A stretch of DNA of 64,000 nt, taken from positions 310,001-374,000 of the forward strand of contig JAKTTT010000003.1 in NCBI GenBank assembly GCA_030581615.1. Direction: 5' to 3'. The position numbers and the translations under genes were made by a program. This DNA is from Alloascoidea africana (Eukaryota > Ascomycota > Alloascoideomycetes > Alloascoideales > Alloascoideaceae). The notes beneath the pieces were generated by a model. The model made no database searches, was not told the DNA's origin, and saw only the letters and a list, made by a program, of their open reading frames with translations. The first letter of the stretch is position 1; each line of letters begins with the position of its first letter. Positions 1-64,000 of this stretch are shown one piece after another.

Positions 1-648
1 TAGATACTGTATGACCTCAGTAAACTCAACTCCATCAGGCGCAATTTCTTGTGTTGATAACACTTGTAGTATATGTGATCATGAATGACAGGAAAGATAA
101 GAGAAATGTCTCACATACAAAAGATTTAAACAGCTTAAAAGTAGTTGTTATTGTTCTAGAAACTCGTGAAAGCAAGATACGCGCTTCTTAAGGCTAAGAG
201 CATAATAAAAGGATTACATGATGGGGGTCTATTTAATCACAGATTAAAATGTAGTTTTGTCCTCAACATAGTACAACGTCTGCCTAATTGACATTGGAAT
301 ATCCACAACTCGGCTTCTTAAACAATATCTAAAACTTGAGGGGTAAATTTTGGGCATCTAAACCGCAATAACAATTTGACAATCCACTAGCCCAAATCAA
401 ACTTGCATACTCAAACTGAAAAATAAACAAAGAGAAAAGTGGAGATGTATATTTGAATGATATTCATATACCAGGGTCATTAAAAAGCTATAAAGAAACG
501 AACTAAAAAGAAATGTCAGCAAAATCAAAACGTAAAAAGCAATTTAATAACCTCAAACCAATTTTTTATGAAAAAAACAAAAAAAGTCAGTACGAAAGAA
601 GGAAAAAGCTCATCATAGACAAATTTTGAAAAAAAATAGACCCTCATT
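1..648. other. Left-edge intergenic DNA
   Basis: AT-rich sequence downstream of the MDM31-like gene, with no reading frame I can assign. On the minus strand positions 1-76 stay open to the edge (26 codons) without a start codon. That could be an exon of a neighbouring gene lying to the left, but it is too short to call. No tRNA or snRNA signature seen. Confidence 0.5.
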
Positions 649-2820
649 TCAAACAAAAGCACCAATAACAAAGAGTAAGAGCTGAGAAGCCAAGGTTGTG
701 TATGTAGTTGTGGAAAAGTCATTTCTTTTCAGAGCCATCAATTTCCGCTCATCGTCGATATTCAAGTTTTGCAAGTTCTCAAAGAGCTCAAGAGTGAGGT
801 TTTCCATAAACTCTTGATCATCCAATAAGGTTGAAGAATTGTACAGATCTGAAACTCTCTTCACGATTCTGAATGACAGCATGGGAAGATGTGATCTATT
901 CCGATTTATAAACGAAACAAAGGCAAGCAGTTGTTGCCTTGTAATATAGGGTCGCATATTCCAGTCTCTTGGTAGATCGGAAGTGACGACAGCTTTTACA
1001 TCCGACAATTGAACTTTGAAGTCGACAACAATGTACGATGCCTTACTGGATTGCTTTGGAAGACTTGTCTCAGTAGCTTGATTTGATTGAGGCTCTTGAG
1101 ATCGAGATTCGCAAGGTGCATTTAAACTGTTATACTTGCTCAATGCAGAATCCTTGTAACTCTTCATCTCCATTAGTGTTTCTCGATATGTGTGATCGAT
1201 ACATTCCATGGCATACTGCAAGACATCTCCTAATTTCAGGTTTTCCTCATCATTAGGTAGCATAATGTCTGCAGTGATGGCCGCTTTACCGCCCACAATC
1301 CAGTCAAACGCAGTTGACTTTGAACCCTGCCGATCAACTATCCAGTTCTTCATTGTTTCAATTTCAATTCCATCAACACGAACTTGCGTCATTGTTTTCC
1401 AAGGGTTTACTTCGTCCTCGATCTCATGGAGATACGCAAGCTTGTGTTGACGCTTATGTACAGCAAATAATGAACCGTCTATTGAACCAGTGATATTGTC
1501 TGCATTCAAAAAGTCAACTAGCAACCATCTTTTCCGTAGGCCAGTAAGTTCACAACTAAACAGGCAAAACTTGACAGAATCTGGTGTTGTTCTGTTATCA
1601 GCCGTTACAACGGGTTTATTGACATCCACAGCCAAATCTTCTATTTTCAATCGTTCAATCTCAAACGTTTGATGGGAGTTTTCTTCCTTTTCTGTGTCTT
1701 TAACCCCAAATTCTTTGTAGTTCACCGAGCCTCGCACTCCTTTAACCTCAGCAGTTTCGATGATTCCAAGCCCATTCATCCACCGATTCATAGACAACTT
1801 GACATTGACTGTATCGATTTTCAAGTCCAAGTCTGCACCATTTAAGTCACAAACTTGCTGATCTTCTTCATTTTTGTTGGTAGATACAGATAGCTCTTTA
1901 AAAGTGATCATCCCTCCCCTCCAATTAGGTACGACAGCATGCTCAAACGCAATATCAAGCCCCATGCTTTTGCTGATTATCTTGCTTATGAATTTAGCAG
2001 TAATCTCTTGGGCAAATACCGTATTCAGAGCAAAAATGATTATTGAAAAAAATGTTGTCGTTCCTACTAAGATCCAAACAAGGTTTCCGAATATTATCCA
2101 GCTGAAAAAAGCTGAAACACCTTCTTCACTAATGTTAAACCTGCTCTTGTCCGAACCATCGGCCTTGCCATAAAGAATAGCCATATACTTTCTTCCGACC
2201 GACCGAAATACCCCGACTGATTTTTCAACCTCTAGAGGGGATATTAAATGTGTACTTGACATCTTAGACATATTCCCCATTTGTGTAATTCTATTATCCA
2301 AGTCTAAAGATGGACCATTCTTTGAGGTTGCTTGCAAGGGCAGTCCTAACCCCTTTTCCAAAGAGTTTGTCTTTGAGTTGATACTCGCTATACCCGTAAG
2401 AGAGGCTGCTTCATGTTTAGCTTTATGTGGAATAGCATTTCGGTGTTTTCTGTTTTTGTGTTTAAGAGCAAATGAAAAACTGTGGAATCGGGCGACGGGA
2501 ACTTGCTCAAAGCGTTTAATCATAGAAGAAGAAGCCCATCTACTCTGCTGCTGTATCAAAGAACTCTTTCCGATAGTGCCAAATAGAGATCTCGTCCGTG
2601 GCGTTTGCTGTAGACTCCATCTAGGTGTATCAGATATGCTGCTTGCGCTATTTGTGAAATGATCCTGGAGAGCATGAACATGAGACTCCCGGCTGGGGGT
2701 GGCAGAACTAGCGTTTCGCCTGTTCTCAATTAAACATCTCCTCGCCAGCGTGAACGAAGACGAAAGCGGGATGGATGCTGGCTTGCTTACAACAGAGGCC
2801 ATTCGCACGATGGCGATCAT
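649..2820 (-). CDS. MDM31: Mdm31/Mdm32-family mitochondrial inner-membrane protein
   Basis: A single open frame of 723 residues. The family is anchored in the mitochondrial inner membrane and is needed for normal mitochondrial shape, distribution, nucleoid maintenance and lipid balance. The first ~120 residues are basic, rich in Ser/Arg and almost free of acidic residues, as in a matrix-targeting presequence. A strong membrane segment lies at about 238-266. It is followed by the conserved family block around 285-345 (motif WRGGMITFKELSVS) and by a second block near residue 440 (FLNADNITGSIDGSLF). A hydrophobic stretch ends the protein. Two candidate starts exist, at 2820 and six codons in (MASVV); both leave the presequence intact. 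The yeast relatives Mdm31 and Mdm32 are ~580-620 residues, so the N-terminal region is somewhat longer here. I cannot decide firmly between Mdm31 and Mdm32. It is transcribed divergently from SSH4. Confidence 0.87.
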   Translation of the reverse strand: MIAIVRMASVVSKPASIPLSSSFTLARRCLIENRRNASSATPSRESHVHALQDHFTNSASSISDTPRWSLQQTPRTRSLFGTIGKSSLIQQQSRWASSSMIKRFEQVPVARFHSFSFALKHKNRKHRNAIPHKAKHEAASLTGIASINSKTNSLEKGLGLPLQATSKNGPSLDLDNRITQMGNMSKMSSTHLISPLEVEKSVGVFRSVGRKYMAILYGKADGSDKSRFNISEEGVSAFFSWIIFGNLVWILVGTTTFFSIIIFALNTVFAQEITAKFISKIISKSMGLDIAFEHAVVPNWRGGMITFKELSVSTNKNEEDQQVCDLNGADLDLKIDTVNVKLSMNRWMNGLGIIETAEVKGVRGSVNYKEFGVKDTEKEENSHQTFEIERLKIEDLAVDVNKPVVTADNRTTPDSVKFCLFSCELTGLRKRWLLVDFLNADNITGSIDGSLFAVHKRQHKLAYLHEIEDEVNPWKTMTQVRVDGIEIETMKNWIVDRQGSKSTAFDWIVGGKAAITADIMLPNDEENLKLGDVLQYAMECIDHTYRETLMEMKSYKDSALSKYNSLNAPCESRSQEPQSNQATETSLPKQSSKASYIVVDFKVQLSDVKAVVTSDLPRDWNMRPYITRQQLLAFVSFINRNRSHLPMLSFRIVKRVSDLYNSSTLLDDQEFMENLTLELFENLQNLNIDDERKLMALKRNDFSTTTYTTLASQLLLFVIGAFV

Positions 2821-3050
2821 AAGTGTAGTGGAGCAACAGTTGAGGTGAAGAGGAAAAGACGAGAGATTTTCAACCCGGAGTTTCTATTTCTCGTGTGACT
2901 CCGAATCCTCGGGTAGGCCGCGTCACGTGGATGTAGTGCAGTTACCCTACCCGGGCTTTCCAACTGCCCCAGCTCGCCATCATCCAAAAGCATCACAAGC
3001 CCTACCGGCCCTCTCACCACTAACGAAGAGAACGAGCGTGTGTGTCTGTA
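2821..3050. promoter_or_regulatory. Divergent MDM31/SSH4 promoter with E-box
   Basis: 230 bp separates the two start codons, so the genes share one control region. It holds a CACGTG hexamer at 2924-2929 (TCACGTGG context), the binding site of Cbf1-type bHLH proteins. No clear TATA box seen. Use of the site is inferred. Confidence 0.5.
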
Positions 3051-4998
3051 ATGACTCTCACAACTCGGTATCAGTCCATATCTGACTCCTCACAGACAGT
3101 CCACACGTCGAGGATGTTGGAATCCACGGAGGAATTGGTTTCGTCTATACTAGAACATTCTCTCCAGCGCGATGATGATGCCGCGAGCCTTTTCACATCA
3201 GACAAAAATGTTATAAGGATACCGACACCTCCCAGAGAAGGCGAGCCCCCGGACCTCAACATTCCAATGATTGTCGGGCTTATAACTGGAGTGACGGTGA
3301 TTTTGTTGGCTATTGCCATCTTTGGATGCTACATTTTGATATTTGGGAATGGCAGATTACTCCTTGACGATGACGATGATCTAGAGGCAAACTGTGCTTT
3401 TGACGAAGAGCATGAGTATGAAGAGGAGGAAGAGCATAGTTATCTGAATGAGATGGATGAGTTTTCACGGAACTTGTATCTCCAGGCAAAAGGTATTAAA
3501 CATCTTCAATTGAGTTGGAATTCACCATACTAACATAGAAACAGACTACCAAGAAATTCATCCTCCAGGCAGCGTGGATACAGACATCACATTATCTCAA
3601 TTTCTAACAATAAGAGAAAGAGGCGTCTCGGCATGGGCGTTTGAAGTCGACTATATGAACATAAACTGCTTTGTCCAATCTAGAACAGAGATTCAGTTTC
3701 TAGATACCGCAAGCCCTATCTGTGTCCAGACAAACTTGCCAATACCCCATCAGAACGAGGTCTATTACTTTGAAGCAAAAGTTTACGAATTACCTTCTTC
3801 AACTGTGGAGGATGCGCAAGAAGAGGAGGAGGAGGAGGAAGCCGGAGCTCGTAAGCAAACGACTGTTTCTATTGGCCTGACTACCAAGCCTTATCCTTCT
3901 TTTACATTACCTGGAAGACACCGGTATAGCGTTTCTTACGATTCAACTGGAGAGAAGAGGATCAACAATCCTTTTAGTTCGTCTTCTTGTTATCCTGAAT
4001 TTAATCAAGGCGATGTGATTGGCGTAGGATATCGGCCAAGGCAAGGAACCATTTTCTTCACAAGAAATGGCAAGCGTTTGGGAGAAAGTGTTAGATCTGT
4101 TCATTTTAACGTCTTCCCAACTATCGGAGCTGATGGACCATGCACAATCCACGTTAACTTTGGACAGCTTGGATTTGTATTTATCGAAGCAAATGTTAAA
4201 AAATGGGGGTTTGCACCTGTTCAAGGAACATTGCCTGCTCCTCCGCCATATGGTGATCAACCTCATGATTCGGTACTTTTGGAAATAGGAGGATACGAGC
4301 AGTCTCAGAGTTCATCAAATCAAAGCCGAAATCAAAGCCCACCACCACCATCATTTTCATCTAACACACCTCCAAACGAAGCCGGCACTACGATTCCTTC
4401 AACTCCTCCTCGGCCTTCTGAAGCTATTCATGGAGAAAACTCACTCCCACCTAGCTACAAAACAACAAAATCAATATGGACACCTTCTACATCGGCAGAA
4501 GACGATAATAGCACGGACGGCGGCCCTTCACAAGTCAACAATGAACCTGTTGCTGAAGCCGATGAAAGCTTAGATGCGGACGAAATAATATTACACCCCG
4601 ATGTTACTGCAACCCCGGTTGACAGTGATTCTTCCTCTTCCCCTCCATCTGCAGATACGAGTACAGCAGCTTTAGCCACTGTTCGCAATCCCTTTTTATC
4701 ACCATCTACTTCACGGTCTCCTGAACCATCCAATGACGCCCAAAAGCCAGCTTCCACTTCTTCTGCGCCTGAGATCGGTTCAAGAAAGAGAACAAAGAAA
4801 CAGGATGATGTAAAACTGTCGTTTGGTCGACTGGTGGAATTTCTCAACAAAAGCGAGCCTGGCCATAGTGACGATACACTGACGCATAACCTGCAAGAAG
4901 AGGAAGAGGAAGCACAGGACGAACAGGAAGGTGATGGGCAGCAACTTGAGAACGCCATGACTTATGAACAAAGATCAAGCGCATACTCTTCACGATGA
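3051..4998 (+). CDS. SSH4: Ssh4-like SPRY-domain adaptor of the Rsp5 ubiquitin ligase
   Basis: Two exons, 3051-3492 and 3545-4998, encode ~631 residues. The 52-nt intron has donor GTATTA, a perfect TACTAAC at 3528-3534 and acceptor ACAG. Joining in phase 1 gives a continuous family match across the junction (QAK|DYQEIHPPGS). Ssh4 sits in endosomal/vacuolar membranes and brings cargo membrane proteins to the ligase Rsp5 for sorting into multivesicular bodies. Visible features: a short lumenal N-terminus, one membrane span at ~73-98, an acidic linker, the conserved block ITLSQFLTIRERGVSAWAFE leading into a SPRY domain (~215-365), then two PPxY motifs, PPPY at ~380 and PPSY at ~449, the docking sites for Rsp5 WW domains. 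The tail is Ser/Pro/Glu rich and disordered. I chose the ATG at 3051 as the first in frame. S. cerevisiae Ssh4 is 579 residues. Confidence 0.9.
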
Positions 4999-6393
4999 TG
5001 TTTTTCTGTAATTGGTGGTCATTCATGCTGTCAACTATTTTCAGCAAGTTGTACATGTTACTGGAAAAATAGCCGGCTCATATTCCTTTGTGAGTACATA
5101 ACTGAAGCGGTAAGCAAAGTCTTCGGCGATGGGCTTTTGGAACTTTTAGTTGATATTTTCTGTTTATGTCTGATTTCCACAATTTTCTATTAATGTACAT
5201 ACTTTGTTTCTCACGCTCTTTTCAGGCTTCTAATATTGGAATGCTCTTGTGTTCCAAAGAACGTTAGCCAACCGTTTTTTTGTGCCTATTTGTTTTGATT
5301 GAGCAATTGTTCAAACCCAAAAAGGTGAAAATGTTTAGGGATCGCACGAGGCTCAATTGGTTTTAGGGAATTACAAAGACATTTTCCCTCATCTATTCTT
5401 TTGACTGTTTATTAGCACCAACATTTGTTTGTTTTCTGGATGCTTGCTTTCTTGTTGAGTTTAATCGATAAAGTTCTCTTTTCTACAGTTGATGTTATTG
5501 TTATTACTAGTTTTTTTCTCAAATATTCAGTTACTTAGATTAGCTTTTTCCTTGAAAAGGTCTTATGAACTCGACTTAGTTTGATACTGAAATTATTGTT
5601 GACTATCAGGAATAGAGATATGCGTCAGGCTAATGCCGATGAAGAATGTCTATGGCATGTTAATTCAAATGCTGACATGCCTTTTCACAGGACTGTTGTA
5701 ACAATGTACTGGAGGAAGGTGAATCATACTATAAAAGGGACCACGCCAGTTCAAGGAGCCTGACTCTTTGAACTGCCTCAGAAGAATCTGAAGAGAAAAC
5801 ATTAGTAGACAAATTATACAAAGGGATGGCTGAAGACTTTATCACTAAGCACTTCATGATTGTTTACATAGTAAACTGGAAACAAAAAGAGCATTTCAAA
5901 CAAATGTTGTGGAAGAGTTAAGGACGACAACCGCGGGTTTTACTAAAACAAACCAACCGCTAAACAGGTAAAAAGCACTAAACAAAGTATCACTGTGTGA
6001 AAATCCAGATCTAGAAATCGGACCTACATCTTCAGAAATCTATCAATTCAACCTCATTCTGCGAGTAAAAGACTAAGCGTCCACATAGATTATACTCCAG
6101 GCATATATAAAAACCAGTTTCGATCAAACATTTACGATGATTGGCTCTCATCCTCTTGGAGGGATGCTTCTTGCTTGCTGAATATAGTATGATGCATACT
6201 GAAGATTCTTTTCCTTGTAATACATAATCAAAGATAAACAGAATATCACAAGCCAACCTTTACACACCAGTGGTATGGTTTCAAATGTTAAACCACAAAG
6301 TAAACTACAAAAGAGAGAACTTAGAATCTCTAATGAAACTATTTAACAAAAAAAATGTTCCATAGGAGTAGCTTTCAAAGAATAAACTTAACT
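4999..6393. other. Intergenic DNA between convergent SSH4 and PTM1
   Basis: About 1.4 kb between two 3' ends, AT-rich with many stop codons in all frames. The longest open stretches are ~60-75 codons without family resemblance. It should hold both 3' UTRs. I found no RNA gene signature. Confidence 0.5.
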
Positions 6394-8456
6394 TCATAGT
6401 GCCTTTTTACCCAAAGCTTTTGACTTGTTGCCCTCATCGTTATCTGACCATGCCTCATATTCATCGTCATCATCTTCTCCAACTGCAAATACCTCCCCGC
6501 TACTGCTTGTTCCTGTATTCTTCGGGGGTTCTACACCTCCATTCTTGGAATCAGGTACTAATGCTGTTGATGAGGTCTGAAGGTCTGGCGGAGAATAGGC
6601 AGGCAATTGCTCATTCGAGCTATTGACATCGCGACGGCTACTGCTACCAGCTTGCCCTCCACTAAGAGCAAAATCGATACTGTCATCATCATCATCATCG
6701 TCTTGGACCTTTGTTGCGCTGGGGAAATGAGAGTATCCACCTGGGTTCTGCTCAACATCTCGGTCTTCGTTGAGAGATTGAAGATCATCCATGTCGAAAT
6801 CAGCAACATAATCTTCCTCGGACTGTGCCAATTGACTTGACATTGCAAAGCGGCGGTTATCTCTTGTCGGTCTCCAAATCCATGCAATAAGGATGAAATC
6901 AACTAGGTAAATAATGTTCAGCCAGCCATCAACCAAAAACCAGCGTGATTTCCAATGGCTTTCGATAAATTCTGTGTCGCTCATTCCAATAACAACAAAA
7001 GAATCAAGCAGGAAAAACCCAAAAAGAGCAATCAGTGAAAATATCAAAACCCGTGTTAGGTTCTTGTACATGGCTGCTTTCACCACTTGTTTCCTCTGAA
7101 CCAGTTGATTTGTGGTGGTACTTAGTGCACTTAAGATCCAAATGTAAAATGCTGTAGTCGTAATACCAAGGGGAAGAATCAAAAAAAGAGCCCAAGTATT
7201 CATCTCATCAGGCGAAGAAATGTACGAGGTAAGAGAAAATGCAACAGCTGCAACAAAATGGACAACAGCCAAAATTCTGCATTTTAACATCGTTTTACCT
7301 AAAGAAGGCTTAACCACTCCATACCCAAGACATACGATCAGAAGCAAGAAAAAGGTAAATGAATTTCGCACGGAATTAAGAACCGATAGAGCAATGAGAT
7401 AGACTCGGACAAACCATTTTTCTTCGCCATAGTTGTTAGCAATAAGATAGTAAGCCCAGATCGCAATCATTTCAAATACAAGGAAGGCACAAATTGCCGT
7501 TATGTAATTTTGAACTGGCAGTATATCTTCTCTATTGCGGAAATAAGCAAATAGCCAAATTCCCAAGACCACTAAGTAGGTGAAAGCCATTGCTCCGAAA
7601 AATGGCAACTTCGGAATGACAACCGCCGGCAAATGGCCAAATGCATTTTGAAACGTTATCATCCCCTGGTAGTTGTCATTTTCTGAATACATTGCAATGC
7701 AGTAATATCCTGTTTTCTTGAGGTCGTATGTCATTGTCTGGGGTAGTCGAAGGTTGATACTCTGAGTTTTCACTTCAGCATAAGAATTGTTGCCGGCAAT
7801 TGAAGATATTATATATCTACCAAGGTCATTTGAATCACATAACGATGCTGCAACAGCTTCCTTATCACAGACAAATTTTTTCTGTGTTTGTTAAGAACAA
7901 TTCTGTTAGCGTCTCTAATAACGACTAGTAAGGCCTTTCTGGGTTTCAACACCGTGGCGGATATTCAAATTTAGAAGGCTAGAGACACTTACATTACCGT
8001 TTTCCATTGGAGCTCCCAAATAGTCGATATCTTGGTATTCAAATATTGTTACAGCTAACCAGTTGTCATCTGTAGCACCTTCAACCCTGTCGACATTGAC
8101 TATAAGTGTATTTATCAAGTTAGAAGAAAAGGCATATAGTCCATGGAGAATAGATACACATACACTGGATATGAGGGTTTTGCTTTCCACCCCAATCCTT
8201 CGCACTATACATTCCAGCACATTCTTGATGGGTAGTCTGGCCCTTGCTCTACAAGATTACCAAGTTTGGCAGGTTAGTTATGAACAGTTCGGCGATTTGA
8301 CTGCAAAAAGGAGAATAAGAGGAGCCAAGGCCAAAAATTTATGGAAAGCCTCACAATTTTCTCTTCGGTGGCATTCACAGCAAGCACCAATAGCAACATA
8401 AAGGCCATCCATAGGCGGATTGAACTGCTGGCCTTGCAAACGGCCGTATGGGACAT
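6394..8456 (-). CDS. PTM1: Ptm1-like seven-transmembrane Golgi/secretory-pathway protein
   Basis: Four exons in minus orientation: 8456-8355, 8248-8164, 8099-7993 and 7881-6394, giving ~593 residues. Introns are 106, 64 and 111 nt, with donors GTGAGG, GTATGT and GTAAGT and branch-like TAACTAAC, TTCTAAC and CTTAAC. The spliced product shows a hydrophobic signal near residues 17-28. The family hallmark CAGMYSAKDWGGKQNPHI follows, then a lumenal domain (LAVTIFEYQDIDYLGAP) with cysteines. Seven membrane helices occupy ~160-400, and the tail is acidic, Ser-rich and cytosolic (DDDDDD, EDDDDEYEAW). This is the lung-7TM / GOST family (Ptm1, YHL017W). These proteins occur in Golgi and endosomal membranes, and their exact function is unsettled. 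The hallmark is only readable in a frame that is closed before and after exon 2, so the three introns are well supported. The start could instead be the internal MAFMLLL, which keeps the signal. Confidence 0.88.
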
Positions 8457-8595
8457 GGCGATGTCGTAGCGATAAGCGGCGTGAGAGGATAAGGAACCAG
8501 AGAGAGGTGAACTGGGCAGGTTTGGGCTGAGGGCTGTGAGCTGGAGGGCCGTGGCGAATCGGGGCGCGCCACAAAGCCCCGGGGCCGGGTTTAGT

Positions 8596-8601
8596 CACGT
8601 G
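8596..8601. promoter_or_regulatory. CACGTG site between PTM1 and MUB1
   Basis: A TCACGTGG sequence 140 bp upstream of the PTM1 start, in a GC-rich patch. It matches the Cbf1-type E-box seen in several other promoters of this window. Function is inferred. Confidence 0.35.
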
Positions 8602-8646
8602 GTCGGTACTCGGGCGAGTGAGGGATCTTGAGATTCAAAACCTTGA

Positions 8647-8874
8647 CCATTTCCCAAGCCCAGCGGTGGCAATTCTGGTTTGTTTCATTCGCCAACCGCT
8701 CTTTTTTGTCCCTGGAAGAACGCTGTGGTCGTCGGAGGCTATTGTATACTATTTGCAACGTTGCTCGGAGTTGCATTTTGCTTGTATGTAACGGGAGCTG
8801 GGCCAGAAGCCATCAGAGAATGGTGGCGGCTGGTTCGTAATCGAAGAAGTGCACTTCGATCAGCTTTCCTTTAA
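8647..8874 (+). other. Possible exon of a small membrane protein
   Basis: An open stretch of about 75 codons has no ATG. It reads as a hydrophobic helix (VVVGGYCILFATLLGVAFCLY) bounded on the C-terminal side by a basic amphipathic tail (REWWRLVRNRR) and ending in a stop at 8872-8874. This is the typical look of a single-span small mitochondrial or ER protein. For it to be a gene, a first exon must lie upstream: an acceptor-like AG (CTGGAAG) precedes AACGCTG near 8731. The only upstream ATGs I saw lie within PTM1 exon 1 on the other strand. I do not recognise the protein, and it may be chance within the PTM1-MUB1 spacer. Confidence 0.25.
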
Positions 8875-9065
8875 GCGACCCCACTCTAACTTGTGTCATA
8901 GAAACTTTTAACCATACCAGCGCTTGTTTTTTCTTCGTTTATACCTCTCTGAAGTTGATTGTTCACGTTTGATACCGTCCTGCTCGTCGAAGCTAGTGTT
9001 CAGAGAGACCAGATCCTTTGCAACTCTACAAACTTGCTCCCTGGCTTCTCTCCAACTTTTAAGCA

Positions 9066-11081
9066 ATGAGAGATTCAAGTCATCGATCATTATCAGCGAA
9101 CAGAGCTGCTGTGACAATAACAACTGGTTTGTATGACAGACGGTCGTTGGATTGCACCAGCGATCGGCCACTCGTCAATTCTTTAAACCATCTTGCATTT
9201 ATGGCTTCCAACTCGGCGAAAATACGTGAGACGATATGTGCCGATGGAGGATTAGAACGACTGGTTTGTATACTAAAAGAGTGCCACCCAGAATCACCGG
9301 AAGAGGAACCATTAAGTGGTTGGAAATGGACGTTGGCGTTCTTATGTTTGGTTTACATTGGAACCAGAGGTACAGAGGCCATAAGAAAACGCATTGCTCA
9401 AGCTGGAATGATTTCAGTGATTGCAACAGTATTGGACAACCATATGATTGCGAATAATACAATGTACATGATAAATTCCATAAGAGCACATCGACCCATC
9501 AATTCTGGACTTCTCTTGCACAGACCTTATACAGCTACTATTTCAGATAATGTGGTCCTGCCATCTTTAACTCCACCACCGCGAAAAGCACCCATACCTT
9601 CAGAGTTTGAATGGTCGTATATGTCAAAAATAAGCAAAGATATGGAAGCTCTCACAATACACGCCAACTTTTCGCGCAACTCATCGCCTACACACCCTAC
9701 ACACTCAACAAAAAGTGAAAAGAGCAAATGTTCATCGACCCAACGTCCTCACCATCATGGCTGTTCACATGGACAGCGATGTAGCCATGCTAGCTCTCAA
9801 TCAGGTTCACATTGCTCGAGATCACAACAATCTTCGACAGATAGGAGTGGTGGCGTAAGCATGGCCAGTTCAAATCGACAGTTTAGAGTATCAATTCACA
9901 ATGCCCCAATAAGAGGGGCTCAAAGAAGCACATTACTTCCGACTGATTTTGGAAATACAAGCAACAATAGAAGAACCCAACCACATCAATCAACCTCAAA
10001 TATTCAAGGCCAGCATGATGGAGAAAGTATGGAAAGCAGGGGAGATACTGTAGCAACAGGTGATGCTGCTCAAGTCAACAACACACGAGCTCTTGGTGAT
10101 GTAAGCGCTCCGTTAATTCCTCGGTTTAACAATCAAACGCCAGAAGCCATTCAAAATAGGATTCCAAGAGCTAATGCACCTACGGGAGACTCGGAAAGTA
10201 TTCCTACAAACAGTGATTTCCAAACCGAAATACCGTCCCCAAGACTGTTCAATAATGGCATTCTGATACCCCGAGAAGAAGATATTCTTTGGTCGTTTCA
10301 GCTTTTGGCCTTCATTTCCAAATATGCATCTCTAAAGCCCTATATGCAATACACACATATTATTCCAAAAATGTCCCTACGCTCTGTTTTAATGAAAAAC
10401 TCCAAAATGGACAATACTGATAACGAACCTTCAAATTCAAACCCATGCAGTCCAGGCTATACCATTTCTTCGTTTGTCAGCAAGTTCACTAGTTTTGGAT
10501 CAGGCTTATGCAAGTCGAAAAGCGACACGAGAAGTGAAACTTTGGTAGATCCAGCAGACACAATGTCATTAGAATCCCTCTCAGATACAGAATCATCTGA
10601 GAAATGGGATTATGATAGTTATGATTTTGAATCCAACAACTCAAATGATGCCGATGAGGAATACATGATGCCAAAAATAAACATCTTTCCATTGGTAGAA
10701 AAGTTTACCGTTCCTCAGATTTCAAAGCCAGAAATACTATACTGGGCCAGTGTAACCATGAGAAATTCGTGTCGTAAGAATAAAGACGATGGAAATGGCG
10801 GCCTAAGGCAATGTGCCAATTTTGAATGCGGCAAATGGGAAGAGTATCCTCGACAATTTTCAAAATGTCCCAGATGCAAAACTACCAAATACTGTAGCCG
10901 AGAGTGTCAACAAGAGGCTTGGTGGTATCATCGGTTTTGGTGTATACCCCCCAGTTCCAACAATGGAGCCGGTAGTAGTACTTCAAGTTTGTACTCAGCA
11001 TCGACTACAAGTTCAACAGCCAGCAGCATGTTTTCTAGAAATAGTATCGACACAGATGTGACACAAATGTCGGCAAATTAA
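9066..11081 (+). CDS. MUB1: Mub1-like MYND-finger partner of the Ubr2 ubiquitin ligase
   Basis: A single frame of 671 residues. In yeast Mub1 works with the E3 Ubr2 and the E2 Rad6 to ubiquitinate the proteasome transcription factor Rpn4, so it helps set proteasome abundance. The N-terminus is the conserved family block (MRDSSHRSL, YDRRSLD, SLNHLAFMASNSAKIRET) and is followed by an Armadillo-like helical region to ~140. The middle (~190-430) is low-complexity Ser/His/Gln/Asn sequence. A conserved helical block is at ~395-440. The MYND zinc finger lies at ~582-625, with the expected Cys/His spacing (CANFECGK, CPRCKTTKYCSREC, HRFWC). The final ~45 residues are Ser/Thr rich. I chose this start because the family conservation begins exactly at MRD. 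No intron is needed. Confidence 0.92.
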   Translation: MRDSSHRSLSANRAAVTITTGLYDRRSLDCTSDRPLVNSLNHLAFMASNSAKIRETICADGGLERLVCILKECHPESPEEEPLSGWKWTLAFLCLVYIGTRGTEAIRKRIAQAGMISVIATVLDNHMIANNTMYMINSIRAHRPINSGLLLHRPYTATISDNVVLPSLTPPPRKAPIPSEFEWSYMSKISKDMEALTIHANFSRNSSPTHPTHSTKSEKSKCSSTQRPHHHGCSHGQRCSHASSQSGSHCSRSQQSSTDRSGGVSMASSNRQFRVSIHNAPIRGAQRSTLLPTDFGNTSNNRRTQPHQSTSNIQGQHDGESMESRGDTVATGDAAQVNNTRALGDVSAPLIPRFNNQTPEAIQNRIPRANAPTGDSESIPTNSDFQTEIPSPRLFNNGILIPREEDILWSFQLLAFISKYASLKPYMQYTHIIPKMSLRSVLMKNSKMDNTDNEPSNSNPCSPGYTISSFVSKFTSFGSGLCKSKSDTRSETLVDPADTMSLESLSDTESSEKWDYDSYDFESNNSNDADEEYMMPKINIFPLVEKFTVPQISKPEILYWASVTMRNSCRKNKDDGNGGLRQCANFECGKWEEYPRQFSKCPRCKTTKYCSRECQQEAWWYHRFWCIPPSSNNGAGSSTSSLYSASTTSSTASSMFSRNSIDTDVTQMSAN

Positions 11082-12154
11082 CATCGGTCAGTTAGTAATC
11101 ATTTTCGTATATAATGGCATTGTTATTTATGATGGTCTTGATCCTTTTTTTCTCTTTTTTTTTCGATTGCTTTACTTGCCTTTGGATCCCAATACCTGTT
11201 TGCATGCTTTGATTTTCCTTTCTAAAGAGTTTTTTTTTATAAAGTATTGAGATGGAGAAAGGGTATAGGTCTTCAAAATATGTTTGAAAAATAGATTAAC
11301 GATCAGTTAGGATACCATATGGATTCCACTTTTTGTCTTTTGATTTGTTTGATTTAGTTATCTTACATTATTGGCTGGTTTTATCATGACAACCTCTTGT
11401 GATATAACGTCAATTAGTTTAGACTCGATCTCTCTATTGAAAGATTATACATAGGAAATGAATAAAAATAAGATGGCTCACTCTATAACCACTATAGGCG
11501 TTATCTCAAACATGACATGAAAAGGTTTCAACAGCTCAAAGACATCCAAAGCAGGAACAGCATACCTCCATTAGCAATACAATGATCTAGACATCCAAAC
11601 AAAACTCTGAGACTGGTTTCAATTTCATCCCTCAAAAGGCCTTAAAAAATTTGCAAAGCTTCCCTCTATTGCAAATAACCTTACTAATTGCTTTTTTAAA
11701 CCTACACAGTCTTAACACTGCCGTACAGAACAGCTTGCTTCATAGCTTGAGTTGTATGTTTAAAAGTGATCCTTTTTAAACAATAACTACGAATGAACAT
11801 CTGTAACAGATCCGGGTTATGCGAGCGCATAATAAACTGTGTTTATGGAATATTTTAACCACCAGTTTGTTTTGGATCACTCATTCTCTTTGATGGTGAT
11901 GATGCACGGAGGTGGCGGCGATGTTTTAGGCTTTCGAACTAGGACCATTCACTGTAAGCTTTCTCCGGTGCGATACTAGAGACTCACAAGCTCTACGAGA
12001 TCTTACTATCTCCAATATTCAGGGACAACGATTTGCACAAGAGTAGACAAGTGCAAGAGATATTTAGCAATCAAGCTGCCCCCACAGGTAAAGCTCAGCA
12101 CGCACAACCACTCATTCAGCTAAACGTCGTTCCAAGACTATCAACAGTGCAAAT
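11082..12154. other. Intergenic DNA between MUB1 and VPS41
   Basis: Just over 1 kb. The left part is AT-rich with poly-T runs, as expected for the MUB1 3' UTR and terminator. The right part is the VPS41 promoter and leader. A possible 5'-UTR intron (ACAG/GTAAAG near 12089, acceptor CAACAG at ~12146) can be drawn, but it has only a weak branch site. No RNA gene recognised. Confidence 0.45.
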
Positions 12155-15100
12155 ATGGCTGGGGATGATACCAGTGCCACTGACATAAGTTCGGGCAATA
12201 GTAGTATAGAGCCAAACGACGTTGAGGATACCAAAGCTCCAATTGATCGGGCATCCTTGGCTGATTATGGGGATAAGGATCTACACGAGAATGCAGAGAC
12301 GGAGGAGGTAGGCGATCAGAACACAGATAAAGCCCATGAGAATGAGGATAAGGAATACACAAAAAGTGATGAAACGAGCAGCACCAGCAAAGAGGAGGGG
12401 GAAGAAGATTCACGCAAAGAAGACCACGATAACGAGTGTGAAAACGGCACTGAGGATGATGACAACGAAGATGAAGACGAGGAAGATGAAGATGAAGATG
12501 AGGAGGATGATTCTGACGATACTGATGAGGAAGACGAAGAACCACGGCTCAAGTACTTTAGATTGACATCGTTGCCTCCCACCTTTTTCAACAGAGATCC
12601 TGTTTCAACATGTTTAATAACCGAAGACGTGTTCGCATTTGCTACACACTCTGGCATAATCCACATCGCAAAGCCCGATCTCACAACGATTCGTACCTTC
12701 CGTGCTCATAGAGCATCGGTTCTCTCACTCTCAACTGACGGCCACTACCTGGCGTCTGCTTCTTTAGATGGCACGGTTGTCATCGGTTCTATCCAGGAAC
12801 AGTCCGACATTGTGGCAGCTGATTTCAAACGGCCTATGCACTGTGTTGCAGTCGATCCCAACTATAGAGTCACAAAAGCATTTCTGTCTGGAGGAATGAG
12901 CGGAAAGGTGCTGTACTCAACGAGGAATTGGATGGGAATCCGAAGCGATGCTGTCCTTCACTCAGGCGAAGATCCTATAGTTGGCTTAAACTGGATTGAT
13001 GACTTGGCTCTTTGGATGACAGAATCTGGGATAACAGTGTTTTCCCTAGCAATGAGACAAGTTATTTTGGAGATACCAAGACCTCCAGGTTCTCCTCGTG
13101 CCGACTTGTACTGGCCCAGGATACATCTCCCGGAAACAGATCGAATACTTGTGGCCTGGGCAGATCACATTTGGGTGCTGAGGATTTCAACCGTTAAAGC
13201 ACATCAAAATTTCAGTACTATGCTGTCAAGCGCTGCCTCTTTCCGTGGGACTTCAATAAGAGCAGTACAGGAAAAGAAAGCGGTTGTCGAATCTGTTATT
13301 CAATTGGACTGTCTTGTCGCTGGTATATCGTCATTTAATGAAGATTTGGTAATGGTCCTATCATATCTACCCCCACCAACCGAGGCTGATAGAAATGTTC
13401 GAGCTCAAGCTCCAGACCCGGAGCTCAGACTAATAAACTTGGTAGATGGTGAAGAGGTTTACACAGATGCCCTTGAAATGAAGGGACATGAGCATTTGGG
13501 ATTAAATGATTACCATCTAGAACAGTATATGGGTCAAAAGGAGCGCAAGTTTTACGTCATTAGTGCAAGAGATGGAATAGTAGCAATGGAAAGGGATTTG
13601 GATGATAAGTTCAAATGGCTCATAGAACATGGAAAGTATGATGAAGCATGGGGAATAAGCAGACACTTGGTCTCTTCCGATGAGCGACGAGGTGTTGGAT
13701 TGAGGTGGGTGGACAACCTTGTTAAAGATGGATTATGGAAAGAAGCCGCCGATTTCCTCAGCAAAGTTTTGGATATGTCTGAGCATGTTTCAGAAGCAGA
13801 AAACGACGAACTTGATGCATTGGAACTGGAAACTGTGGAAGAATGGTCTCGATGGGCATGGAAGTTTTTAAAGAATGATCAGATAGAACAACTGGCCTCC
13901 AAAATTCCAATAGATACGAGAATGAGAGTTGATACTGCTATTTACAACGAGATACTCAAGTACTATTTGGAACACGATGTGCGAAATTTTATCGATTTGA
14001 TTTCCAACTGGGACATGTGCTTATACAACGATAAAGATGTGAAAGAATTAATCGAAGAGCGCCTTAGTGCCGAAAACGAAACAGCTGGTAACGGAACAAG
14101 AAATGAGAAAGATATTCACAGATTGGAAAGGTGTATAATCGAACTGTACATTCATACTGGTGAACCTGCACTGGCTGTTCCGCATCTCCTTAAACTGAGA
14201 GATAAAACCCTCATTTCATTTTTGTCTGATCATCATTTGCTTTCAATGTTTCTAAATCTGATTCCTCAAATCGTCACTTTTAATGTGTCACTGGTGGATT
14301 TGGTGCAACTATCACTAGATGAGTTGAGAAAAGAAACTACACAGCTTATTGACATTCTGGTATCGGATCGCCATGAGGTTATACCAAACAAGCTCATAAA
14401 TGTGCTTTCCAAAGATGCCAATTCCAAAGCACTAGGTCCCATAACCTTTTTGTATCTTGAAAAGCTTGATCAAGTGGATCCGTTTTTGTCGCGAGCATTT
14501 GGAATACTTCAGGTTAAGCTTTACGCAAATTATGATCGTTCCAAACTTTTAGACTTTTTGAAGAAAAAGAACAACTACAATATTGAAGAAGCAATTTCAA
14601 TATGTGAGGATTTGGACTACTTTGACGAGCTTGTATACCTGTTAGGAAAAGTTGGACAGAACAAGAAAGCATTGAATCTGATTATCAACAAGGTTGGCAA
14701 TCCACAACAGGCAATCGAATTTGCAAAATCGCAGAATGATAAAGAGCTTTGGGATTTCCTATTGGATTATAGTATGGATAAGCCCAACTTTATAAGGGCG
14801 CTGGTACAAGAGGCGGGGAATTATGTGAATCCTGCAGCGTTGGTTAGGAGGATACCAGAAGGTGTGGAAGTTGAGGGTCTAAAAAGCTCACTTTCAAGGC
14901 TTTTCTTGGAGAACGAACTTAGCGTTTGCATTTGTAAAGGGGTTTTGGAGATTGTGGAGAATCAAGCATTACTGGCATCAAGAACATTGAGAGATGCGAG
15001 AATCAGAGGCACTGTCATAAGCCCAGATGATATTCCCAATCTGAGAATGCCTGCTTTATACACTCCAGAGGGGAGTCTTGAAGAGGTTGAGACGTGGAAC

Positions 15101-15193
15101 AGTACTGGGATGAGTTCAAACACAAATGTGTCTGGAGGAGGACTGGGCCATAAGATAACCCATCTAGCTTTTCTTGTTAGGAACTCGTTATGA
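12155..15193 (+). CDS. VPS41: Vps41, HOPS tethering-complex subunit
   Basis: A 1012-residue frame. Vps41 is the HOPS subunit that binds the Rab7 homologue Ypt7 and tethers late endosomes, autophagosomes and AP-3 vesicles to the vacuole. Residues 1-~128 are a strongly acidic disordered leader with long Asp/Glu runs, also present in the S. cerevisiae protein. Next comes the conserved start of the beta-propeller (LKYFRLTSLPPTFFNRD, FAFATHSGIIHI, HRASVLSLSTDGHYLASASLDGTV). A WD40-type propeller extends to ~470. It is followed by alpha-solenoid repeats of the clathrin heavy chain type, with the well-conserved NYNIEEAISICEDLDYFDEL and LWDFLLDYSMDKPNF segments. I see no Cys-rich RING-like end such as animal Vps41 carries. 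Length is close to the 992 residues of the yeast protein. Confidence 0.94.
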   Translation: MAGDDTSATDISSGNSSIEPNDVEDTKAPIDRASLADYGDKDLHENAETEEVGDQNTDKAHENEDKEYTKSDETSSTSKEEGEEDSRKEDHDNECENGTEDDDNEDEDEEDEDEDEEDDSDDTDEEDEEPRLKYFRLTSLPPTFFNRDPVSTCLITEDVFAFATHSGIIHIAKPDLTTIRTFRAHRASVLSLSTDGHYLASASLDGTVVIGSIQEQSDIVAADFKRPMHCVAVDPNYRVTKAFLSGGMSGKVLYSTRNWMGIRSDAVLHSGEDPIVGLNWIDDLALWMTESGITVFSLAMRQVILEIPRPPGSPRADLYWPRIHLPETDRILVAWADHIWVLRISTVKAHQNFSTMLSSAASFRGTSIRAVQEKKAVVESVIQLDCLVAGISSFNEDLVMVLSYLPPPTEADRNVRAQAPDPELRLINLVDGEEVYTDALEMKGHEHLGLNDYHLEQYMGQKERKFYVISARDGIVAMERDLDDKFKWLIEHGKYDEAWGISRHLVSSDERRGVGLRWVDNLVKDGLWKEAADFLSKVLDMSEHVSEAENDELDALELETVEEWSRWAWKFLKNDQIEQLASKIPIDTRMRVDTAIYNEILKYYLEHDVRNFIDLISNWDMCLYNDKDVKELIEERLSAENETAGNGTRNEKDIHRLERCIIELYIHTGEPALAVPHLLKLRDKTLISFLSDHHLLSMFLNLIPQIVTFNVSLVDLVQLSLDELRKETTQLIDILVSDRHEVIPNKLINVLSKDANSKALGPITFLYLEKLDQVDPFLSRAFGILQVKLYANYDRSKLLDFLKKKNNYNIEEAISICEDLDYFDELVYLLGKVGQNKKALNLIINKVGNPQQAIEFAKSQNDKELWDFLLDYSMDKPNFIRALVQEAGNYVNPAALVRRIPEGVEVEGLKSSLSRLFLENELSVCICKGVLEIVENQALLASRTLRDARIRGTVISPDDIPNLRMPALYTPEGSLEEVETWNSTGMSSNTNVSGGGLGHKITHLAFLVRNSL

Positions 15194-15795
15194 TTCTATG
15201 GATGAACGATCGCTACGTTTTAATTGTAACTAACAAGAATAGTGCTGAAATGGATTCTACTTTTTCTCTACTTTTTTTGATCCTTATCGAGGAGCTCAAG
15301 CTCTATATTGTAGGGGATGTTTGGTGTTTGATTAGATCTCGAACTTTTGCAATTTGTAGGGGCGGGGCTTTCTATGAACTGCTCAGCGATTTCTATGTGC
15401 TTCTCTTGGACTTCGACATATGAAGAATTTCATATCCGGAGACAGCGATTGTTAACGAATAAGCAACGAGCACTTTGGGATAGACAAACAAAATAAAAGG
15501 AAAGGGTCATTATGTTAGATGCTGTATTCTATTTACATTGCTGACGATATATTTGTCATGCCGTTGTCGTTTATATTTTTTTTTTTTTGATTTCTTTCTT
15601 CCTGAGAATAAGAGATAGACTGGTTCCATCTGCGGGACATGAGTTAAGAGTAGGGCGTGATAAGGCCTTCAAGTCGGGGGCCAAGCAGTGTTTATGATAA
15701 ATCAACTCCTTTCCAGATTCATATTCATATTGATAAAATCGCAGTCTTGTTTTCAACAAGATTCTTCTTCCGTGCACAAAAACATCACATTCTTT
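15194..15795. other. Intergenic DNA between VPS41 and PET100 3' ends
   Basis: About 600 bp between convergent genes, with T-rich tracts (for example near 15575-15590). No gene recognised. A 77-codon open frame starts at the VPS41 stop but has no family features. Confidence 0.45.
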
Positions 15796-16190
15796 TTATT
15801 TCCCATTGGCAATGGCGTCTAACTTTGCCATATCCCCATTTTGATCCTCATCATCATCATCCAAGCTAATTCCTAGGGCCTTTGCCTTTGCCTCTAGCCT
15901 GGCCCTTTTCTCCCTTCGCGCAGCGCGCATCCTCTCCAGCTCAGCGTTAATCTCATCCCATTCCTTGGGGACTTTGTTGAGAGTGCTTGGATCCGGCCAG
16001 AAGCCAGGGACATTGAATTTACGGTCTGTGTCGGTCCCCACGTAGTACATGACTCCAATAGGGACGCTGAGATAGAAACAGAACTGGAAAAAACATGAGT
16101 CAGAACACGGGCCGGGACCCAAACACAGCAACACGCACATACCCTGAAGACCTCCAGCTGGGTCCTCGTTATTCGCCTCGGTGACCACAT
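15796..16190 (-). CDS. PET100: Pet100, cytochrome c oxidase assembly factor
   Basis: Two exons, 16190-16143 and 16083-15796, separated by a 59-nt intron (donor GTATGT, pyrimidine-rich acceptor TTTTTTCCAG, branch-like CTGAC). The join in phase 0 gives EVFR|FCFYLSVPIGVMYYVG, matching the family exactly across the junction. The product is 111 residues, the same as S. cerevisiae Pet100. Pet100 is a small inner-membrane protein that helps assemble complex IV subcomplexes containing Cox7-Cox9 and Cox12-Cox13. Visible parts: basic N-terminus, one membrane helix (~17-33), the hallmark GTDTDRKFNVPGFWPDP, NKVPKEWDEI, then a charged helical tail ending in Asp/Glu-rich sequence. Its start codon lies 373 bp from that of BEM2 in divergent orientation. 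Confidence 0.95.
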
Positions 16191-16563
16191 TATCCCTCGT
16201 GAAGAAGGAATCGCACTTCTGGCGATTGGAAGATGGGCCCACGGACGGTCCCAGATTTACGCGCGGCCTGTCCGCTGCGGAACACCCGTGCACCCACCTC
16301 AGGCGCCCGAGCTTATTTGGCCTCCGCCAGACAACTTCCCAGCTGTGATGGCCTTCTTCCTCTTCTTTTGAGGCTGCCTCTACATTCCACACCTCCTTCC
16401 GGTCCAGAGACATTAAATCGACTCCTGGCTCTTTTCTGGTCCGTGAGTCTGTACATCTGTTGGCCGTCTATAAGTGCCTCCTTTTCTTTCGCTCCGCACT
16501 GGTGCGTATTCGTGTTTTTTCAGATCAGGTACACCCCAACACTACCGCGCCTACGACAACAAG
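16191..16563. promoter_or_regulatory. Divergent PET100/BEM2 promoter region
   Basis: 373 bp between two divergent start codons, with mixed composition and pyrimidine-rich sequence just before BEM2. I see no CACGTG site and no strong TATA box here. Assigned as promoter by position only. Confidence 0.4.
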
Positions 16564-19500
16564 ATGAAGTGGACAGGTAGGTCCAAAAGTCGACGTGGTT
16601 CTAAGCCAGACAACTCAGCAGCCTCGTCCGGCTCGACCCTCAACTCCTCTCTTTATGATACCAACAGTGTCTCTCCGGTGCCCAACTCGAATGCCGCGAC
16701 CGCGAAAGGTCTGGGACAGCATGAACCCCAGCCTAAGAACACCCCCAAGTCTGAAACCATCCATCATACCTCAGAGCCTGGCCCTGTCAACAATTCTTCA
16801 CTCTCCTTGCTTCATGAACAGCACCACCAGACACATCAACAAGGAGAGCTCCAAAGCACCCAGCAACCGCTTTCGTTAAGCAGAGACTTGCCTACAACCC
16901 AGGCTCTGCAAACCTCGGCTATCCAGATCCAGGTCCAGGTCCAGCCTCCAACGCCAGCAGCAGCGTCTTTCAATATGGCACCAGCACAATATAGCTCGAG
17001 TATCACGAGGTAAGAGCATGCCCCCGATGTCTTTTTTTCCAAACCGGTGATGTTGCATAATCTTAACCTCTTGTACAACAATAGCATCTCCGAAAATGAA
17101 ACATCCAATTTTTACGAATCGGAGAGACAGGGTATGTATAATGAACACATCACATTACTATCTGCTTGCACTAACTAAAGTCTTGATTAGACTCGATCGC
17201 CAAGCAAGCTCATATAGGGAAGTCCAACCATACCATTAGAGAAGAAACCTCTAACCCAAAGTTAATACCCTCCAGTTCTAATACAAGCTCGTCGGCCTCT
17301 TTTTCTGCTCCGGAGAGAGTAATGAGTCCTCCTGTATCTATTACAGCCTCCCTTTCGACCACAGCTACACATTTGGACAAAAGTTTCAACGAGTTTCAAA
17401 GGACCACTGCCGCAAACTTAGATTCTCAAAACCCTTCGGCCTACACAAGTGACAACTACGACACATCGGTTTTCAAAAGTGGATGGATCAACAGAGGCAC
17501 AGCACAGTTTTCAACGTGGGGAGAGAGTTCAGGACTTGAAGATAACGAGTTCAAACTGTTTGGTGCGGTTTTGAAAGGCCCTTACCTACACGTTTACAAG
17601 CCTAATGACGATATGGGTATCAAGTGTTTTGTACCCGGGATGGCGCCAACTAAAATACACCTGCAGCAGGCTAAAGAGCTCACACCCCCTGCTCAATTAA
17701 ACCAGGCAGATCAATCAGATTCCGTATCTATTGCAACAAGTTTAAATACAATGAAAGAGATACCAACTCAAATTAACTCGATAAGGAGAGCAAGACATCA
17801 ATCTCTGTCTTACAACCAAACAATAGAATCCAACATTAATGAAAGCGTCTCGGGTAATAATCAAAGCCAAATGCAGTATATTGAGAAAGAAGTTCGACTG
17901 ACTTACCTCTCAGATCGCTTCCCACATCCAGATCTGATTATTGAAAATGGTGAAATTGTTGGTGGTTCAATTGAATCGATTTGTCATGCAATTCTATTTT
18001 TCACCGACAATGATAATGTGAATGGAATAGAAAATACCCTCAGTGACAAAGAGAGCCAGGTTGTCCATGACTTGGTCGTTTACCTTCCTCTTCTAAGCGA
18101 TCTTGTCACCACTATTCGATACTTTACTGAGTATGCAACAGTTTTCACCTCTAGAGTGGGAGTTAATGGGAGTACCAGCAGCAGCGTAGGGCTTAGAGCT
18201 AGCGCTTCTACTCATTTTAAAGATGCTCCTCAAAGCCCTGTTAATAATCCTACAACTAACAAATCGAGCGACAAAACACGAACTCATGGGCATAGCAAGT
18301 CTATTCATATTGGATTACATACCGGTGCAAAAAACAGCGTGGGAGAAAACACAAAACGAAAGCATGAGGAACCAAGAACAAGAATTGTCGATCTGTCAAG
18401 TGCGGCTGAGAAACAAATGTGTTTGCGTTTACAGAAAGTTGTGGAAATAATACAAAACCAGCTTTCGGGATACCTACTAGAAGCATCTGTATTTTCAAGC
18501 TTAATTCATCTTCTTGATGTTCTCAGCAATCATGATGAGGTCATTGCAACAAAACTAAAATTCACTGCAGTCAAGAAACAAAAGAGGCTTGTTGAGTTGA
18601 TCTCATACAACAAAAAGTATCCTCCAAATGCGGCAGATGTTTATCCGGCCGCAATAAAGCCAGCTGTTATGGAGCGGATTAAGATGTACGCGAATCAAGT
18701 CCAAGCTCAAAGAGAGCAAAATATTGAGTATTTGCGGCATCAACATCAAAAGAGCTCTGTTCAGCGATCGCATTCGCCATCTTCGCCTTCCCGATCGCCT
18801 CAAGCTTCTTCGCCTTCCCGGTCGCCACAAGCTTCTTCGCCTAGACAGGCATCCACTCATGTAATTCCTGTTCTGCCAAGCGAGTTGTTTTTACAGCTAG
18901 ATGCGAAGACTACGGCAAACCAGATCTCGTATATGTTACTTGCATTTTCAAAGCAATGGTCCCCCATGTCCGACTTGTCTCTTCTCCAGGAATCGCCGTA
19001 CAATTACACATCTCTAAATCCCCTGACTTTTGATTCAGAAAACATGCACTTTTTGGGCCGGATGCTTATTCATCACATGTTTATCGATAAGCATTCTAAG
19101 GGAAAGGCTGAATTACGAGGGAAACTTCTTGAAAAATGGATAGAGGTTGGAGCCGCATTTGAAGAGACAGGAAACATGGTTGGATGGCTTGCAGTTGCGA
19201 CTGTTATCTGCGCAACTCCAATACTTAGACTCGCAGAAACCTGGACTCTTGTATCGCCATCTCTGTTTGAGGTGGTTTCTAAAGAATGGTCTCCTGTCAT
19301 TTTCGATCTTCAGAGACGTCAGCTAATGTCGAACTCGCATCAAAATAACACATATCACGTTCTGGCACCACAGGGAATTGGTGTCTCGTACCCCAAAGAG
19401 CGTGTGATTCCATACTTTGGCGATCTATTCCTTCGACATGAAGAGAAGCTCAACGTAAAGGATTGTGAAAAGCGAGTTGGCCGTGTCCGTATGGCTTTCA

Positions 19501-22500
19501 ACCGCTGGCTAGAATATCTGAGTCAAGTATCTGAGAGTGCAGCAGGCAGTTTCGCTCCTCAAGCGAAACCAATACCAGCGTTTCAAAAGCTGTTCTATCT
19601 CACCCTGACACAACCTTACGAGCTCTCTGCCTATAGTGCTGAATCTCTAATCAAATTGTCATTGGAAGTAGAGCCTTCAAATGGAGGATTATACTTGCCG
19701 CATCACTATGGTGCAAAATCACCTGTAACTTCAGGCTCCTTTGTTCCAATTTTGTTCGACGACGTTGTCCCTTCATTCAAGGTATTTCCTAGGCAATCTC
19801 TAATTGGAGTGGCTAATGCTATTGAAGGTAATTATTCCTCTTCGAACCATCCACATCGTGGACACAGCGCTGGACAAACTTGGTTTTCTTCTCCTACCAG
19901 CAGTGGGTCTTCTTCAATTAGACGAAAAAGATTAGGAACCGTACATCTCAACCATAGCAATAGTGGTGATGGCAATGGACTGCCCTTGATTTCTGATGCC
20001 GCATCTACAGTTTCAGATGAAATATCAGTGGTCTCAAGCAACAATTCTTACAATAACTCAAATGCCAATGTTAGTAGCAATCAGTCAAATTCCAAAATAG
20101 GAGGATTACAATCTTCTAATTCCCAAAATGATGTTGGTTGTCAAATTAGCGGTGTTACAGAGCTCGATACCGCTGCTACACATGCTTTCCAAAAAGCATC
20201 ATCAGTACTTAATGCAGCGGATCCAACTCCCAAAAAGAATGCAACGTTAAGAAACGGTATTTCCGATCTTTTGAATATCAACTCTATGCTTCATTTCGTT
20301 GGTGACGACTTGATCTTCAAATCGTTTGACGAGCATCGCCATGAGAGTAGCGAAGGTTTCTCAGGCGCTGGTAGAGGAGTATCTCGAATGAATAGCATTG
20401 ACAATGCAAGCATATCCGACTCGTCTACAAGGACAAGCAATCCTTTCAAAGCAGTCGTAAAAGCTGCTACTTTTGATAAATTGGTTGATATTCTTGTGCT
20501 TGGAGCTAGTGCATTTGGACCCGAAATAGCGTACTCAAGACGATCAGAAGACGCAGGCGATGGTTCATCAGTTGATAAAGGACCAACAGCCGATAGTGTA
20601 TTCGGCTCAGCTAAGCAGAGTTCAACCTACTCGGATTCAGACTCAGAAGATAACTGGTATGTACAGCTAAACATGGAGATGAGCTGTTACACAGATACTT
20701 TTTTTGCTACTTTCAGAAGCTTTTGTTCTCCTGTTATGCTGTTAGATGCACTGGGTAGAAGATTCATTGGTGCAAAGTCTGTTTCAATTTCCATTGCAAG
20801 AAGGAATACAAAACTGCTGGAGAGGCATAAACAAAAGCTTGGCGAGAAAAGCCAAGGTGTAAAAGATGAAGACAATGCGCCTAACACTCCAAGCTATAAA
20901 GTTCAAGATACAGATGCTCCGTTTCTAATTTGGGACACGAAAGTAGAAGACTCGAATGAAGAGATAAACTGGCGGTATGTTGCTCAGGTACAAATTGGAG
21001 TACTTGAAGCCCTAATTCTCTGGATATCCGATTATTTTATGGATTTTTCTGATGATCTTGAGGTTAAAAACTTGTTTCTCGAGTTTCTCAAGGTTATTGA
21101 ACTGGACACTTTGGAATGGCCGAAACGCAACGAACTATTGATAAATACAATCGGAAAAGAAATGGCAAAAGAGATTGAAGGTTACTATGAGTCTCTAAAT
21201 GTGCTATTTAAAAAGCTGCGAAAGCTGTTTATTAAGAGATGCTATAGGCCAGTCGTCCTTCAGAATCATGGATATATCTCAAACGAGTCAACCGGAGTTG
21301 GGCCTTCTCTTGCCGAGCTAACAGAAAGTATGCTTCCAATTCCTACTACCAACAATTTGTATGAAATTGAAGTCTATATTGAGAAGCTTGATTCCATTAT
21401 TTCAAAATCATTCGGGGCTGTGTCAATATTGGATTGGATGTCTTTATTCGAGCTTTTGGAGGTCCAAAGTGTTAATCCATTACAGTTTTTTAACTACGAA
21501 TCGTCTCACTCTTTGGGATCGATCGGCGAAGACAATCTGGTAATTGAAAATATATTCAGTTGGTTGGAAACATTAAGAGCAGAAAATCAAGTCAGTGGAG
21601 ACGAAAACGATAGCAAGGGAAGTAATGCTCAGGGTCTCCTTTTCCCCAAACTGCCAGCTTCAATTAGGGCTCTAGTAAACATGCACAACTTAATGGTTAC
21701 ATGCTTAACAAATGAAATTACCAGTGGAAAGATCAGCAAGGATGAACGGATACGAAGAATGACCTCGCTACTAAATTGCCTAGGCGTGATAAGATGCAGA
21801 ATGGCTTCTCTCGATATGTTTCTCCCTGATGAGCAGTTGCCAGTCAGCCCTCACATTCCAGGCTTCCTTGAAACTGTCTTTGCAAATGTACTTGTTCGAC
21901 CTGAAAGCCGGTTTTTTGCCAGTTCTTGGAAGAAAGCTGTTTCTTTAGTTGGAATGAACCACACATATACAGTCGAAGCGATGACTCCCCTTATCAGAAA
22001 AGAGCATTTGCAAAGCGAATACAGAGATGAACCGTTAACCCCTTGTATTGGTTGGATAACTGAAAGACTTCTTGAAATTGTGTGCTATGTTCCAAATATG
22101 TCTCTCGCTAACCCTAAGCTCATAAATTTTGACAAAAGAAGATTCATCTATAGCTGTATAAATGGAGTGTTGGAAATGCACAGTTTCCTCGCAAATTTAC
22201 GACAGGATGGACAGCAGGCAAATGAGGCGTCAAGACAAGGAGATGGCACTTCTCTGGCATCATTATCGCCAATCCTCGGTGTAAAAGCTTCTAAAATAGG
22301 AGGGTCTAACCCGAAGAACAAGCTTGCGAAAATCGCAATGAGTGGCAAAAACTTGTTGGCCAGTGCCTCTTCCTTATCTACGACTTCTTCCTGTATGGAC
22401 TGGAGACAAGCTCGAGAAACCGCACTCAAGGAAAGTAAAGCCTATCCCAAAACCGATCAAAAGCTTCGGGTCTTCTATGGGAATGTTGAAGGAGAAACAG

Positions 22501-23855
22501 AGAAAGTCAGGCGTGACAAGCGGCATCGTGATATTCTGGAACTTCAAATTGGCGATTTAAAGAAGACAGTAATAGCTCCACAGCATCAGCAGAGAAAGCA
22601 ACAGCGACAGCAACAAAAAGTCCAGGAGACTGGATCTGCATCTTTAACTAATATTGCCAGCAGTAATGCGTCCAATTATGGGTCTACCATGGTTTCAGGT
22701 TCCGGTGCGGAATCCGTTAGTGGAAGCTACTTGATGGAGAAAAAGAATAGCAGGTTTAAAATTGGAAACATCCTGAACAAAGTCCGCTCTTTCAACAGTA
22801 GCAATAATAGTTCCTCAAGCAATGGACTATCTGAACGAAGAAATGGGAGTACAAATATATTTTCCAGCTTTAACGGTAGTAATGGTCTGAAGCTTAATCA
22901 AAGTTCTTATGCTCCTTCAGCCAGTGAAAATGGACAATCTCAAAGACGGAAACAGACTGGTGAGCGAGAAGTGTCTATAGAAGATCTCCCCTCAGTTCAG
23001 ACACTACTAGAAGCGAACTCAGGGCCATCGCTAGTGATACGCGCGTGGGAAGCAAACGCGTTGTTGATCAATTCTAATGCAATCGACGGCCTGTTCAAAG
23101 TTGTTGTCACGAGAAGTGCCTCTGGTCCAGATCAAGTCCCACCGCCGCCTACGGAGTACACATTCCAGGCTTCTAGTAACGACGAGGCAGGTGAATGGGT
23201 CAGAGCAATAAACACCTCCAAGAAGTACGCATATCTCTCCAAATTGATAAAGGGCAATGCTACACGAGTGTTTGGTGTTCCTCTCGATGTCGTTTGTGAA
23301 CGGGAGGGATCTCTTGTTCCTGAAGTAGTTGAGAAACTTCTGCTGACGGTTGAAACTAAGGGGCTTCGTGAGGTTGGAATTTATAGGGTTCCTGGTTCAT
23401 TGGCCAGTGTTAATGCATTAAAAGATGCTTTTGATAACGGGGCTGAAAATGTGAACATGGCTGATCCAGAATGGAAAGATGTGAACACAGCAGCTGGTTG
23501 TTTCAAACTTTACCTTCGTGAATTGCCTACTGATATCCTAACGCCACATCTGTTCAAAGAGTTTACAGGAGTAACCAAACTCACAGATGAAGCAGAGCAG
23601 GTCAAGCTTGTCCGTTCTATTCTTGAAAGAATGCCCAATTTGAACCTCCACCTTCTGAGGAGACTGATACAGCACCTGGCAAAGATCGCAGAGAACGGGG
23701 ATCAAAATCGAATGCATCCTGTAAATTTGGCCATTGTGTTTTCAATGAGCTTAATTGTCACTGGTGCTGGGTCAGGAAACGTTTCTACTGAACTTGGCGC
23801 GGTTCAGTCCTTGTTGAAGCTGATGATTTCGAGATGTCATGATATATTCGATTAA
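16564..23855 (+). CDS. BEM2: Bem2-like RhoGAP with RasGEF-like and PH domains
   Basis: Three exons, 16564-17009, 17085-17131 and 17191-23855, encode ~2385 residues. Introns are 75 and 59 nt with donors GTAAGA and GTATGT and branch sites CTTAAC and ACTAAC; phases 2 and 1 join cleanly. Bem2 turns off Rho-type GTPases (Rho1, Cdc42) in bud emergence, cytoskeleton polarity and morphogenesis checkpoints. The N-terminus, MKWTGRSKSRRGS, resembles the family start, and the first ~300 residues are Ser/Thr/Gln rich. A RasGEF-like fold lies around 690-830, with a RasGEF N-motif-like region near 1260-1420. A PH-like domain lies at ~2100-2175. The C-terminal RhoGAP domain (~2190-2385) has the arginine finger in GIYRVPGS and the helix block FKLYLRELPTDILTPHL. 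S. cerevisiae Bem2 is 2167 residues. The Ser/Arg/Pro-Gln repeats near 18770-18845 (SPSRSPQAS units) are a local low-complexity expansion. Confidence 0.93.
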
Positions 23856-24700
23856 GCGCAAAACGTGTTTGGGTTTATTTGTATGTCTTAGTTTATGCTT
23901 CCTTTTTAGATATTCCTTTTTTGTCTTTTTTTTTTTTGTTCCTGTGAGTATTCTTTTGGGCTTTTCCTTATTTCGTGTAGAGTGAAAGTTGTCAATAAGC
24001 TGTTTGACCCTCGGCCAACCACAGAAAGTTTTGGTCAAGGGAGCAAGCACATTCTTCGTACATTATTTATGATGTCAATGACTTTAAAAATTAATAACGC
24101 AATTGCTTTGTTAATGTAATATGTGACCGGCATGCTCACATCCTATTTACTTTTATTCACTTAAATCTACACTATTTCCTATTATTATGCTCTTAAACTT
24201 TATAGAGCATCATGAATAATCTATCGTTAACACAAGTAGAATTACTTAAATAGTGTATTCATTCCTTAGAAAGAACAAGAAATCATATCAATATTTTCCT
24301 ACAATTAAATCTTTCACTGACTTGATGTTCGCGTTAACCACTTCACAAAACTAGCAACACACTACAGTTAATGGCTATTATTATGCCTGACCTTTCATTT
24401 GCCTCTCAAGTAGTTTCTTGAGACTGTTCTTGAACTATTTGATGGCGATATTGAATGTATTTAATTTCTATAATAGGGTAACTGTTTAAGGTTTGCGTTA
24501 GAACTTTTGCGATCGTTTCTCTGAGCATTTCAGAGGTCATTTGCCAAATCAATGAGTTCTTTTCCGAAGGCCTGGTTGCATTAGGTATACTTTTTTGGTT
24601 GGTGTGTTTTGCACTTTTTCATGCATTTAGCGCTTGGTTTCTATCGGTGAACCTCTCGGGGATTGTAAACGATTGAATCCCATAAAGATTCAGAGTAGTT
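23856..24700. other. AT-rich intergenic DNA after BEM2
   Basis: BEM2 3' UTR with T-runs near 23925, then AT-rich sequence without a coding pattern. Toward the right it merges with the broken transposase-like frame. No tRNA or snRNA signature seen. Confidence 0.4.
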
Positions 24701-24961
24701 CTATATCTCCAATAGCTCGGTTAACCTGATTATTAAGTGTCGATCAAACTGAAAATTCATCTTGATTGTTGCTTCATCCATATTACATATATCGAAAACA
24801 AAATCTGGCACGTCTGGGTAGTCTTCATCATCATCCATTAGCAATAGTTGCAGCAAGTTCAATTGTGACGATGCACCGGCAGCCATTGCAGCCGCCATCG
24901 CTATGATGTCCTCATCCTAATCTTCTTCAATTAGAGAAGCAAAATCAGCTTGATCTGTCAT
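24701..24961 (-). pseudogene. N-terminal remnant of a DNA-transposon (PIF/Harbinger-like) protein
   Basis: Read on the minus strand from the ATG at 24961, the frame gives MTDQADFASLIEED, an in-frame TAG, then DEDII, an Ala/Met-rich run, an acidic segment (MDDDEDYPDVPDF), and ends MDEATIKMNFQFDRHLIIRLTELLEI followed by a stop. The last block looks like the helical region that begins many PIF/Harbinger-type transposase proteins (FxFxRxLIxRLxELLxI). Further downstream the sense decays. One internal stop, an abrupt end and the absence of the DDE core show a dead fragment. I found no terminal inverted repeats. The family assignment is recognition by eye only. Confidence 0.4.
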
Positions 24962-25799
24962 GACTTTTTAATTCAAGTGTAGTGAACAATATCATTCAAA
25001 TTGCAAATGTCCTCTTGAATCCAACAGATGGTTGGAGGGTTTATACGTAAATGTTGACGCAAATCTTGGAAAAGAAGGGAAAAATGATTGTATTAAACTC
25101 TTGCATCAAGTTTTTCAGGTATGCAAGTAAAAAAATTGGGCTGAATTTTTGACGCTAAACTTCTAACGCAATGCCTTATACAATTTCCTAGTTGTGACTT
25201 TTGTTGTATTGTATGTTCGTAAAAACATTCGAAGTCCCCACATGCTCGCAAGCACATAACATCATGTAGCACTCTAAACTCATTGTCATTTGGGATAGTC
25301 AATTTTATCAAATGCAAGCTTATGTTCTTTATAGTAGAAGCCGCAATGAATTTTGTGAGTGAGCTTTTGACAGCGCATCATCTCAAATGTTTCATTTAAG
25401 CTGTGCGAGTCAACTTTGTTCATAGTCAGTGATGACTTCACTGAGATTTGTACCCGAAGAGATAAACCAGTAAATTTACTAACTAAAACAAGTCGCTGTT
25501 CGGTAAAAGCTGTTTTTGTAATTTCATAAGGAGAAAAAACTAAAGGAATGCTCTTTCTAGAACTCCACTTTAGCTTTTAGAGAAAAGTTGAGCACATATA
25601 GACCAAAGGGTTAATTGTAGACAATACTAAAAATGCTGAATACCCAATGAGCATAGCTCATCAAATGCTGTGGAATGAACTGAGCTTTAATAGAAAGAAC
25701 GCGCAAGATAGAATGGTAAAACTTCTTGCATTCGAAACTTCTCTCTCACAGGTCAAAGTTTAGATGACTTATCTGCTCTATTGCTAAGGTTGTAGGAAT
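24962..25799. other. Gene-poor DNA left of the U2 pair
   Basis: AT-rich sequence. On the minus strand 25093-25317 stays open for 74 codons without an ATG at its start (reads HDVMCLRACGDFECFYEH). This may be a decayed exon or transposon piece, but I cannot assign it. Nothing else stands out. Confidence 0.35.
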
Positions 25800-25879
25800 A
25801 ACGATTTTAAACCAATAGCCCAACCTTGGGTTACAAGCCAAAAACCATCCCATCAAAGATGGAAAAGGGAAATAAAAGC

Positions 25880-26059
25880 GTCAGTTGCCTAGAGTGCAAT
25901 AGCAACGACACAACGCCACGAGCCATAGGCAAGCCCAGAGGACTCAACGGCCTGCTTCAAAAATAAGAGTAACAAGAATTGACATCGATGATGTCATATC
26001 AGTTGTTACACTGAAAAGAACAGATACTACACTTGATCTAAGCCAATTGGCAAAGAGAT
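25880..26059 (-). ncRNA. U2: U2 spliceosomal snRNA, copy 1
   Basis: Reverse-strand copy, identical to the + copy at 26633-26812. It begins ATCTCTTTGCC and contains GGCTTAGATCAAGTGTAGTA, the near-invariant U2 segment whose GUAGUA pairs with the intron branch site. U2 recognises the branch point and forms helices with U6 in the active spliceosome. The Sm-site AUUUUUG and the 3' stem-loops are present. At about 180 nt it has the size of the S. pombe or animal RNA rather than the 1.2-kb S. cerevisiae form. Exact ends are estimated. A TATATAA box lies ~50 bp upstream, at 26109-26115. Confidence 0.93.
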
Positions 26060-26108
26060 TTGAGGAAAGGAAAAGAAAAAAAATCAAAAGATTTTGGGGG
26101 AGTGGCAC

Positions 26109-26115
26109 TTATATA
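26109..26115 (-). promoter_or_regulatory. TATA box of U2 copy 1
   Basis: TATATAA (reverse strand), ~50 bp upstream of the predicted 5' end and inside the repeat arm, as expected for an RNA polymerase II snRNA promoter in yeasts. Confidence 0.55.
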
Positions 26116-26135
26116 GATTTTTCGAGGGCGGGTAA

Positions 26136-26556
26136 TACTATTAACCTCAGAGTAGGGCTGTTGACAAAATACCCTCTGATCCCAAAATGCAGTTCTTACT
26201 GTTTGTTGTCTTTGTACAACGAGCCACAACCTTGTGTTAAACGAACTGTTTGATCAAAGCTGATGAGATATTGTTTTTCAGTCATTTTCTAGTCGTTTGG
26301 TTCCAAAATAGTCATAGTTGGAGATCGTTGTCTCGGGATGAGCATTCCGGATGTTCAATTCGTTTAACTAAACCGCAAGTCTAAACTTCTTTTCAAATCT
26401 CACTATAATCGTCGATTTGGTTAAAACCAAATTTATTCTGGTTTTAGTTCTTCATTCTATGTGGTTGGTTCTGAACTCTTCGATACCAGATCTATGCTTA
26501 AACCGACAGGAACTTTATGCCAAGATGCTCAGGAGAAACGTGACTGAATACAGATG
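26136..26556. promoter_or_regulatory. Spacer and shared upstream region of the two U2 genes
   Basis: 421 bp of unique DNA between the inverted-repeat arms. Both U2 genes point away from it, so it must hold any upstream activating sites they share beyond the duplicated TATA region. An inner palindrome-like GGTTAAAACC lies near 26419. No coding pattern. Confidence 0.4.
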
Positions 26557-26576
26557 TTACCCGCCCTCGAAAAATC

Positions 26577-26583
26577 TATATAA
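26577..26583 (+). promoter_or_regulatory. TATA box of U2 copy 2
   Basis: TATATAA located 50 bp upstream of the predicted U2 5' end; mirror image of the site for copy 1. Confidence 0.55.
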
Positions 26584-26632
26584 GTGCCACTCCCCCAAAA
26601 TCTTTTGATTTTTTTTCTTTTCCTTTCCTCAA

Positions 26633-26812
26633 ATCTCTTTGCCAATTGGCTTAGATCAAGTGTAGTATCTGTTCTTTTCAGTGTAACAACTGATATGACA
26701 TCATCGATGTCAATTCTTGTTACTCTTATTTTTGAAGCAGGCCGTTGAGTCCTCTGGGCTTGCCTATGGCTCGTGGCGTTGTGTCGTTGCTATTGCACTC
26801 TAGGCAACTGAC
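26633..26812 (+). ncRNA. U2: U2 spliceosomal snRNA, copy 2
   Basis: Starts ATCTCTTTGCC. The branch-site recognition sequence GUAGUA is at 26662-26667, inside the conserved block GATCAAGTGTAGTATCTGTTCTT. Stem-loop IIa follows (TTCAGTGTAACAACTGA), then a IIb-like hairpin (ACATCATCGATGT). The Sm-type site ATTTTTG is at 26728-26734. A stem III (AGGC...GCCT) comes next, and the terminal stem-loop IV (GTTGC/GCAAC with loop TATTGCACTC) resembles the U2B''-binding loop. The UACUAAC-like branch sites of the introns in this window fit this RNA. The 3' end at ~26812 is estimated from the last pairing. Confidence 0.95.
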
Positions 26813-27036
26813 GCTTTTATTTCCCTTTTCCATCTTTGATGGGATGGTTTTTGGCTTGTAACCCAAGGTTGGGCTATTGGTTTAAAATCGTTTTCTGAAA
26901 AAACTAACGTCTAAGAATGTATTCGACTAGCTGATGTACATAATGACAGCTTTTACTATTTACATAGTGATGAGATCTTGTTGTTCAGTGTGGCATAGAC
27001 AGTATATTCCATGCTCTTGATGGATCATTTGTCAGA

Positions 27037-28298
27037 CTATTTTTTGGGATTGTCACTCTTGGCTTCGTTCTTCTTTTCGGCTTCCAACTCTTCGAGAGCC
27101 TGCCTCCTGGCTTTCTCTGCTTTTTCTGCTTCTTCAACAAGTTTAGAGAAATATGATCCGAGACCTTGTTGTTGAGCTGCCAAGGTCGCTGGGTCTGGTT
27201 TTTGAATTTCTGCCATCCCAAACATCTTCCTCACGTATTTATTTCTCAGCAAGGCAGACTGGATAATGGTACAGACGGCATTCGCCGCAAAGTAAACAAT
27301 GACAGAGGCAGAAATATTCATAGTCAGTGGAATAGACAGTATGGGCAGAAATGTCATTAGCTTCTTCATTTCAGGAGTCATTGTTTGAGCGCCAGTGTCT
27401 CCTCCTAACTTCATGGAGCCTATGAAAGCTGCTGCTGTAAAACATTGAAGCCCCACATAAGGATCGGCAGCAGATAAATCTGTAAACCAAAGAGCACCCT
27501 GGTTTTGAAATCCGTCAACTGGTATGAGAGCCATCTCGCGAAGAGATGTGAAAAAACTGATGGCGAGTGGAAGTTGAACAAAAGGTGCAAACATATATCT
27601 CATTTTGATTCCATTATCTTTCATCAATTGTGTCCTTTGCAAGTTCACTTTTTGAATCTCAACTCTTTGACCTTGAGCTCTTATCATTTGTTGACTCAAC
27701 TTATCCATATCTGGCTTTATCTTTGAAAGTCTTGCAGCCGTATCAGAGGATTTCAAATAGAAAGGGAAAAGTGCTACACGCATTCCTATCGTTGTAATAA
27801 CTATTGCTGCCCACCAAGGAACTCCTGCCTGAATGTGAACCATTTCCAAAACATGTTCTATCAGACCTGGTGGCCACCACCAACTCTGGGCAAGGCCGAT
27901 ACTTTGTAAATATCCAATGTGATTAGAAGCTTCCCCGATTATTGGAGCTGCGGCCTCGGCAACGTCTCCTACACTCGATATTGCATTGGTGATAAAATCT
28001 GAAGAAGAGGAAATATCAAACTGTTCCAGGCTGGAGCTTGGCTCTGCAATAATTCCAGAAGCTCCCGATGTAGATGTTGAATTGAACCGAATGGATCCTA
28101 TTATAGAAGGATATGTTTTCCTGATCGAAGAGTTGACCTGAAAATTTATGCCAATTGATTCTCGATATTGAGAATGACGAAGGTTCCTGAAAGGTCGAGC
28201 AGCCTTTGTTGAGCCAGTTAATTACTTGCTCTCGCTTTTTTAATGAATCTGAAGCCACTTACCACTTTCCCGCCATGAGAAACGATTCCTCTTAGCAT
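27037..28298 (-). CDS. OXA1: Oxa1, mitochondrial inner-membrane insertase
   Basis: Two exons, 28298-28263 (12 codons) and 28137-27037, with a 125-nt intron (donor GTAAGT, acceptor TTTTCAG), give 378 residues. Oxa1 inserts mitochondrially made proteins such as Cox2, and some imported proteins, into the inner membrane, and it binds mitoribosomes through its tail. The N-terminus is a basic presequence (MLRGIVSHGGKV|VNSSIRKTYPS). The YidC/Oxa1 core spans ~100-330 and includes WWWPPGLIEHVLEMVH, GVPWWAAIVITTIGMR, the matrix loop ARLSKIKPDMDKLSQQM, FVQLPLAISFFTSLREM and GSMKLGGDTGA. Five membrane helices are visible. The last ~55 residues are a charged coiled coil (VEEAEKAEKARRQALEELE), the ribosome-binding tail. 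The branch site of the intron is not obvious; the only other acceptor tried breaks the frame. Yeast Oxa1 is 402 residues. Confidence 0.93.
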
Positions 28299-29189
28299 TT
28301 TACCCAGGGTTTTTTCTTCCCGCAGTATCTTAATGGCCTTAGTGAGAAGAGGAAAATGAAAATTGGTCACGTGAATAGGATATTGTGACAGAAGTAATAC
28401 CAACGTTCTTAGAGGATTTAATTGCCATCAAGTTAGACATTGAAAAGCTTGTAGAAGAAGCGTATCAAACAATTTTTCGTAGACGCAAATTAAGCTGGCT
28501 CCGCCCCCTAGTGGGTTGTAAAAGTAGTGTGGAACCTATTGGATCTACGCCGCCGCCTTTCGGAATGCTTCAAACTAGGATTCATCAAAATGGTTAGAGA
28601 CTTTAAAACCTTTACGAGTAACAGCTATATTTCGGAAGATTTATTTTCTTCTCTTTCAGTTGTCTGAATCTGAAATTAAGAATTCAGTGATTTGCAAATG
28701 GCTCCCCCTGGCGCCAGTCATCGAAACAGCAAACCAATAGGATAGATTTTGAATTTTCTAGCAAAAGGTGAAACTAAAGTGAAAGGAGTTTACTGTTAGA
28801 GATGAGCCCCCCTGTCCTTTTACAACTATGATACACTTATTCCTGGGAAAGGTGTACCTCTGAAAAAGTTGTTCAGGTTCTAATTGAACGTACCAATTGT
28901 GTCCATCCCCTAATCTCAAAGTTGAGTTGGGATATGATTCAATGTCGTCAACATTTCTAGGTAGAATACTCCCAAGCTAAATCAAGCCCTGTTTTCAAAT
29001 GCTTCTGGCATTATAGAGACCTGAAATGCAAACAAAAATTGTCCTTTGTTAGGGTTCTAATTTTTTTCTGTGATAACATAGGATTGTATATAGTTGAAGC
29101 ACTGAAAATAATATGAAGGTTAATATATACATTGTTCATCGTCAATTGTAGAAAGTAGAATTATTTATAGTACACAAACGCTTAAACCG
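28299..29189. other. OXA1 upstream region and intergenic DNA
   Basis: A CACGTG site at 28368-28373 lies 70 bp upstream of the OXA1 start, a likely Cbf1-type element. The rest, down to the RGS gene 3' end, is unassigned. A 70-codon open stretch at 28385-28597 (+) lacks an ATG and overlaps the OXA1 promoter, so I do not call it. Confidence 0.4.
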
Positions 29190-31019
29190 TCACTTTCCGA
29201 CAAACCATGACAATCGGTGAGAAGAGAGAGGCCTAGCCGTCTTTGTCCCCTCGTTGCTTCTGAGATTAGTCCTGTGATAGTGGTTATGACCAAAATTTAA
29301 GCCAGCCAGAAAAGATTCACTCATACTGTTCCGCCATGACTTGGGGGAAGAGACCGATATCCTATTCCTCTGTTGAGTGTGGAAAGTTGTTGCTTGGGTT
29401 CCTGTTTGATCAGAATTTGAACCTAGCCCTGAAACTATTTTATTCAAACTTGATGATGATACATTGTCTTTGTTGTTGGTTGGCAGTGTATATGTTTTGA
29501 GCAATCGAGGGAAACGAGAGGAAGCATTTTCTTCAAATCTCGGAAGATGTGGCTCTTCTTGAACAGATTTAACCGGTCTACGGGATAAATCCAAACTGAC
29601 AGTTCTTTGAGAACGAGACACTCTTTTGTCCGAAGATGTGTAAGAATTTGCTGATAAAGTAAAAGGTTGTTTCTGTGTTTCAGTCATTTTAGCCATTTTA
29701 CTATTTTCATGCAAGTTCGTTTGAGTTTCTTTACTAGTTTTGTCTTTGTGTGTATAGTTATGAATCCTGCTTTGAGCCTTGGTCCTTGACATGTGTGTAA
29801 TGCCAGATGATTTCTTGAGAAATTTTTTAACAGATGAAAACCTTCTCAACTGTGAATTTCTGATGCTCTTATTTAGAGTGCTTGGGATCGATTTTGTGAC
29901 TTGAGACTTTCCATCTGATTCAGATTTTCTCGTTTTCAGCAACGTTTGTGGATGCTCATTGTGTTCAACCTCTGATTCTTTTTCTTCAATAGCAGGTTCT
30001 GGTTTTGAACACCGAGGGAGATGTTCCACTGAATTTTCCTCTGATAACGTAAACGAGCTTAAATTAACCCATTTCTTGTTATTTCGGGTAAATGTAGGCT
30101 TATAGCTAATAGGTGGGGAACTAAAGCTGCTGAACGAGGAGGGTATGGAGCTGGAAGAAGTTGAGGTAGAACCGGTGTTTGATTGAAGTAAAGTTGAGCA
30201 CTCTTCATCTTCGCTAATATTCCTCTCATCTAAATCGGCAAAGGGACAAATATGGCTGATGTCATTTATGTTTTCTCTGTGTGATGCTCCACTACATACC
30301 GGAGAGCATAGTGACCTGGCTCTACATAAGCTGGCCTTATTTTTGAGCATGGCCCCTTGGTTAGCACAGGGGAAAGTTTGAGCTCTAGCTGAAGTTGAAA
30401 TGGTGTTTGATTTTGGTTTTAATTTATCAATCGAGCATATGGTAGAGCATGGCATTTCCTCACATTTGTTTCGCTCATTCATGAATCCCAAGAGACAAGA
30501 ATCGCTGATAAGATCGCTCACTATTCTGTAAGCTTCGTCAAATAGCCGGGGCATCGATAATTGTTCCAGTATTTGTTGTTTTCCATCCCTTCCCTCATTA
30601 TTAACATTATTTTTTAGATCATTGTCCAGATCAGTCGGACCTCCCTTTGATCTGCTCTCGAGTTTCACTGTTGTTTCGTTCAAAATTCTGTCTCTAATCT
30701 TAAAAGGTATGTTGATTTCATGAGGAGCTGCTGGAAGAATGAAAGTGTTGATTATCCTGTCTTTCGTTGTATTGAGATCTTTAACAAGACGTGCGATTTT
30801 CTCGCTGTCGCAGCATGTAGTGACATTTGTTTCATTTGAGCTTGTTAAATTGTCCTGTATATGGGAGTACAGCTTCTGGTATCGTTTAACTTCCAGTAGA
30901 AAGCTAAGGTTTTCCGAACAGTGTGCTTTCCGCAGATACAATTGGAGGCTTTTTAAAGAGTAGGGAGATTGGCACTGGTCATCTATGATATGGTCCAAGC
31001 AAGGTATTGAGCGCTTCAT
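29190..31019 (-). CDS. RGS-domain protein (regulator of G-protein signalling)
   Basis: A single frame of 609 residues. RGS domains speed GTP hydrolysis by G-alpha subunits and so damp receptor signalling. The domain is in the N-terminal third. Its first helices are clear (SPYSLKSLQLYLRKAH at ~17-32, LSFLLEVKRYQKLY at ~38-51). The middle part (INTFILPAAPHEINIPFKIRDRIL) is at ~90-113. The closing helix block (LFDEAYRIVSDLISDSCLLGFM) is at ~160-181. A ~45-residue polar insert separates the middle and last parts, which is common in yeast RGS proteins. The remaining ~420 residues are disordered and rich in Ser, Arg and Lys with many possible phosphorylation sites. It could correspond to Rgs2-type proteins, though it is longer than the 309-residue S. 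cerevisiae Rgs2. I therefore leave the symbol empty. Confidence 0.78.
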   Translation of the reverse strand: MKRSIPCLDHIIDDQCQSPYSLKSLQLYLRKAHCSENLSFLLEVKRYQKLYSHIQDNLTSSNETNVTTCCDSEKIARLVKDLNTTKDRIINTFILPAAPHEINIPFKIRDRILNETTVKLESRSKGGPTDLDNDLKNNVNNEGRDGKQQILEQLSMPRLFDEAYRIVSDLISDSCLLGFMNERNKCEEMPCSTICSIDKLKPKSNTISTSARAQTFPCANQGAMLKNKASLCRARSLCSPVCSGASHRENINDISHICPFADLDERNISEDEECSTLLQSNTGSTSTSSSSIPSSFSSFSSPPISYKPTFTRNNKKWVNLSSFTLSEENSVEHLPRCSKPEPAIEEKESEVEHNEHPQTLLKTRKSESDGKSQVTKSIPSTLNKSIRNSQLRRFSSVKKFLKKSSGITHMSRTKAQSRIHNYTHKDKTSKETQTNLHENSKMAKMTETQKQPFTLSANSYTSSDKRVSRSQRTVSLDLSRRPVKSVQEEPHLPRFEENASSRFPRLLKTYTLPTNNKDNVSSSSLNKIVSGLGSNSDQTGTQATTFHTQQRNRISVSSPKSWRNSMSESFLAGLNFGHNHYHRTNLRSNEGTKTARPLSSHRLSWFVGK

Positions 31020-33681
31020 TCTGATGAGCTATATGGAGGAGATGTGAGCGAGTGTTTGAGAGGAAAAGAAAGACGGGCTTGGTTCGTTATTTGGATTTTG
31101 AGACACCGCGTAGCGTTATCTTTTCTCATTTGAATCTTAAGCATAAATGAAAGTTGCCTGCGGTAACGTTTTGTTATTACATGCGCCTTGCACCTACTAC
31201 TCCTCGATAGACACAGGTACAGCTCAGGTTCAGCTCAGGGCATGACATGGACTTACGCCTTCCCTTTGAGCTGACCTTTGTAAGCACTCATTTTGATGAC
31301 CATGAGTTCTGCATCATCTTTTCAAAGAGATCTATTTTCAGCCCCCGGCTTTTGACATGTTCAAGATGCATGGTGTTCACTTTTTCCGTTGAGCCTGGCC
31401 GTTAGCACAATCGTTCTCCAAACTTAAAGCTCTACTAGATCGCAAATGTTTCTCGTTTTTCATGCACTTGAATCTAGCCAAAACATAAGCTTCGTTTCCC
31501 ATGTGGGGTTAGTTAAGGCAATTTTAAGGTGGATCGAACAGGGCCGTTTTAAGTCTATCGTTCTTTATCTACCTACTCACCACATATCATGATACCAGAA
31601 TTAATGAAAGTCTGTGCCTCTCCTCAAGATCCGGGATTTAAAGAGATAACCATTTTCAAAGAATAATGATGCCATTTCTATTCTGGAATTCAATGGTACT
31701 ATCCTTTCGGTTTGCAAGTGCTCCTCCTCCTCAATGATTCGTAAACTTAATCATGAAATTTGCATTGCCGAATGAGGTCAAACTGGATCTAGGGTCAAAA
31801 TATTCAAGCTCGCCAAAAAGTAAGACAAATTTATAAATTTTTGTATCTCAGCTTTTAATGTATCCGGGATATGCTTATTTCAGTTGGTATCCTGAGGTTC
31901 AAAAGTTTTAGACTAAAATGGGGGCTTCAAATATGCTCTCAAGGAACTGGCGGCACGAGATCTCATGGAAGAGCTAGAAATTATTAGCCTAATTAGGGAG
32001 TATATACTAGCTTATTTGTTTCGTTCATGATCATCAACTTCATGTCCTAGGAAACGTCAAAACAGGTTAAAGAAGCACAAACCGCTTGGTCAGTCATCGT
32101 GATTTTGGATGATACTTGTTACATAAACAACAAACGCAGCTCAACGTAGGCTTCAACTCAACAACTGGGGTCAACTATTGCTTGGGTGTTGTAACCCTAG
32201 TCTTATTTTAAGAAAATAAGGGGTCAAACACAGGACAGTAGATACTAGCAAAGCCTACCAATCGGCTTGGAAAATGCCCCAGGCATGGCACAACCATCAC
32301 CGTAAAAAAGTGTGGATGCACTTCTCGCTCGTAATTTCACCATGAACGATGAGCTTTTCATATTCTCTGGTCGGCCGTCGCTACAGATACAGAATGCTTC
32401 TGTGCTTGCACGACAAAAGGATATCCGTTTACCATCAGACAAGGGTTCTAAAAAGCTGATTGGCCAACTACATGCAAGAAGCAAGACCCAGTTGTGTTTT
32501 TTTGCTCTGTCTATGTGGTCGGAGTTGTCAAAGAAGCGGACATGTTTATTACGTTAACTCGTTCCAGTTCCTTAATTTCCAGATTTTCTTCTCGCCTGTC
32601 TCTAGTCAAGGATAGTCTTGGCAGTCTATCTAGAACTGAACCCAGCAGGAAAAAGCAGAATAATTCTCAGACTTGTTTCTCCTCTTCTTCTTCTGCGCCT
32701 GCCGCATTATGATAATACCCGTAGAATCTTCGATTGTTCAGACATGTCCAAATCAACTCACCCATACATTGGCTGGGAATTTTCTGTAGATAGAGTGTGG
32801 CCAATAGAGATACCCGATAAAGGTGTGGATCGTATACTTTCCCATCTACCTGCAGTCTTGGTTGACAAGCAAAACTTTTTATAGGGACGTTTGTTATTCT
32901 GCCGGGAATACAGTTGTTTCTGTTTGCGTTTTCTCTGATTTCTTTAAAGTACTGCCAATGTTCAACCAGCTTTTGGGGATAAGATTTTGAGGTACCAAAG
33001 CTCGGTTGCTTATTCGTTCCCCTAAGCTGTAGCAGCAGTGCACATTACCTGGAAGGTCCAGTACTCCTTGCATACAGGCATGGCTTTGGCTTCTAGAAGT
33101 AACTAGAAGCACGCACCTGTTGTTGGGAATACAGGGGAACAGTAATAGAAGCAGGCCATTTATGCTTTCAAAGTCGAGATGGTGCAAATAGGTCCAGCCC
33201 ACACAATGCCTCGCATTTGCTAGGAACCATAAAAATCCATGCCTTTTGATAAAAGATCTACATTTAATATCCAGTTTTTCCGTAGATGTACTCGGACAGT
33301 AACAAACCAGAGCCAACGGTTTACCCTTGAAATCAGCGCGGGCATTGGAAGCGAGAAGCGTCAATGGTCACCGATGTGTGAAGCAAGCAGGCGGCTCCAA
33401 CGGTCAAACTCAATTAAACCATGTGCTCAGTGTTTTCTGTTGAATTTCATTTTGACGTACCAGCAGATATCTAAAAGTGGCTAATTGCCCTAGATTCAAG
33501 TGCAAGAGAATGAACAAACACCTAGCGCAATCTCAAAATTTATTTCCATAGAAAGACAGAGCTGATGAACCAAGTTTCACTCCACCGATATCAAAATCAA
33601 AAAACAAACCAAAAATGGACAGACTACAAAATAAAATAGCAATCTGTACGTAGACAAACCCATCTATAATAAGGCTCAGTG
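31020..33681. other. 2.7-kb stretch without a confident gene
   Basis: The part at 31020-32240 has no coding pattern that I can see. Between 32240 and 33480 open stretches pile up in several frames on both strands, which is unusual for random DNA at this base composition, but none shows a known domain. A T-run of seven at 32497-32503 separates two plus-strand frames that could once have been one. See the separate entry for 32342-32884. No tRNA or snRNA found. Confidence 0.4.
32342..32884 (+). other. Unassigned overlapping reading frames, possible broken or spliced host gene
   Basis: From the ATG at 32342 a 71-codon frame reads MNDELFIFSGRPSLQIQNAS and continues past RLPSDKGSKKLIGQLHARSKT. At the T-run 32497-32503 the neighbouring frame continues with VYVVGVVKEADMFITLTRSS and stays open to 32712. 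A third frame is open from 32618 to 32884 (reads STHPYIGWEFSVDRVWPIEI). The alternating pattern of charged and hydrophobic residues looks coding-like in the first two. It could be a small gene with a sequencing error or frameshift at the homopolymer, a gene with an unseen intron, or chance. I recognise no family. Confidence 0.25.
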
Positions 33682-35508
33682 CTAAATCTTTTCACCAAAC
33701 TTTGACAAATCATCATCATGATCCTCATAAATCTCACTAACGACATCATTCTTGGGATTGACCATAGTTAGAGAAACATTCCATAGCTTGGTAAACTGGG
33801 TGTTCATTCCCAGTGTCTCTGTTCTGTTGTCATCATCATCATCATAGTACAAAAGGTGGAAGAGTTCATCTGTTTCCTCTTTTGTTGAAACAGTTGCGTC
33901 TTCGATGCTTTCCATCTCGGATTTTTCCTCGGATGAGGAAGCAAAGAGACGATTCGTCTCTTCAGCAGCATTCTTGGCAAGAAAAAATGACGAAGATGAG
34001 GTATGCTCGCTGGCCAAAAGAGTCTTCAGTTTTGCAGCCAGTAGAATAGCATGCATCCATGCCGTCAATTCAAGCCATTTCATCTGGAGATTGATTTCTT
34101 TATCTGTTTTCAATGAGACTGGAGTTTTGAAAACAGAAATCAAGATTTTTACCTTTGGAGTGGTAACACCGGGAATATGGCTTCCAAAAACCGGCCAAAT
34201 GGCATACTTTCCAAATCTGTTCTCAAGAATCAAATCTTGAATTTTAATATTTCTTCCGTTTTTGGTTTCATGATAAGTACGTGCCATTTCTCGAACAACA
34301 TCTTTGAAAGGAACAAATGATGCAGTGCCCAACACTTCTCTATTGGGGTCAATGAAAAGTTCATCATCTCTTTCTGGAATGATTGTTTCGAGAGCTGAGA
34401 CCTGTGCTGGAGTCATAATCCTCCTTGAAGATATAAACCTGCCAAAAACAATTGAGGCTCTTTGTCTGTTAAGGCTGACCAGCGTAACATTTGAAACGGC
34501 TTTGAAGTTTGTATAGAGATGAACAGTCGTCAAAATAGCCATTATGCCTGCTATCACATATGTTGGACTTTCCGGTGGGACAACACTGACCAGCCATGTC
34601 CCAAACAGCATACCACAGAGTGTAATGACAGTTTCTTGACTGGCATCTTTCGCACTGACATCACTGATACTGCCTCCTTTTGAATTGAGAGTAAAATGAA
34701 CGGTTAGAGCGGCTCGGCTTCCATTTGCAACAACGCCACAAAGTGCTCGTAGTATGCCACTTATCAGCAGCCCTACAATCTTTACATTTGTGGTGGTAAA
34801 GTACTGGCTAAACTCAATTTCTCGCAGGAATAAAGGTATGAAAACGTCTAGGAGAATGGCCCCATCGTTGAAAAGATCGCCCATGTATCTCCATTTTTTG
34901 CACTCTGGTTCGATCCACTCGCCAAATTTCCAGGCGAAGAGAATAGTTGTGAGCCTTCCACATATCTGTTGCATAATAGTATAATAGAGAGCAACTGTGG
35001 AGGTTGCCTCCTTGTCACCAACGCCGACGATATCCAAAACAGACCTGTTTGCAAAAAGATTTGCGATTGAGCTACAAAACGCCTGTGCGGTATCAAATAT
35101 TTGATAGTTTATATAGTCGCTGCGAACAGTTTGTGGATAGCCAGAAGGAAGAAACACCATAACAAAGGACTTGGCCAGCGAAACTGTCGAGAACGGGGAA
35201 ATGCTTGGAGCTGCCCCTGTGGCCGCAGCTGCTGGAATTGCAGCAGGCTTACTTAGAAAGAGCTTCCCCTGTCCAGTCTCATGATCGCCCAGGGATGAAG
35301 AAGAGGATGTGATATTGTTAGGATTGTTATCGACCAGAAAGAAGGGGAGGTAGAGGCTGAGATTGACATTTCTAGCCAGCCTAAAGCGTCGCCTCACAAA
35401 AAAGCGGTTGGGACTGGCGGTGGAGGAGGCAGAGGTATAGTAAGATACCGGGTCGTCCCTGTTGAAATGAGAGACGACGTGTCCCAGGTTGTCCTTTTCC
35501 ACAATCAT
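33682..35508 (-). CDS. RUS/DUF647-family membrane protein (C16orf58-like)
   Basis: A single frame of 608 residues with ATG at 35508. The family (plant ROOT UV-B SENSITIVE proteins, human RUSF1/C16orf58) is of uncertain molecular function; plant members affect UV-B and vitamin B6 responses. The hallmark region lies at ~115-330: VFLPSGYPQTVRSDYINYQIFD, FCSSIANLFANRSVLDIVGVGD, GRLTTILFAWKFGEWIEPECKKWR, GDLFNDGAILLDVFIP. Several hydrophobic helices follow, including the one around GMLFGTWLVSVVPPE. A conserved C-terminal part is near 400-510. The first ~110 residues hold a variable Ser/Asn and Ala/Pro linker. Acidic Asp/Glu clusters are found near the end. S. cerevisiae has no obvious counterpart that I know of, which also points to a lineage outside the Saccharomyces group. 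Confidence 0.85.
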   Translation of the reverse strand: MIVEKDNLGHVVSHFNRDDPVSYYTSASSTASPNRFFVRRRFRLARNVNLSLYLPFFLVDNNPNNITSSSSSLGDHETGQGKLFLSKPAAIPAAAATGAAPSISPFSTVSLAKSFVMVFLPSGYPQTVRSDYINYQIFDTAQAFCSSIANLFANRSVLDIVGVGDKEATSTVALYYTIMQQICGRLTTILFAWKFGEWIEPECKKWRYMGDLFNDGAILLDVFIPLFLREIEFSQYFTTTNVKIVGLLISGILRALCGVVANGSRAALTVHFTLNSKGGSISDVSAKDASQETVITLCGMLFGTWLVSVVPPESPTYVIAGIMAILTTVHLYTNFKAVSNVTLVSLNRQRASIVFGRFISSRRIMTPAQVSALETIIPERDDELFIDPNREVLGTASFVPFKDVVREMARTYHETKNGRNIKIQDLILENRFGKYAIWPVFGSHIPGVTTPKVKILISVFKTPVSLKTDKEINLQMKWLELTAWMHAILLAAKLKTLLASEHTSSSSFFLAKNAAEETNRLFASSSEEKSEMESIEDATVSTKEETDELFHLLYYDDDDDNRTETLGMNTQFTKLWNVSLTMVNPKNDVVSEIYEDHDDDLSKFGEKI

Positions 35509-37579
35509 GGCCTGCTACGCTGTGGAGATGGTCTGTCAGAAGGAGTGTGGGCAGGTGAGCGACACATGTCAACAAACTAAACTACCCGACTGCGTCCGTC
35601 TGAATATTCCAGCCCGGCGTGCTTTGTCTCTTCGCCGCGAAAGAGCCTCGAGGAAATTCTCCGGGCGGCAGCAGCGAACAATGGGGCAGCTTGGATGCTT
35701 CGTCACTGCTTGTCCAAGGCAAGCCAGCTCGGTACTAATTGCTGGAAGGTCGTTTAGGCTTGGGTTTGAGACCAGTGTTAGAGTTTAAATTAGTGCAATA
35801 GAGAACACTTCTCACAATCTCCTCCATTGTCTGAGGGTCAAACCCCGGGAAAGAAGAATTTGTCGGTGATGCTCACACTCGTGGTGAGTGTGATATGTCT
35901 TCGTCCGAGGGGGGTAGTCCGAAACTTTTGTCCAGCCAAGAGGACAAAACTTTCTATTTATTCATTTTGTGTTTGATAGGAGAGAAGCTGGTCGACGCCG
36001 GAGTCTGTTTAGTTGCAGTAATCGGGTTCCGACGGCATATCGTATCCAACATTTAATAGTGCTAGTCGGTGCTATCCGATTGGAATACAGTAGCGATTCC
36101 AATTGACGAGGGCAAATGTAATGGTAACCCTACAATGAAGAGGCTAATGCTGATGAGCAGTGAGATTAGATATGATTAGGTGGACAAGCTCAGTACGTCC
36201 AAAACAGACAGTTTACCATGCCAGGGTCTGTGCACTCTGAAAACAACAAAAGAAATACCATGGCTTGAGACATGAATCGAGATTCTCTGACTTCTAAAGA
36301 AGAAGTGATTTGTCTGCTTCTTTCTTTTATTTTGTAAACGGTTGCTAGCATGGCTATCACAATGGGCAGTACCAGCTCACCAAAGATCTTGTTCGCTATG
36401 CAACTGATTTCCTACAATTCAACTCCAACCTATCCAACTGCATGGTGTATCCGGCGCCTAAACACTCAATAAACAATTTAGAGAGCTTGGATGACATGCT
36501 GCCCCTTATTGACTCTCCAGAATAGAACTTCTACGCTACATCAGCATCTATGGAGAGCGTATTCAGGCTATGCTCTGCCTCGATATGACGCCAGATTCAG
36601 ATCAGAGATTCAAAATATTCCCTTCCTGTCAGCAGCAAAGAATTCCAATTTAATGGTATGATTAGAAACCGGTTCGCACTTTTCAACGCCAAAGAATCAT
36701 AAATCTGTGTTTCCGTGACATTTTACTTCTGAGACAGTACTGATGGTCAGGGGACCAAATGAAAACACAAACACCAGAACCAAGCTTTACAGAACATTTC
36801 TCCAGGCGGGGACCACAGCGCGACTGCTCATAACCCAGATCAGAAAAGGAACTTGCGAGTCCTCTGGTCGATTCTCGTGGTTCAGGCAGGGCCAGTCGAA
36901 GGAGAACCCATCTTGGCATAAAACCACTTTGCTGGGCGAAAAGAAAAGATCCTACTCCGATCTACATCTGCAGCTGACATTCTTCCTAGTGAGCCTTGTC
37001 TTCTTCTTCGCCCGCTCGCCCGCCCGCCAGCGGCCTTGCCACGGCATTCGTTGGCCTGTCAAGCCGGACTCAGACGGTCCCGTAAATTCTTGAGCTCGAC
37101 ACGTCCTCCTCGTGGTTCTCGAGAAGAGAAAGGAGGATAACGAGACCAACCACCTATGCATGCAAGCTTATAATTTTTGGCTTTACCTTCTGTGCTCGCA
37201 TTTATTTTCCCCAACTCTTTTTCTCTTTCCTCTTTTTCTCTTCCCTCTCTCTCCCGCACCTATCCTCTCTCCGATTGCTTGGTCTGGAAATCTAGTATCG
37301 ACTCCATAGCATATCTCTACCTCATCCTCTTCTTCGGCTTGTTCTCCGCGGGACTGTCGTCCAGTTAAATCACTTGCAAACAACTGGCAGTAGATTTCCA
37401 CCCGGGTCAGTCTCCCCAGTTTGCATTTAGATTTAATCAATTCCATCTGGTTGTTTCTCTTTATAGCCAAGTTAAGCTCAAACCTTGCAAAAGCTCTTCT
37501 CATAATCGTCATCGTCAGCCTCTTCTTCACCAACAGTTGCAAAGAAACAGCTCTGCCCTTTTGTTTTCTTTTTTTGTAA
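35509..37579. other. 2-kb intergenic DNA upstream of HDA3
   Basis: It lies between the divergent starts of the RUS gene and the HDA3-like gene. The left part contains a cluster of strong hairpins (35870-36110). The stretch 37100-37575 is very pyrimidine-rich on the plus strand (TTTTCTCTTTCC, CTCTTCCCTCTCTCTCCC), as in many yeast promoters and 5' leaders. A 93-codon frame begins at 35507 on the plus strand, overlapping the RUS start codon in a shared CATG; I do not regard it as a gene. Confidence 0.45.
35870..36110. other. Cluster of three strong hairpins, possible structured RNA
   Basis: Three stem-loops can be read directly. The first is at 35873-35893: an 8-bp stem TCACACTC/GAGTGTGA with a 5-nt loop. 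The second is at 35921-35954: GAAACTTTTGTCC/GGACAAAACTTTC, 13 positions with one C-C mismatch and an 8-nt loop. The third is at 36077-36105: CGATTGGAAT/ATTCCAATTG, 10 bp including one G-T pair, with a 9-nt loop. No long reading frame covers them. They may belong to a noncoding RNA on either strand or be palindromic protein sites. I could not match them to U1, U4, U5, U6, U3, RNase P, RNase MRP or SRP RNA. Confidence 0.35.
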
Positions 37580-40159
37580 ATGAATCTTGATCGGCTTTTA
37601 GGACCCTCCTCAACACAGGGCGGCGGCACCTGGGACGCGATGACGACAGTTTCTGATCAGCTTCCTCGCCCACAGCTACAATCTGCCCCCGAGTCCCGCT
37701 TCATGGGCGATGCTGGACCATATTCAGCCCCAGCTCCACGACCAAGCCCGGCGATGCCGCAAGGGTCTGGGAGCGGCGGTAGACCGTTGCACATTCATTA
37801 TATCCCAGTGAAACAAACCGATGTCCAACTTCATCTAACAGAACAGATAATCAAGCTGCACAAAGATACCATCACCAATGCCATCACTCAGTACACACAT
37901 ATAGCAGATGAACTGGGTAAACCCAGAGCAAAGCTAAATCATGCGATCACTTCCAGAAAAAATGGTTACCACCCAGACCGCTGCGGAAGCAATTATTTCG
38001 ACCGCAAAAGCTCTGAAATTTCACGAGACCTTATTCCTGTCACCTCGAATGAGAACAATGCCAGCGAGATTAACCAACTCTACGAAAGTCTCAAAAATCT
38101 CAATACCCACCCTTATCTCCTGGTTGATCACTTTTTACCTAGAAACTTTATTCTCAAGGTGCCTTCGGAAAGATTCCCATACTTTAGTAGAAAGTTCAAA
38201 GTTCTTGGCGATTTGCTTGATATTTTTCAATCGTACTTGGAACAAAAGAATCTTTTTAGCTACGGCTCCCGCGCTGAAAAATCTGAACTCAACATTGCTA
38301 TAGTTGCAAAAGGAGTAAAAGAATTGGATATTATAGAGCGGTTCGTCCTAGGCAGAAAAGTGCATTACAAAAAGCATTCTGGACAGTCTCTATTTGGCTC
38401 AAAGCCAACTTCTGGCACCATAGCCGCAAAAGAAAAACACCGTGGAAATATCTACGATCCTAATACCTACTCCCCGGTAGGAACAACGTCTGCAAAACAT
38501 GGTTCCAAGACAGCCAAAGCGGATAGAGGCAAGGGAAACCACCACACCAAGAAGAATGGTCAATTTCGCAGTAGAGAAAAACACGAACCTGGCCATAACG
38601 CAGCACATCAGGAAAACGCTAGGTTAAACGAGATTGACAACAGACATAAAGATGAATACGAGGATTCATGTCATTTAATCACTTTACACCTTGTGTCATC
38701 CAATCAGCTCATAGCGCTTACCGGACTTCCCAATCTTGACATAGATCTTGTGTTCTCCTTCGATACATTGTTGAGCAACGAAAGCCCAGACTCATGGCAA
38801 CACCAAAACTCCAGTTTTCCCCAAGATATTCCTGTATTCCAACTATTTACACATGGTTCAATAGAGAACTCAATCTACCATTATTTGAACAAGGGCAGCC
38901 GTGGAATTGAATTACAATTACAATGTATTCTTTCTGCTGTACAACAGAGAGGCAAACTTTTGGATGAACCAGAGTTATCAAAAAGCCAGCTCAGTGTCCT
39001 TGTAACGAACGCTCTGGGTTTTCCAATTTCAATTTCAGGGTCTGATGCAGTTCCCGAGAATGTTTCACAGCGGGTAGGTAACCCCCGTTGTCCATCTATA
39101 GAACTGGAAAAAGTGAAAGATCACCTTGATCGAGACTATTCAATGTTTGGGAATGACGTTTCAACTCCCAAAGAAAAGAGATTTAAACCTTCTAGAACGA
39201 TTGATTCGCCCACTAATTCGTTCAAAGAAAATTTAACAATGTGCCTTTACAAAGATCTTCAAATGCAACAAAAGCAAAACAAGGCAGATGCCAAGACTAT
39301 TCAAAAAAGGCAGATTGTAGAATCAATTAGACAAGCTGAGATTGAGTCAAATGATGAAAAAATCGGAAACTTGTATAAACGACTGGTGGAGCTGAAAGAA
39401 AAAGCTTTGCCTGTTGAAGAGAGGAGAGCAGAGTTGGCTGAGCATGATTATACCCATACGAAAGAAATTTATAATCATCTAAAATCAAGATTAGATTCCT
39501 ACAAAAATGCTTGTTCCAGCAGTAAAGAGCAACTGGGGAAAGAAATTCAAGAACAAAAAGAGAGAATAACCAACCTGAGAATCCATGTGGAAGCAAGCCG
39601 TAGACTTTTAAAAGAGGAGTCCAAAAAGCAAGACGCTTTAGCATCTACTTATCAAGATTCGATAAAAGAATCTTTACGAGTTCAAAGTGAGTTGAAAGAG
39701 ATAAAAGAACAACACAAGAGTCTCTGTGACAAGTCAAACAACGGAAGTTTAGGATTAAAGCTGAAACTTAAGGTGCTTGATAATGAACATTCTGCAAAAC
39801 AAGAAGGAATTAAAAAATTGGAATCAAAATTACGTGTCTTACAGATGCGTTCTCGTGTTCTGCAAGATGCAATTGATCAACGGGATGAACTTGTGGCGAG
39901 CGGCAAGTTGACACTTAACGGGTCGGGAAGAAGTACAAGATCTTCTTCTGCCATTTTTGACTACGCGACCAATAAAAAAATCATAAAGGGGCAAACGGAT
40001 GGCAAGAGTAGGATTCGGCAGAGGCGGAATACTGATCTTGATGTTACGACTCCAAGACCGAAAAAGGGGAGAGAAAGAACGAGCTTTTCGGTTGGAAGCA
40101 GTGGTGGTCCAACCAGAAGTAACTCTCATTCTCTTTCTAATACCCCACTATCTAGTTAG
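37580..40159 (+). CDS. HDA3: Hda2/Hda3-type subunit of the HDA histone deacetylase complex
   Basis: A single frame of 859 residues. In yeast the HDA complex contains the class II deacetylase Hda1 and the related scaffold proteins Hda2 and Hda3, and deacetylates H3 and H2B at repressed promoters. The N-terminal ~70 residues are Pro/Ser/Gly rich. The family domain, a DNA-binding helicase-like fold, starts near 72 (HIHYIPVKQTDVQLHLTEQI). It includes NTHPYLLVDHFLPRNFIL, the IAIVAKGVKELDIIERFVLG segment and, after a ~80-residue charged insert, CHLITLHLVSS and LDIDLVFSFDTLL. A long coiled coil (~555-765, rich in Lys/Glu with heptads) follows, then a basic Ser/Arg-rich tail. Hda3 is the better guess because of the order of motifs, but Hda2 is possible. 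S. cerevisiae Hda3 has 655 residues; the extra length is inserts and tail. Confidence 0.85.
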   Translation: MNLDRLLGPSSTQGGGTWDAMTTVSDQLPRPQLQSAPESRFMGDAGPYSAPAPRPSPAMPQGSGSGGRPLHIHYIPVKQTDVQLHLTEQIIKLHKDTITNAITQYTHIADELGKPRAKLNHAITSRKNGYHPDRCGSNYFDRKSSEISRDLIPVTSNENNASEINQLYESLKNLNTHPYLLVDHFLPRNFILKVPSERFPYFSRKFKVLGDLLDIFQSYLEQKNLFSYGSRAEKSELNIAIVAKGVKELDIIERFVLGRKVHYKKHSGQSLFGSKPTSGTIAAKEKHRGNIYDPNTYSPVGTTSAKHGSKTAKADRGKGNHHTKKNGQFRSREKHEPGHNAAHQENARLNEIDNRHKDEYEDSCHLITLHLVSSNQLIALTGLPNLDIDLVFSFDTLLSNESPDSWQHQNSSFPQDIPVFQLFTHGSIENSIYHYLNKGSRGIELQLQCILSAVQQRGKLLDEPELSKSQLSVLVTNALGFPISISGSDAVPENVSQRVGNPRCPSIELEKVKDHLDRDYSMFGNDVSTPKEKRFKPSRTIDSPTNSFKENLTMCLYKDLQMQQKQNKADAKTIQKRQIVESIRQAEIESNDEKIGNLYKRLVELKEKALPVEERRAELAEHDYTHTKEIYNHLKSRLDSYKNACSSSKEQLGKEIQEQKERITNLRIHVEASRRLLKEESKKQDALASTYQDSIKESLRVQSELKEIKEQHKSLCDKSNNGSLGLKLKLKVLDNEHSAKQEGIKKLESKLRVLQMRSRVLQDAIDQRDELVASGKLTLNGSGRSTRSSSAIFDYATNKKIIKGQTDGKSRIRQRRNTDLDVTTPRPKKGRERTSFSVGSSGGPTRSNSHSLSNTPLSS

Positions 40160-41049
40160 ATTATGTTTACTATTATTGCTATGTTCAATGCAGATCTATT
40201 TATTCGAGATGAAACTGTATTTGTGAAGGTTTTAAATTGGCCAACTGCTAACTGAACTTTGTGCCCTTAGACGCAAACCTTATCGTTCGAGCCCGCCCCC
40301 TTGAGCACCAGCAAACCACAAACTGTACAATCGATAACTCTTGAATAAGGAAACCAGCCTAAATACAGCTAGGAGCCCATAAGTACAAAATACCAATAGA
40401 TTGTAGCAATCAGATTAGAGATTGAAGTGCTAGCAAACAAGCATCGGCGACTCTCATCCAGGCCTCTTCCCTCATCCCGTGCTCAAACGGAGACTTCCTT
40501 TCTATTACAGTGCTTGGTCCAAGTCATGGCCAAAGATACAGACCAGAAACTTGGTTCCACATCATTTTGCCCAGCTCTCTGCCACTAGATCTTTGGGCTC
40601 AAAAACCGAGGTTTCTTGTTCACACCATCCCGCAATATATCGCGATATCTAGGATCTTCGCAATCGAAAAATGGACCTGACACAAATAGCTTATCGCACG
40701 TGATCATATTACCCGATGTGGAAACGCAGTAGTCTTCTGCTTTCTTACAAACGTTTGACGTCTTTCTCCATCGCATCATACACTCCGGCTGTTCCATCCC
40801 AGAGCAGATATTTGGTCATCTGTCATTACAAATCCCTCTCCTCTTGCTAGAGACATTAATGCCCTCTTCAGGCTGTTTCTAAAGTTGTGCCTTGTTGCGG
40901 GTTAGTAATCACGGGGAAAGCATAGCTTATTTATACTTGCAGAGCTGCTTAAAGAAAGAAACAAGAATCCCATTAAATATCGCGGATTTCATTATAAATT
41001 AGTATCCTGCTTCCTATCGCAATATCCTGTGCAGTTTGTTGGATTAAAG
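40160..41049. other. Intergenic DNA between HDA3 and the TCP11-like gene
   Basis: About 0.9 kb between two genes transcribed in the same direction. It contains an antisense 70-codon ATG-initiated frame rich in cysteine (listed separately). The remainder shows no coding or RNA gene signature. Confidence 0.4.
40585..40797 (-). CDS. Possible small Cys-containing protein (70 aa)
   Basis: An ATG-initiated frame with an in-frame TGA shortly upstream and a stop at 40585-40587. It carries five cysteines at residues 6, 17, 24, 34 and 46. C24-C34 forms a CX9C motif (CVSTSGNMITC), and C6-C17 has CX10C spacing. The C-terminal half reads SGPFFDCEDPRYRDILRDG and KKPRFLSPKI, which is not low complexity. 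CX9C-type motifs are typical of small intermembrane-space proteins of mitochondria, but I cannot match this to a known family, and the cysteine pattern is not a clean twin CX9C. It may also be chance. The neighbours, HDA3 and the TCP11-like gene on the other strand, give no hint. Confidence 0.35.
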   Translation of the reverse strand: MEQPECMMRWRKTSNVCKKAEDYCVSTSGNMITCDKLFVSGPFFDCEDPRYRDILRDGVNKKPRFLSPKI

Positions 41050-44000
41050 ATGAAAGACGAAAAGTGCTGTCTTGGAGTGAGTGGCGTTAAGGTACTAAAC
41101 CGGAAAGGCTCTTCCACATCTTCTCTGAACAGCCTGTTAGAACCGGCTGCTATGACCACATCTGATTTCTATGCGACAGGCAATTTCAATGACAATCATG
41201 GGTCATCAAACGTAAAGTTCGATGACCGCGAACCAGACATTAAAACTCCATCTCCTGTTCTGGCCTCTTTCGTACCTGAAACACAAGAAGCGAACGCATT
41301 GTTTGATAACAATGTGCTTGGTAATTATTCCTCATCACCAATCTCTCCACCGAAGAAAATTTTGGATCGATTGACACCAGTCGGGAAATACTCAAAGAGA
41401 AAGAAGTCTGAACGTTTGCTTGCTGGAACAGGGGCTGTTGAAGCATCGGACGAAAATGCAGAAACCTCCAGGTCCAGTGACTCTGAAGCACTAGCAGCCT
41501 ACCCTGTTTCCATTGAAAAGCATATTGGAAGGAAAATTTCCAAAGAAGAGCATTTTGAAGAGCATGTCTCGAGACGAATCAAGCATTTACAGTCTATATC
41601 CGAGAGATCTTCAGCAGAAGTTGTAAAAGCAAAAGACGTTCGAGAGAAGACGCTAGCTAAACGAGCTACTAGAGTCAATGAACTCAAAGCTAAGGTAGAC
41701 TCAAAGTTGAAGAACGCAGAGTTTAGAAGGCTATCCATCACGTCACAGCGAAGACAGTTTGCAGCGGCTTTCAACGAGATGGCCATGGCTAATCATAAAA
41801 ACCTTTTAGGGTCCGATAGAGCGAACACTAACAAGGCTCCCAATTCTCCGTATCGCCCGGTTGAGGAGCGCGTACTGGCTGCTTCTAATTCGTCCTGTGC
41901 ATTTGACGAAGAAGATCGGGATGAGGGTAGCGAGGATGTTCTTCAACCTTCCTCTGTTATGACCAGCAAAACCGAAAACGAACCCTCTGAGAGCGCTTCG
42001 AGTAACAATGCTTCTCAAAATGTGCCGGATCTCACGGTTTTTGAAGCAAGAGATACTATTTTTAAAGTTTTCCGCCAAAATCAGATCAAAAAGTATGTTA
42101 CTAAACTACGACAAATCCCATACCTACGAATCCGTCTTGCCTCGATCAAACAAAAGCCATACGTACTCATGCAAGCTTTCGTAATGAAGGAACTTAAGGT
42201 CTTTAGTAGTCTGCTATCACTATTGAAATTTGAGCTGTTCAATCCCAGAGCTTTTATGCTCAGCTTTATCTTGATCAACACTGAGTACAATCAGTTTGTG
42301 GTTCACGAGAACGCTAGACAAAACGTGTTGAAGGAAAGCGAGAAACTGCTCATTGGGTTTAAGCGCCTTCTCCAGTTTGTTTCACAATCATCAGTTTTAG
42401 ACCTATTATCCTACACAGGTTCCAGGAAATATAATTTGCTATTATCAGAGCTGCAAAAACAATGGCTTATTTATTTAGAGGTTTTCAAAACTCATTTGGA
42501 TCAAAACATGTTTGAATGCGACTTGATGGTCCAAAATTGCTTGGCAAATATCCAGACAATTGAAAATATTGAAGAAAATTTGAACGATGATGCCTATAAA
42601 AAAGATTTGAAACCCTTAAGGGACTTGAAGCAGGCAATGTTACAAAGAACTCAGAGTCTGGAAAAGTCAAGGAAAAGGCTAGTGTCTCTATACTCGACTC
42701 CAGCTCGACTTCCGCCATTCATTAACAATACGAATCTTCATTTGAGACTCGACAAAATGGATGATAATGCATTCAAACCTCACAAGAATGAAAATAACGG
42801 TTATTACATTGGAAAGCCGCTACTATTATCTCACGAACATTGGGCGAGGTATGTTTATGCAATGGTAAAGGGGATTTATCGAGGTGAAGACGTTCGTCCA
42901 TATTTCCACTATAAACATGTCGATAAATTTTACCACAAAAACAGTTTTGTCCAGAAAGTCAACGAAGTTATCAAATGCAACTCTAGGCAGTTTATACCTG
43001 CGCAGAGATTGACGATTTATGCACTTTTTGTAGAGATATTTAACTCTATGGGATTTGATTACAATGAAAACCCGATTAACGAGCAGCAGCAAAGGATGAA
43101 ACAAGACTTGGTTTTTCTTACAGACTTACCAAAGTTAATAAAGTTGGATTTGGAGAATGAACTATTCTTTGAGGGGTATGTACACTCCTTGGTCGAAGTT
43201 CTCCAATGTTTAATGCCTTGTGATTTGGTCAACAAATTTAAAAGAAAATACATACGTGGACATTCCAACGAGAACTTCACGGAGGAGGTTTTGCCCCTCT
43301 TGTTTGAAATTTGGGGGTTCTATAGTTTACAAATCAACAGGTTTCAGGTGATGTTCTTTTTTAAAATTTTCAAAGATTTGGACGGCTTTATATTTTGGAA
43401 TAGAAGAATCACTCAAGGGAAGCTTCAACAAGGCAGATGGAAAGGTTTCTCGAGAACAGTGAGCTTTGCACTCACCTATCTGAATAAGGATGAGTCGGCA
43501 ATGATTCGAGTTCTCAAGAATTTGCTCAGCAATGAACAGTTTGAGGATGGGGCGACAATGGAACAACGTCTCAGTAAATTGTTCACCAATAAACAGGTTA
43601 TGGATCAGATAGGAAAAGATGCGAATGACGTAGACATGGCGGAATTGAAGTCTTGGTTTGGAAAATTATTCATAAAACAAATACTCTCTTTGAGAAATGA
43701 GACCAAGGGAAAAATTGCCATTCAGCTGAGCGAATTCTTTGAAATTTCTTTTGATTTTATGACGAGATGCAAAGAGCTGATATCATCTATTCTCAATGTT
43801 TCACTCCTACTCTTTGGAATCAGATCTTATTTGACTTTGCATGAAATTAGAATATCGAAATGGACCGACTTGAAAAAAAATTTGGTTTCTGTCAACCTCA
43901 AAGAAAAAGGCAAAGTTGGAAAACAGGTGATTTTTGATACCCTGATCGAGATTATCAAGGAAGAATATCGATCCGATTTCAATACAATCGAATCCAAATT

Positions 44001-44337
44001 AGATTTTGAATCTTTTTCCTCTTTTATTTCAAAGTTAGAATCTTCAGATGTAGCATCAGCAACTAGCGGAGAACCTTCAAATGGTCAAACAGCAGCACAA
44101 GTTTTGTATAACCGGCTTGAGGAGTTTCTAAATGCCTTTGTGGACTGTGAATTTGGTAGGATAATTACTGTCGAAGATTTTGACTCACTAAGGCGTAAGA
44201 CTATTAGTCAATGTTTCCCAATGCTTGAAATAGAAGCCCGGGAGTTGGTGAAATTGATTGATGTGACGTTCGGAGCGAATTTTATGTTGTATTCGGAGGA
44301 GTTTAAGATTTTATATGCTTTGTTTAGATCATTGTGA
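41050..44337 (+). CDS. Large TCP11-like coiled-coil protein
   Basis: A single frame; from the first ATG it encodes 1095 residues. It resembles by eye the long TCP11-domain proteins of plants rather than the shorter yeast Sok1. A charged coiled coil near 165-245 (RRIKHLQSISERSSAEVVKA, then KLKNAEFRRLSITSQRRQFA) fits the N-terminal repeat helices. The block at ~355-440 (YVTKLRQIPYLRIRLASIKQ ... LFNPRAFMLSFILIN ... ENARQNVLKESEKLLIGFKR) parallels the conserved plant segment around KLEKLSRYPVRIVLCAYMIL. LQKQWLIYLEVFKTHLDQNM follows at the matching place. TCP11 proteins are linked to cAMP/PKA signalling in yeast and animals, but a biochemical role is not settled. The first ~160 residues are Ser-rich and variable. 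The C-terminal ~400 residues are helical with no motif that I recognise. The assignment is tentative; the gene itself is certain. Confidence 0.6.
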   Translation: MKDEKCCLGVSGVKVLNRKGSSTSSLNSLLEPAAMTTSDFYATGNFNDNHGSSNVKFDDREPDIKTPSPVLASFVPETQEANALFDNNVLGNYSSSPISPPKKILDRLTPVGKYSKRKKSERLLAGTGAVEASDENAETSRSSDSEALAAYPVSIEKHIGRKISKEEHFEEHVSRRIKHLQSISERSSAEVVKAKDVREKTLAKRATRVNELKAKVDSKLKNAEFRRLSITSQRRQFAAAFNEMAMANHKNLLGSDRANTNKAPNSPYRPVEERVLAASNSSCAFDEEDRDEGSEDVLQPSSVMTSKTENEPSESASSNNASQNVPDLTVFEARDTIFKVFRQNQIKKYVTKLRQIPYLRIRLASIKQKPYVLMQAFVMKELKVFSSLLSLLKFELFNPRAFMLSFILINTEYNQFVVHENARQNVLKESEKLLIGFKRLLQFVSQSSVLDLLSYTGSRKYNLLLSELQKQWLIYLEVFKTHLDQNMFECDLMVQNCLANIQTIENIEENLNDDAYKKDLKPLRDLKQAMLQRTQSLEKSRKRLVSLYSTPARLPPFINNTNLHLRLDKMDDNAFKPHKNENNGYYIGKPLLLSHEHWARYVYAMVKGIYRGEDVRPYFHYKHVDKFYHKNSFVQKVNEVIKCNSRQFIPAQRLTIYALFVEIFNSMGFDYNENPINEQQQRMKQDLVFLTDLPKLIKLDLENELFFEGYVHSLVEVLQCLMPCDLVNKFKRKYIRGHSNENFTEEVLPLLFEIWGFYSLQINRFQVMFFFKIFKDLDGFIFWNRRITQGKLQQGRWKGFSRTVSFALTYLNKDESAMIRVLKNLLSNEQFEDGATMEQRLSKLFTNKQVMDQIGKDANDVDMAELKSWFGKLFIKQILSLRNETKGKIAIQLSEFFEISFDFMTRCKELISSILNVSLLLFGIRSYLTLHEIRISKWTDLKKNLVSVNLKEKGKVGKQVIFDTLIEIIKEEYRSDFNTIESKLDFESFSSFISKLESSDVASATSGEPSNGQTAAQVLYNRLEEFLNAFVDCEFGRIITVEDFDSLRRKTISQCFPMLEIEARELVKLIDVTFGANFMLYSEEFKILYALFRSL

Positions 44338-44842
44338 GCATTCGGGTGGTCATTTTTTATTTTTTTTCGAAAGACAGAGAATTTAGTTGAGACTTTTTTA
44401 GTGATTGCTTTTATTGTGTAGGTTTCCTGGAAGATAAAACGGCGATAATACAAGACTATTATTTTACACTCAAGAATCATATCAATTAATAGACGATATA
44501 TTTATTGACTATATTTTTTTCCAGCCTTCCAAAGTCATTCTAGGGTAACTTGTATATCAAAAACATAAAGGAATAAAAAAATCTTTCTTGTTTGATTCTC
44601 GAAAATCCATCTTAATAAATCGTCTCATTCAAATGAAGGCTCATGACAAATATTTTTTTAATAAAAGGAATACAAAGATAAATGAATCCATTAGGTTTAA
44701 CCGTTTCTCATCATGTGTTTGCTGTTTCCAATGTTCTATTTTTACTTTTACTTTTAATTTCTTTTTTATGGGAGGGGGTTTGTTTGTTTTGTTTGGTTCA
44801 TTTCATTTTTCAAGAATTCTGAATCGCAAACCAGTTGAAACG
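44338..44842. other. Intergenic DNA between convergent 3' ends
   Basis: About 500 bp, AT-rich, with T-runs near 44355 and 44510-44520. It separates the TCP11-like gene and the bZIP gene. Nothing further seen. Confidence 0.45.
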
Positions 44843-45895
44843 CTAATTTTCTTCATCTTTTATAGTAATGGGTTCATCTTTAGTTTCATCTTCAGCAGCA
44901 CTTGTCTTGATCTTCATTTTAAGCTTGTCAAAGGCCTCTTGGTCTCGTTCCTCGTTCTTCTCAATAACTAACGTCCTCAGCCACTTGTTTTCCATCTCCA
45001 ACTTCATGATCTGGGTCTTCAGTTCAGTTACCTTGTCAGTTAATGCGCGAGTCGTTTGTTCCATTTGCTGTTCTCGGAGCTTCTTCTTTATTCGAAACCT
45101 GGCGGAAGCAGCCGTGTTTCGTTTCTTTTTGTCCTCATCGTTTGCAATTATTTGGAGCTGTTTCTCTTCTGCAACACTAAACGCTGGCTTCTTGGATCCC
45201 AGATGACTAAACGCAGCTGCGGAAACGTCGTCGGAAGGAGAACGGGACTTCCGCTTCTTGTTGTTTGCTGCTCCTTTGGGAACTGGGAGAACTGTTGGAT
45301 GTGAGGTGGGGAGAGGGAAAGGCTGGGTTGGTGACATAATTGACGAACGTAGAGAAGAATCAAAAACTATCGTTGACAGCTCGGCCGCGATATCAGGGGC
45401 CTCTATACTCTGAAAAAAGCTTTGCTCGGCGACTGAAGAAGGTTGATTCAATTGCACAGGCACGCTAATGTTGAATAGATCCGATGTGTTGAAGAATTCC
45501 GGAAACGCATTTGCCTCGGATTTTTTGTTCAGGGTATTGGAATCAACGCCTTTGGCATCTCTATTGATGCTTGCATCTTTAGCAGCATCTGTTTTGGGTT
45601 TTTTGTATGTTCTGTCCGTTACAGAAACAGCATTGTTGAACAGCTCAACGTTCTTCTGCTTGACGGTATTATGGCTTGCAAAGTCCAAGAGAGGATCAAT
45701 ACTCGAGTCCACAGCCCCGGCATCAAAATTGAAGAACTCGTTATTCTGGAAAATGCTCAGATCATCTCCAACAACCGCGTGGTGTTCCTGTGAACCCAAA
45801 CTTGGAGACAGATTCGGGGTATGCTCCGGCTCCAAGTTCAACGTAGCAACGTGCGGGTTGATCTCCGACGATGGGGAAAAGCTGTTGAGGGACAT
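44843..45895 (-). CDS. bZIP transcription factor of the cys-3/MetR/Met4 type
   Basis: A single frame of 350 residues. The C-terminal basic region (~256-278, KKKRNTAASARFRIKKKLREQ) is followed by a leucine zipper (~284-312: LTDKVTELKTQIMKLEMENKWL). The NTAASARFRIKKK core is the signature of the fungal sulphur regulators Neurospora cys-3, Aspergillus MetR and, more distantly, yeast Met4/Met28, which activate sulphur-assimilation and methionine genes. The N-terminal region has Asp/Phe-rich segments (DDLSIFQNNEFFNFDAG, EFFNTSDLFNI) that could act as activation domains. The Lys/Arg-rich stretch NNKKRKSRSPSDDVSAA may be a nuclear localisation signal. Many Cbf1-type CACGTG sites lie in this window, and in yeast Met4 is recruited by Cbf1. 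The link here is inference. One CACGTG (46086-46091) is ~190 bp upstream of this gene. Confidence 0.82.
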   Translation of the reverse strand: MSLNSFSPSSEINPHVATLNLEPEHTPNLSPSLGSQEHHAVVGDDLSIFQNNEFFNFDAGAVDSSIDPLLDFASHNTVKQKNVELFNNAVSVTDRTYKKPKTDAAKDASINRDAKGVDSNTLNKKSEANAFPEFFNTSDLFNISVPVQLNQPSSVAEQSFFQSIEAPDIAAELSTIVFDSSLRSSIMSPTQPFPLPTSHPTVLPVPKGAANNKKRKSRSPSDDVSAAAFSHLGSKKPAFSVAEEKQLQIIANDEDKKKRNTAASARFRIKKKLREQQMEQTTRALTDKVTELKTQIMKLEMENKWLRTLVIEKNEERDQEAFDKLKMKIKTSAAEDETKDEPITIKDEEN

Positions 45896-46302
45896 GTTTC
45901 CGCGCGTTCTTCAGTGCCGGTCAGCGATGGTCCATCCGAGGAGGAAGTAAGGGGAACTTGCGAAGGAGAGGTGTGTGAAAAGCAACCGGGACTAAAAGCG
46001 AAAAGAATGGTGGTGGCAGATGACTAATGCCGCTGACTCGGACCGCGATTTTTGGCCGAATCCGGCAAAAAAGATCGACGCGGTGCACGTGTCCCGGAAG
46101 AACACAAAACCAACTTCCGGAAGCTGACTAACGCGCAAATCTGGCGGTGACGCAATTTTCCAGCGCTTAGCTAAAAAACGGCCCGGTTCAGGAGAAATCT
46201 CACAAGTGGACAGACAAGCCTACTGTTCTTTTTTATTCCTGTAGTGGGATATGACTGTGCTAAACTAGAGTATTAAATAAAATCAATGCTGTTTTTGTGG
46301 CT
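45896..46302. promoter_or_regulatory. Promoter region of the bZIP gene, and KEX1 3' flank
   Basis: 407 bp. A CACGTG hexamer at 46086-46091 is compatible with autoregulation or Cbf1/Met4 control of a sulphur regulator, but this is inferred. The left part near KEX1 (46200-46300) is the KEX1 terminator side. Confidence 0.4.
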
Positions 46303-48462
46303 TCATGGTTGTGGCCTTTCGTTATAGGTATCATTATCGGAATCGTCCTCGTCTTCCAAAACTATCTCGGGCTGATGCTGTTCAGCCCTGGTCCCAGCGT
46401 TCTGCGTGGGTAGATTTGTGTATTGCTTCCGGTTTATGCCACGAGACTCTGCTATATCTCCCAGTCTTAGTCCTGAGGTGGTTATGCTCTTGATTTCCTT
46501 GACGCCTTTCCACCGTAGTAGTCCATCGAGAAATGATTTCAACAGACCTTCGGATGGCCTGTTCTGATCAACGGAAAGCTTGTTTTGTCGATAGTCGTAC
46601 TCATAGTCAAGCTCATCCAAATCAGCTTCAAGATCATCAAGATTTGGATCCCAAGTAACTCTCTTTTTCGATTTCCTTTGCAGTTCCTGCTCGTTTTTGC
46701 GGCGTATCAGATAACCGCCTACTAGAATAACAATAATCACTATTATCAGAGCAATCGTTCCTGTCTTTGCATTCACATACTTGGAGGTGGAAGACGATGA
46801 CTCCTCGTCCTCCTCATTGTTATTCGACCCTTTTTCACTTCCAAAATTATCTGGCATATCAACAGGTGCATAGGCAACTTCTTCAAGCCCCACAAAGTTC
46901 TCCATCAAAACTCTTGATATAGCAACATCGTCGAAGGGAACCATATGGCTGGCATTATACACAAGAGCATAGGTTAAATTTCTCTCCTCGTGCCAAGTTC
47001 CCACAGATTTGTCAGCAAAATACCACTCTGATCCAGTCTCTTTCTCTAGATTGATATTCTTAAACCCTTTATCTCCGTTCCACTGAAGCTGTTCTATTAA
47101 CCTTTCGTTGCCCAAATGGTTACAAATGATATCCTTATCGCCATTGAACAAAAGAATAGGAACCCTTTCTAATAGATAAGGGAACAGCTCAATTGAAGGA
47201 GGAGAAAGTTTCGCATTAAAGCTTTTGCCGACTTTCCCATTACACTCGTTCCATTTCTTTCTGTATTTTGATTCAATGTTTAAAGCCGCTTGCACCTCAT
47301 CCTCGCTAATGTAGTCGGATACTTCGGGAAGATCTGGTGGCCAGTTCATGCCACAAGAAGGGTAGGAATCCCAAAGTCTGTAGTCGTACACATTCATGCA
47401 GGCCTTTTGTGTTTCTCCTTTACCAGGCTCTCCATATTTTTCGTAAGTTGCAAAAGTTAAAACCAAATCCAAAACCTTATCGCACTCGGAGAAGGAAACA
47501 TGATGTGGATCTTCGTCGATGGCCGAAGTGCACTTGGTGGCTTGCTCCTGAAGCTGTTGAGCATAGTTGGAAGATTTCAAAATTCCTTCTTGAAATGCAA
47601 ATCCTGCATACGCCAACGACTGAGGCTTCGGGTCAATCCACCCATTACCGATGAGCAAACCTTTCAGGTTAAACTTGTAATGCGGCTCGCCGTCGTCTTC
47701 GAACGTTCCATTGTCAATCCGCTCATTTCTCTTGAGAATGTGTTCTGCAATGTAGGGAATATATTGTCCAGCATACGACTCGCCTGCAAAGTAGAGATCA
47801 TGCTCTAACACTTCAGGAAATAGAGTGAAATACTTGTCCAAAAAAATCAACATGTCATAGGCCATCTAAAAAAAAAAGTTAGCAGCGCCATTCAAAAATC
47901 ATTAGTATTAGCCTTATACACTTACCTCCGGGAGATCATGGATATATCCCACTATTGGAGTCGCATGACTGAGCCCAGTTCCGGCAGGCTGATCCACATA
48001 GATAACGTTGACACTCTCATGCCATCCACCCTGGTTTATGACCGGCCCTTCTTTTCTCACTCGTATAGGACCAACCTCCATTAGTGCGCCATCCATAGAA
48101 GAGCAGCCCGGTCCACCATTAAGCCAAATGATTGTCTTGTTGTTTACCTCTGCGCTAACCGTTCCTGTGGTTCGCACATCCCAAAAGAACAGCCTTGTAT
48201 CGTTCGACTCGTGAATCTCGATATGACCGGCATACATTTCTGGGATTGTTCCTTTTGAAAATCCAGGAAGCGAATGCACAAAGTAATCATCTGCCGTCTT
48301 ACCCCCATCTTTGCCTCGCCTGCTATGTGGAACATGTTCAGGCTCCGTCATGGAGTCTACCTCAACCAGGCTCTCACTCTGGGCCGCAACTTCCGCAATG
48401 CCACTAAGCGAGACCCAGAAGAGCCATGAGAAAAGTGTCAGTAAGGGAGCTAACCTAGTCAT
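46303..48462 (-). CDS. KEX1: Kex1-like Golgi carboxypeptidase D
   Basis: Two exons, 48462-47926 and 47865-46303, with a 60-nt intron (donor GTAAGT, branch GCTAAC, T-rich acceptor) encode 699 residues. Kex1 is a serine carboxypeptidase of the late Golgi. It trims C-terminal Lys/Arg left by Kex2, for example in mating pheromone and toxin precursors. Visible: a signal peptide at 1-~28, the oxyanion block WLNGGPGCSSMDGAL, the nucleophile Ser at ~209 (AGESYAGQY, just after the intron), Asp at ~424 (NGDKDIICN) and His at ~486 (NASHMVPFDD). One membrane anchor lies at ~547-566, followed by a cytosolic acidic tail that should hold Golgi-retention signals. I chose the ATG at 48462 because it places the signal peptide correctly. 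S. cerevisiae Kex1 has 729 residues. Confidence 0.94.
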
Positions 48463-48763
48463 TTTGGAACAGACTGTGCTCAACAAAAAAACAGGTTAGG
48501 ATGGATGAACTGGCTAGGGTATTTAGAGAAAGATAAGACTAAAGGGAAAAAGGTCAGGCTTTGAAGGAATGTGTCCTGGGTGCCAGGCAACGACGAGCAG
48601 GGTGTATGGGTGTTCTGTTCTTGCCTGCTCCTGTTTCATAAAAAAACGGGAACTGCCACTTAGACACAGCCTAGTTTTCTGCTTTTTTCATTGCTCGCTA
48701 ATCTATGGAACCTGAATAGTGAATTACGATGGGAGCGTAGGATTATACGAAGAGGCTCCGGGG
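48463..48763. other. KEX1 upstream region
   Basis: 301 bp between the KEX1 start and the 3' end of the next gene on the same strand. It serves as the KEX1 promoter by position. No motif stands out. Confidence 0.35.
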
Positions 48764-50917
48764 CTATACAAGTTGTGTCGTTTCTGTGGTTGGGCCGATG
48801 TAGTTGATTCCATGTGGAGTTCTCGAAATAGTTGTAGATTTCCTCTCCTGTTTCTTCTTCTTTGCCTTTTGGTCCCGGATTTTCTTTCTCGTGCTGTAAG
48901 CACAATCTTGGCGAAATATTCTGATCAGCCCAGCTTCGTCTGTGGTGACGATTATGCCCCCGTTCATCGGTGAGCCGGGGGCTATACTGTTTTCCGAATC
49001 GAGGTCAGCCAAGCTCGACTGAAGCTCATAAATAGGGTCTCCTGAAAGGAGAAGCAAACCCCGAGTGGCTGCTGGAGTAAATAGAGATGTCGTGACTTTT
49101 GACGAATGTGAATGAAATGCTTCATAGCATTTCTGATTGATTTTTTTTTTGCTGGTGTGCATCATTGATAAGGCATTGCCCCCATCATTTGGACTCTCGG
49201 GTATTAGCTTCCATAAATATGTCCAGCAGTCTTCGCTTCCTGATATAACAAACTCGTTGTCATCCGAAAGCGTGGCGCGGTTCTGGCTGCTAGAATTGGC
49301 ATGGCCCTTGTACTTTACTTCCAAAGTATTGCTAGCCATACGGTAAAGCCGTATTCTTGAATCATTTGTAGAGATCAAAAGTTTCAGATCGTCCTCAGAT
49401 CCCTTGGCATCTTTTGTAACTTCCATATAGAAAGCCTCAATACCTGTCACTTTCGACCCTTTAGAGTTCTTACCGTGTGCGCTTCTGACGTGAAATTTGC
49501 GTCTCTCAGTAAGATCAACTGTATTGAAAATGTAGCACATCCCGTTAAACAAGCCTACAATTGCATTATTTCCATCAGGGGTGAACGTTAGCGCTGTTAT
49601 CAGATCCGGTAGCTTTCTAGAAAACAGAACTTCACTATCGAGTATTGACCATAGACGTAATTCAAAATCAAGAGACCCCGAGATGAAAAACCGATCATCT
49701 ATTGGGTGAAATGCGCTTGAGGTTACAAAATCATTATGAGGAAAAGTTTGAATGCATCTATTTCTATCCACATGCCATAGTTTGACCGTCTTATCCATAG
49801 ATGACGATAAAAGAAACCCATTTTTACTCCATGATATATCCAAAACATCTGATTTATGTCCCACAAAGATTTTGAACGGCGCTCTATGAAAAACCGGAGC
49901 ATAGGTTCTACCTGTTTCGTTATCCTCGCTTCTAAGGCTTCCAGAATCGACCCATGATTTGGCTGACGATTGATGATAGAATTCAATTCGGTCAGCTGGA
50001 GAAGCCAAAACTTTCCATATCCGTATTACCGCATCTTGGCCAGCAGTAGCCAGATATTTACCATCTAAACTGAACTTTGCACTCCATATCGCGTTTCCAC
50101 CAATCTCTTTTCTATTTGAAAACCATCCCCCTTCGCCATTACTGTGAAATTGAATATTTGGCCCAGACCAATCTCTACTGCCTCGATCAAACTCCAAACA
50201 ATTGAGCTCTTGCGCTAAAAAAAGCTGTTTTAATTTTTGCGTGCTTTTGGATTTGTTTACAACACGGACATATTTCAGATTGACCATGTCGCGCTCCTCG
50301 CCTTCAGAACTTTCTTCCTGTCTAAAATTTTCATTTGGATGAGATAGAATAGGTCGTAACATGTTCCGATGCAGTTTGCTAGCGGTAGCAACTGCTAGAT
50401 TACTGGAGTCATTTCCTTCGTTTTGAGCGTTCATATCGGAGCGGGTAGCCCCTAGTACCGATTTCCGAGAGTTTCTCCGAAATAGGCGTCCAAATTTTCC
50501 AGAAGAAGATCGAGGGTTATTAGGGTATGGAGGTTGTAAATGGGGTTCCGGGGTTGAGAAGGTTGGATTTGGGGGTGATCGGTTAATCTCTTGTTCAGGG
50601 TGGTGGTGCCTGAATGGTGGAGACTCAATTGGCTTCAATCTTTGAAAGGAAGCACCAGAATGTGCCCCATCATATTGAGATGTGTTCGAAGAAGGCGTGC
50701 CGCTAATACTTTTGACAGATGAAGAGCGAAGCATGGAATTCTTCTGTTGATCTGATCTTGTTACTTCAATTGGAGTGCTCAGTCTCTTTCGGAATGCTCG
50801 AGTAGGTGTAGCTATCTGAGCATCAATGCTACCCATCTTAAGGTTTCGCTCTAGGGATGAGGTTGACCTCCGAAGTTCGTATTTTTGCGATATATCATAA
50901 CTCTTTGTGGCCATCAT
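48764..50917 (-). CDS. WD40-repeat protein of the WDR44/Dgr2 family
   Basis: From the ATG at 50917 the frame encodes 717 residues. Upstream codons are open but have no ATG, so I start here (MMATKSYDISQKYELRRS). The family includes yeast Dgr2 (YKL121W), YMR102C and human WDR44, a Rab11-binding protein; the yeast roles are poorly known. The first ~240 residues are Ser/Pro/Arg rich and disordered. The conserved pre-propeller helix (KLKQLFLAQELNCLEFDRG) comes next. WD repeats follow: IWSAKFSLDGKYLATAGQDA, FVGHKSDVLDISWSKNGFLL, LSSSMDKTVKLWHV, FVTSSAFHPIDDRFFISGSL, LITALTFTPDGNNAIVGLFN and later ones near FVISGSEDCWTYLWKL. The C-terminal ~35 residues are basic. The KVTGIEAFY segment is typical for this family. 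Confidence 0.87.
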   Translation of the reverse strand: MMATKSYDISQKYELRRSTSSLERNLKMGSIDAQIATPTRAFRKRLSTPIEVTRSDQQKNSMLRSSSVKSISGTPSSNTSQYDGAHSGASFQRLKPIESPPFRHHHPEQEINRSPPNPTFSTPEPHLQPPYPNNPRSSSGKFGRLFRRNSRKSVLGATRSDMNAQNEGNDSSNLAVATASKLHRNMLRPILSHPNENFRQEESSEGEERDMVNLKYVRVVNKSKSTQKLKQLFLAQELNCLEFDRGSRDWSGPNIQFHSNGEGGWFSNRKEIGGNAIWSAKFSLDGKYLATAGQDAVIRIWKVLASPADRIEFYHQSSAKSWVDSGSLRSEDNETGRTYAPVFHRAPFKIFVGHKSDVLDISWSKNGFLLSSSMDKTVKLWHVDRNRCIQTFPHNDFVTSSAFHPIDDRFFISGSLDFELRLWSILDSEVLFSRKLPDLITALTFTPDGNNAIVGLFNGMCYIFNTVDLTERRKFHVRSAHGKNSKGSKVTGIEAFYMEVTKDAKGSEDDLKLLISTNDSRIRLYRMASNTLEVKYKGHANSSSQNRATLSDDNEFVISGSEDCWTYLWKLIPESPNDGGNALSMMHTSKKKINQKCYEAFHSHSSKVTTSLFTPAATRGLLLLSGDPIYELQSSLADLDSENSIAPGSPMNGGIIVTTDEAGLIRIFRQDCAYSTRKKIRDQKAKKKKQERKSTTISRTPHGINYIGPTTETTQLV

Positions 50918-52118
50918 ATGTGGGCAGCGATGGATGGTGAAGACAATAGGGGGAGATACCGGCAAGAAAAGTGTATAGTATGGAATTTTGAGGTGTTTAG
51001 TTTTCTTGCGGACTTTTGTGACTGAGTTTGTGGTCAAATACCTTGAAACTTAGATGGACTATTTAGTAGAGAGAACATGAGATCAAGATATAGGCTATTC
51101 CAAAGCATAAACCAGCTCAGTGGACAGGTTTGACACCTGTGTCATCCACCGAGGCGAGAGGTCCCAGAACCATATACTATCTAATTTGGGGGCAGGACTA
51201 GGCTAGCGAAGCGGGCTGACGAGAGCAGCACAGAGGCCGAACAGCTAGAGTCTTTCCACCCCAGCTTGCCACTATGCTTGTGTTGGGATTCTTCCCTGCG
51301 TATCGCTGCGTCGTTATTTACACGAAGGTTAATCTTATGACCGCTGGGAACAACTCCTGAGTCTATTTGCACCAGCTCTGTGTCTTTTTTTCCCTTCCTT
51401 CTTTCGTGACGAGTCGAACTAGCCTGAGGAAGGAAATAAAAATTACTGCTCTCAGCTACTGGGCTCTGATGATCGTGGGTCATTGTATGTCAGCGGGTTC
51501 CCAGTCACGGACTTGTAAAACACTCATCACCTCTCTACCTTAACCCCATTAGAACCTTCAATTCTCTAATCCATCAAGTTTCGAAACCGCAACAGTGCTG
51601 TGAATCGCACTGCCATTGATAAATGTTGCTGTGTAGGAATTATTGGAAACATTAGCTACGAGTTTCGGCTTCAACGGCTGGTCCCCAAAATAAGCACTCT
51701 AAATCAACCGCTTTTTATTGTTAATTTCCCACTATGCTATTCTCGTAATTCCCGGTTCGCCGGCATCAAATGGAATGGATCGGTGATTGACACTGACACC
51801 TTGCGTTTTGCGCTATTAATGGTAAATACTCTGAAAAGAAAGAAAGGCTCAATTGCGATGCAGCTTGATTGGTCGGTGACTGTAGTTAGTTAGCTCCACT
51901 GGCAAAAAGCTATTTTGACAAAGATGGCACAATTCTGACCAAAAGTCTGTTAAAATCGAAAAGCAAGAAGTTCGGCTCAACTTTAGAAAGTGTAAGAGCA
52001 AATGTTATGTCTGTTATTAAGGTTATGCTGGCCTGCCACTGGGACACCGCTTTGGGAAAAAACGCGTGAGGAACAAAAATGCCACAGCTACTCCACCACT
52101 TGCAAGGAAAGTCCGGCA
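50918..52118. other. Divergent intergenic region between the WD40 gene and FTA4
   Basis: 1.2 kb that holds both promoters. An ATG-initiated 100-codon frame on the minus strand (51181-51483) is listed separately. The 97-codon plus-strand frame at 51600-51893 starts with a non-ATG codon, and I consider it chance. No RNA gene seen. Confidence 0.4.
51181..51483 (-). CDS. Doubtful 100-aa hypothetical protein
   Basis: ATG-initiated frame reading MTHDHQSPVAESSNFYFLPQ, then a charged middle (RHERRKGKKDTELVQIDSG) and a Ser/Ala-rich end. It has no membrane segment, repeat or motif that I recognise. It lies ~260 bp upstream of the WD40 gene on the same strand, so it could also be part of that gene's leader. 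I list it because it is one of the longer ATG-started frames in otherwise empty DNA. Confidence 0.2.
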   Translation of the reverse strand: MTHDHQSPVAESSNFYFLPQASSTRHERRKGKKDTELVQIDSGVVPSGHKINLRVNNDAAIRREESQHKHSGKLGWKDSSCSASVLLSSARFASLVLPPN

Positions 52119-53025
52119 ATGGACTCTTCATATCTGCGGACAAAAAGCTTTCTAGAAGCACAGACAAAAGTCTTGTCCCAGCCTTTGGTGCTAGATGAAG
52201 GTATTCTTGATATTATAAATCATCAGGACGATGAGAGTGTTCCGATAACAGATGAAGAGGTACAAAGCATAATAAACAAAGGTATGCAAACATTTGGTTG
52301 TTCCAGCTCGATTATTCACTAACCGCTTGGCCTGTGCTTACTTAGTAAATACTCGCCTCCGGAAACATAACCGAGAAGTATATTCGAAGCAAGCCATCAA
52401 CCAGGTTGCTCGTCAGTTGGTTTCTTTACAGACCCAAAAACTTGTCGATAGCGAATTCAAACTTTCTAAAGCAACAGAGGTTTTACTCCCTGTTGCAACA
52501 CCAGATTTTGATTTTCAAAATGTCGAAGAAGCGTTGGATTACATTCCTGAACTTCCAGAAGTCGAGTTTCTTGGAATTCAACCGTCCAATTCGGACACAG
52601 AGGAACACAATAAAGATTTAGAACAACAACTCGAAAGATACGAAAAGTCAAGAGCAGCGCTACTGACCGCAAGAGAAGAGTATATTAAGCAAAGCGAGAG
52701 AAAAGCTACTTATGATAGACTACAGAGGGTAATAGACAGATATTTGGGAAACCCAAAAGAAACTATTCAAAAGAATTTGCTTACTTCAAGGAGTGAAATT
52801 CATGATGAGGTTGCGCGATTGAGAATAGTCGTTGCACAAGTTTTGATGAAATTAAACACACCAAAAGGCAAACGGTATATTGAGGATCTTGAAGAGGAAT
52901 TATCACCCCCAAATGATAAGGAAAATGAAGTGTTAACTTTAGAGAAACTGATGAAACGGCCAAGGCTAGAAGCAGATGAAGCGAATAGTGATGATTCGTT
53001 ACACAACAATGATGAGAACGCGTGA
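52119..53025 (+). CDS. FTA4: Fta4/Nkp1-type kinetochore subunit
   Basis: Two exons, 52119-52281 and 52346-53025, with a 64-nt intron (donor GTATGC, branch CACTAAC, acceptor CTTAG), encode 280 residues. Fta4 is a component of the inner-kinetochore Sim4/COMA-CCAN complex; the S. cerevisiae counterpart is thought to be Nkp1. The family signature is at the N-terminus: SYLRTKSFLEAQTKVLSQPL, then, across the splice junction, IINK|VNTRLRKHNREVYSKQAI and NQVARQLVSLQ. The middle has EEALDYIPELPEVEFLG, and a coiled coil (~150-235: DLEQQLERYEKSRAALLTAR) follows. The C-terminus is acidic. Without splicing the two halves of the signature lie in different frames, which supports the intron. Confidence 0.82.
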
Positions 53026-53580
53026 ATAGATCACCAAAACTAATACAAAAAACGTTTTGAAGATGCCAAACTGTTCACAATCATGAGCAGAAGCTTGAGC
53101 TGCTGGGAAATTACTCTACATCAGATTATTGTTTCCGTGAATCGCACATGCAAAATTAGACCCGGAACATTTATGTTTATCATTTAGCATACTGGATAGC
53201 ATATTATCTGTGGATATGACAAGGATTGATGTCGGTAAAACTTGTCCTAATCGGACTGATTGTTAATCTGAACCTGGGAAAATTTCAGGTCTAGAATAAA
53301 AGTACAAGAGCGTGTCTTTTTTTTTCCAGCTAGGTTTGTATAGTTATGGGATGCGAAAGTGATTCAATTGCTGTATTATTTGAATCTAAACCTTTCGACT
53401 GATTGTCAAAGAAGAGCTCCAATTTGTGTTCACACAGCTAATAGAATATGTAAAAGACTTTCGAGATTAACAAGCCAACTCTGTGCACTATAAAAAAGGC
53501 GTTTCTAAAACAGTAGAAAAAGTTCATTTGATATTCACAATCACCAGTAACATGTTTCTTCTACTTTAGTTCAAATATCA

Positions 53581-53590
53581 ATCACGTGAT
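53581..53590. promoter_or_regulatory. Palindromic Cbf1-type site upstream of RPS15
   Basis: ATCACGTGAT, a perfect 10-bp palindrome around CACGTG (53583-53588), 153 bp upstream of the RPS15 start. In Candida albicans, Cbf1 binds ribosomal-protein promoters together with Tbf1 (established knowledge). Confidence 0.55.
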
Positions 53591-53605
53591 ATTAGAAAAA
53601 ACATT

Positions 53606-53613
53606 TTAGGGCT
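53606..53613 (+). promoter_or_regulatory. Tbf1-like site upstream of RPS15
   Basis: TTAGGGCT, matching the TTAGGGY-type core bound by Tbf1, lies 17 bp after the CACGTG site and ~130 bp upstream of the start codon. Occupancy is inferred. Confidence 0.5.
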
Positions 53614-53740
53614 GTATAACCGGAAACGTAAATGAAGTCACACCATGCGTATATTATGGAATGGTTCTTTCACCACTATCAGTGAAAGTGACCACCATTA
53701 GACAAGACCAAAACTGCATTCAAATACAGGTTCAATCAAA

Positions 53741-54493
53741 ATGTCTGAAGGTATGTGATCTGGTAAAATAGAACGATTATGTGGAACGGAAAACCTTGAA
53801 TGTATACCATTGTAATATTCGACAAAATCATCTACTCAAGTTTTTATGATATATGACAAGAATGACTGCTCAACAACCAACATAGTCTGAATGATCAGTG
53901 CGACTATCTTCTCATCGACACAGTTACCGTAGCGGATTGACATTCAACATACAATGTATTTTGCTAGGCGAACCTTATGATATACTTGTTTTCAAGGCAG
54001 ATTTCCAATCCTTTAGTTACATGATCTTTATACGATACCGAGAGCAAATTATACTAATACTCTATGAATAGTCCGTCAACGAAGAACTTTCCGAACATTT
54101 TCCTACCGTGGTGTCGACCTCGAGAAGCTCCTCGACCTTTCAACTGAAGAGTTCACCGAACTCGCCACTTCTCGTGTCAGAAGAAAGTTCAACAGAGGAT
54201 TGGACTCAAAGCCCTATGGCCTCATCAAGAAGCTCCGTGCTGCCAAGGCTGCTTGTGAGCCCAACGAGAAGCCCGCTCTTGTCAAAACACATTTGAGAAA
54301 CATGATTGTGGTTCCTGAAATGATTGGTTCGGTTATTGGTGTCTACAACGGAAAGGTCTTTAACCAGGTTGAGATCAAGCCTGAGATGGTTGGCCACTAC
54401 CTGGGCGAATTCTCCATCTCTTACACCCCAGTCCGTCACGGTCGACCTGGTGTTGGTGCCAGTGCATCTTCCAAGTTTGTGCCTCTGAAATAA
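53741..54493 (+). CDS. RPS15: 40S ribosomal protein S15 (uS19)
   Basis: Exon 1 is just 10 nt (53741-53750, ATG TCT GAA G). A 321-nt intron follows (donor GTATGT, branch-like TACTAAT at 54052-54058, acceptor ATAG). Exon 2 is 54072-54493. The product has 143 residues, against 142 in S. cerevisiae. uS19 sits in the head of the small subunit near the decoding centre and is needed for pre-40S export. Conserved features: [82 protein letters not shown] and the C-terminal KFVPLK. A short first exon with a long promoter-proximal intron is the usual layout of intron-containing ribosomal protein genes in yeasts. Codon use in exon 2 is clearly biased to C/G-ending preferred codons (AAG, GTC, CTC), as expected for a highly expressed gene. 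Confidence 0.97.
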
Positions 54494-54924
54494 ACAACCA
54501 TCAATAAAATGCGGTTTTGTTGTATTGTATTTAATAAATTCAACCTAGATAATTAAGTGGGTATTATCTTGCAGTACACTATTCTGTAATTGTCAAGAAA
54601 GTAAACGTTGAGGGAAACAACCGTAGTAAGTATGGCTATACTGAGTCTGTGAAATTATCCAGTTCCCAACAATATTTCAAACAGAGAACACTACAGAAAG
54701 TTTCTTGTGTGTTGATTGATCAAACCATCATCTATAAATTATCTATCAGGTATGTAGGTACTGCTCCGAACTACATCACGGTTCTCTACCCTAAACCTCA
54801 TACTTCTGCATCTTGTAATTTCTGTAATTAAAAGTCTTTTCTATTGTGTTTCGACCCAAGCCACAATGACAACTTTTATCGGAAAGCCAAGCGTTGAAGA
54901 TGATCCATGTACATGTCATTAAAC
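54494..54924. other. Intergenic DNA between RPS15 and the esterase gene
   Basis: About 430 bp between convergent genes. Poly-A-type signal sequence (AATAAA at 54505-54510) follows the RPS15 stop. Nothing else recognised. Confidence 0.45.
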
Positions 54925-56763
54925 TCATCCTTCAATAGTTGTGTGAAATCTTGATGATAACGGCATCAAAAATTCCAAAAAATCTCGGTGATAATCATCT
55001 TTTTCTATAAAAGTACCGGGCAAATCAAAAACGAAATTATTCTGATTTGACTCTTCATAAACAGGCCAGTGTTGTATATTTTCGATTCCATGAGCGTTAG
55101 GATTGAGATAGTTGATAAAAGAAATCAAAGTTCTTCCTCCTAATTGAGAAGCCTTTTGTGCACGTTCATCTTCAAGCCAAGGATATGCATACAAAGACGT
55201 ATTAAAACTCCTAGCTGGGTTCATGAAAAAATAAGATAGATCGTGACAATGGGTGACGCCGAAAAAATCAGGAAGGCCAATGCTTGGTATGTTCCATCTA
55301 TAGGTGTAAAACGGAACATCATACTTCGTGAAAGTCTTTGACAGGAACCGTCGTGGTCCAATTAAGACAAGATCGCTTGCCAACGATGCCATTCTGGGCC
55401 ATGATTCCCCCCAATATTCAGTCTCATTTTCAGGAATTGAGTATCTCTTATCTCGAGGAGTTTTATAATCAGAATTGTTCATAGGGAAATTCTCTAGTAT
55501 CTGTTTTCTAAAATGGCTTGGTAACAGAGGAAATCGATCCACCACAAACGCCAGAATATCATCCTCGCTGTGTATTCCTGGGGGTACCATCATAGCGGCA
55601 TCATCACTTGTTGTTCCGGTATATATGGGGACTTTGACAAATTCGCCTTTCCGCAATTGAATTGAAGGTTGCAATTTCAAAAAATCACCATCTATATAGG
55701 GACCAGAAAACAGCGAACCTATGATACCTTTTGAAGCGTTAAATGCCTGTTGTAGATCATCAGCGGGGACTGATTTTAAGCATTGAAGACTATCAAGAAC
55801 TTCAGAACAGTTGAAATGTCGTGCCAAATTGTTGTAAGAAGCTTGTTTGATCCCCACTGACGAGCCATATAATCCACTAGTGGTAGGCCCTGCAGATTGC
55901 AAAATGGCTCCTCTAAATAAGCTTTCATCTTGTCCTCCATAGGCCAACAACTGATATCCAACACTTGAAGATCCAGCACTTTGACCCCAAAGAACGATCC
56001 GGTCAGGGTCACCACCAAATGAAGCAATATTTTCTTTTGTCCATTCTATTGCCTTTCTTTGATCTCTCAGCCCAAGGTTAGTAACCCCCTTGTCTACAAC
56101 TTCTTGACCAGATAAGAACCCAAATCCACTAAGTCTATAATTCAAGCTCACGCCAATTATTGGCTGATCCATTTCAACACTTTCCTGGATTACATATGAG
56201 AAATTGTGAACATCTCTACGCGAGCTGCCGTCTAGGAAACTTCCACCATGTATAAAGATCACTACCGGTAATTTTTCCTCCATTGTTATGTTACTTGGCA
56301 GGTAAACGTTCAAAGTTAAACAATCTTCAGATCTTGGAACAAGCCCGTTATCTCCAACCCCATAAGCCACAGTATGATAACAAGCTGGGGAAAACTCTGT
56401 AGCATTTCTAATTTCATGAAATGTATTGTTCAAAGATTGGGGTCTTTCAAATCTTAATGGTCCAACGGGGGGTTGACAATAAGGAATACCGAGAAATGCA
56501 AATTGTTGAAACTGTTCCAGGAAAAGTCCTCTATAGGTTCCATTTGTAACTGTGACAAGAGGACCATCCAGTCCTTCGAAAGCAAGAGAATTTATATTGT
56601 TTTTTCCGAGAATAGGATGCTCGGAAACCGAAACGCCAAATAGGACAAACAGTACCATCATTAGAGAATTAAGGTGTTGAAATCCCCAGGTCACAACATC
56701 TGTGGCTCGCGACAAACGCGCTTCCCAGTGATTTCTAACTACTTCTCCAAGACTTGACGACAT
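54925..56763 (-). CDS. Type-B carboxylesterase/lipase, secreted or membrane-anchored
   Basis: From the ATG at 56763 the frame encodes 612 residues of the alpha/beta-hydrolase fold (carboxylesterase type B, which includes Candida rugosa-type lipases). A hydrophobic segment at ~34-47 could be a signal anchor, or a signal peptide if translation starts at Met35 or Met36. Conserved parts: FLGIPYCQPPVGPLRFERP, SEDCLTLNVYLP, VVIFIHGGSF (oxyanion hole), NLGLRDQRKAIEWTKENIAS, the nucleophile elbow GQSAG with Ser262, GTTSDDAAM where an Asp takes the place of the usual acidic triad residue, and His504 in GVTHCHDLS. Many N-glycosylation sequons support secretion. Substrate cannot be read from the sequence. 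No intron. Such genes are patchily distributed in yeasts, so transfer or loss is possible, but base composition here is not strikingly different. Confidence 0.88.
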   Translation of the reverse strand: MSSSLGEVVRNHWEARLSRATDVVTWGFQHLNSLMMVLFVLFGVSVSEHPILGKNNINSLAFEGLDGPLVTVTNGTYRGLFLEQFQQFAFLGIPYCQPPVGPLRFERPQSLNNTFHEIRNATEFSPACYHTVAYGVGDNGLVPRSEDCLTLNVYLPSNITMEEKLPVVIFIHGGSFLDGSSRRDVHNFSYVIQESVEMDQPIIGVSLNYRLSGFGFLSGQEVVDKGVTNLGLRDQRKAIEWTKENIASFGGDPDRIVLWGQSAGSSSVGYQLLAYGGQDESLFRGAILQSAGPTTSGLYGSSVGIKQASYNNLARHFNCSEVLDSLQCLKSVPADDLQQAFNASKGIIGSLFSGPYIDGDFLKLQPSIQLRKGEFVKVPIYTGTTSDDAAMMVPPGIHSEDDILAFVVDRFPLLPSHFRKQILENFPMNNSDYKTPRDKRYSIPENETEYWGESWPRMASLASDLVLIGPRRFLSKTFTKYDVPFYTYRWNIPSIGLPDFFGVTHCHDLSYFFMNPARSFNTSLYAYPWLEDERAQKASQLGGRTLISFINYLNPNAHGIENIQHWPVYEESNQNNFVFDLPGTFIEKDDYHRDFLEFLMPLSSRFHTTIEG

Positions 56764-58357
56764 TAACAAACTTGAATGATTATAACCTGTGGGATTTTAT
56801 AGTGAAACCGATTCGTAACATAGGGAAATCAGAATAAAAAACTTGAAAACCCTTAAAGCGGAGAAAATGATGCGGAGGACCTCACCGGTTTTTGTCACAC
56901 AACGGAACGGCTTTTCCATCACGTGCCGAGGATAAAGATGTTGGTCGGTGTTAAACGGCTCTTAATTCTCCACTTGTACTGAGAATCCCGCTAATCAAAC
57001 AAGATATACTGATTCTTTGTACTATTGATCTGCAAGTATGATCTTTAAAGTAAGCCTGGATTGTCAGAATTAAGAAATAAGAAAGGTAGATCCAGATGAA
57101 GATGTGGTCTTTTTTCCAACAAAGATAAGCTAGAGTGAGTTAGGATTAAAAAAACCGATAGACAGATTAATATTATCGTTCCCCACAAGCTAGTAAAAGT
57201 TGAAAGACTTTTTCTGCTTGAACCAATCACGAGAATTTATCATTTTGAAACTTCTAGCATAGACTTTATAAGTTCTGTTTAGAGAACCCCTTTAAGTCAC
57301 TTATTCTATTTCGTTCTAACAAGAAACAAAAATGCCTAAAAAACATTCGAAATGTCATGAATAATAGTAAACATAAAGTCTGTTATTATATAGTTTTTAT
57401 CTGTATCTTTAACTGTGACTACGTTTTACTGCAGTTTCCTGATAATAGATCATAGAAGACATGTATGGAAACATTTGGATTCTCATTTATCACTAATCTT
57501 AGTGCAAAAGTGACAAACAAGTCTTTAAGAGCACCCCCCGGATTGTCATATGATAGTAAAGTAGGACTCTGATGTAAAAGATGTACCAGACAAAAGTAGA
57601 GAAAGTAGTGTTATCCAGAACCTAGTGAAATCTCAATCTACGGAGCTGATTCCAATTTGCCATGCTTTAAGACGCTAATTTTCTCATAGATCAGATATTA
57701 TTCTGATTAACTCATCAAAATGTATATCCTAAAATTGAATGATTATCACATTGCTCTTTTTTTTTTTTGTCTTCGGGTCAAAGCCTGGAGACAATTTCAA
57801 ACTCTATTTGTTTCCAACAAACAGTTGCTCAATTTTACTTCTTTTGTTAGCATTTTTATAAATGGGCTTGATCTGGGGTTGATAATTTCAAATGGCATGA
57901 AATGCTACATTTCTTTAATTAAAGAGTTGTAGTTGCAGAAATGAGAAGGGATTAATGCAATGCCTAATTGATAAGTTAAGAGTTCAAATCATGATCATAG
58001 ATCAACTTCTAACAGCTTTCTCAATGAACTGGATTTTTGAGCTAGGATATGTAGTATTCCTTGGAACCGTTATCTGTCATAATGCCCAAAAATACTAGAT
58101 ACAAAAAACCTCTTGATCCTACAATTTCCATTTTCTATTATTATGATTAAGAACTGTATTGACAAGAAATATTCACACCTATAACGATGATGATTATTGC
58201 ATGATTTCACTGAAGATCATGACCAAGACCAAGGTATCCTATCCTTTAGTTGCTTCAAAATTTCCCTCTTTAATCTCCTGTCACTAGGTACAAAAAACAT
58301 TTAAACTCCTGCTTGATAACGAACATTTCACTTTCACCCAATTTGGATTGCTTTGAC
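56764..58357. other. 1.6-kb AT-rich intergenic DNA
   Basis: It lies upstream of the esterase gene and downstream of ACL2. A CACGTG site at 56920-56925 is ~160 bp upstream of the esterase start. The remaining sequence is strongly AT-rich with no open frame above ~75 codons and no RNA gene signature. Confidence 0.45.
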
Positions 58358-59881
58358 TTAAAAGTTTCGTGGCGTTGCAGTTCCACTAGCACTTGCACTA
58401 ACAGTTGCACTAGCAGATCCGAAAGGTGTAACGTTGAACTTTTTACCGAGCAATGCCAATGGAACGATACCCGAGACATGCATATCAGGGCCATAAATCT
58501 CCATATCCAATTCCAACTCCTCTCCTGCGTTTTTCAGGAGTAATAGACCCTCCTGCCAGTTTGGACCACCACGTCTGACGTAAATTCTGACCTTGTGATT
58601 ATGTAGCTTAGGATTGTACTCTCTGAAAGCACGGATTATACCCTTGAATGTGGAACCAACACTGGTAAAGTTTGCTATACCACCACCAATGAACAGAATC
58701 TTGCCCTCTGGTCTTGGGGGTCCACGCGTCATCAGATCCAAAACGGTTTTTGCGTATTCAAAAGTTTGAACTTCGGTTGGAGCACCCGAGTATTCTCCGT
58801 AATTTGCCAACTCATCGGCAAAGCCTGCTGAGGCAATTGCATCTGCATAAACGACAGAGGCGCCACCACCAGCAACCAAAGTCCAGATTCGTCCTTCAGG
58901 GTTGAGAACAGTCAGTTTTAGAGATGCACCGGTCTTTGCATCCAGGTCAGCAATGTATTTTTCCTCTTTTGACAGCTCGCGGCCGAAAGGAGCAGGGAAC
59001 ACCATTGGTGGACCAGCATCAACGTTTGTGGTCTTGCCTGCATTAAGAACGAGAGGGGCAGTATCAGGGATGCCCAATGCCTTTGGGGATCTTGCCTCAG
59101 CCCATTTGAATCCACATTCAAACTCTGCGGTTTGGTCGAGTTTGGCAGCGAGATCGAGATAGTAGACCTGGACGCCTGAAGCAGAGGGAATAACAACGAG
59201 TGGGTTGATTTCCAAGTAGGTGAACTGTAGATCTACATAGACTGCATATAGCCTGTTGATAAAGTCGAGCAGAGTCGCGTGCTGATCCTTTGGCACTTCT
59301 GAAAGTAGCTCTTTGGCAATTTTTTCATTTGAAGGGTATTCCTCCTCAATGTCGACGGGGATCAGGATTTTGGAGGCCTTGGCGTCCACGTCACCAACAT
59401 CGACACCACCTTCGTGGTAAAACAAGATCCAATCACCTTCACGAACGGAGTGGATGTTGATGTAGTACTCGTGCTTCTGCTCGTGTGGAACAAAAGGTTC
59501 GACGAGGAAGTGTCTGAGGGTTCCAGTCAAACCTTCAACGACAACAGGCTTTGCGGCACGGTTCTTGACCCATTCCTTAGCCTCCTGCCAAGTCTTGTTC
59601 AGGGCAAGCAGGCCACTTTTGCCTCGACGCTTAATGAGCTGATCAGGCTTAGCAACGAATTTTGCATTTTTCTCGAGGAGCCATGGGTAGGTTGCTTCAG
59701 CGTCGGCGAAGACTTTTTCAACGGCTGAAGAGTCATCGCTGTCAAAGTACAGAGGAGCGATCTTGGGGGCGCCTAGGTCGAAGGTCAAGCTGGGTTCCTG
59801 GGCAGAATAGACCGGGGACTTTGAGAGAAAGAATGCAAGAAGGGCCTTTCCATCGGCTTCGTGGATTGACTTGGCAGACAT
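58358..59881 (-). CDS. ACL2: ATP-citrate lyase, ATP-grasp/N-terminal-type subunit
   Basis: From the ATG at 59881 the frame encodes 507 residues. Fungal ATP-citrate lyase has two subunits and makes cytosolic acetyl-CoA and oxaloacetate from citrate, ATP and CoA for lipid and sterol synthesis. This one corresponds to the N-terminal half of the single-chain animal enzyme. It begins MSAKSIHEADGKALL and shows KPDQLIKRRGKSGLL, FLVEPFVPHEQKHEYY, FYHEGGVDVGDVDAKA, FTYLEINPLVV, the citrate-domain GGGASVVYADAI, ELANYGEYSGAPTE, and GKILFIGGGIANFT. The catalytic histidine belongs to the other subunit, ACL1, which I do not see in this window. The C-terminal ~20 residues are a Ser/Ala repeat tail. Saccharomyces lacks this enzyme, and its presence is typical of oleaginous and early-branching yeasts. 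It is divergent from ADE1 across a repeat-rich 600-bp promoter. Confidence 0.95.
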   Translation of the reverse strand: MSAKSIHEADGKALLAFFLSKSPVYSAQEPSLTFDLGAPKIAPLYFDSDDSSAVEKVFADAEATYPWLLEKNAKFVAKPDQLIKRRGKSGLLALNKTWQEAKEWVKNRAAKPVVVEGLTGTLRHFLVEPFVPHEQKHEYYINIHSVREGDWILFYHEGGVDVGDVDAKASKILIPVDIEEEYPSNEKIAKELLSEVPKDQHATLLDFINRLYAVYVDLQFTYLEINPLVVIPSASGVQVYYLDLAAKLDQTAEFECGFKWAEARSPKALGIPDTAPLVLNAGKTTNVDAGPPMVFPAPFGRELSKEEKYIADLDAKTGASLKLTVLNPEGRIWTLVAGGGASVVYADAIASAGFADELANYGEYSGAPTEVQTFEYAKTVLDLMTRGPPRPEGKILFIGGGIANFTSVGSTFKGIIRAFREYNPKLHNHKVRIYVRRGGPNWQEGLLLLKNAGEELELDMEIYGPDMHVSGIVPLALLGKKFNVTPFGSASATVSASASGTATPRNF

Positions 59882-60160
59882 GGTGGAGAGCTGTGGATGG
59901 GGGAGAGGAATGGAGGAGGGTACGGAGAGGAAAGAAGTGATCTGGGCGGAGTGTGGTATAAATACAGGGCGATTCCCAACAAAATCCGCGACGAGGCTGC
60001 AATTCCGAAGATCTGTGTTGAGCCCAATGTTGGGGGTCACGTGCGGCCGCTGCCCGGCGGAGGCGAGCGGAGCAAGCGTGGCTGGAATTTACCCGGCACG
60101 CGGCGGCCGCGATGTCGTGGCGCGGAGCAGACCGGAGCGGCGCGGAGCGGCGGTCAGGAG

Positions 60161-60193
60161 CAGTAGCAGCAGCAGTAGCAGCAGCAGTAGCAG
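60161..60193. repeat. 12-bp tandem repeat (CAGTAGCAGCAG) x2.75
   Basis: Units at 60161-60172, 60173-60184 and a partial 60185-60193. It is a trinucleotide-derived microsatellite in the ACL2/ADE1 promoter. Confidence 0.85.
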
Positions 60194-60210
60194 TTAGTAG
60201 CACTCATCGG

Positions 60211-60240
60211 TAACGGTCAGTAACGGTCAGTAACGGTCGG
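60211..60240. repeat. 10-bp tandem repeat (TAACGGTCAG) x3
   Basis: Three head-to-tail copies, the last ending CGG instead of CAG. The TAACGG core resembles a Myb-type recognition half-site; that is only a suggestion. Confidence 0.85.
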
Positions 60241-60364
60241 GGAGTAGAGCACAAGAGCACCATGGCCAGGCACAGACGGGCGGAAACGAGCAGCAGCCTC
60301 TTCTTATATAGACTCGCGGCTCCGTAGACCCGGATCGCGGGCAGCCGGACCCCCTCCAAAAGCG

Positions 60365-60377
60365 GGTGCATGGGTGT
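60365..60377 (+). promoter_or_regulatory. Rap1-type motif, first copy
   Basis: GGTGCATGGGTGT fits RRTGNNTGGGTKY, the reverse complement of the Rap1 consensus RMACCCANNCAYY, at every position. It is part of a 15-bp repeated sequence (GGGTGCATGGGTGTA) whose second copy lies 36 bp downstream. Confidence 0.45.
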
Positions 60378-60400
60378 ACGTGGTGATGACAGTACTGAAG

Positions 60401-60413
60401 GGTGCATGGGTGT
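60401..60413 (+). promoter_or_regulatory. Rap1-type motif, second copy
   Basis: Identical 13-mer to the first copy, 36 bp away and ~75 bp upstream of the ADE1 start codon. Conservation of both copies hints at function. Confidence 0.45.
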
Positions 60414-60445
60414 ATGATACGGGCGACGGATTTGCAAAACTGATG

Positions 60446-60472
60446 GGATCAGACTGGATCAGACTGGATCAG
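60446..60472. repeat. 10-bp tandem repeat (GGATCAGACT) x2.7
   Basis: GGATCAGACT repeated head to tail just before the ADE1 start (60486). It probably lies in the 5' leader. Confidence 0.85.
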
Positions 60473-60485
60473 TTCGAGTCAAGGC

Positions 60486-61430
60486 ATGTCGCTCACGAGC
60501 ACGAACTTGGACGGGAAGCTGCCGTTGCTGGCAAGAGGCAAGGTGCGAGACATCTACTCGGTCTCGGACTCCTCGCTGCTCTTTGTCGCCACAGACCGCA
60601 TCTCCGCTTACGACGTGATCATGGAAAACGGCATACCGGCAAAGGGAAAGATCTTGACCAAGCTTTCTGTCTTCTGGTTCAAGCTGCTGGAGCCATATAC
60701 GAAAACCCACCTGACTCCAGGGGTCATCACGGACGAGGAGCTATTCAATGCAAACGCGGCTGGTAACAGAGCTTTGCCTGAAGATATCGCCGAGGTGTCC
60801 AAGTACAAATCACAGTTGGAAGGCAGATCTTTACTGGTACAAAAATTCAAGCTGATTCCATTGGAGGTCATTGTTAGAGGCTATATAACCGGATCCGCAT
60901 GGAAAGAGTACCGCAAGTCCGGCACGGTCCATGGCCTCAAGGTGAAAGAGGGTCTCCAGGAATCAGAAGCGTTTGATACTCCCATCTTCACCCCATCCAC
61001 CAAGGCTGATCAAGGTGAGCATGATGAAAATATTTCCCCGGAAAAAGCTGCCGAGATTGTGGGTGCAGACCTTGTTTCAAAATTGGAAAAACTTTCTATT
61101 AAATTGTATTCTGTCGCCAGAGATTACGCGCTGAAGAAAGGCATCATCATCGCAGATACAAAGTTTGAATTTGGTATCGACGAAAACGGAGAATTGGTTC
61201 TTGTTGATGAAGTTCTGACCCCTGATTCTTCCCGTTTCTGGAGAAAGGATACCTATGAGCTCGGAAAGAGCCAGGATTCCTATGATAAACAGTTTATGAG
61301 AGATTGGCTTACATCGAATAACCTAGCAGGTAAAGATGGCGTTTCTTTACCTCTTGACATTGTCAACAAGACTAAAGAAAAGTACGTTGAAGCCTATGAG
61401 ACTCTTACTGGCGATAAATGGGAAGAGTAG
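60486..61430 (+). CDS. ADE1: SAICAR synthetase (purine biosynthesis)
   Basis: A single frame of 314 residues; S. cerevisiae Ade1 has 306. It joins CAIR and aspartate with ATP to make SAICAR, the seventh step of de novo IMP synthesis, in the cytosol. Conserved features: LLARGKVRDIYSV at the start (ATP-binding edge), FVATDRISAYDVIM, IPAKGKILTKLSVFWF, VIVRGYITGSAWKEY (CAIR/Asp site), ESEAFDTPIFTPSTKADQGE HDE region, ISPEKAAEIVG, ADTKFEFGIDENGEL and VDEVLTPDSSRFW. The start is the first ATG and gives the normal N-terminus. No intron. Loss of this gene gives red adenine-requiring colonies in several yeasts. It is divergent from ACL2. Confidence 0.97.
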   Translation: MSLTSTNLDGKLPLLARGKVRDIYSVSDSSLLFVATDRISAYDVIMENGIPAKGKILTKLSVFWFKLLEPYTKTHLTPGVITDEELFNANAAGNRALPEDIAEVSKYKSQLEGRSLLVQKFKLIPLEVIVRGYITGSAWKEYRKSGTVHGLKVKEGLQESEAFDTPIFTPSTKADQGEHDENISPEKAAEIVGADLVSKLEKLSIKLYSVARDYALKKGIIIADTKFEFGIDENGELVLVDEVLTPDSSRFWRKDTYELGKSQDSYDKQFMRDWLTSNNLAGKDGVSLPLDIVNKTKEKYVEAYETLTGDKWEE

Positions 61431-61468
61431 TATTTGTATCTCTATATATACTCTTTTTTAATGTGAAT

Positions 61469-64000
61469 TTATTTCTCAAGTTCCTGTGCCAGCCTACTTA
61501 GATAAAACTCTTTCATATCTGGAGGAACATCTTTGAAAAGTTTTTTAATGTTCCCCACAGTTGTCCTTCCATGTTCATAAGCCCCAAGGTCTCTATTCCC
61601 ATACACATCCTTCCCAGTTGCGTATTGCTCCATTGGTAAATCTTTCCAAAACAGATTGATCGATATAGAGGGATCAAGAGGCAGCGTTGCATGTAGCCAT
61701 AACGGTGGAAGGTACAGAACATCCCCAGGCTCTAGAACAGTCTCAAGAGGTGATAATAAACTTCTAATGTAACTATTCTCCGTCTCATCGTCCGTGAAAA
61801 CGTCCTCTATCGTAGAAGTTGTAGATCCAAATGGGAACTTGAGATGCTTGGCATCAATAGGGGGATACAATCTTAACTTCTTGCGGCCTTTTATTTGACA
61901 AAGAACATTCGACGTTACATCATAATGTAGCCATACAGCCGTGTTTGAGCTCGTTATACGCAGGGGAGTTGAAAACTGAGCCTTGTGCAAATATGTCAGA
62001 GGCTCTGGGAGTTGGAAATCGGAAGCCAGGTTGGGGAAGTCATCCCCCAGTGTGGTTGGCTTTTCTCTTGGTGCATCGACTGACAAAGCTCTGAGATAAT
62101 ACTTGAATTGTTCTTGTGTCGTCGATTGTGAAAAGACCGAATCAATAAACTCTTCAAATGTAATCGTCTCGTATTTAAAATTCTTCTTTTGGAAACTTAG
62201 ACTACCTTCGTCAAAAGGTGCCTTGTGAACCACAATCTGTCTCTTCCCGTCAACTCTGTCTTTCAAATACTCGGATGTCCATTCTTTAAGACAAGGGCCA
62301 AGATCACAATTCGTAAATATAATAGGCTTCTTGCGGACTTGGACTAAAGACCATTTTGACTTTGAAAGTTGCGAAAAAGGAATCCTTTCAATCGGTTTAA
62401 TCTCTTCATGTTCCCCTTCCTCATCATTAACAGCACTTTCTATCTTTGGCACAACTTTTGAAGAAGAAGAAGGTTCAGTCTCAGGAATCAACTTTATCGA
62501 GTTTGTTAGATTTGCAAGTATAGTCTTTGCCTTTTTCGAAGTCCTTGGTACCAACAAAAGCATCCCATTCCAAAACGAACCAAAGGAAAAGCAAACGGCT
62601 CCTCCTCCTATACACATAAACGCACTTTTTGTTGTACCATCACCATCAGACTTGAAACCATACGGGACTTGTGGTAATTGAACCAAATTGAAACCTACTA
62701 AAAGAGGAGCTTTTTTCCATATTCTCTCTGGAATTTGAATTTGTTGAATGTCCCCGCTTTCAACATTAACAAGACAAAACGTGTTTGTCCTGTCAAATAG
62801 AAATCGGCTTGAGATTCCTCCTCCAATTAGCACACTCGTGCTGTCCATAAACCTAGACTTGGCACCATATCTGGCTAGAAGAGCTTGATTATTCTTGGGT
62901 TGGAAAGGAGATACTGTGAGGGTAGGCCCATCTGCAGGGGGATTTGAACTCAAGGATACTATAAAAGAATCCTGTTGTAGTACATTTTCAGCATTGAACC
63001 CTCCTGTTAGCAATCCTAAACCAGTGGTACTATTCCAAGTGAAAGAGCTCCCTTTTCTCGACCTCAACTCTGTTCCATCCACATTGTTGTAGATAACTTT
63101 GGGAAATATCCATTTGTCCGATTGCTCAATGTCGAGAAAGATAAAAGCAGGCTCATTGGAAGGTTCCGACAACCCGCCAAAAACGAGAACTTGAGAATTT
63201 GCTATTGAAACTGTACAATGATGGCTGCGGGGAGTAGGCAAGGGTACAATCGGTGTCCAAAACCATTCACTCCGACCATTGTCAACAGTTTCAAAAGTGA
63301 GTCTCCAGCAGTCTGATAGAGATGACGCTGGCTTGGTTCGTCCTCCAATGAGTACCAGTTCTGAAGACGTGTCTGAGTAACAAGTCAGCGTATGTGCGGC
63401 CCGTGCAGGCAAGGTGTTGTGTCTAATTTCAAACTTTTCGGTGTTTGTGACACTTGGATCAGTTGAAGGAATCAAAACGCTACTTTTCAGTCTGGATGAT
63501 CCCAACCCTCCTGTTACTACCAGAGATCCACTCGCAAGAGTATCTGCACCGGCAAACTTGCGATTGAGCTCTGGGGTCTCCTCTTTACCAACCGAAAATT
63601 CCCATTGAGTATGGTTGTTTTCTTCTTCTTTTATTTGATCTCTGACGTCGTTGACCGATCCAGATTTAAATATTGGTTCTGAACCGTGGGTAGAAGCATG
63701 TAAAACAATATAATGTTGACAAAAAAGATAAAATTCTTCCCATTCGTCAAAATCCTCAATTGTTTCCACAACTTCCTTGACATTTGACGGAACCTCATCA
63801 TTCCAAAAAATACCTAGGTTCACCGCTTCCACAAACCTTTCAAATCCCAAGTTTTTGAATCTCGCCAGTTGGGATTCTAAAGTAGGATAGGTTGGTAAGC
63901 AGTTTAAAGGAGTTTTCAGATGGTTGAAATGTGAAAGCATGGTTCTTGCAAATGGATGATCGGGTCCCGCTGGTAACATTTGCTCAAGAAGGAGAAAGTG
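61469..64000 (-). CDS. PPM2: tRNA wybutosine-synthesising protein 4 (partial)
   Basis: The frame is open to the right edge, and the visible first codons (LLLEQMLPAGPDHPFA) match the middle of the family, so the N-terminus lies outside the window. TYW4/Ppm2 methylates and methoxycarbonylates the wybutosine precursor at position 37 of phenylalanine tRNA, using SAM and bicarbonate. Three parts are visible. First is the end of the leucine-carboxyl-methyltransferase-like domain (FARTMLSHFN, YPTLESQLARFKNLGFERFV). Second is a kelch-type beta-propeller (LVVTGGLG, ELVLIGGRTKP, VLVFGGLSEPS, GLLTGGFN, VLIGGGISSRF). Third is a C-terminal JmjC/cupin domain with the HxD-type pair in WLHYDVTSN and the second His in YLPPLWLHATLP. 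At least 843 residues are present. The gene ends 38 bp from the ADE1 stop, in convergent orientation, so their 3' UTRs must overlap. Confidence 0.92.
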   Translation of the reverse strand, partial: HFLLLEQMLPAGPDHPFARTMLSHFNHLKTPLNCLPTYPTLESQLARFKNLGFERFVEAVNLGIFWNDEVPSNVKEVVETIEDFDEWEEFYLFCQHYIVLHASTHGSEPIFKSGSVNDVRDQIKEEENNHTQWEFSVGKEETPELNRKFAGADTLASGSLVVTGGLGSSRLKSSVLIPSTDPSVTNTEKFEIRHNTLPARAAHTLTCYSDTSSELVLIGGRTKPASSLSDCWRLTFETVDNGRSEWFWTPIVPLPTPRSHHCTVSIANSQVLVFGGLSEPSNEPAFIFLDIEQSDKWIFPKVIYNNVDGTELRSRKGSSFTWNSTTGLGLLTGGFNAENVLQQDSFIVSLSSNPPADGPTLTVSPFQPKNNQALLARYGAKSRFMDSTSVLIGGGISSRFLFDRTNTFCLVNVESGDIQQIQIPERIWKKAPLLVGFNLVQLPQVPYGFKSDGDGTTKSAFMCIGGGAVCFSFGSFWNGMLLLVPRTSKKAKTILANLTNSIKLIPETEPSSSSKVVPKIESAVNDEEGEHEEIKPIERIPFSQLSKSKWSLVQVRKKPIIFTNCDLGPCLKEWTSEYLKDRVDGKRQIVVHKAPFDEGSLSFQKKNFKYETITFEEFIDSVFSQSTTQEQFKYYLRALSVDAPREKPTTLGDDFPNLASDFQLPEPLTYLHKAQFSTPLRITSSNTAVWLHYDVTSNVLCQIKGRKKLRLYPPIDAKHLKFPFGSTTSTIEDVFTDDETENSYIRSLLSPLETVLEPGDVLYLPPLWLHATLPLDPSISINLFWKDLPMEQYATGKDVYGNRDLGAYEHGRTTVGNIKKLFKDVPPDMKEFYLSRLAQELEK

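Follow-up and report, generated by a model that had tools for sequence, protein, structure and literature searches.

Two U2 snRNA genes lie head to head in an exact inverted repeat in the window, the whole 64-kb stretch of DNA that was analysed here. We put a probability of about 0.5 on the reading that a complete Pol II snRNA unit has truly been duplicated here in inverted orientation, that the pair is not brand new, and that it has been kept identical by gene conversion and selection. The two arms (Table 1) were exact reverse complements of 336 nt (100% complementary, 0 mismatches) separated by a spacer of 421 bp, and they were the sole exact inverted repeat of at least 20 nt in the window. 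As background, a 200-kb part of this contig (C3:1-200000) contained 45 exact inverted-repeat pairs of at least 20 nt, and since the longest of them was 73 nt, the U2 arms cannot be put down to background or chance. A DNA search of the assembly with positions 25500-27200 returned nothing beyond this locus and its pair of arms, and copies of the spacer or of the near flanks elsewhere in the assembly were accordingly rejected. No inverted similarity was found between the two ends of the spacer (first and last 120 bp, a score reached by 495 of 500 shuffles) or between the 120-bp outer flanks (290 of 500); no decayed inverted homology was recognised past the arms, and near-identical arms stand between unlike flanks. 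The preliminary description of this DNA had claimed exact 336-bp inverted arms, a unique 421-bp spacer and an abrupt loss of identity at both ends, and the coordinates, the assembly search and the shuffles agree with it on all three.

Table 1. Features of the U2 locus, with positions in the window
Feature	Position	Strand	Basis or remark
Left arm with one U2 transcription unit (predicted direction leftward)	25800..26135	-	exact reverse complement of 26557-26892
Predicted 3′ hairpin sequence, left copy	25800..25849	-	sequence identical to that of the right copy
U2 snRNA gene, left copy	25870..26059	-	RF00004, 137.5 bits, model 1-192 of 192
TATA box of left U2, -56	26110..26115	-	TATA at -54 to -56 also in U1, U4, U5
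TTACCCG box of left U2, -76	26129..26135	-	outer base is the inner end of the arm
Unique spacer between divergent promoters	26136..26556	.	no second copy in the assembly; ends not alike in the inverted sense
AGCCCTA box (Tbf1-like), -100 of left U2, inside spacer	26153..26159	-	motif match
Right arm with the other U2 transcription unit (predicted direction rightward)	26557..26892	+	exact reverse complement of 25800-26135
TTACCCG box of right U2, -76	26557..26563	+	outer base is the inner end of the arm
TATA box of right U2, -56	26577..26582	+	TATATA motif
U2 snRNA gene, right copy	26633..26822	+	RF00004, 137.5 bits, model 1-192 of 192
Predicted 3′ hairpin, AGGU loop, right copy	26843..26892	+	ends at the outer end of the arm; 70-nt fold z -2.21

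Both copies gave a full-length match to the U2 covariance model RF00004, above its gathering score of 46, and the strands of these matches predict outward transcription of both genes. That the locus holds two complete U2 genes with a promoter apiece had been proposed before, and the full-length matches together with the TTACCCG and TATA boxes uphold this; the distances given at that time were close, the TATA box at 50 bp corresponding to a TATATA motif that starts at -56 and the 3′ flank of ~80 bp to the 70 bp by which each arm extends past the 3′ end of its U2 match. To judge from their sequence, the two complete copies are probably both transcribed. The genome-wide search for further U2 copies suggested in the preliminary description, carried out with the U2 model on the 23.18-Mb, 138-contig assembly, returned only the two arm copies and no third one among the 46 of 887 first-look candidates that were scored. 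For U1, U4, U5 and U6, one match each was obtained in the assembly (41 to 48 candidates scored per model; the U1 match, at 64.9 bits, was under its cut-off of 69.5), and duplication of other snRNAs was thus rejected. As to the preliminary description's remark that most budding yeasts would have a single-copy U2, five snRNAs are given for the Candida Genome Database in an excerpt of PMC2926782, a number that fits one of each kind. An Rfam search of the spacer, with E values up to 5, detected no other known RNA; apart from U2 itself it gave just weak antisense snoRNA matches inside the U2 genes (E 1.6-1.7). Separately, a contig filed under a bacterial MAG was seen to carry a U2 and a U1 gene in divergent orientation, with 199 bp between them (L010:118-672); it also has a 5S rRNA gene and histone 3′ stem-loops, pointing to eukaryotic contamination that contains a head-to-head snRNA pair.

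Comparison of the 300 bp upstream of all snRNA genes found revealed a putative promoter plan common to the U1, U2, U4 and U5 genes, which is new: all five genes carried TATA at -54 to -56 and, farther upstream at -74 to -76, TTACCCG, which in U5 is on the opposite strand. This TTACCCG-TATA plan was absent from the 300 bp upstream of U6, and TTACCCG was absent from the 300 bp upstream of each of the two U3 snoRNA genes. At this spacing, with the TTACCCG box on either strand, the pair of boxes was met once in 261,502 bp of background; genome-wide, the sense form of TTACCCG with TATA occurred at 37 places versus 22 for the reversed control, and because of this the two boxes alone are not specific to snRNA genes. 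A third box, AGCCCTA, was located at -102 in U1, -94 in U4, -109 in U5 and -100 in the left U2, always in the sense direction; the chance expectation for an exact sense AGCCCTA in 23 start positions is 0.0008, for a motif that was picked after looking at these same promoters. Upstream of the right U2 no AGCCCTA was present, the best match having 3 mismatches in -135 to -77 and 2 in -300 to -77. The set of three boxes was found at 7 places in the genome, namely U1, U4, the left U2 and four copies of one repeat (reversed control 0), and the set with TTACCCG reversed at 1 place, U5 (control 0). AGCCCTA, TTACCCG and TATA together could help to recognise the U1, U2, U4 and U5 genes of this lineage.

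We take TTACCCG to be a Reb1-like site, and AGCCCTAA presumably resembles a Tbf1 site, going by the consensus. The Tbf1 motif is given as ACCCTA in the excerpted text of PMC2926782. The sites were named by analogy with Saccharomyces, and homologues of Reb1 and Tbf1 may bind them. In the left U2 the box reads AGCCCTAC, without the last A of the RCCCTAA form found in U1, U4 and U5. As to the four repeat copies that carry the three-box set (L036, at G000:C68:115001-116200; C1:740; C31:2617; C123:11176), the set in the one copy inspected is immediately next to a dispersed LTR-like repeat also present in the left flank in the window, and not far from a frame with weak, sub-threshold similarity to gag_pre-integrase (E 0.0088). 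Downstream of U5, about 320 bp after the start of its match (L006, 1501), there is a further TATAAA with a pyrimidine tract behind it, an arrangement much as at the beginning of another small-RNA gene.

The inner end of each arm coincided exactly with the outer base of its TTACCCG box, and the outer end coincided with the base of a predicted AGNN-loop hairpin, the latter being weaker evidence than the former. On account of these ends, which were interpreted after being seen, the stretch of identity corresponds almost exactly to a single transcription unit. The preliminary description had missed this ending of the block at promoter, and perhaps 3′-processing, elements, as well as the third promoter box at one end of the spacer. 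Regarding the outer end, the 70 nt after U2 were matched in folding by 4 of 200 shuffles, and for the left copy with 110 nt of context, a different fold without the hairpin was predicted. Hairpins with AGNN loops were found near the RNA 3′ ends of U2 (AGGU, 4 contiguous bp), U4 (AGGU, 6 bp, in the sequence GCAGTG[AGGT]CACTGC) and U5 (AGGC, 9 bp), and none was found within 120 nt of the end of U1 or within 220 nt at either U3 gene; in 5000 random 220-nt stretches, such hairpins with at least 4, 6 and 8 bp occurred at 23%, 4.4% and 0.7%, respectively. According to excerpts of two papers, the Saccharomyces RNase III Rnt1 recognises AGNN loops and cuts the precursors of U1, U2, U4, U5 and U3 (PMC13183374; PMC1868780). 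By analogy, the predicted fold suggests that the 3′ edge of the block is a probable Rnt1-type processing hairpin, to which an Rnt1 homologue may bind; the different fold in left context, the lack of such hairpins at U1 and U3 and their frequency in random stretches speak against it.

On its left side the locus is bordered by 1.9 kb in which there is no gene, and beyond that by a large RhoGAP/RasGEF gene (17322-23855); on its right side, 144 bp separate the right arm from the end of an OXA1/YidC-like frame. The left flank contains a dispersed repeat in two pieces (24115-24366 and 24705-24896), and a 1,940-bp query from this flank gave 51 matches in all, itself included, most of them to the first piece (about 24115-24366). 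On the minus strand, 24701-24916 holds an open, protein-like piece of 71 aa that is flanked by stops and for which Pfam gave nothing above the cut-off. A gapped direct match was observed between 25222-25268 in the left flank and 27439-27484 in the OXA1-like coding sequence, with a score that 0 of 500 shuffles beat; an OXA1 relic in the left flank was not supported, this match and the other short ones not being collinear and tblastn with OXA1 reaching only E 0.65.

For the age of the pair, we slightly favour arm-to-arm gene conversion of a real pair over a recent duplication. The unit copied would have consisted of the TTACCCG box, the TATA box, the U2 gene and the 3′ flank with the probable processing hairpin. 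In an older inverted pair, flanks without constraint would have decayed beyond recognition, the functional block would have been held identical by arm-to-arm gene conversion and purifying selection, and the block would as a result have been trimmed to the edges of the functional elements. The coincidence of the edges speaks for such a pair, as a recent breakpoint need not meet functional edges. With 0 differences in 336 sites, the divergence is below about 0.9% (2% over the 146 sites outside the RNA), a figure that only bounds the divergence and fits both alternatives of the preliminary description, a very recent duplication and ongoing conversion. The two U3 snoRNA genes are dispersed on different contigs (G000:C15:260474-260760 and G000:C52:64804-65090) and their alignment of 381 columns contains 20 mismatches and 15 gap positions (346 of 381 alike). 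Divergence of this dispersed pair beside identity of the linked U2 pair makes a contrast but does not amount to proof, as the U3 pair may be older. Relatives with the same locus were sought with a U2 core pattern, which gave 0 stretches in viral contigs and 4 in genome contigs, none of them from a recognisable relative. For ADE1 and ATP-citrate lyase the best protein matches reached 78% and 82%, and among the 120 matches listed out of thousands, those with a name came from Saccharomycotina such as Pachysolen, Sugiyamaella and Yarrowia, which places the genome in that group.

Somewhat short of even odds is given to a recent inverted duplication, in which replication template switching copied the unit from TTACCCG outward and inserted it, inverted, 421 bp away; the identity of the arms would then reflect youth, and the daughter would be the copy lacking AGCCCTA. 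The 0 differences in 336 sites are in keeping with it, and so is the lack of inverted homology past the block, which is also expected of a recent copy. The presence of AGCCCTA at one copy only is what a copy cut at TTACCCG should display; however, parent and daughter cannot be told apart by this box, because flipping of the spacer, if it occurs, would make the lone AGCCCTA at one spacer end change its U2 partner. A direct match of 22 bp with 2 mismatches between the spacer (26261-26282) and the right flank (26968-26989) is a possible trace of the insertion (E 5.9e-5; score reached by 1 of 500 shuffles), but it is one of eight comparisons made. The breakpoints of such a duplication would need to have met functional edges by chance or through microhomology.

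Compatible with the other readings, though unlikely, is the view that strong expression is confined to one gene, the other (here the right copy, which lacks AGCCCTA) being a weakly expressed spare used as template for conversion. AGCCCTA upstream of U1, U4, U5 and the left U2 and not of the right U2 speaks for it; against this, the right copy keeps TTACCCG, TATA, the RNA and the 3′ flank intact, and the left box itself, AGCCCTAC, departs from the RCCCTAA form of U1, U4 and U5. Flipping of the spacer, raised in the preliminary description, is possible in principle, by analogy with S. cerevisiae, in which inverted repeats at a fork barrier gave 47.5% conversions and 52.5% inversions of the intervening DNA, as reported in an excerpt of PMC8748988; the repeats in that system are long, whereas the U2 arms are 336 bp. 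That the spacer is a natural flip element, moving the lone AGCCCTA between the U2 genes, with both orientations in the population and with proteins at the Reb1-like sites stalling forks and driving conversion, is a reading that we consider very improbable. An assembly or library artefact is very unlikely: inverted joins are a known artefact class, and the perfect identity of the arms would suit one real U2 locus joined to its own inverted copy, but the outer flanks of the two arms are unlike, the spacer between them is unique, there is no N in the window, and the open OXA1/YidC-like frame stands beyond the right arm. Had there been a simple inverted join, one would expect homology to continue into a flank, or a unique spacer to be missing.

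A search of the literature, with most subscription journals outside its scope, yielded no report of a head-to-head U2 pair in yeast. The upstream regions resemble the Saccharomyces sn(o)RNA promoters, which likewise have a Tbf1-like box, a Reb1-like box and TATA upstream of small-RNA genes according to an excerpt of PMC3793857; here, in contrast, the sites are predicted by motif, and the U3 genes are without TTACCCG. The human RNU2 locus, as excerpted from PMC3795722, also has several U2 genes at one locus, arranged as a tandem repeat of variable number, whereas the present copies are two and inverted. In the human Y-chromosome palindromes the arms are likewise alike, through arm-to-arm conversion; these were studied by genotyping many chromosomes (PMC3723533), whereas conversion of the U2 pair is proposed from one locus. 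The pair offers a compact natural test case of the means by which identity between duplicates of an essential small-RNA gene is preserved in a genome, with arms of 336 bp, a unique spacer, unique outer flanks and a block that apparently ends at promoter and 3′-end elements. Close in layout are the inverted-repeat gene pairs of Caenorhabditis (PMC1803023), which similarly consist of near-identical, opposite copies around a short unique spacer, are near-identical within a species and differ between species, and for which conversion was proposed, a precedent for the reading favoured here; those are protein genes with comparative proof of long persistence, whereas ours is an snRNA gene with 336-bp arms in one genome. 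The layout is unusual for U2 and yet of a known type, inverted gene pairs kept or found identical being already on record in that work (PMC1803023).
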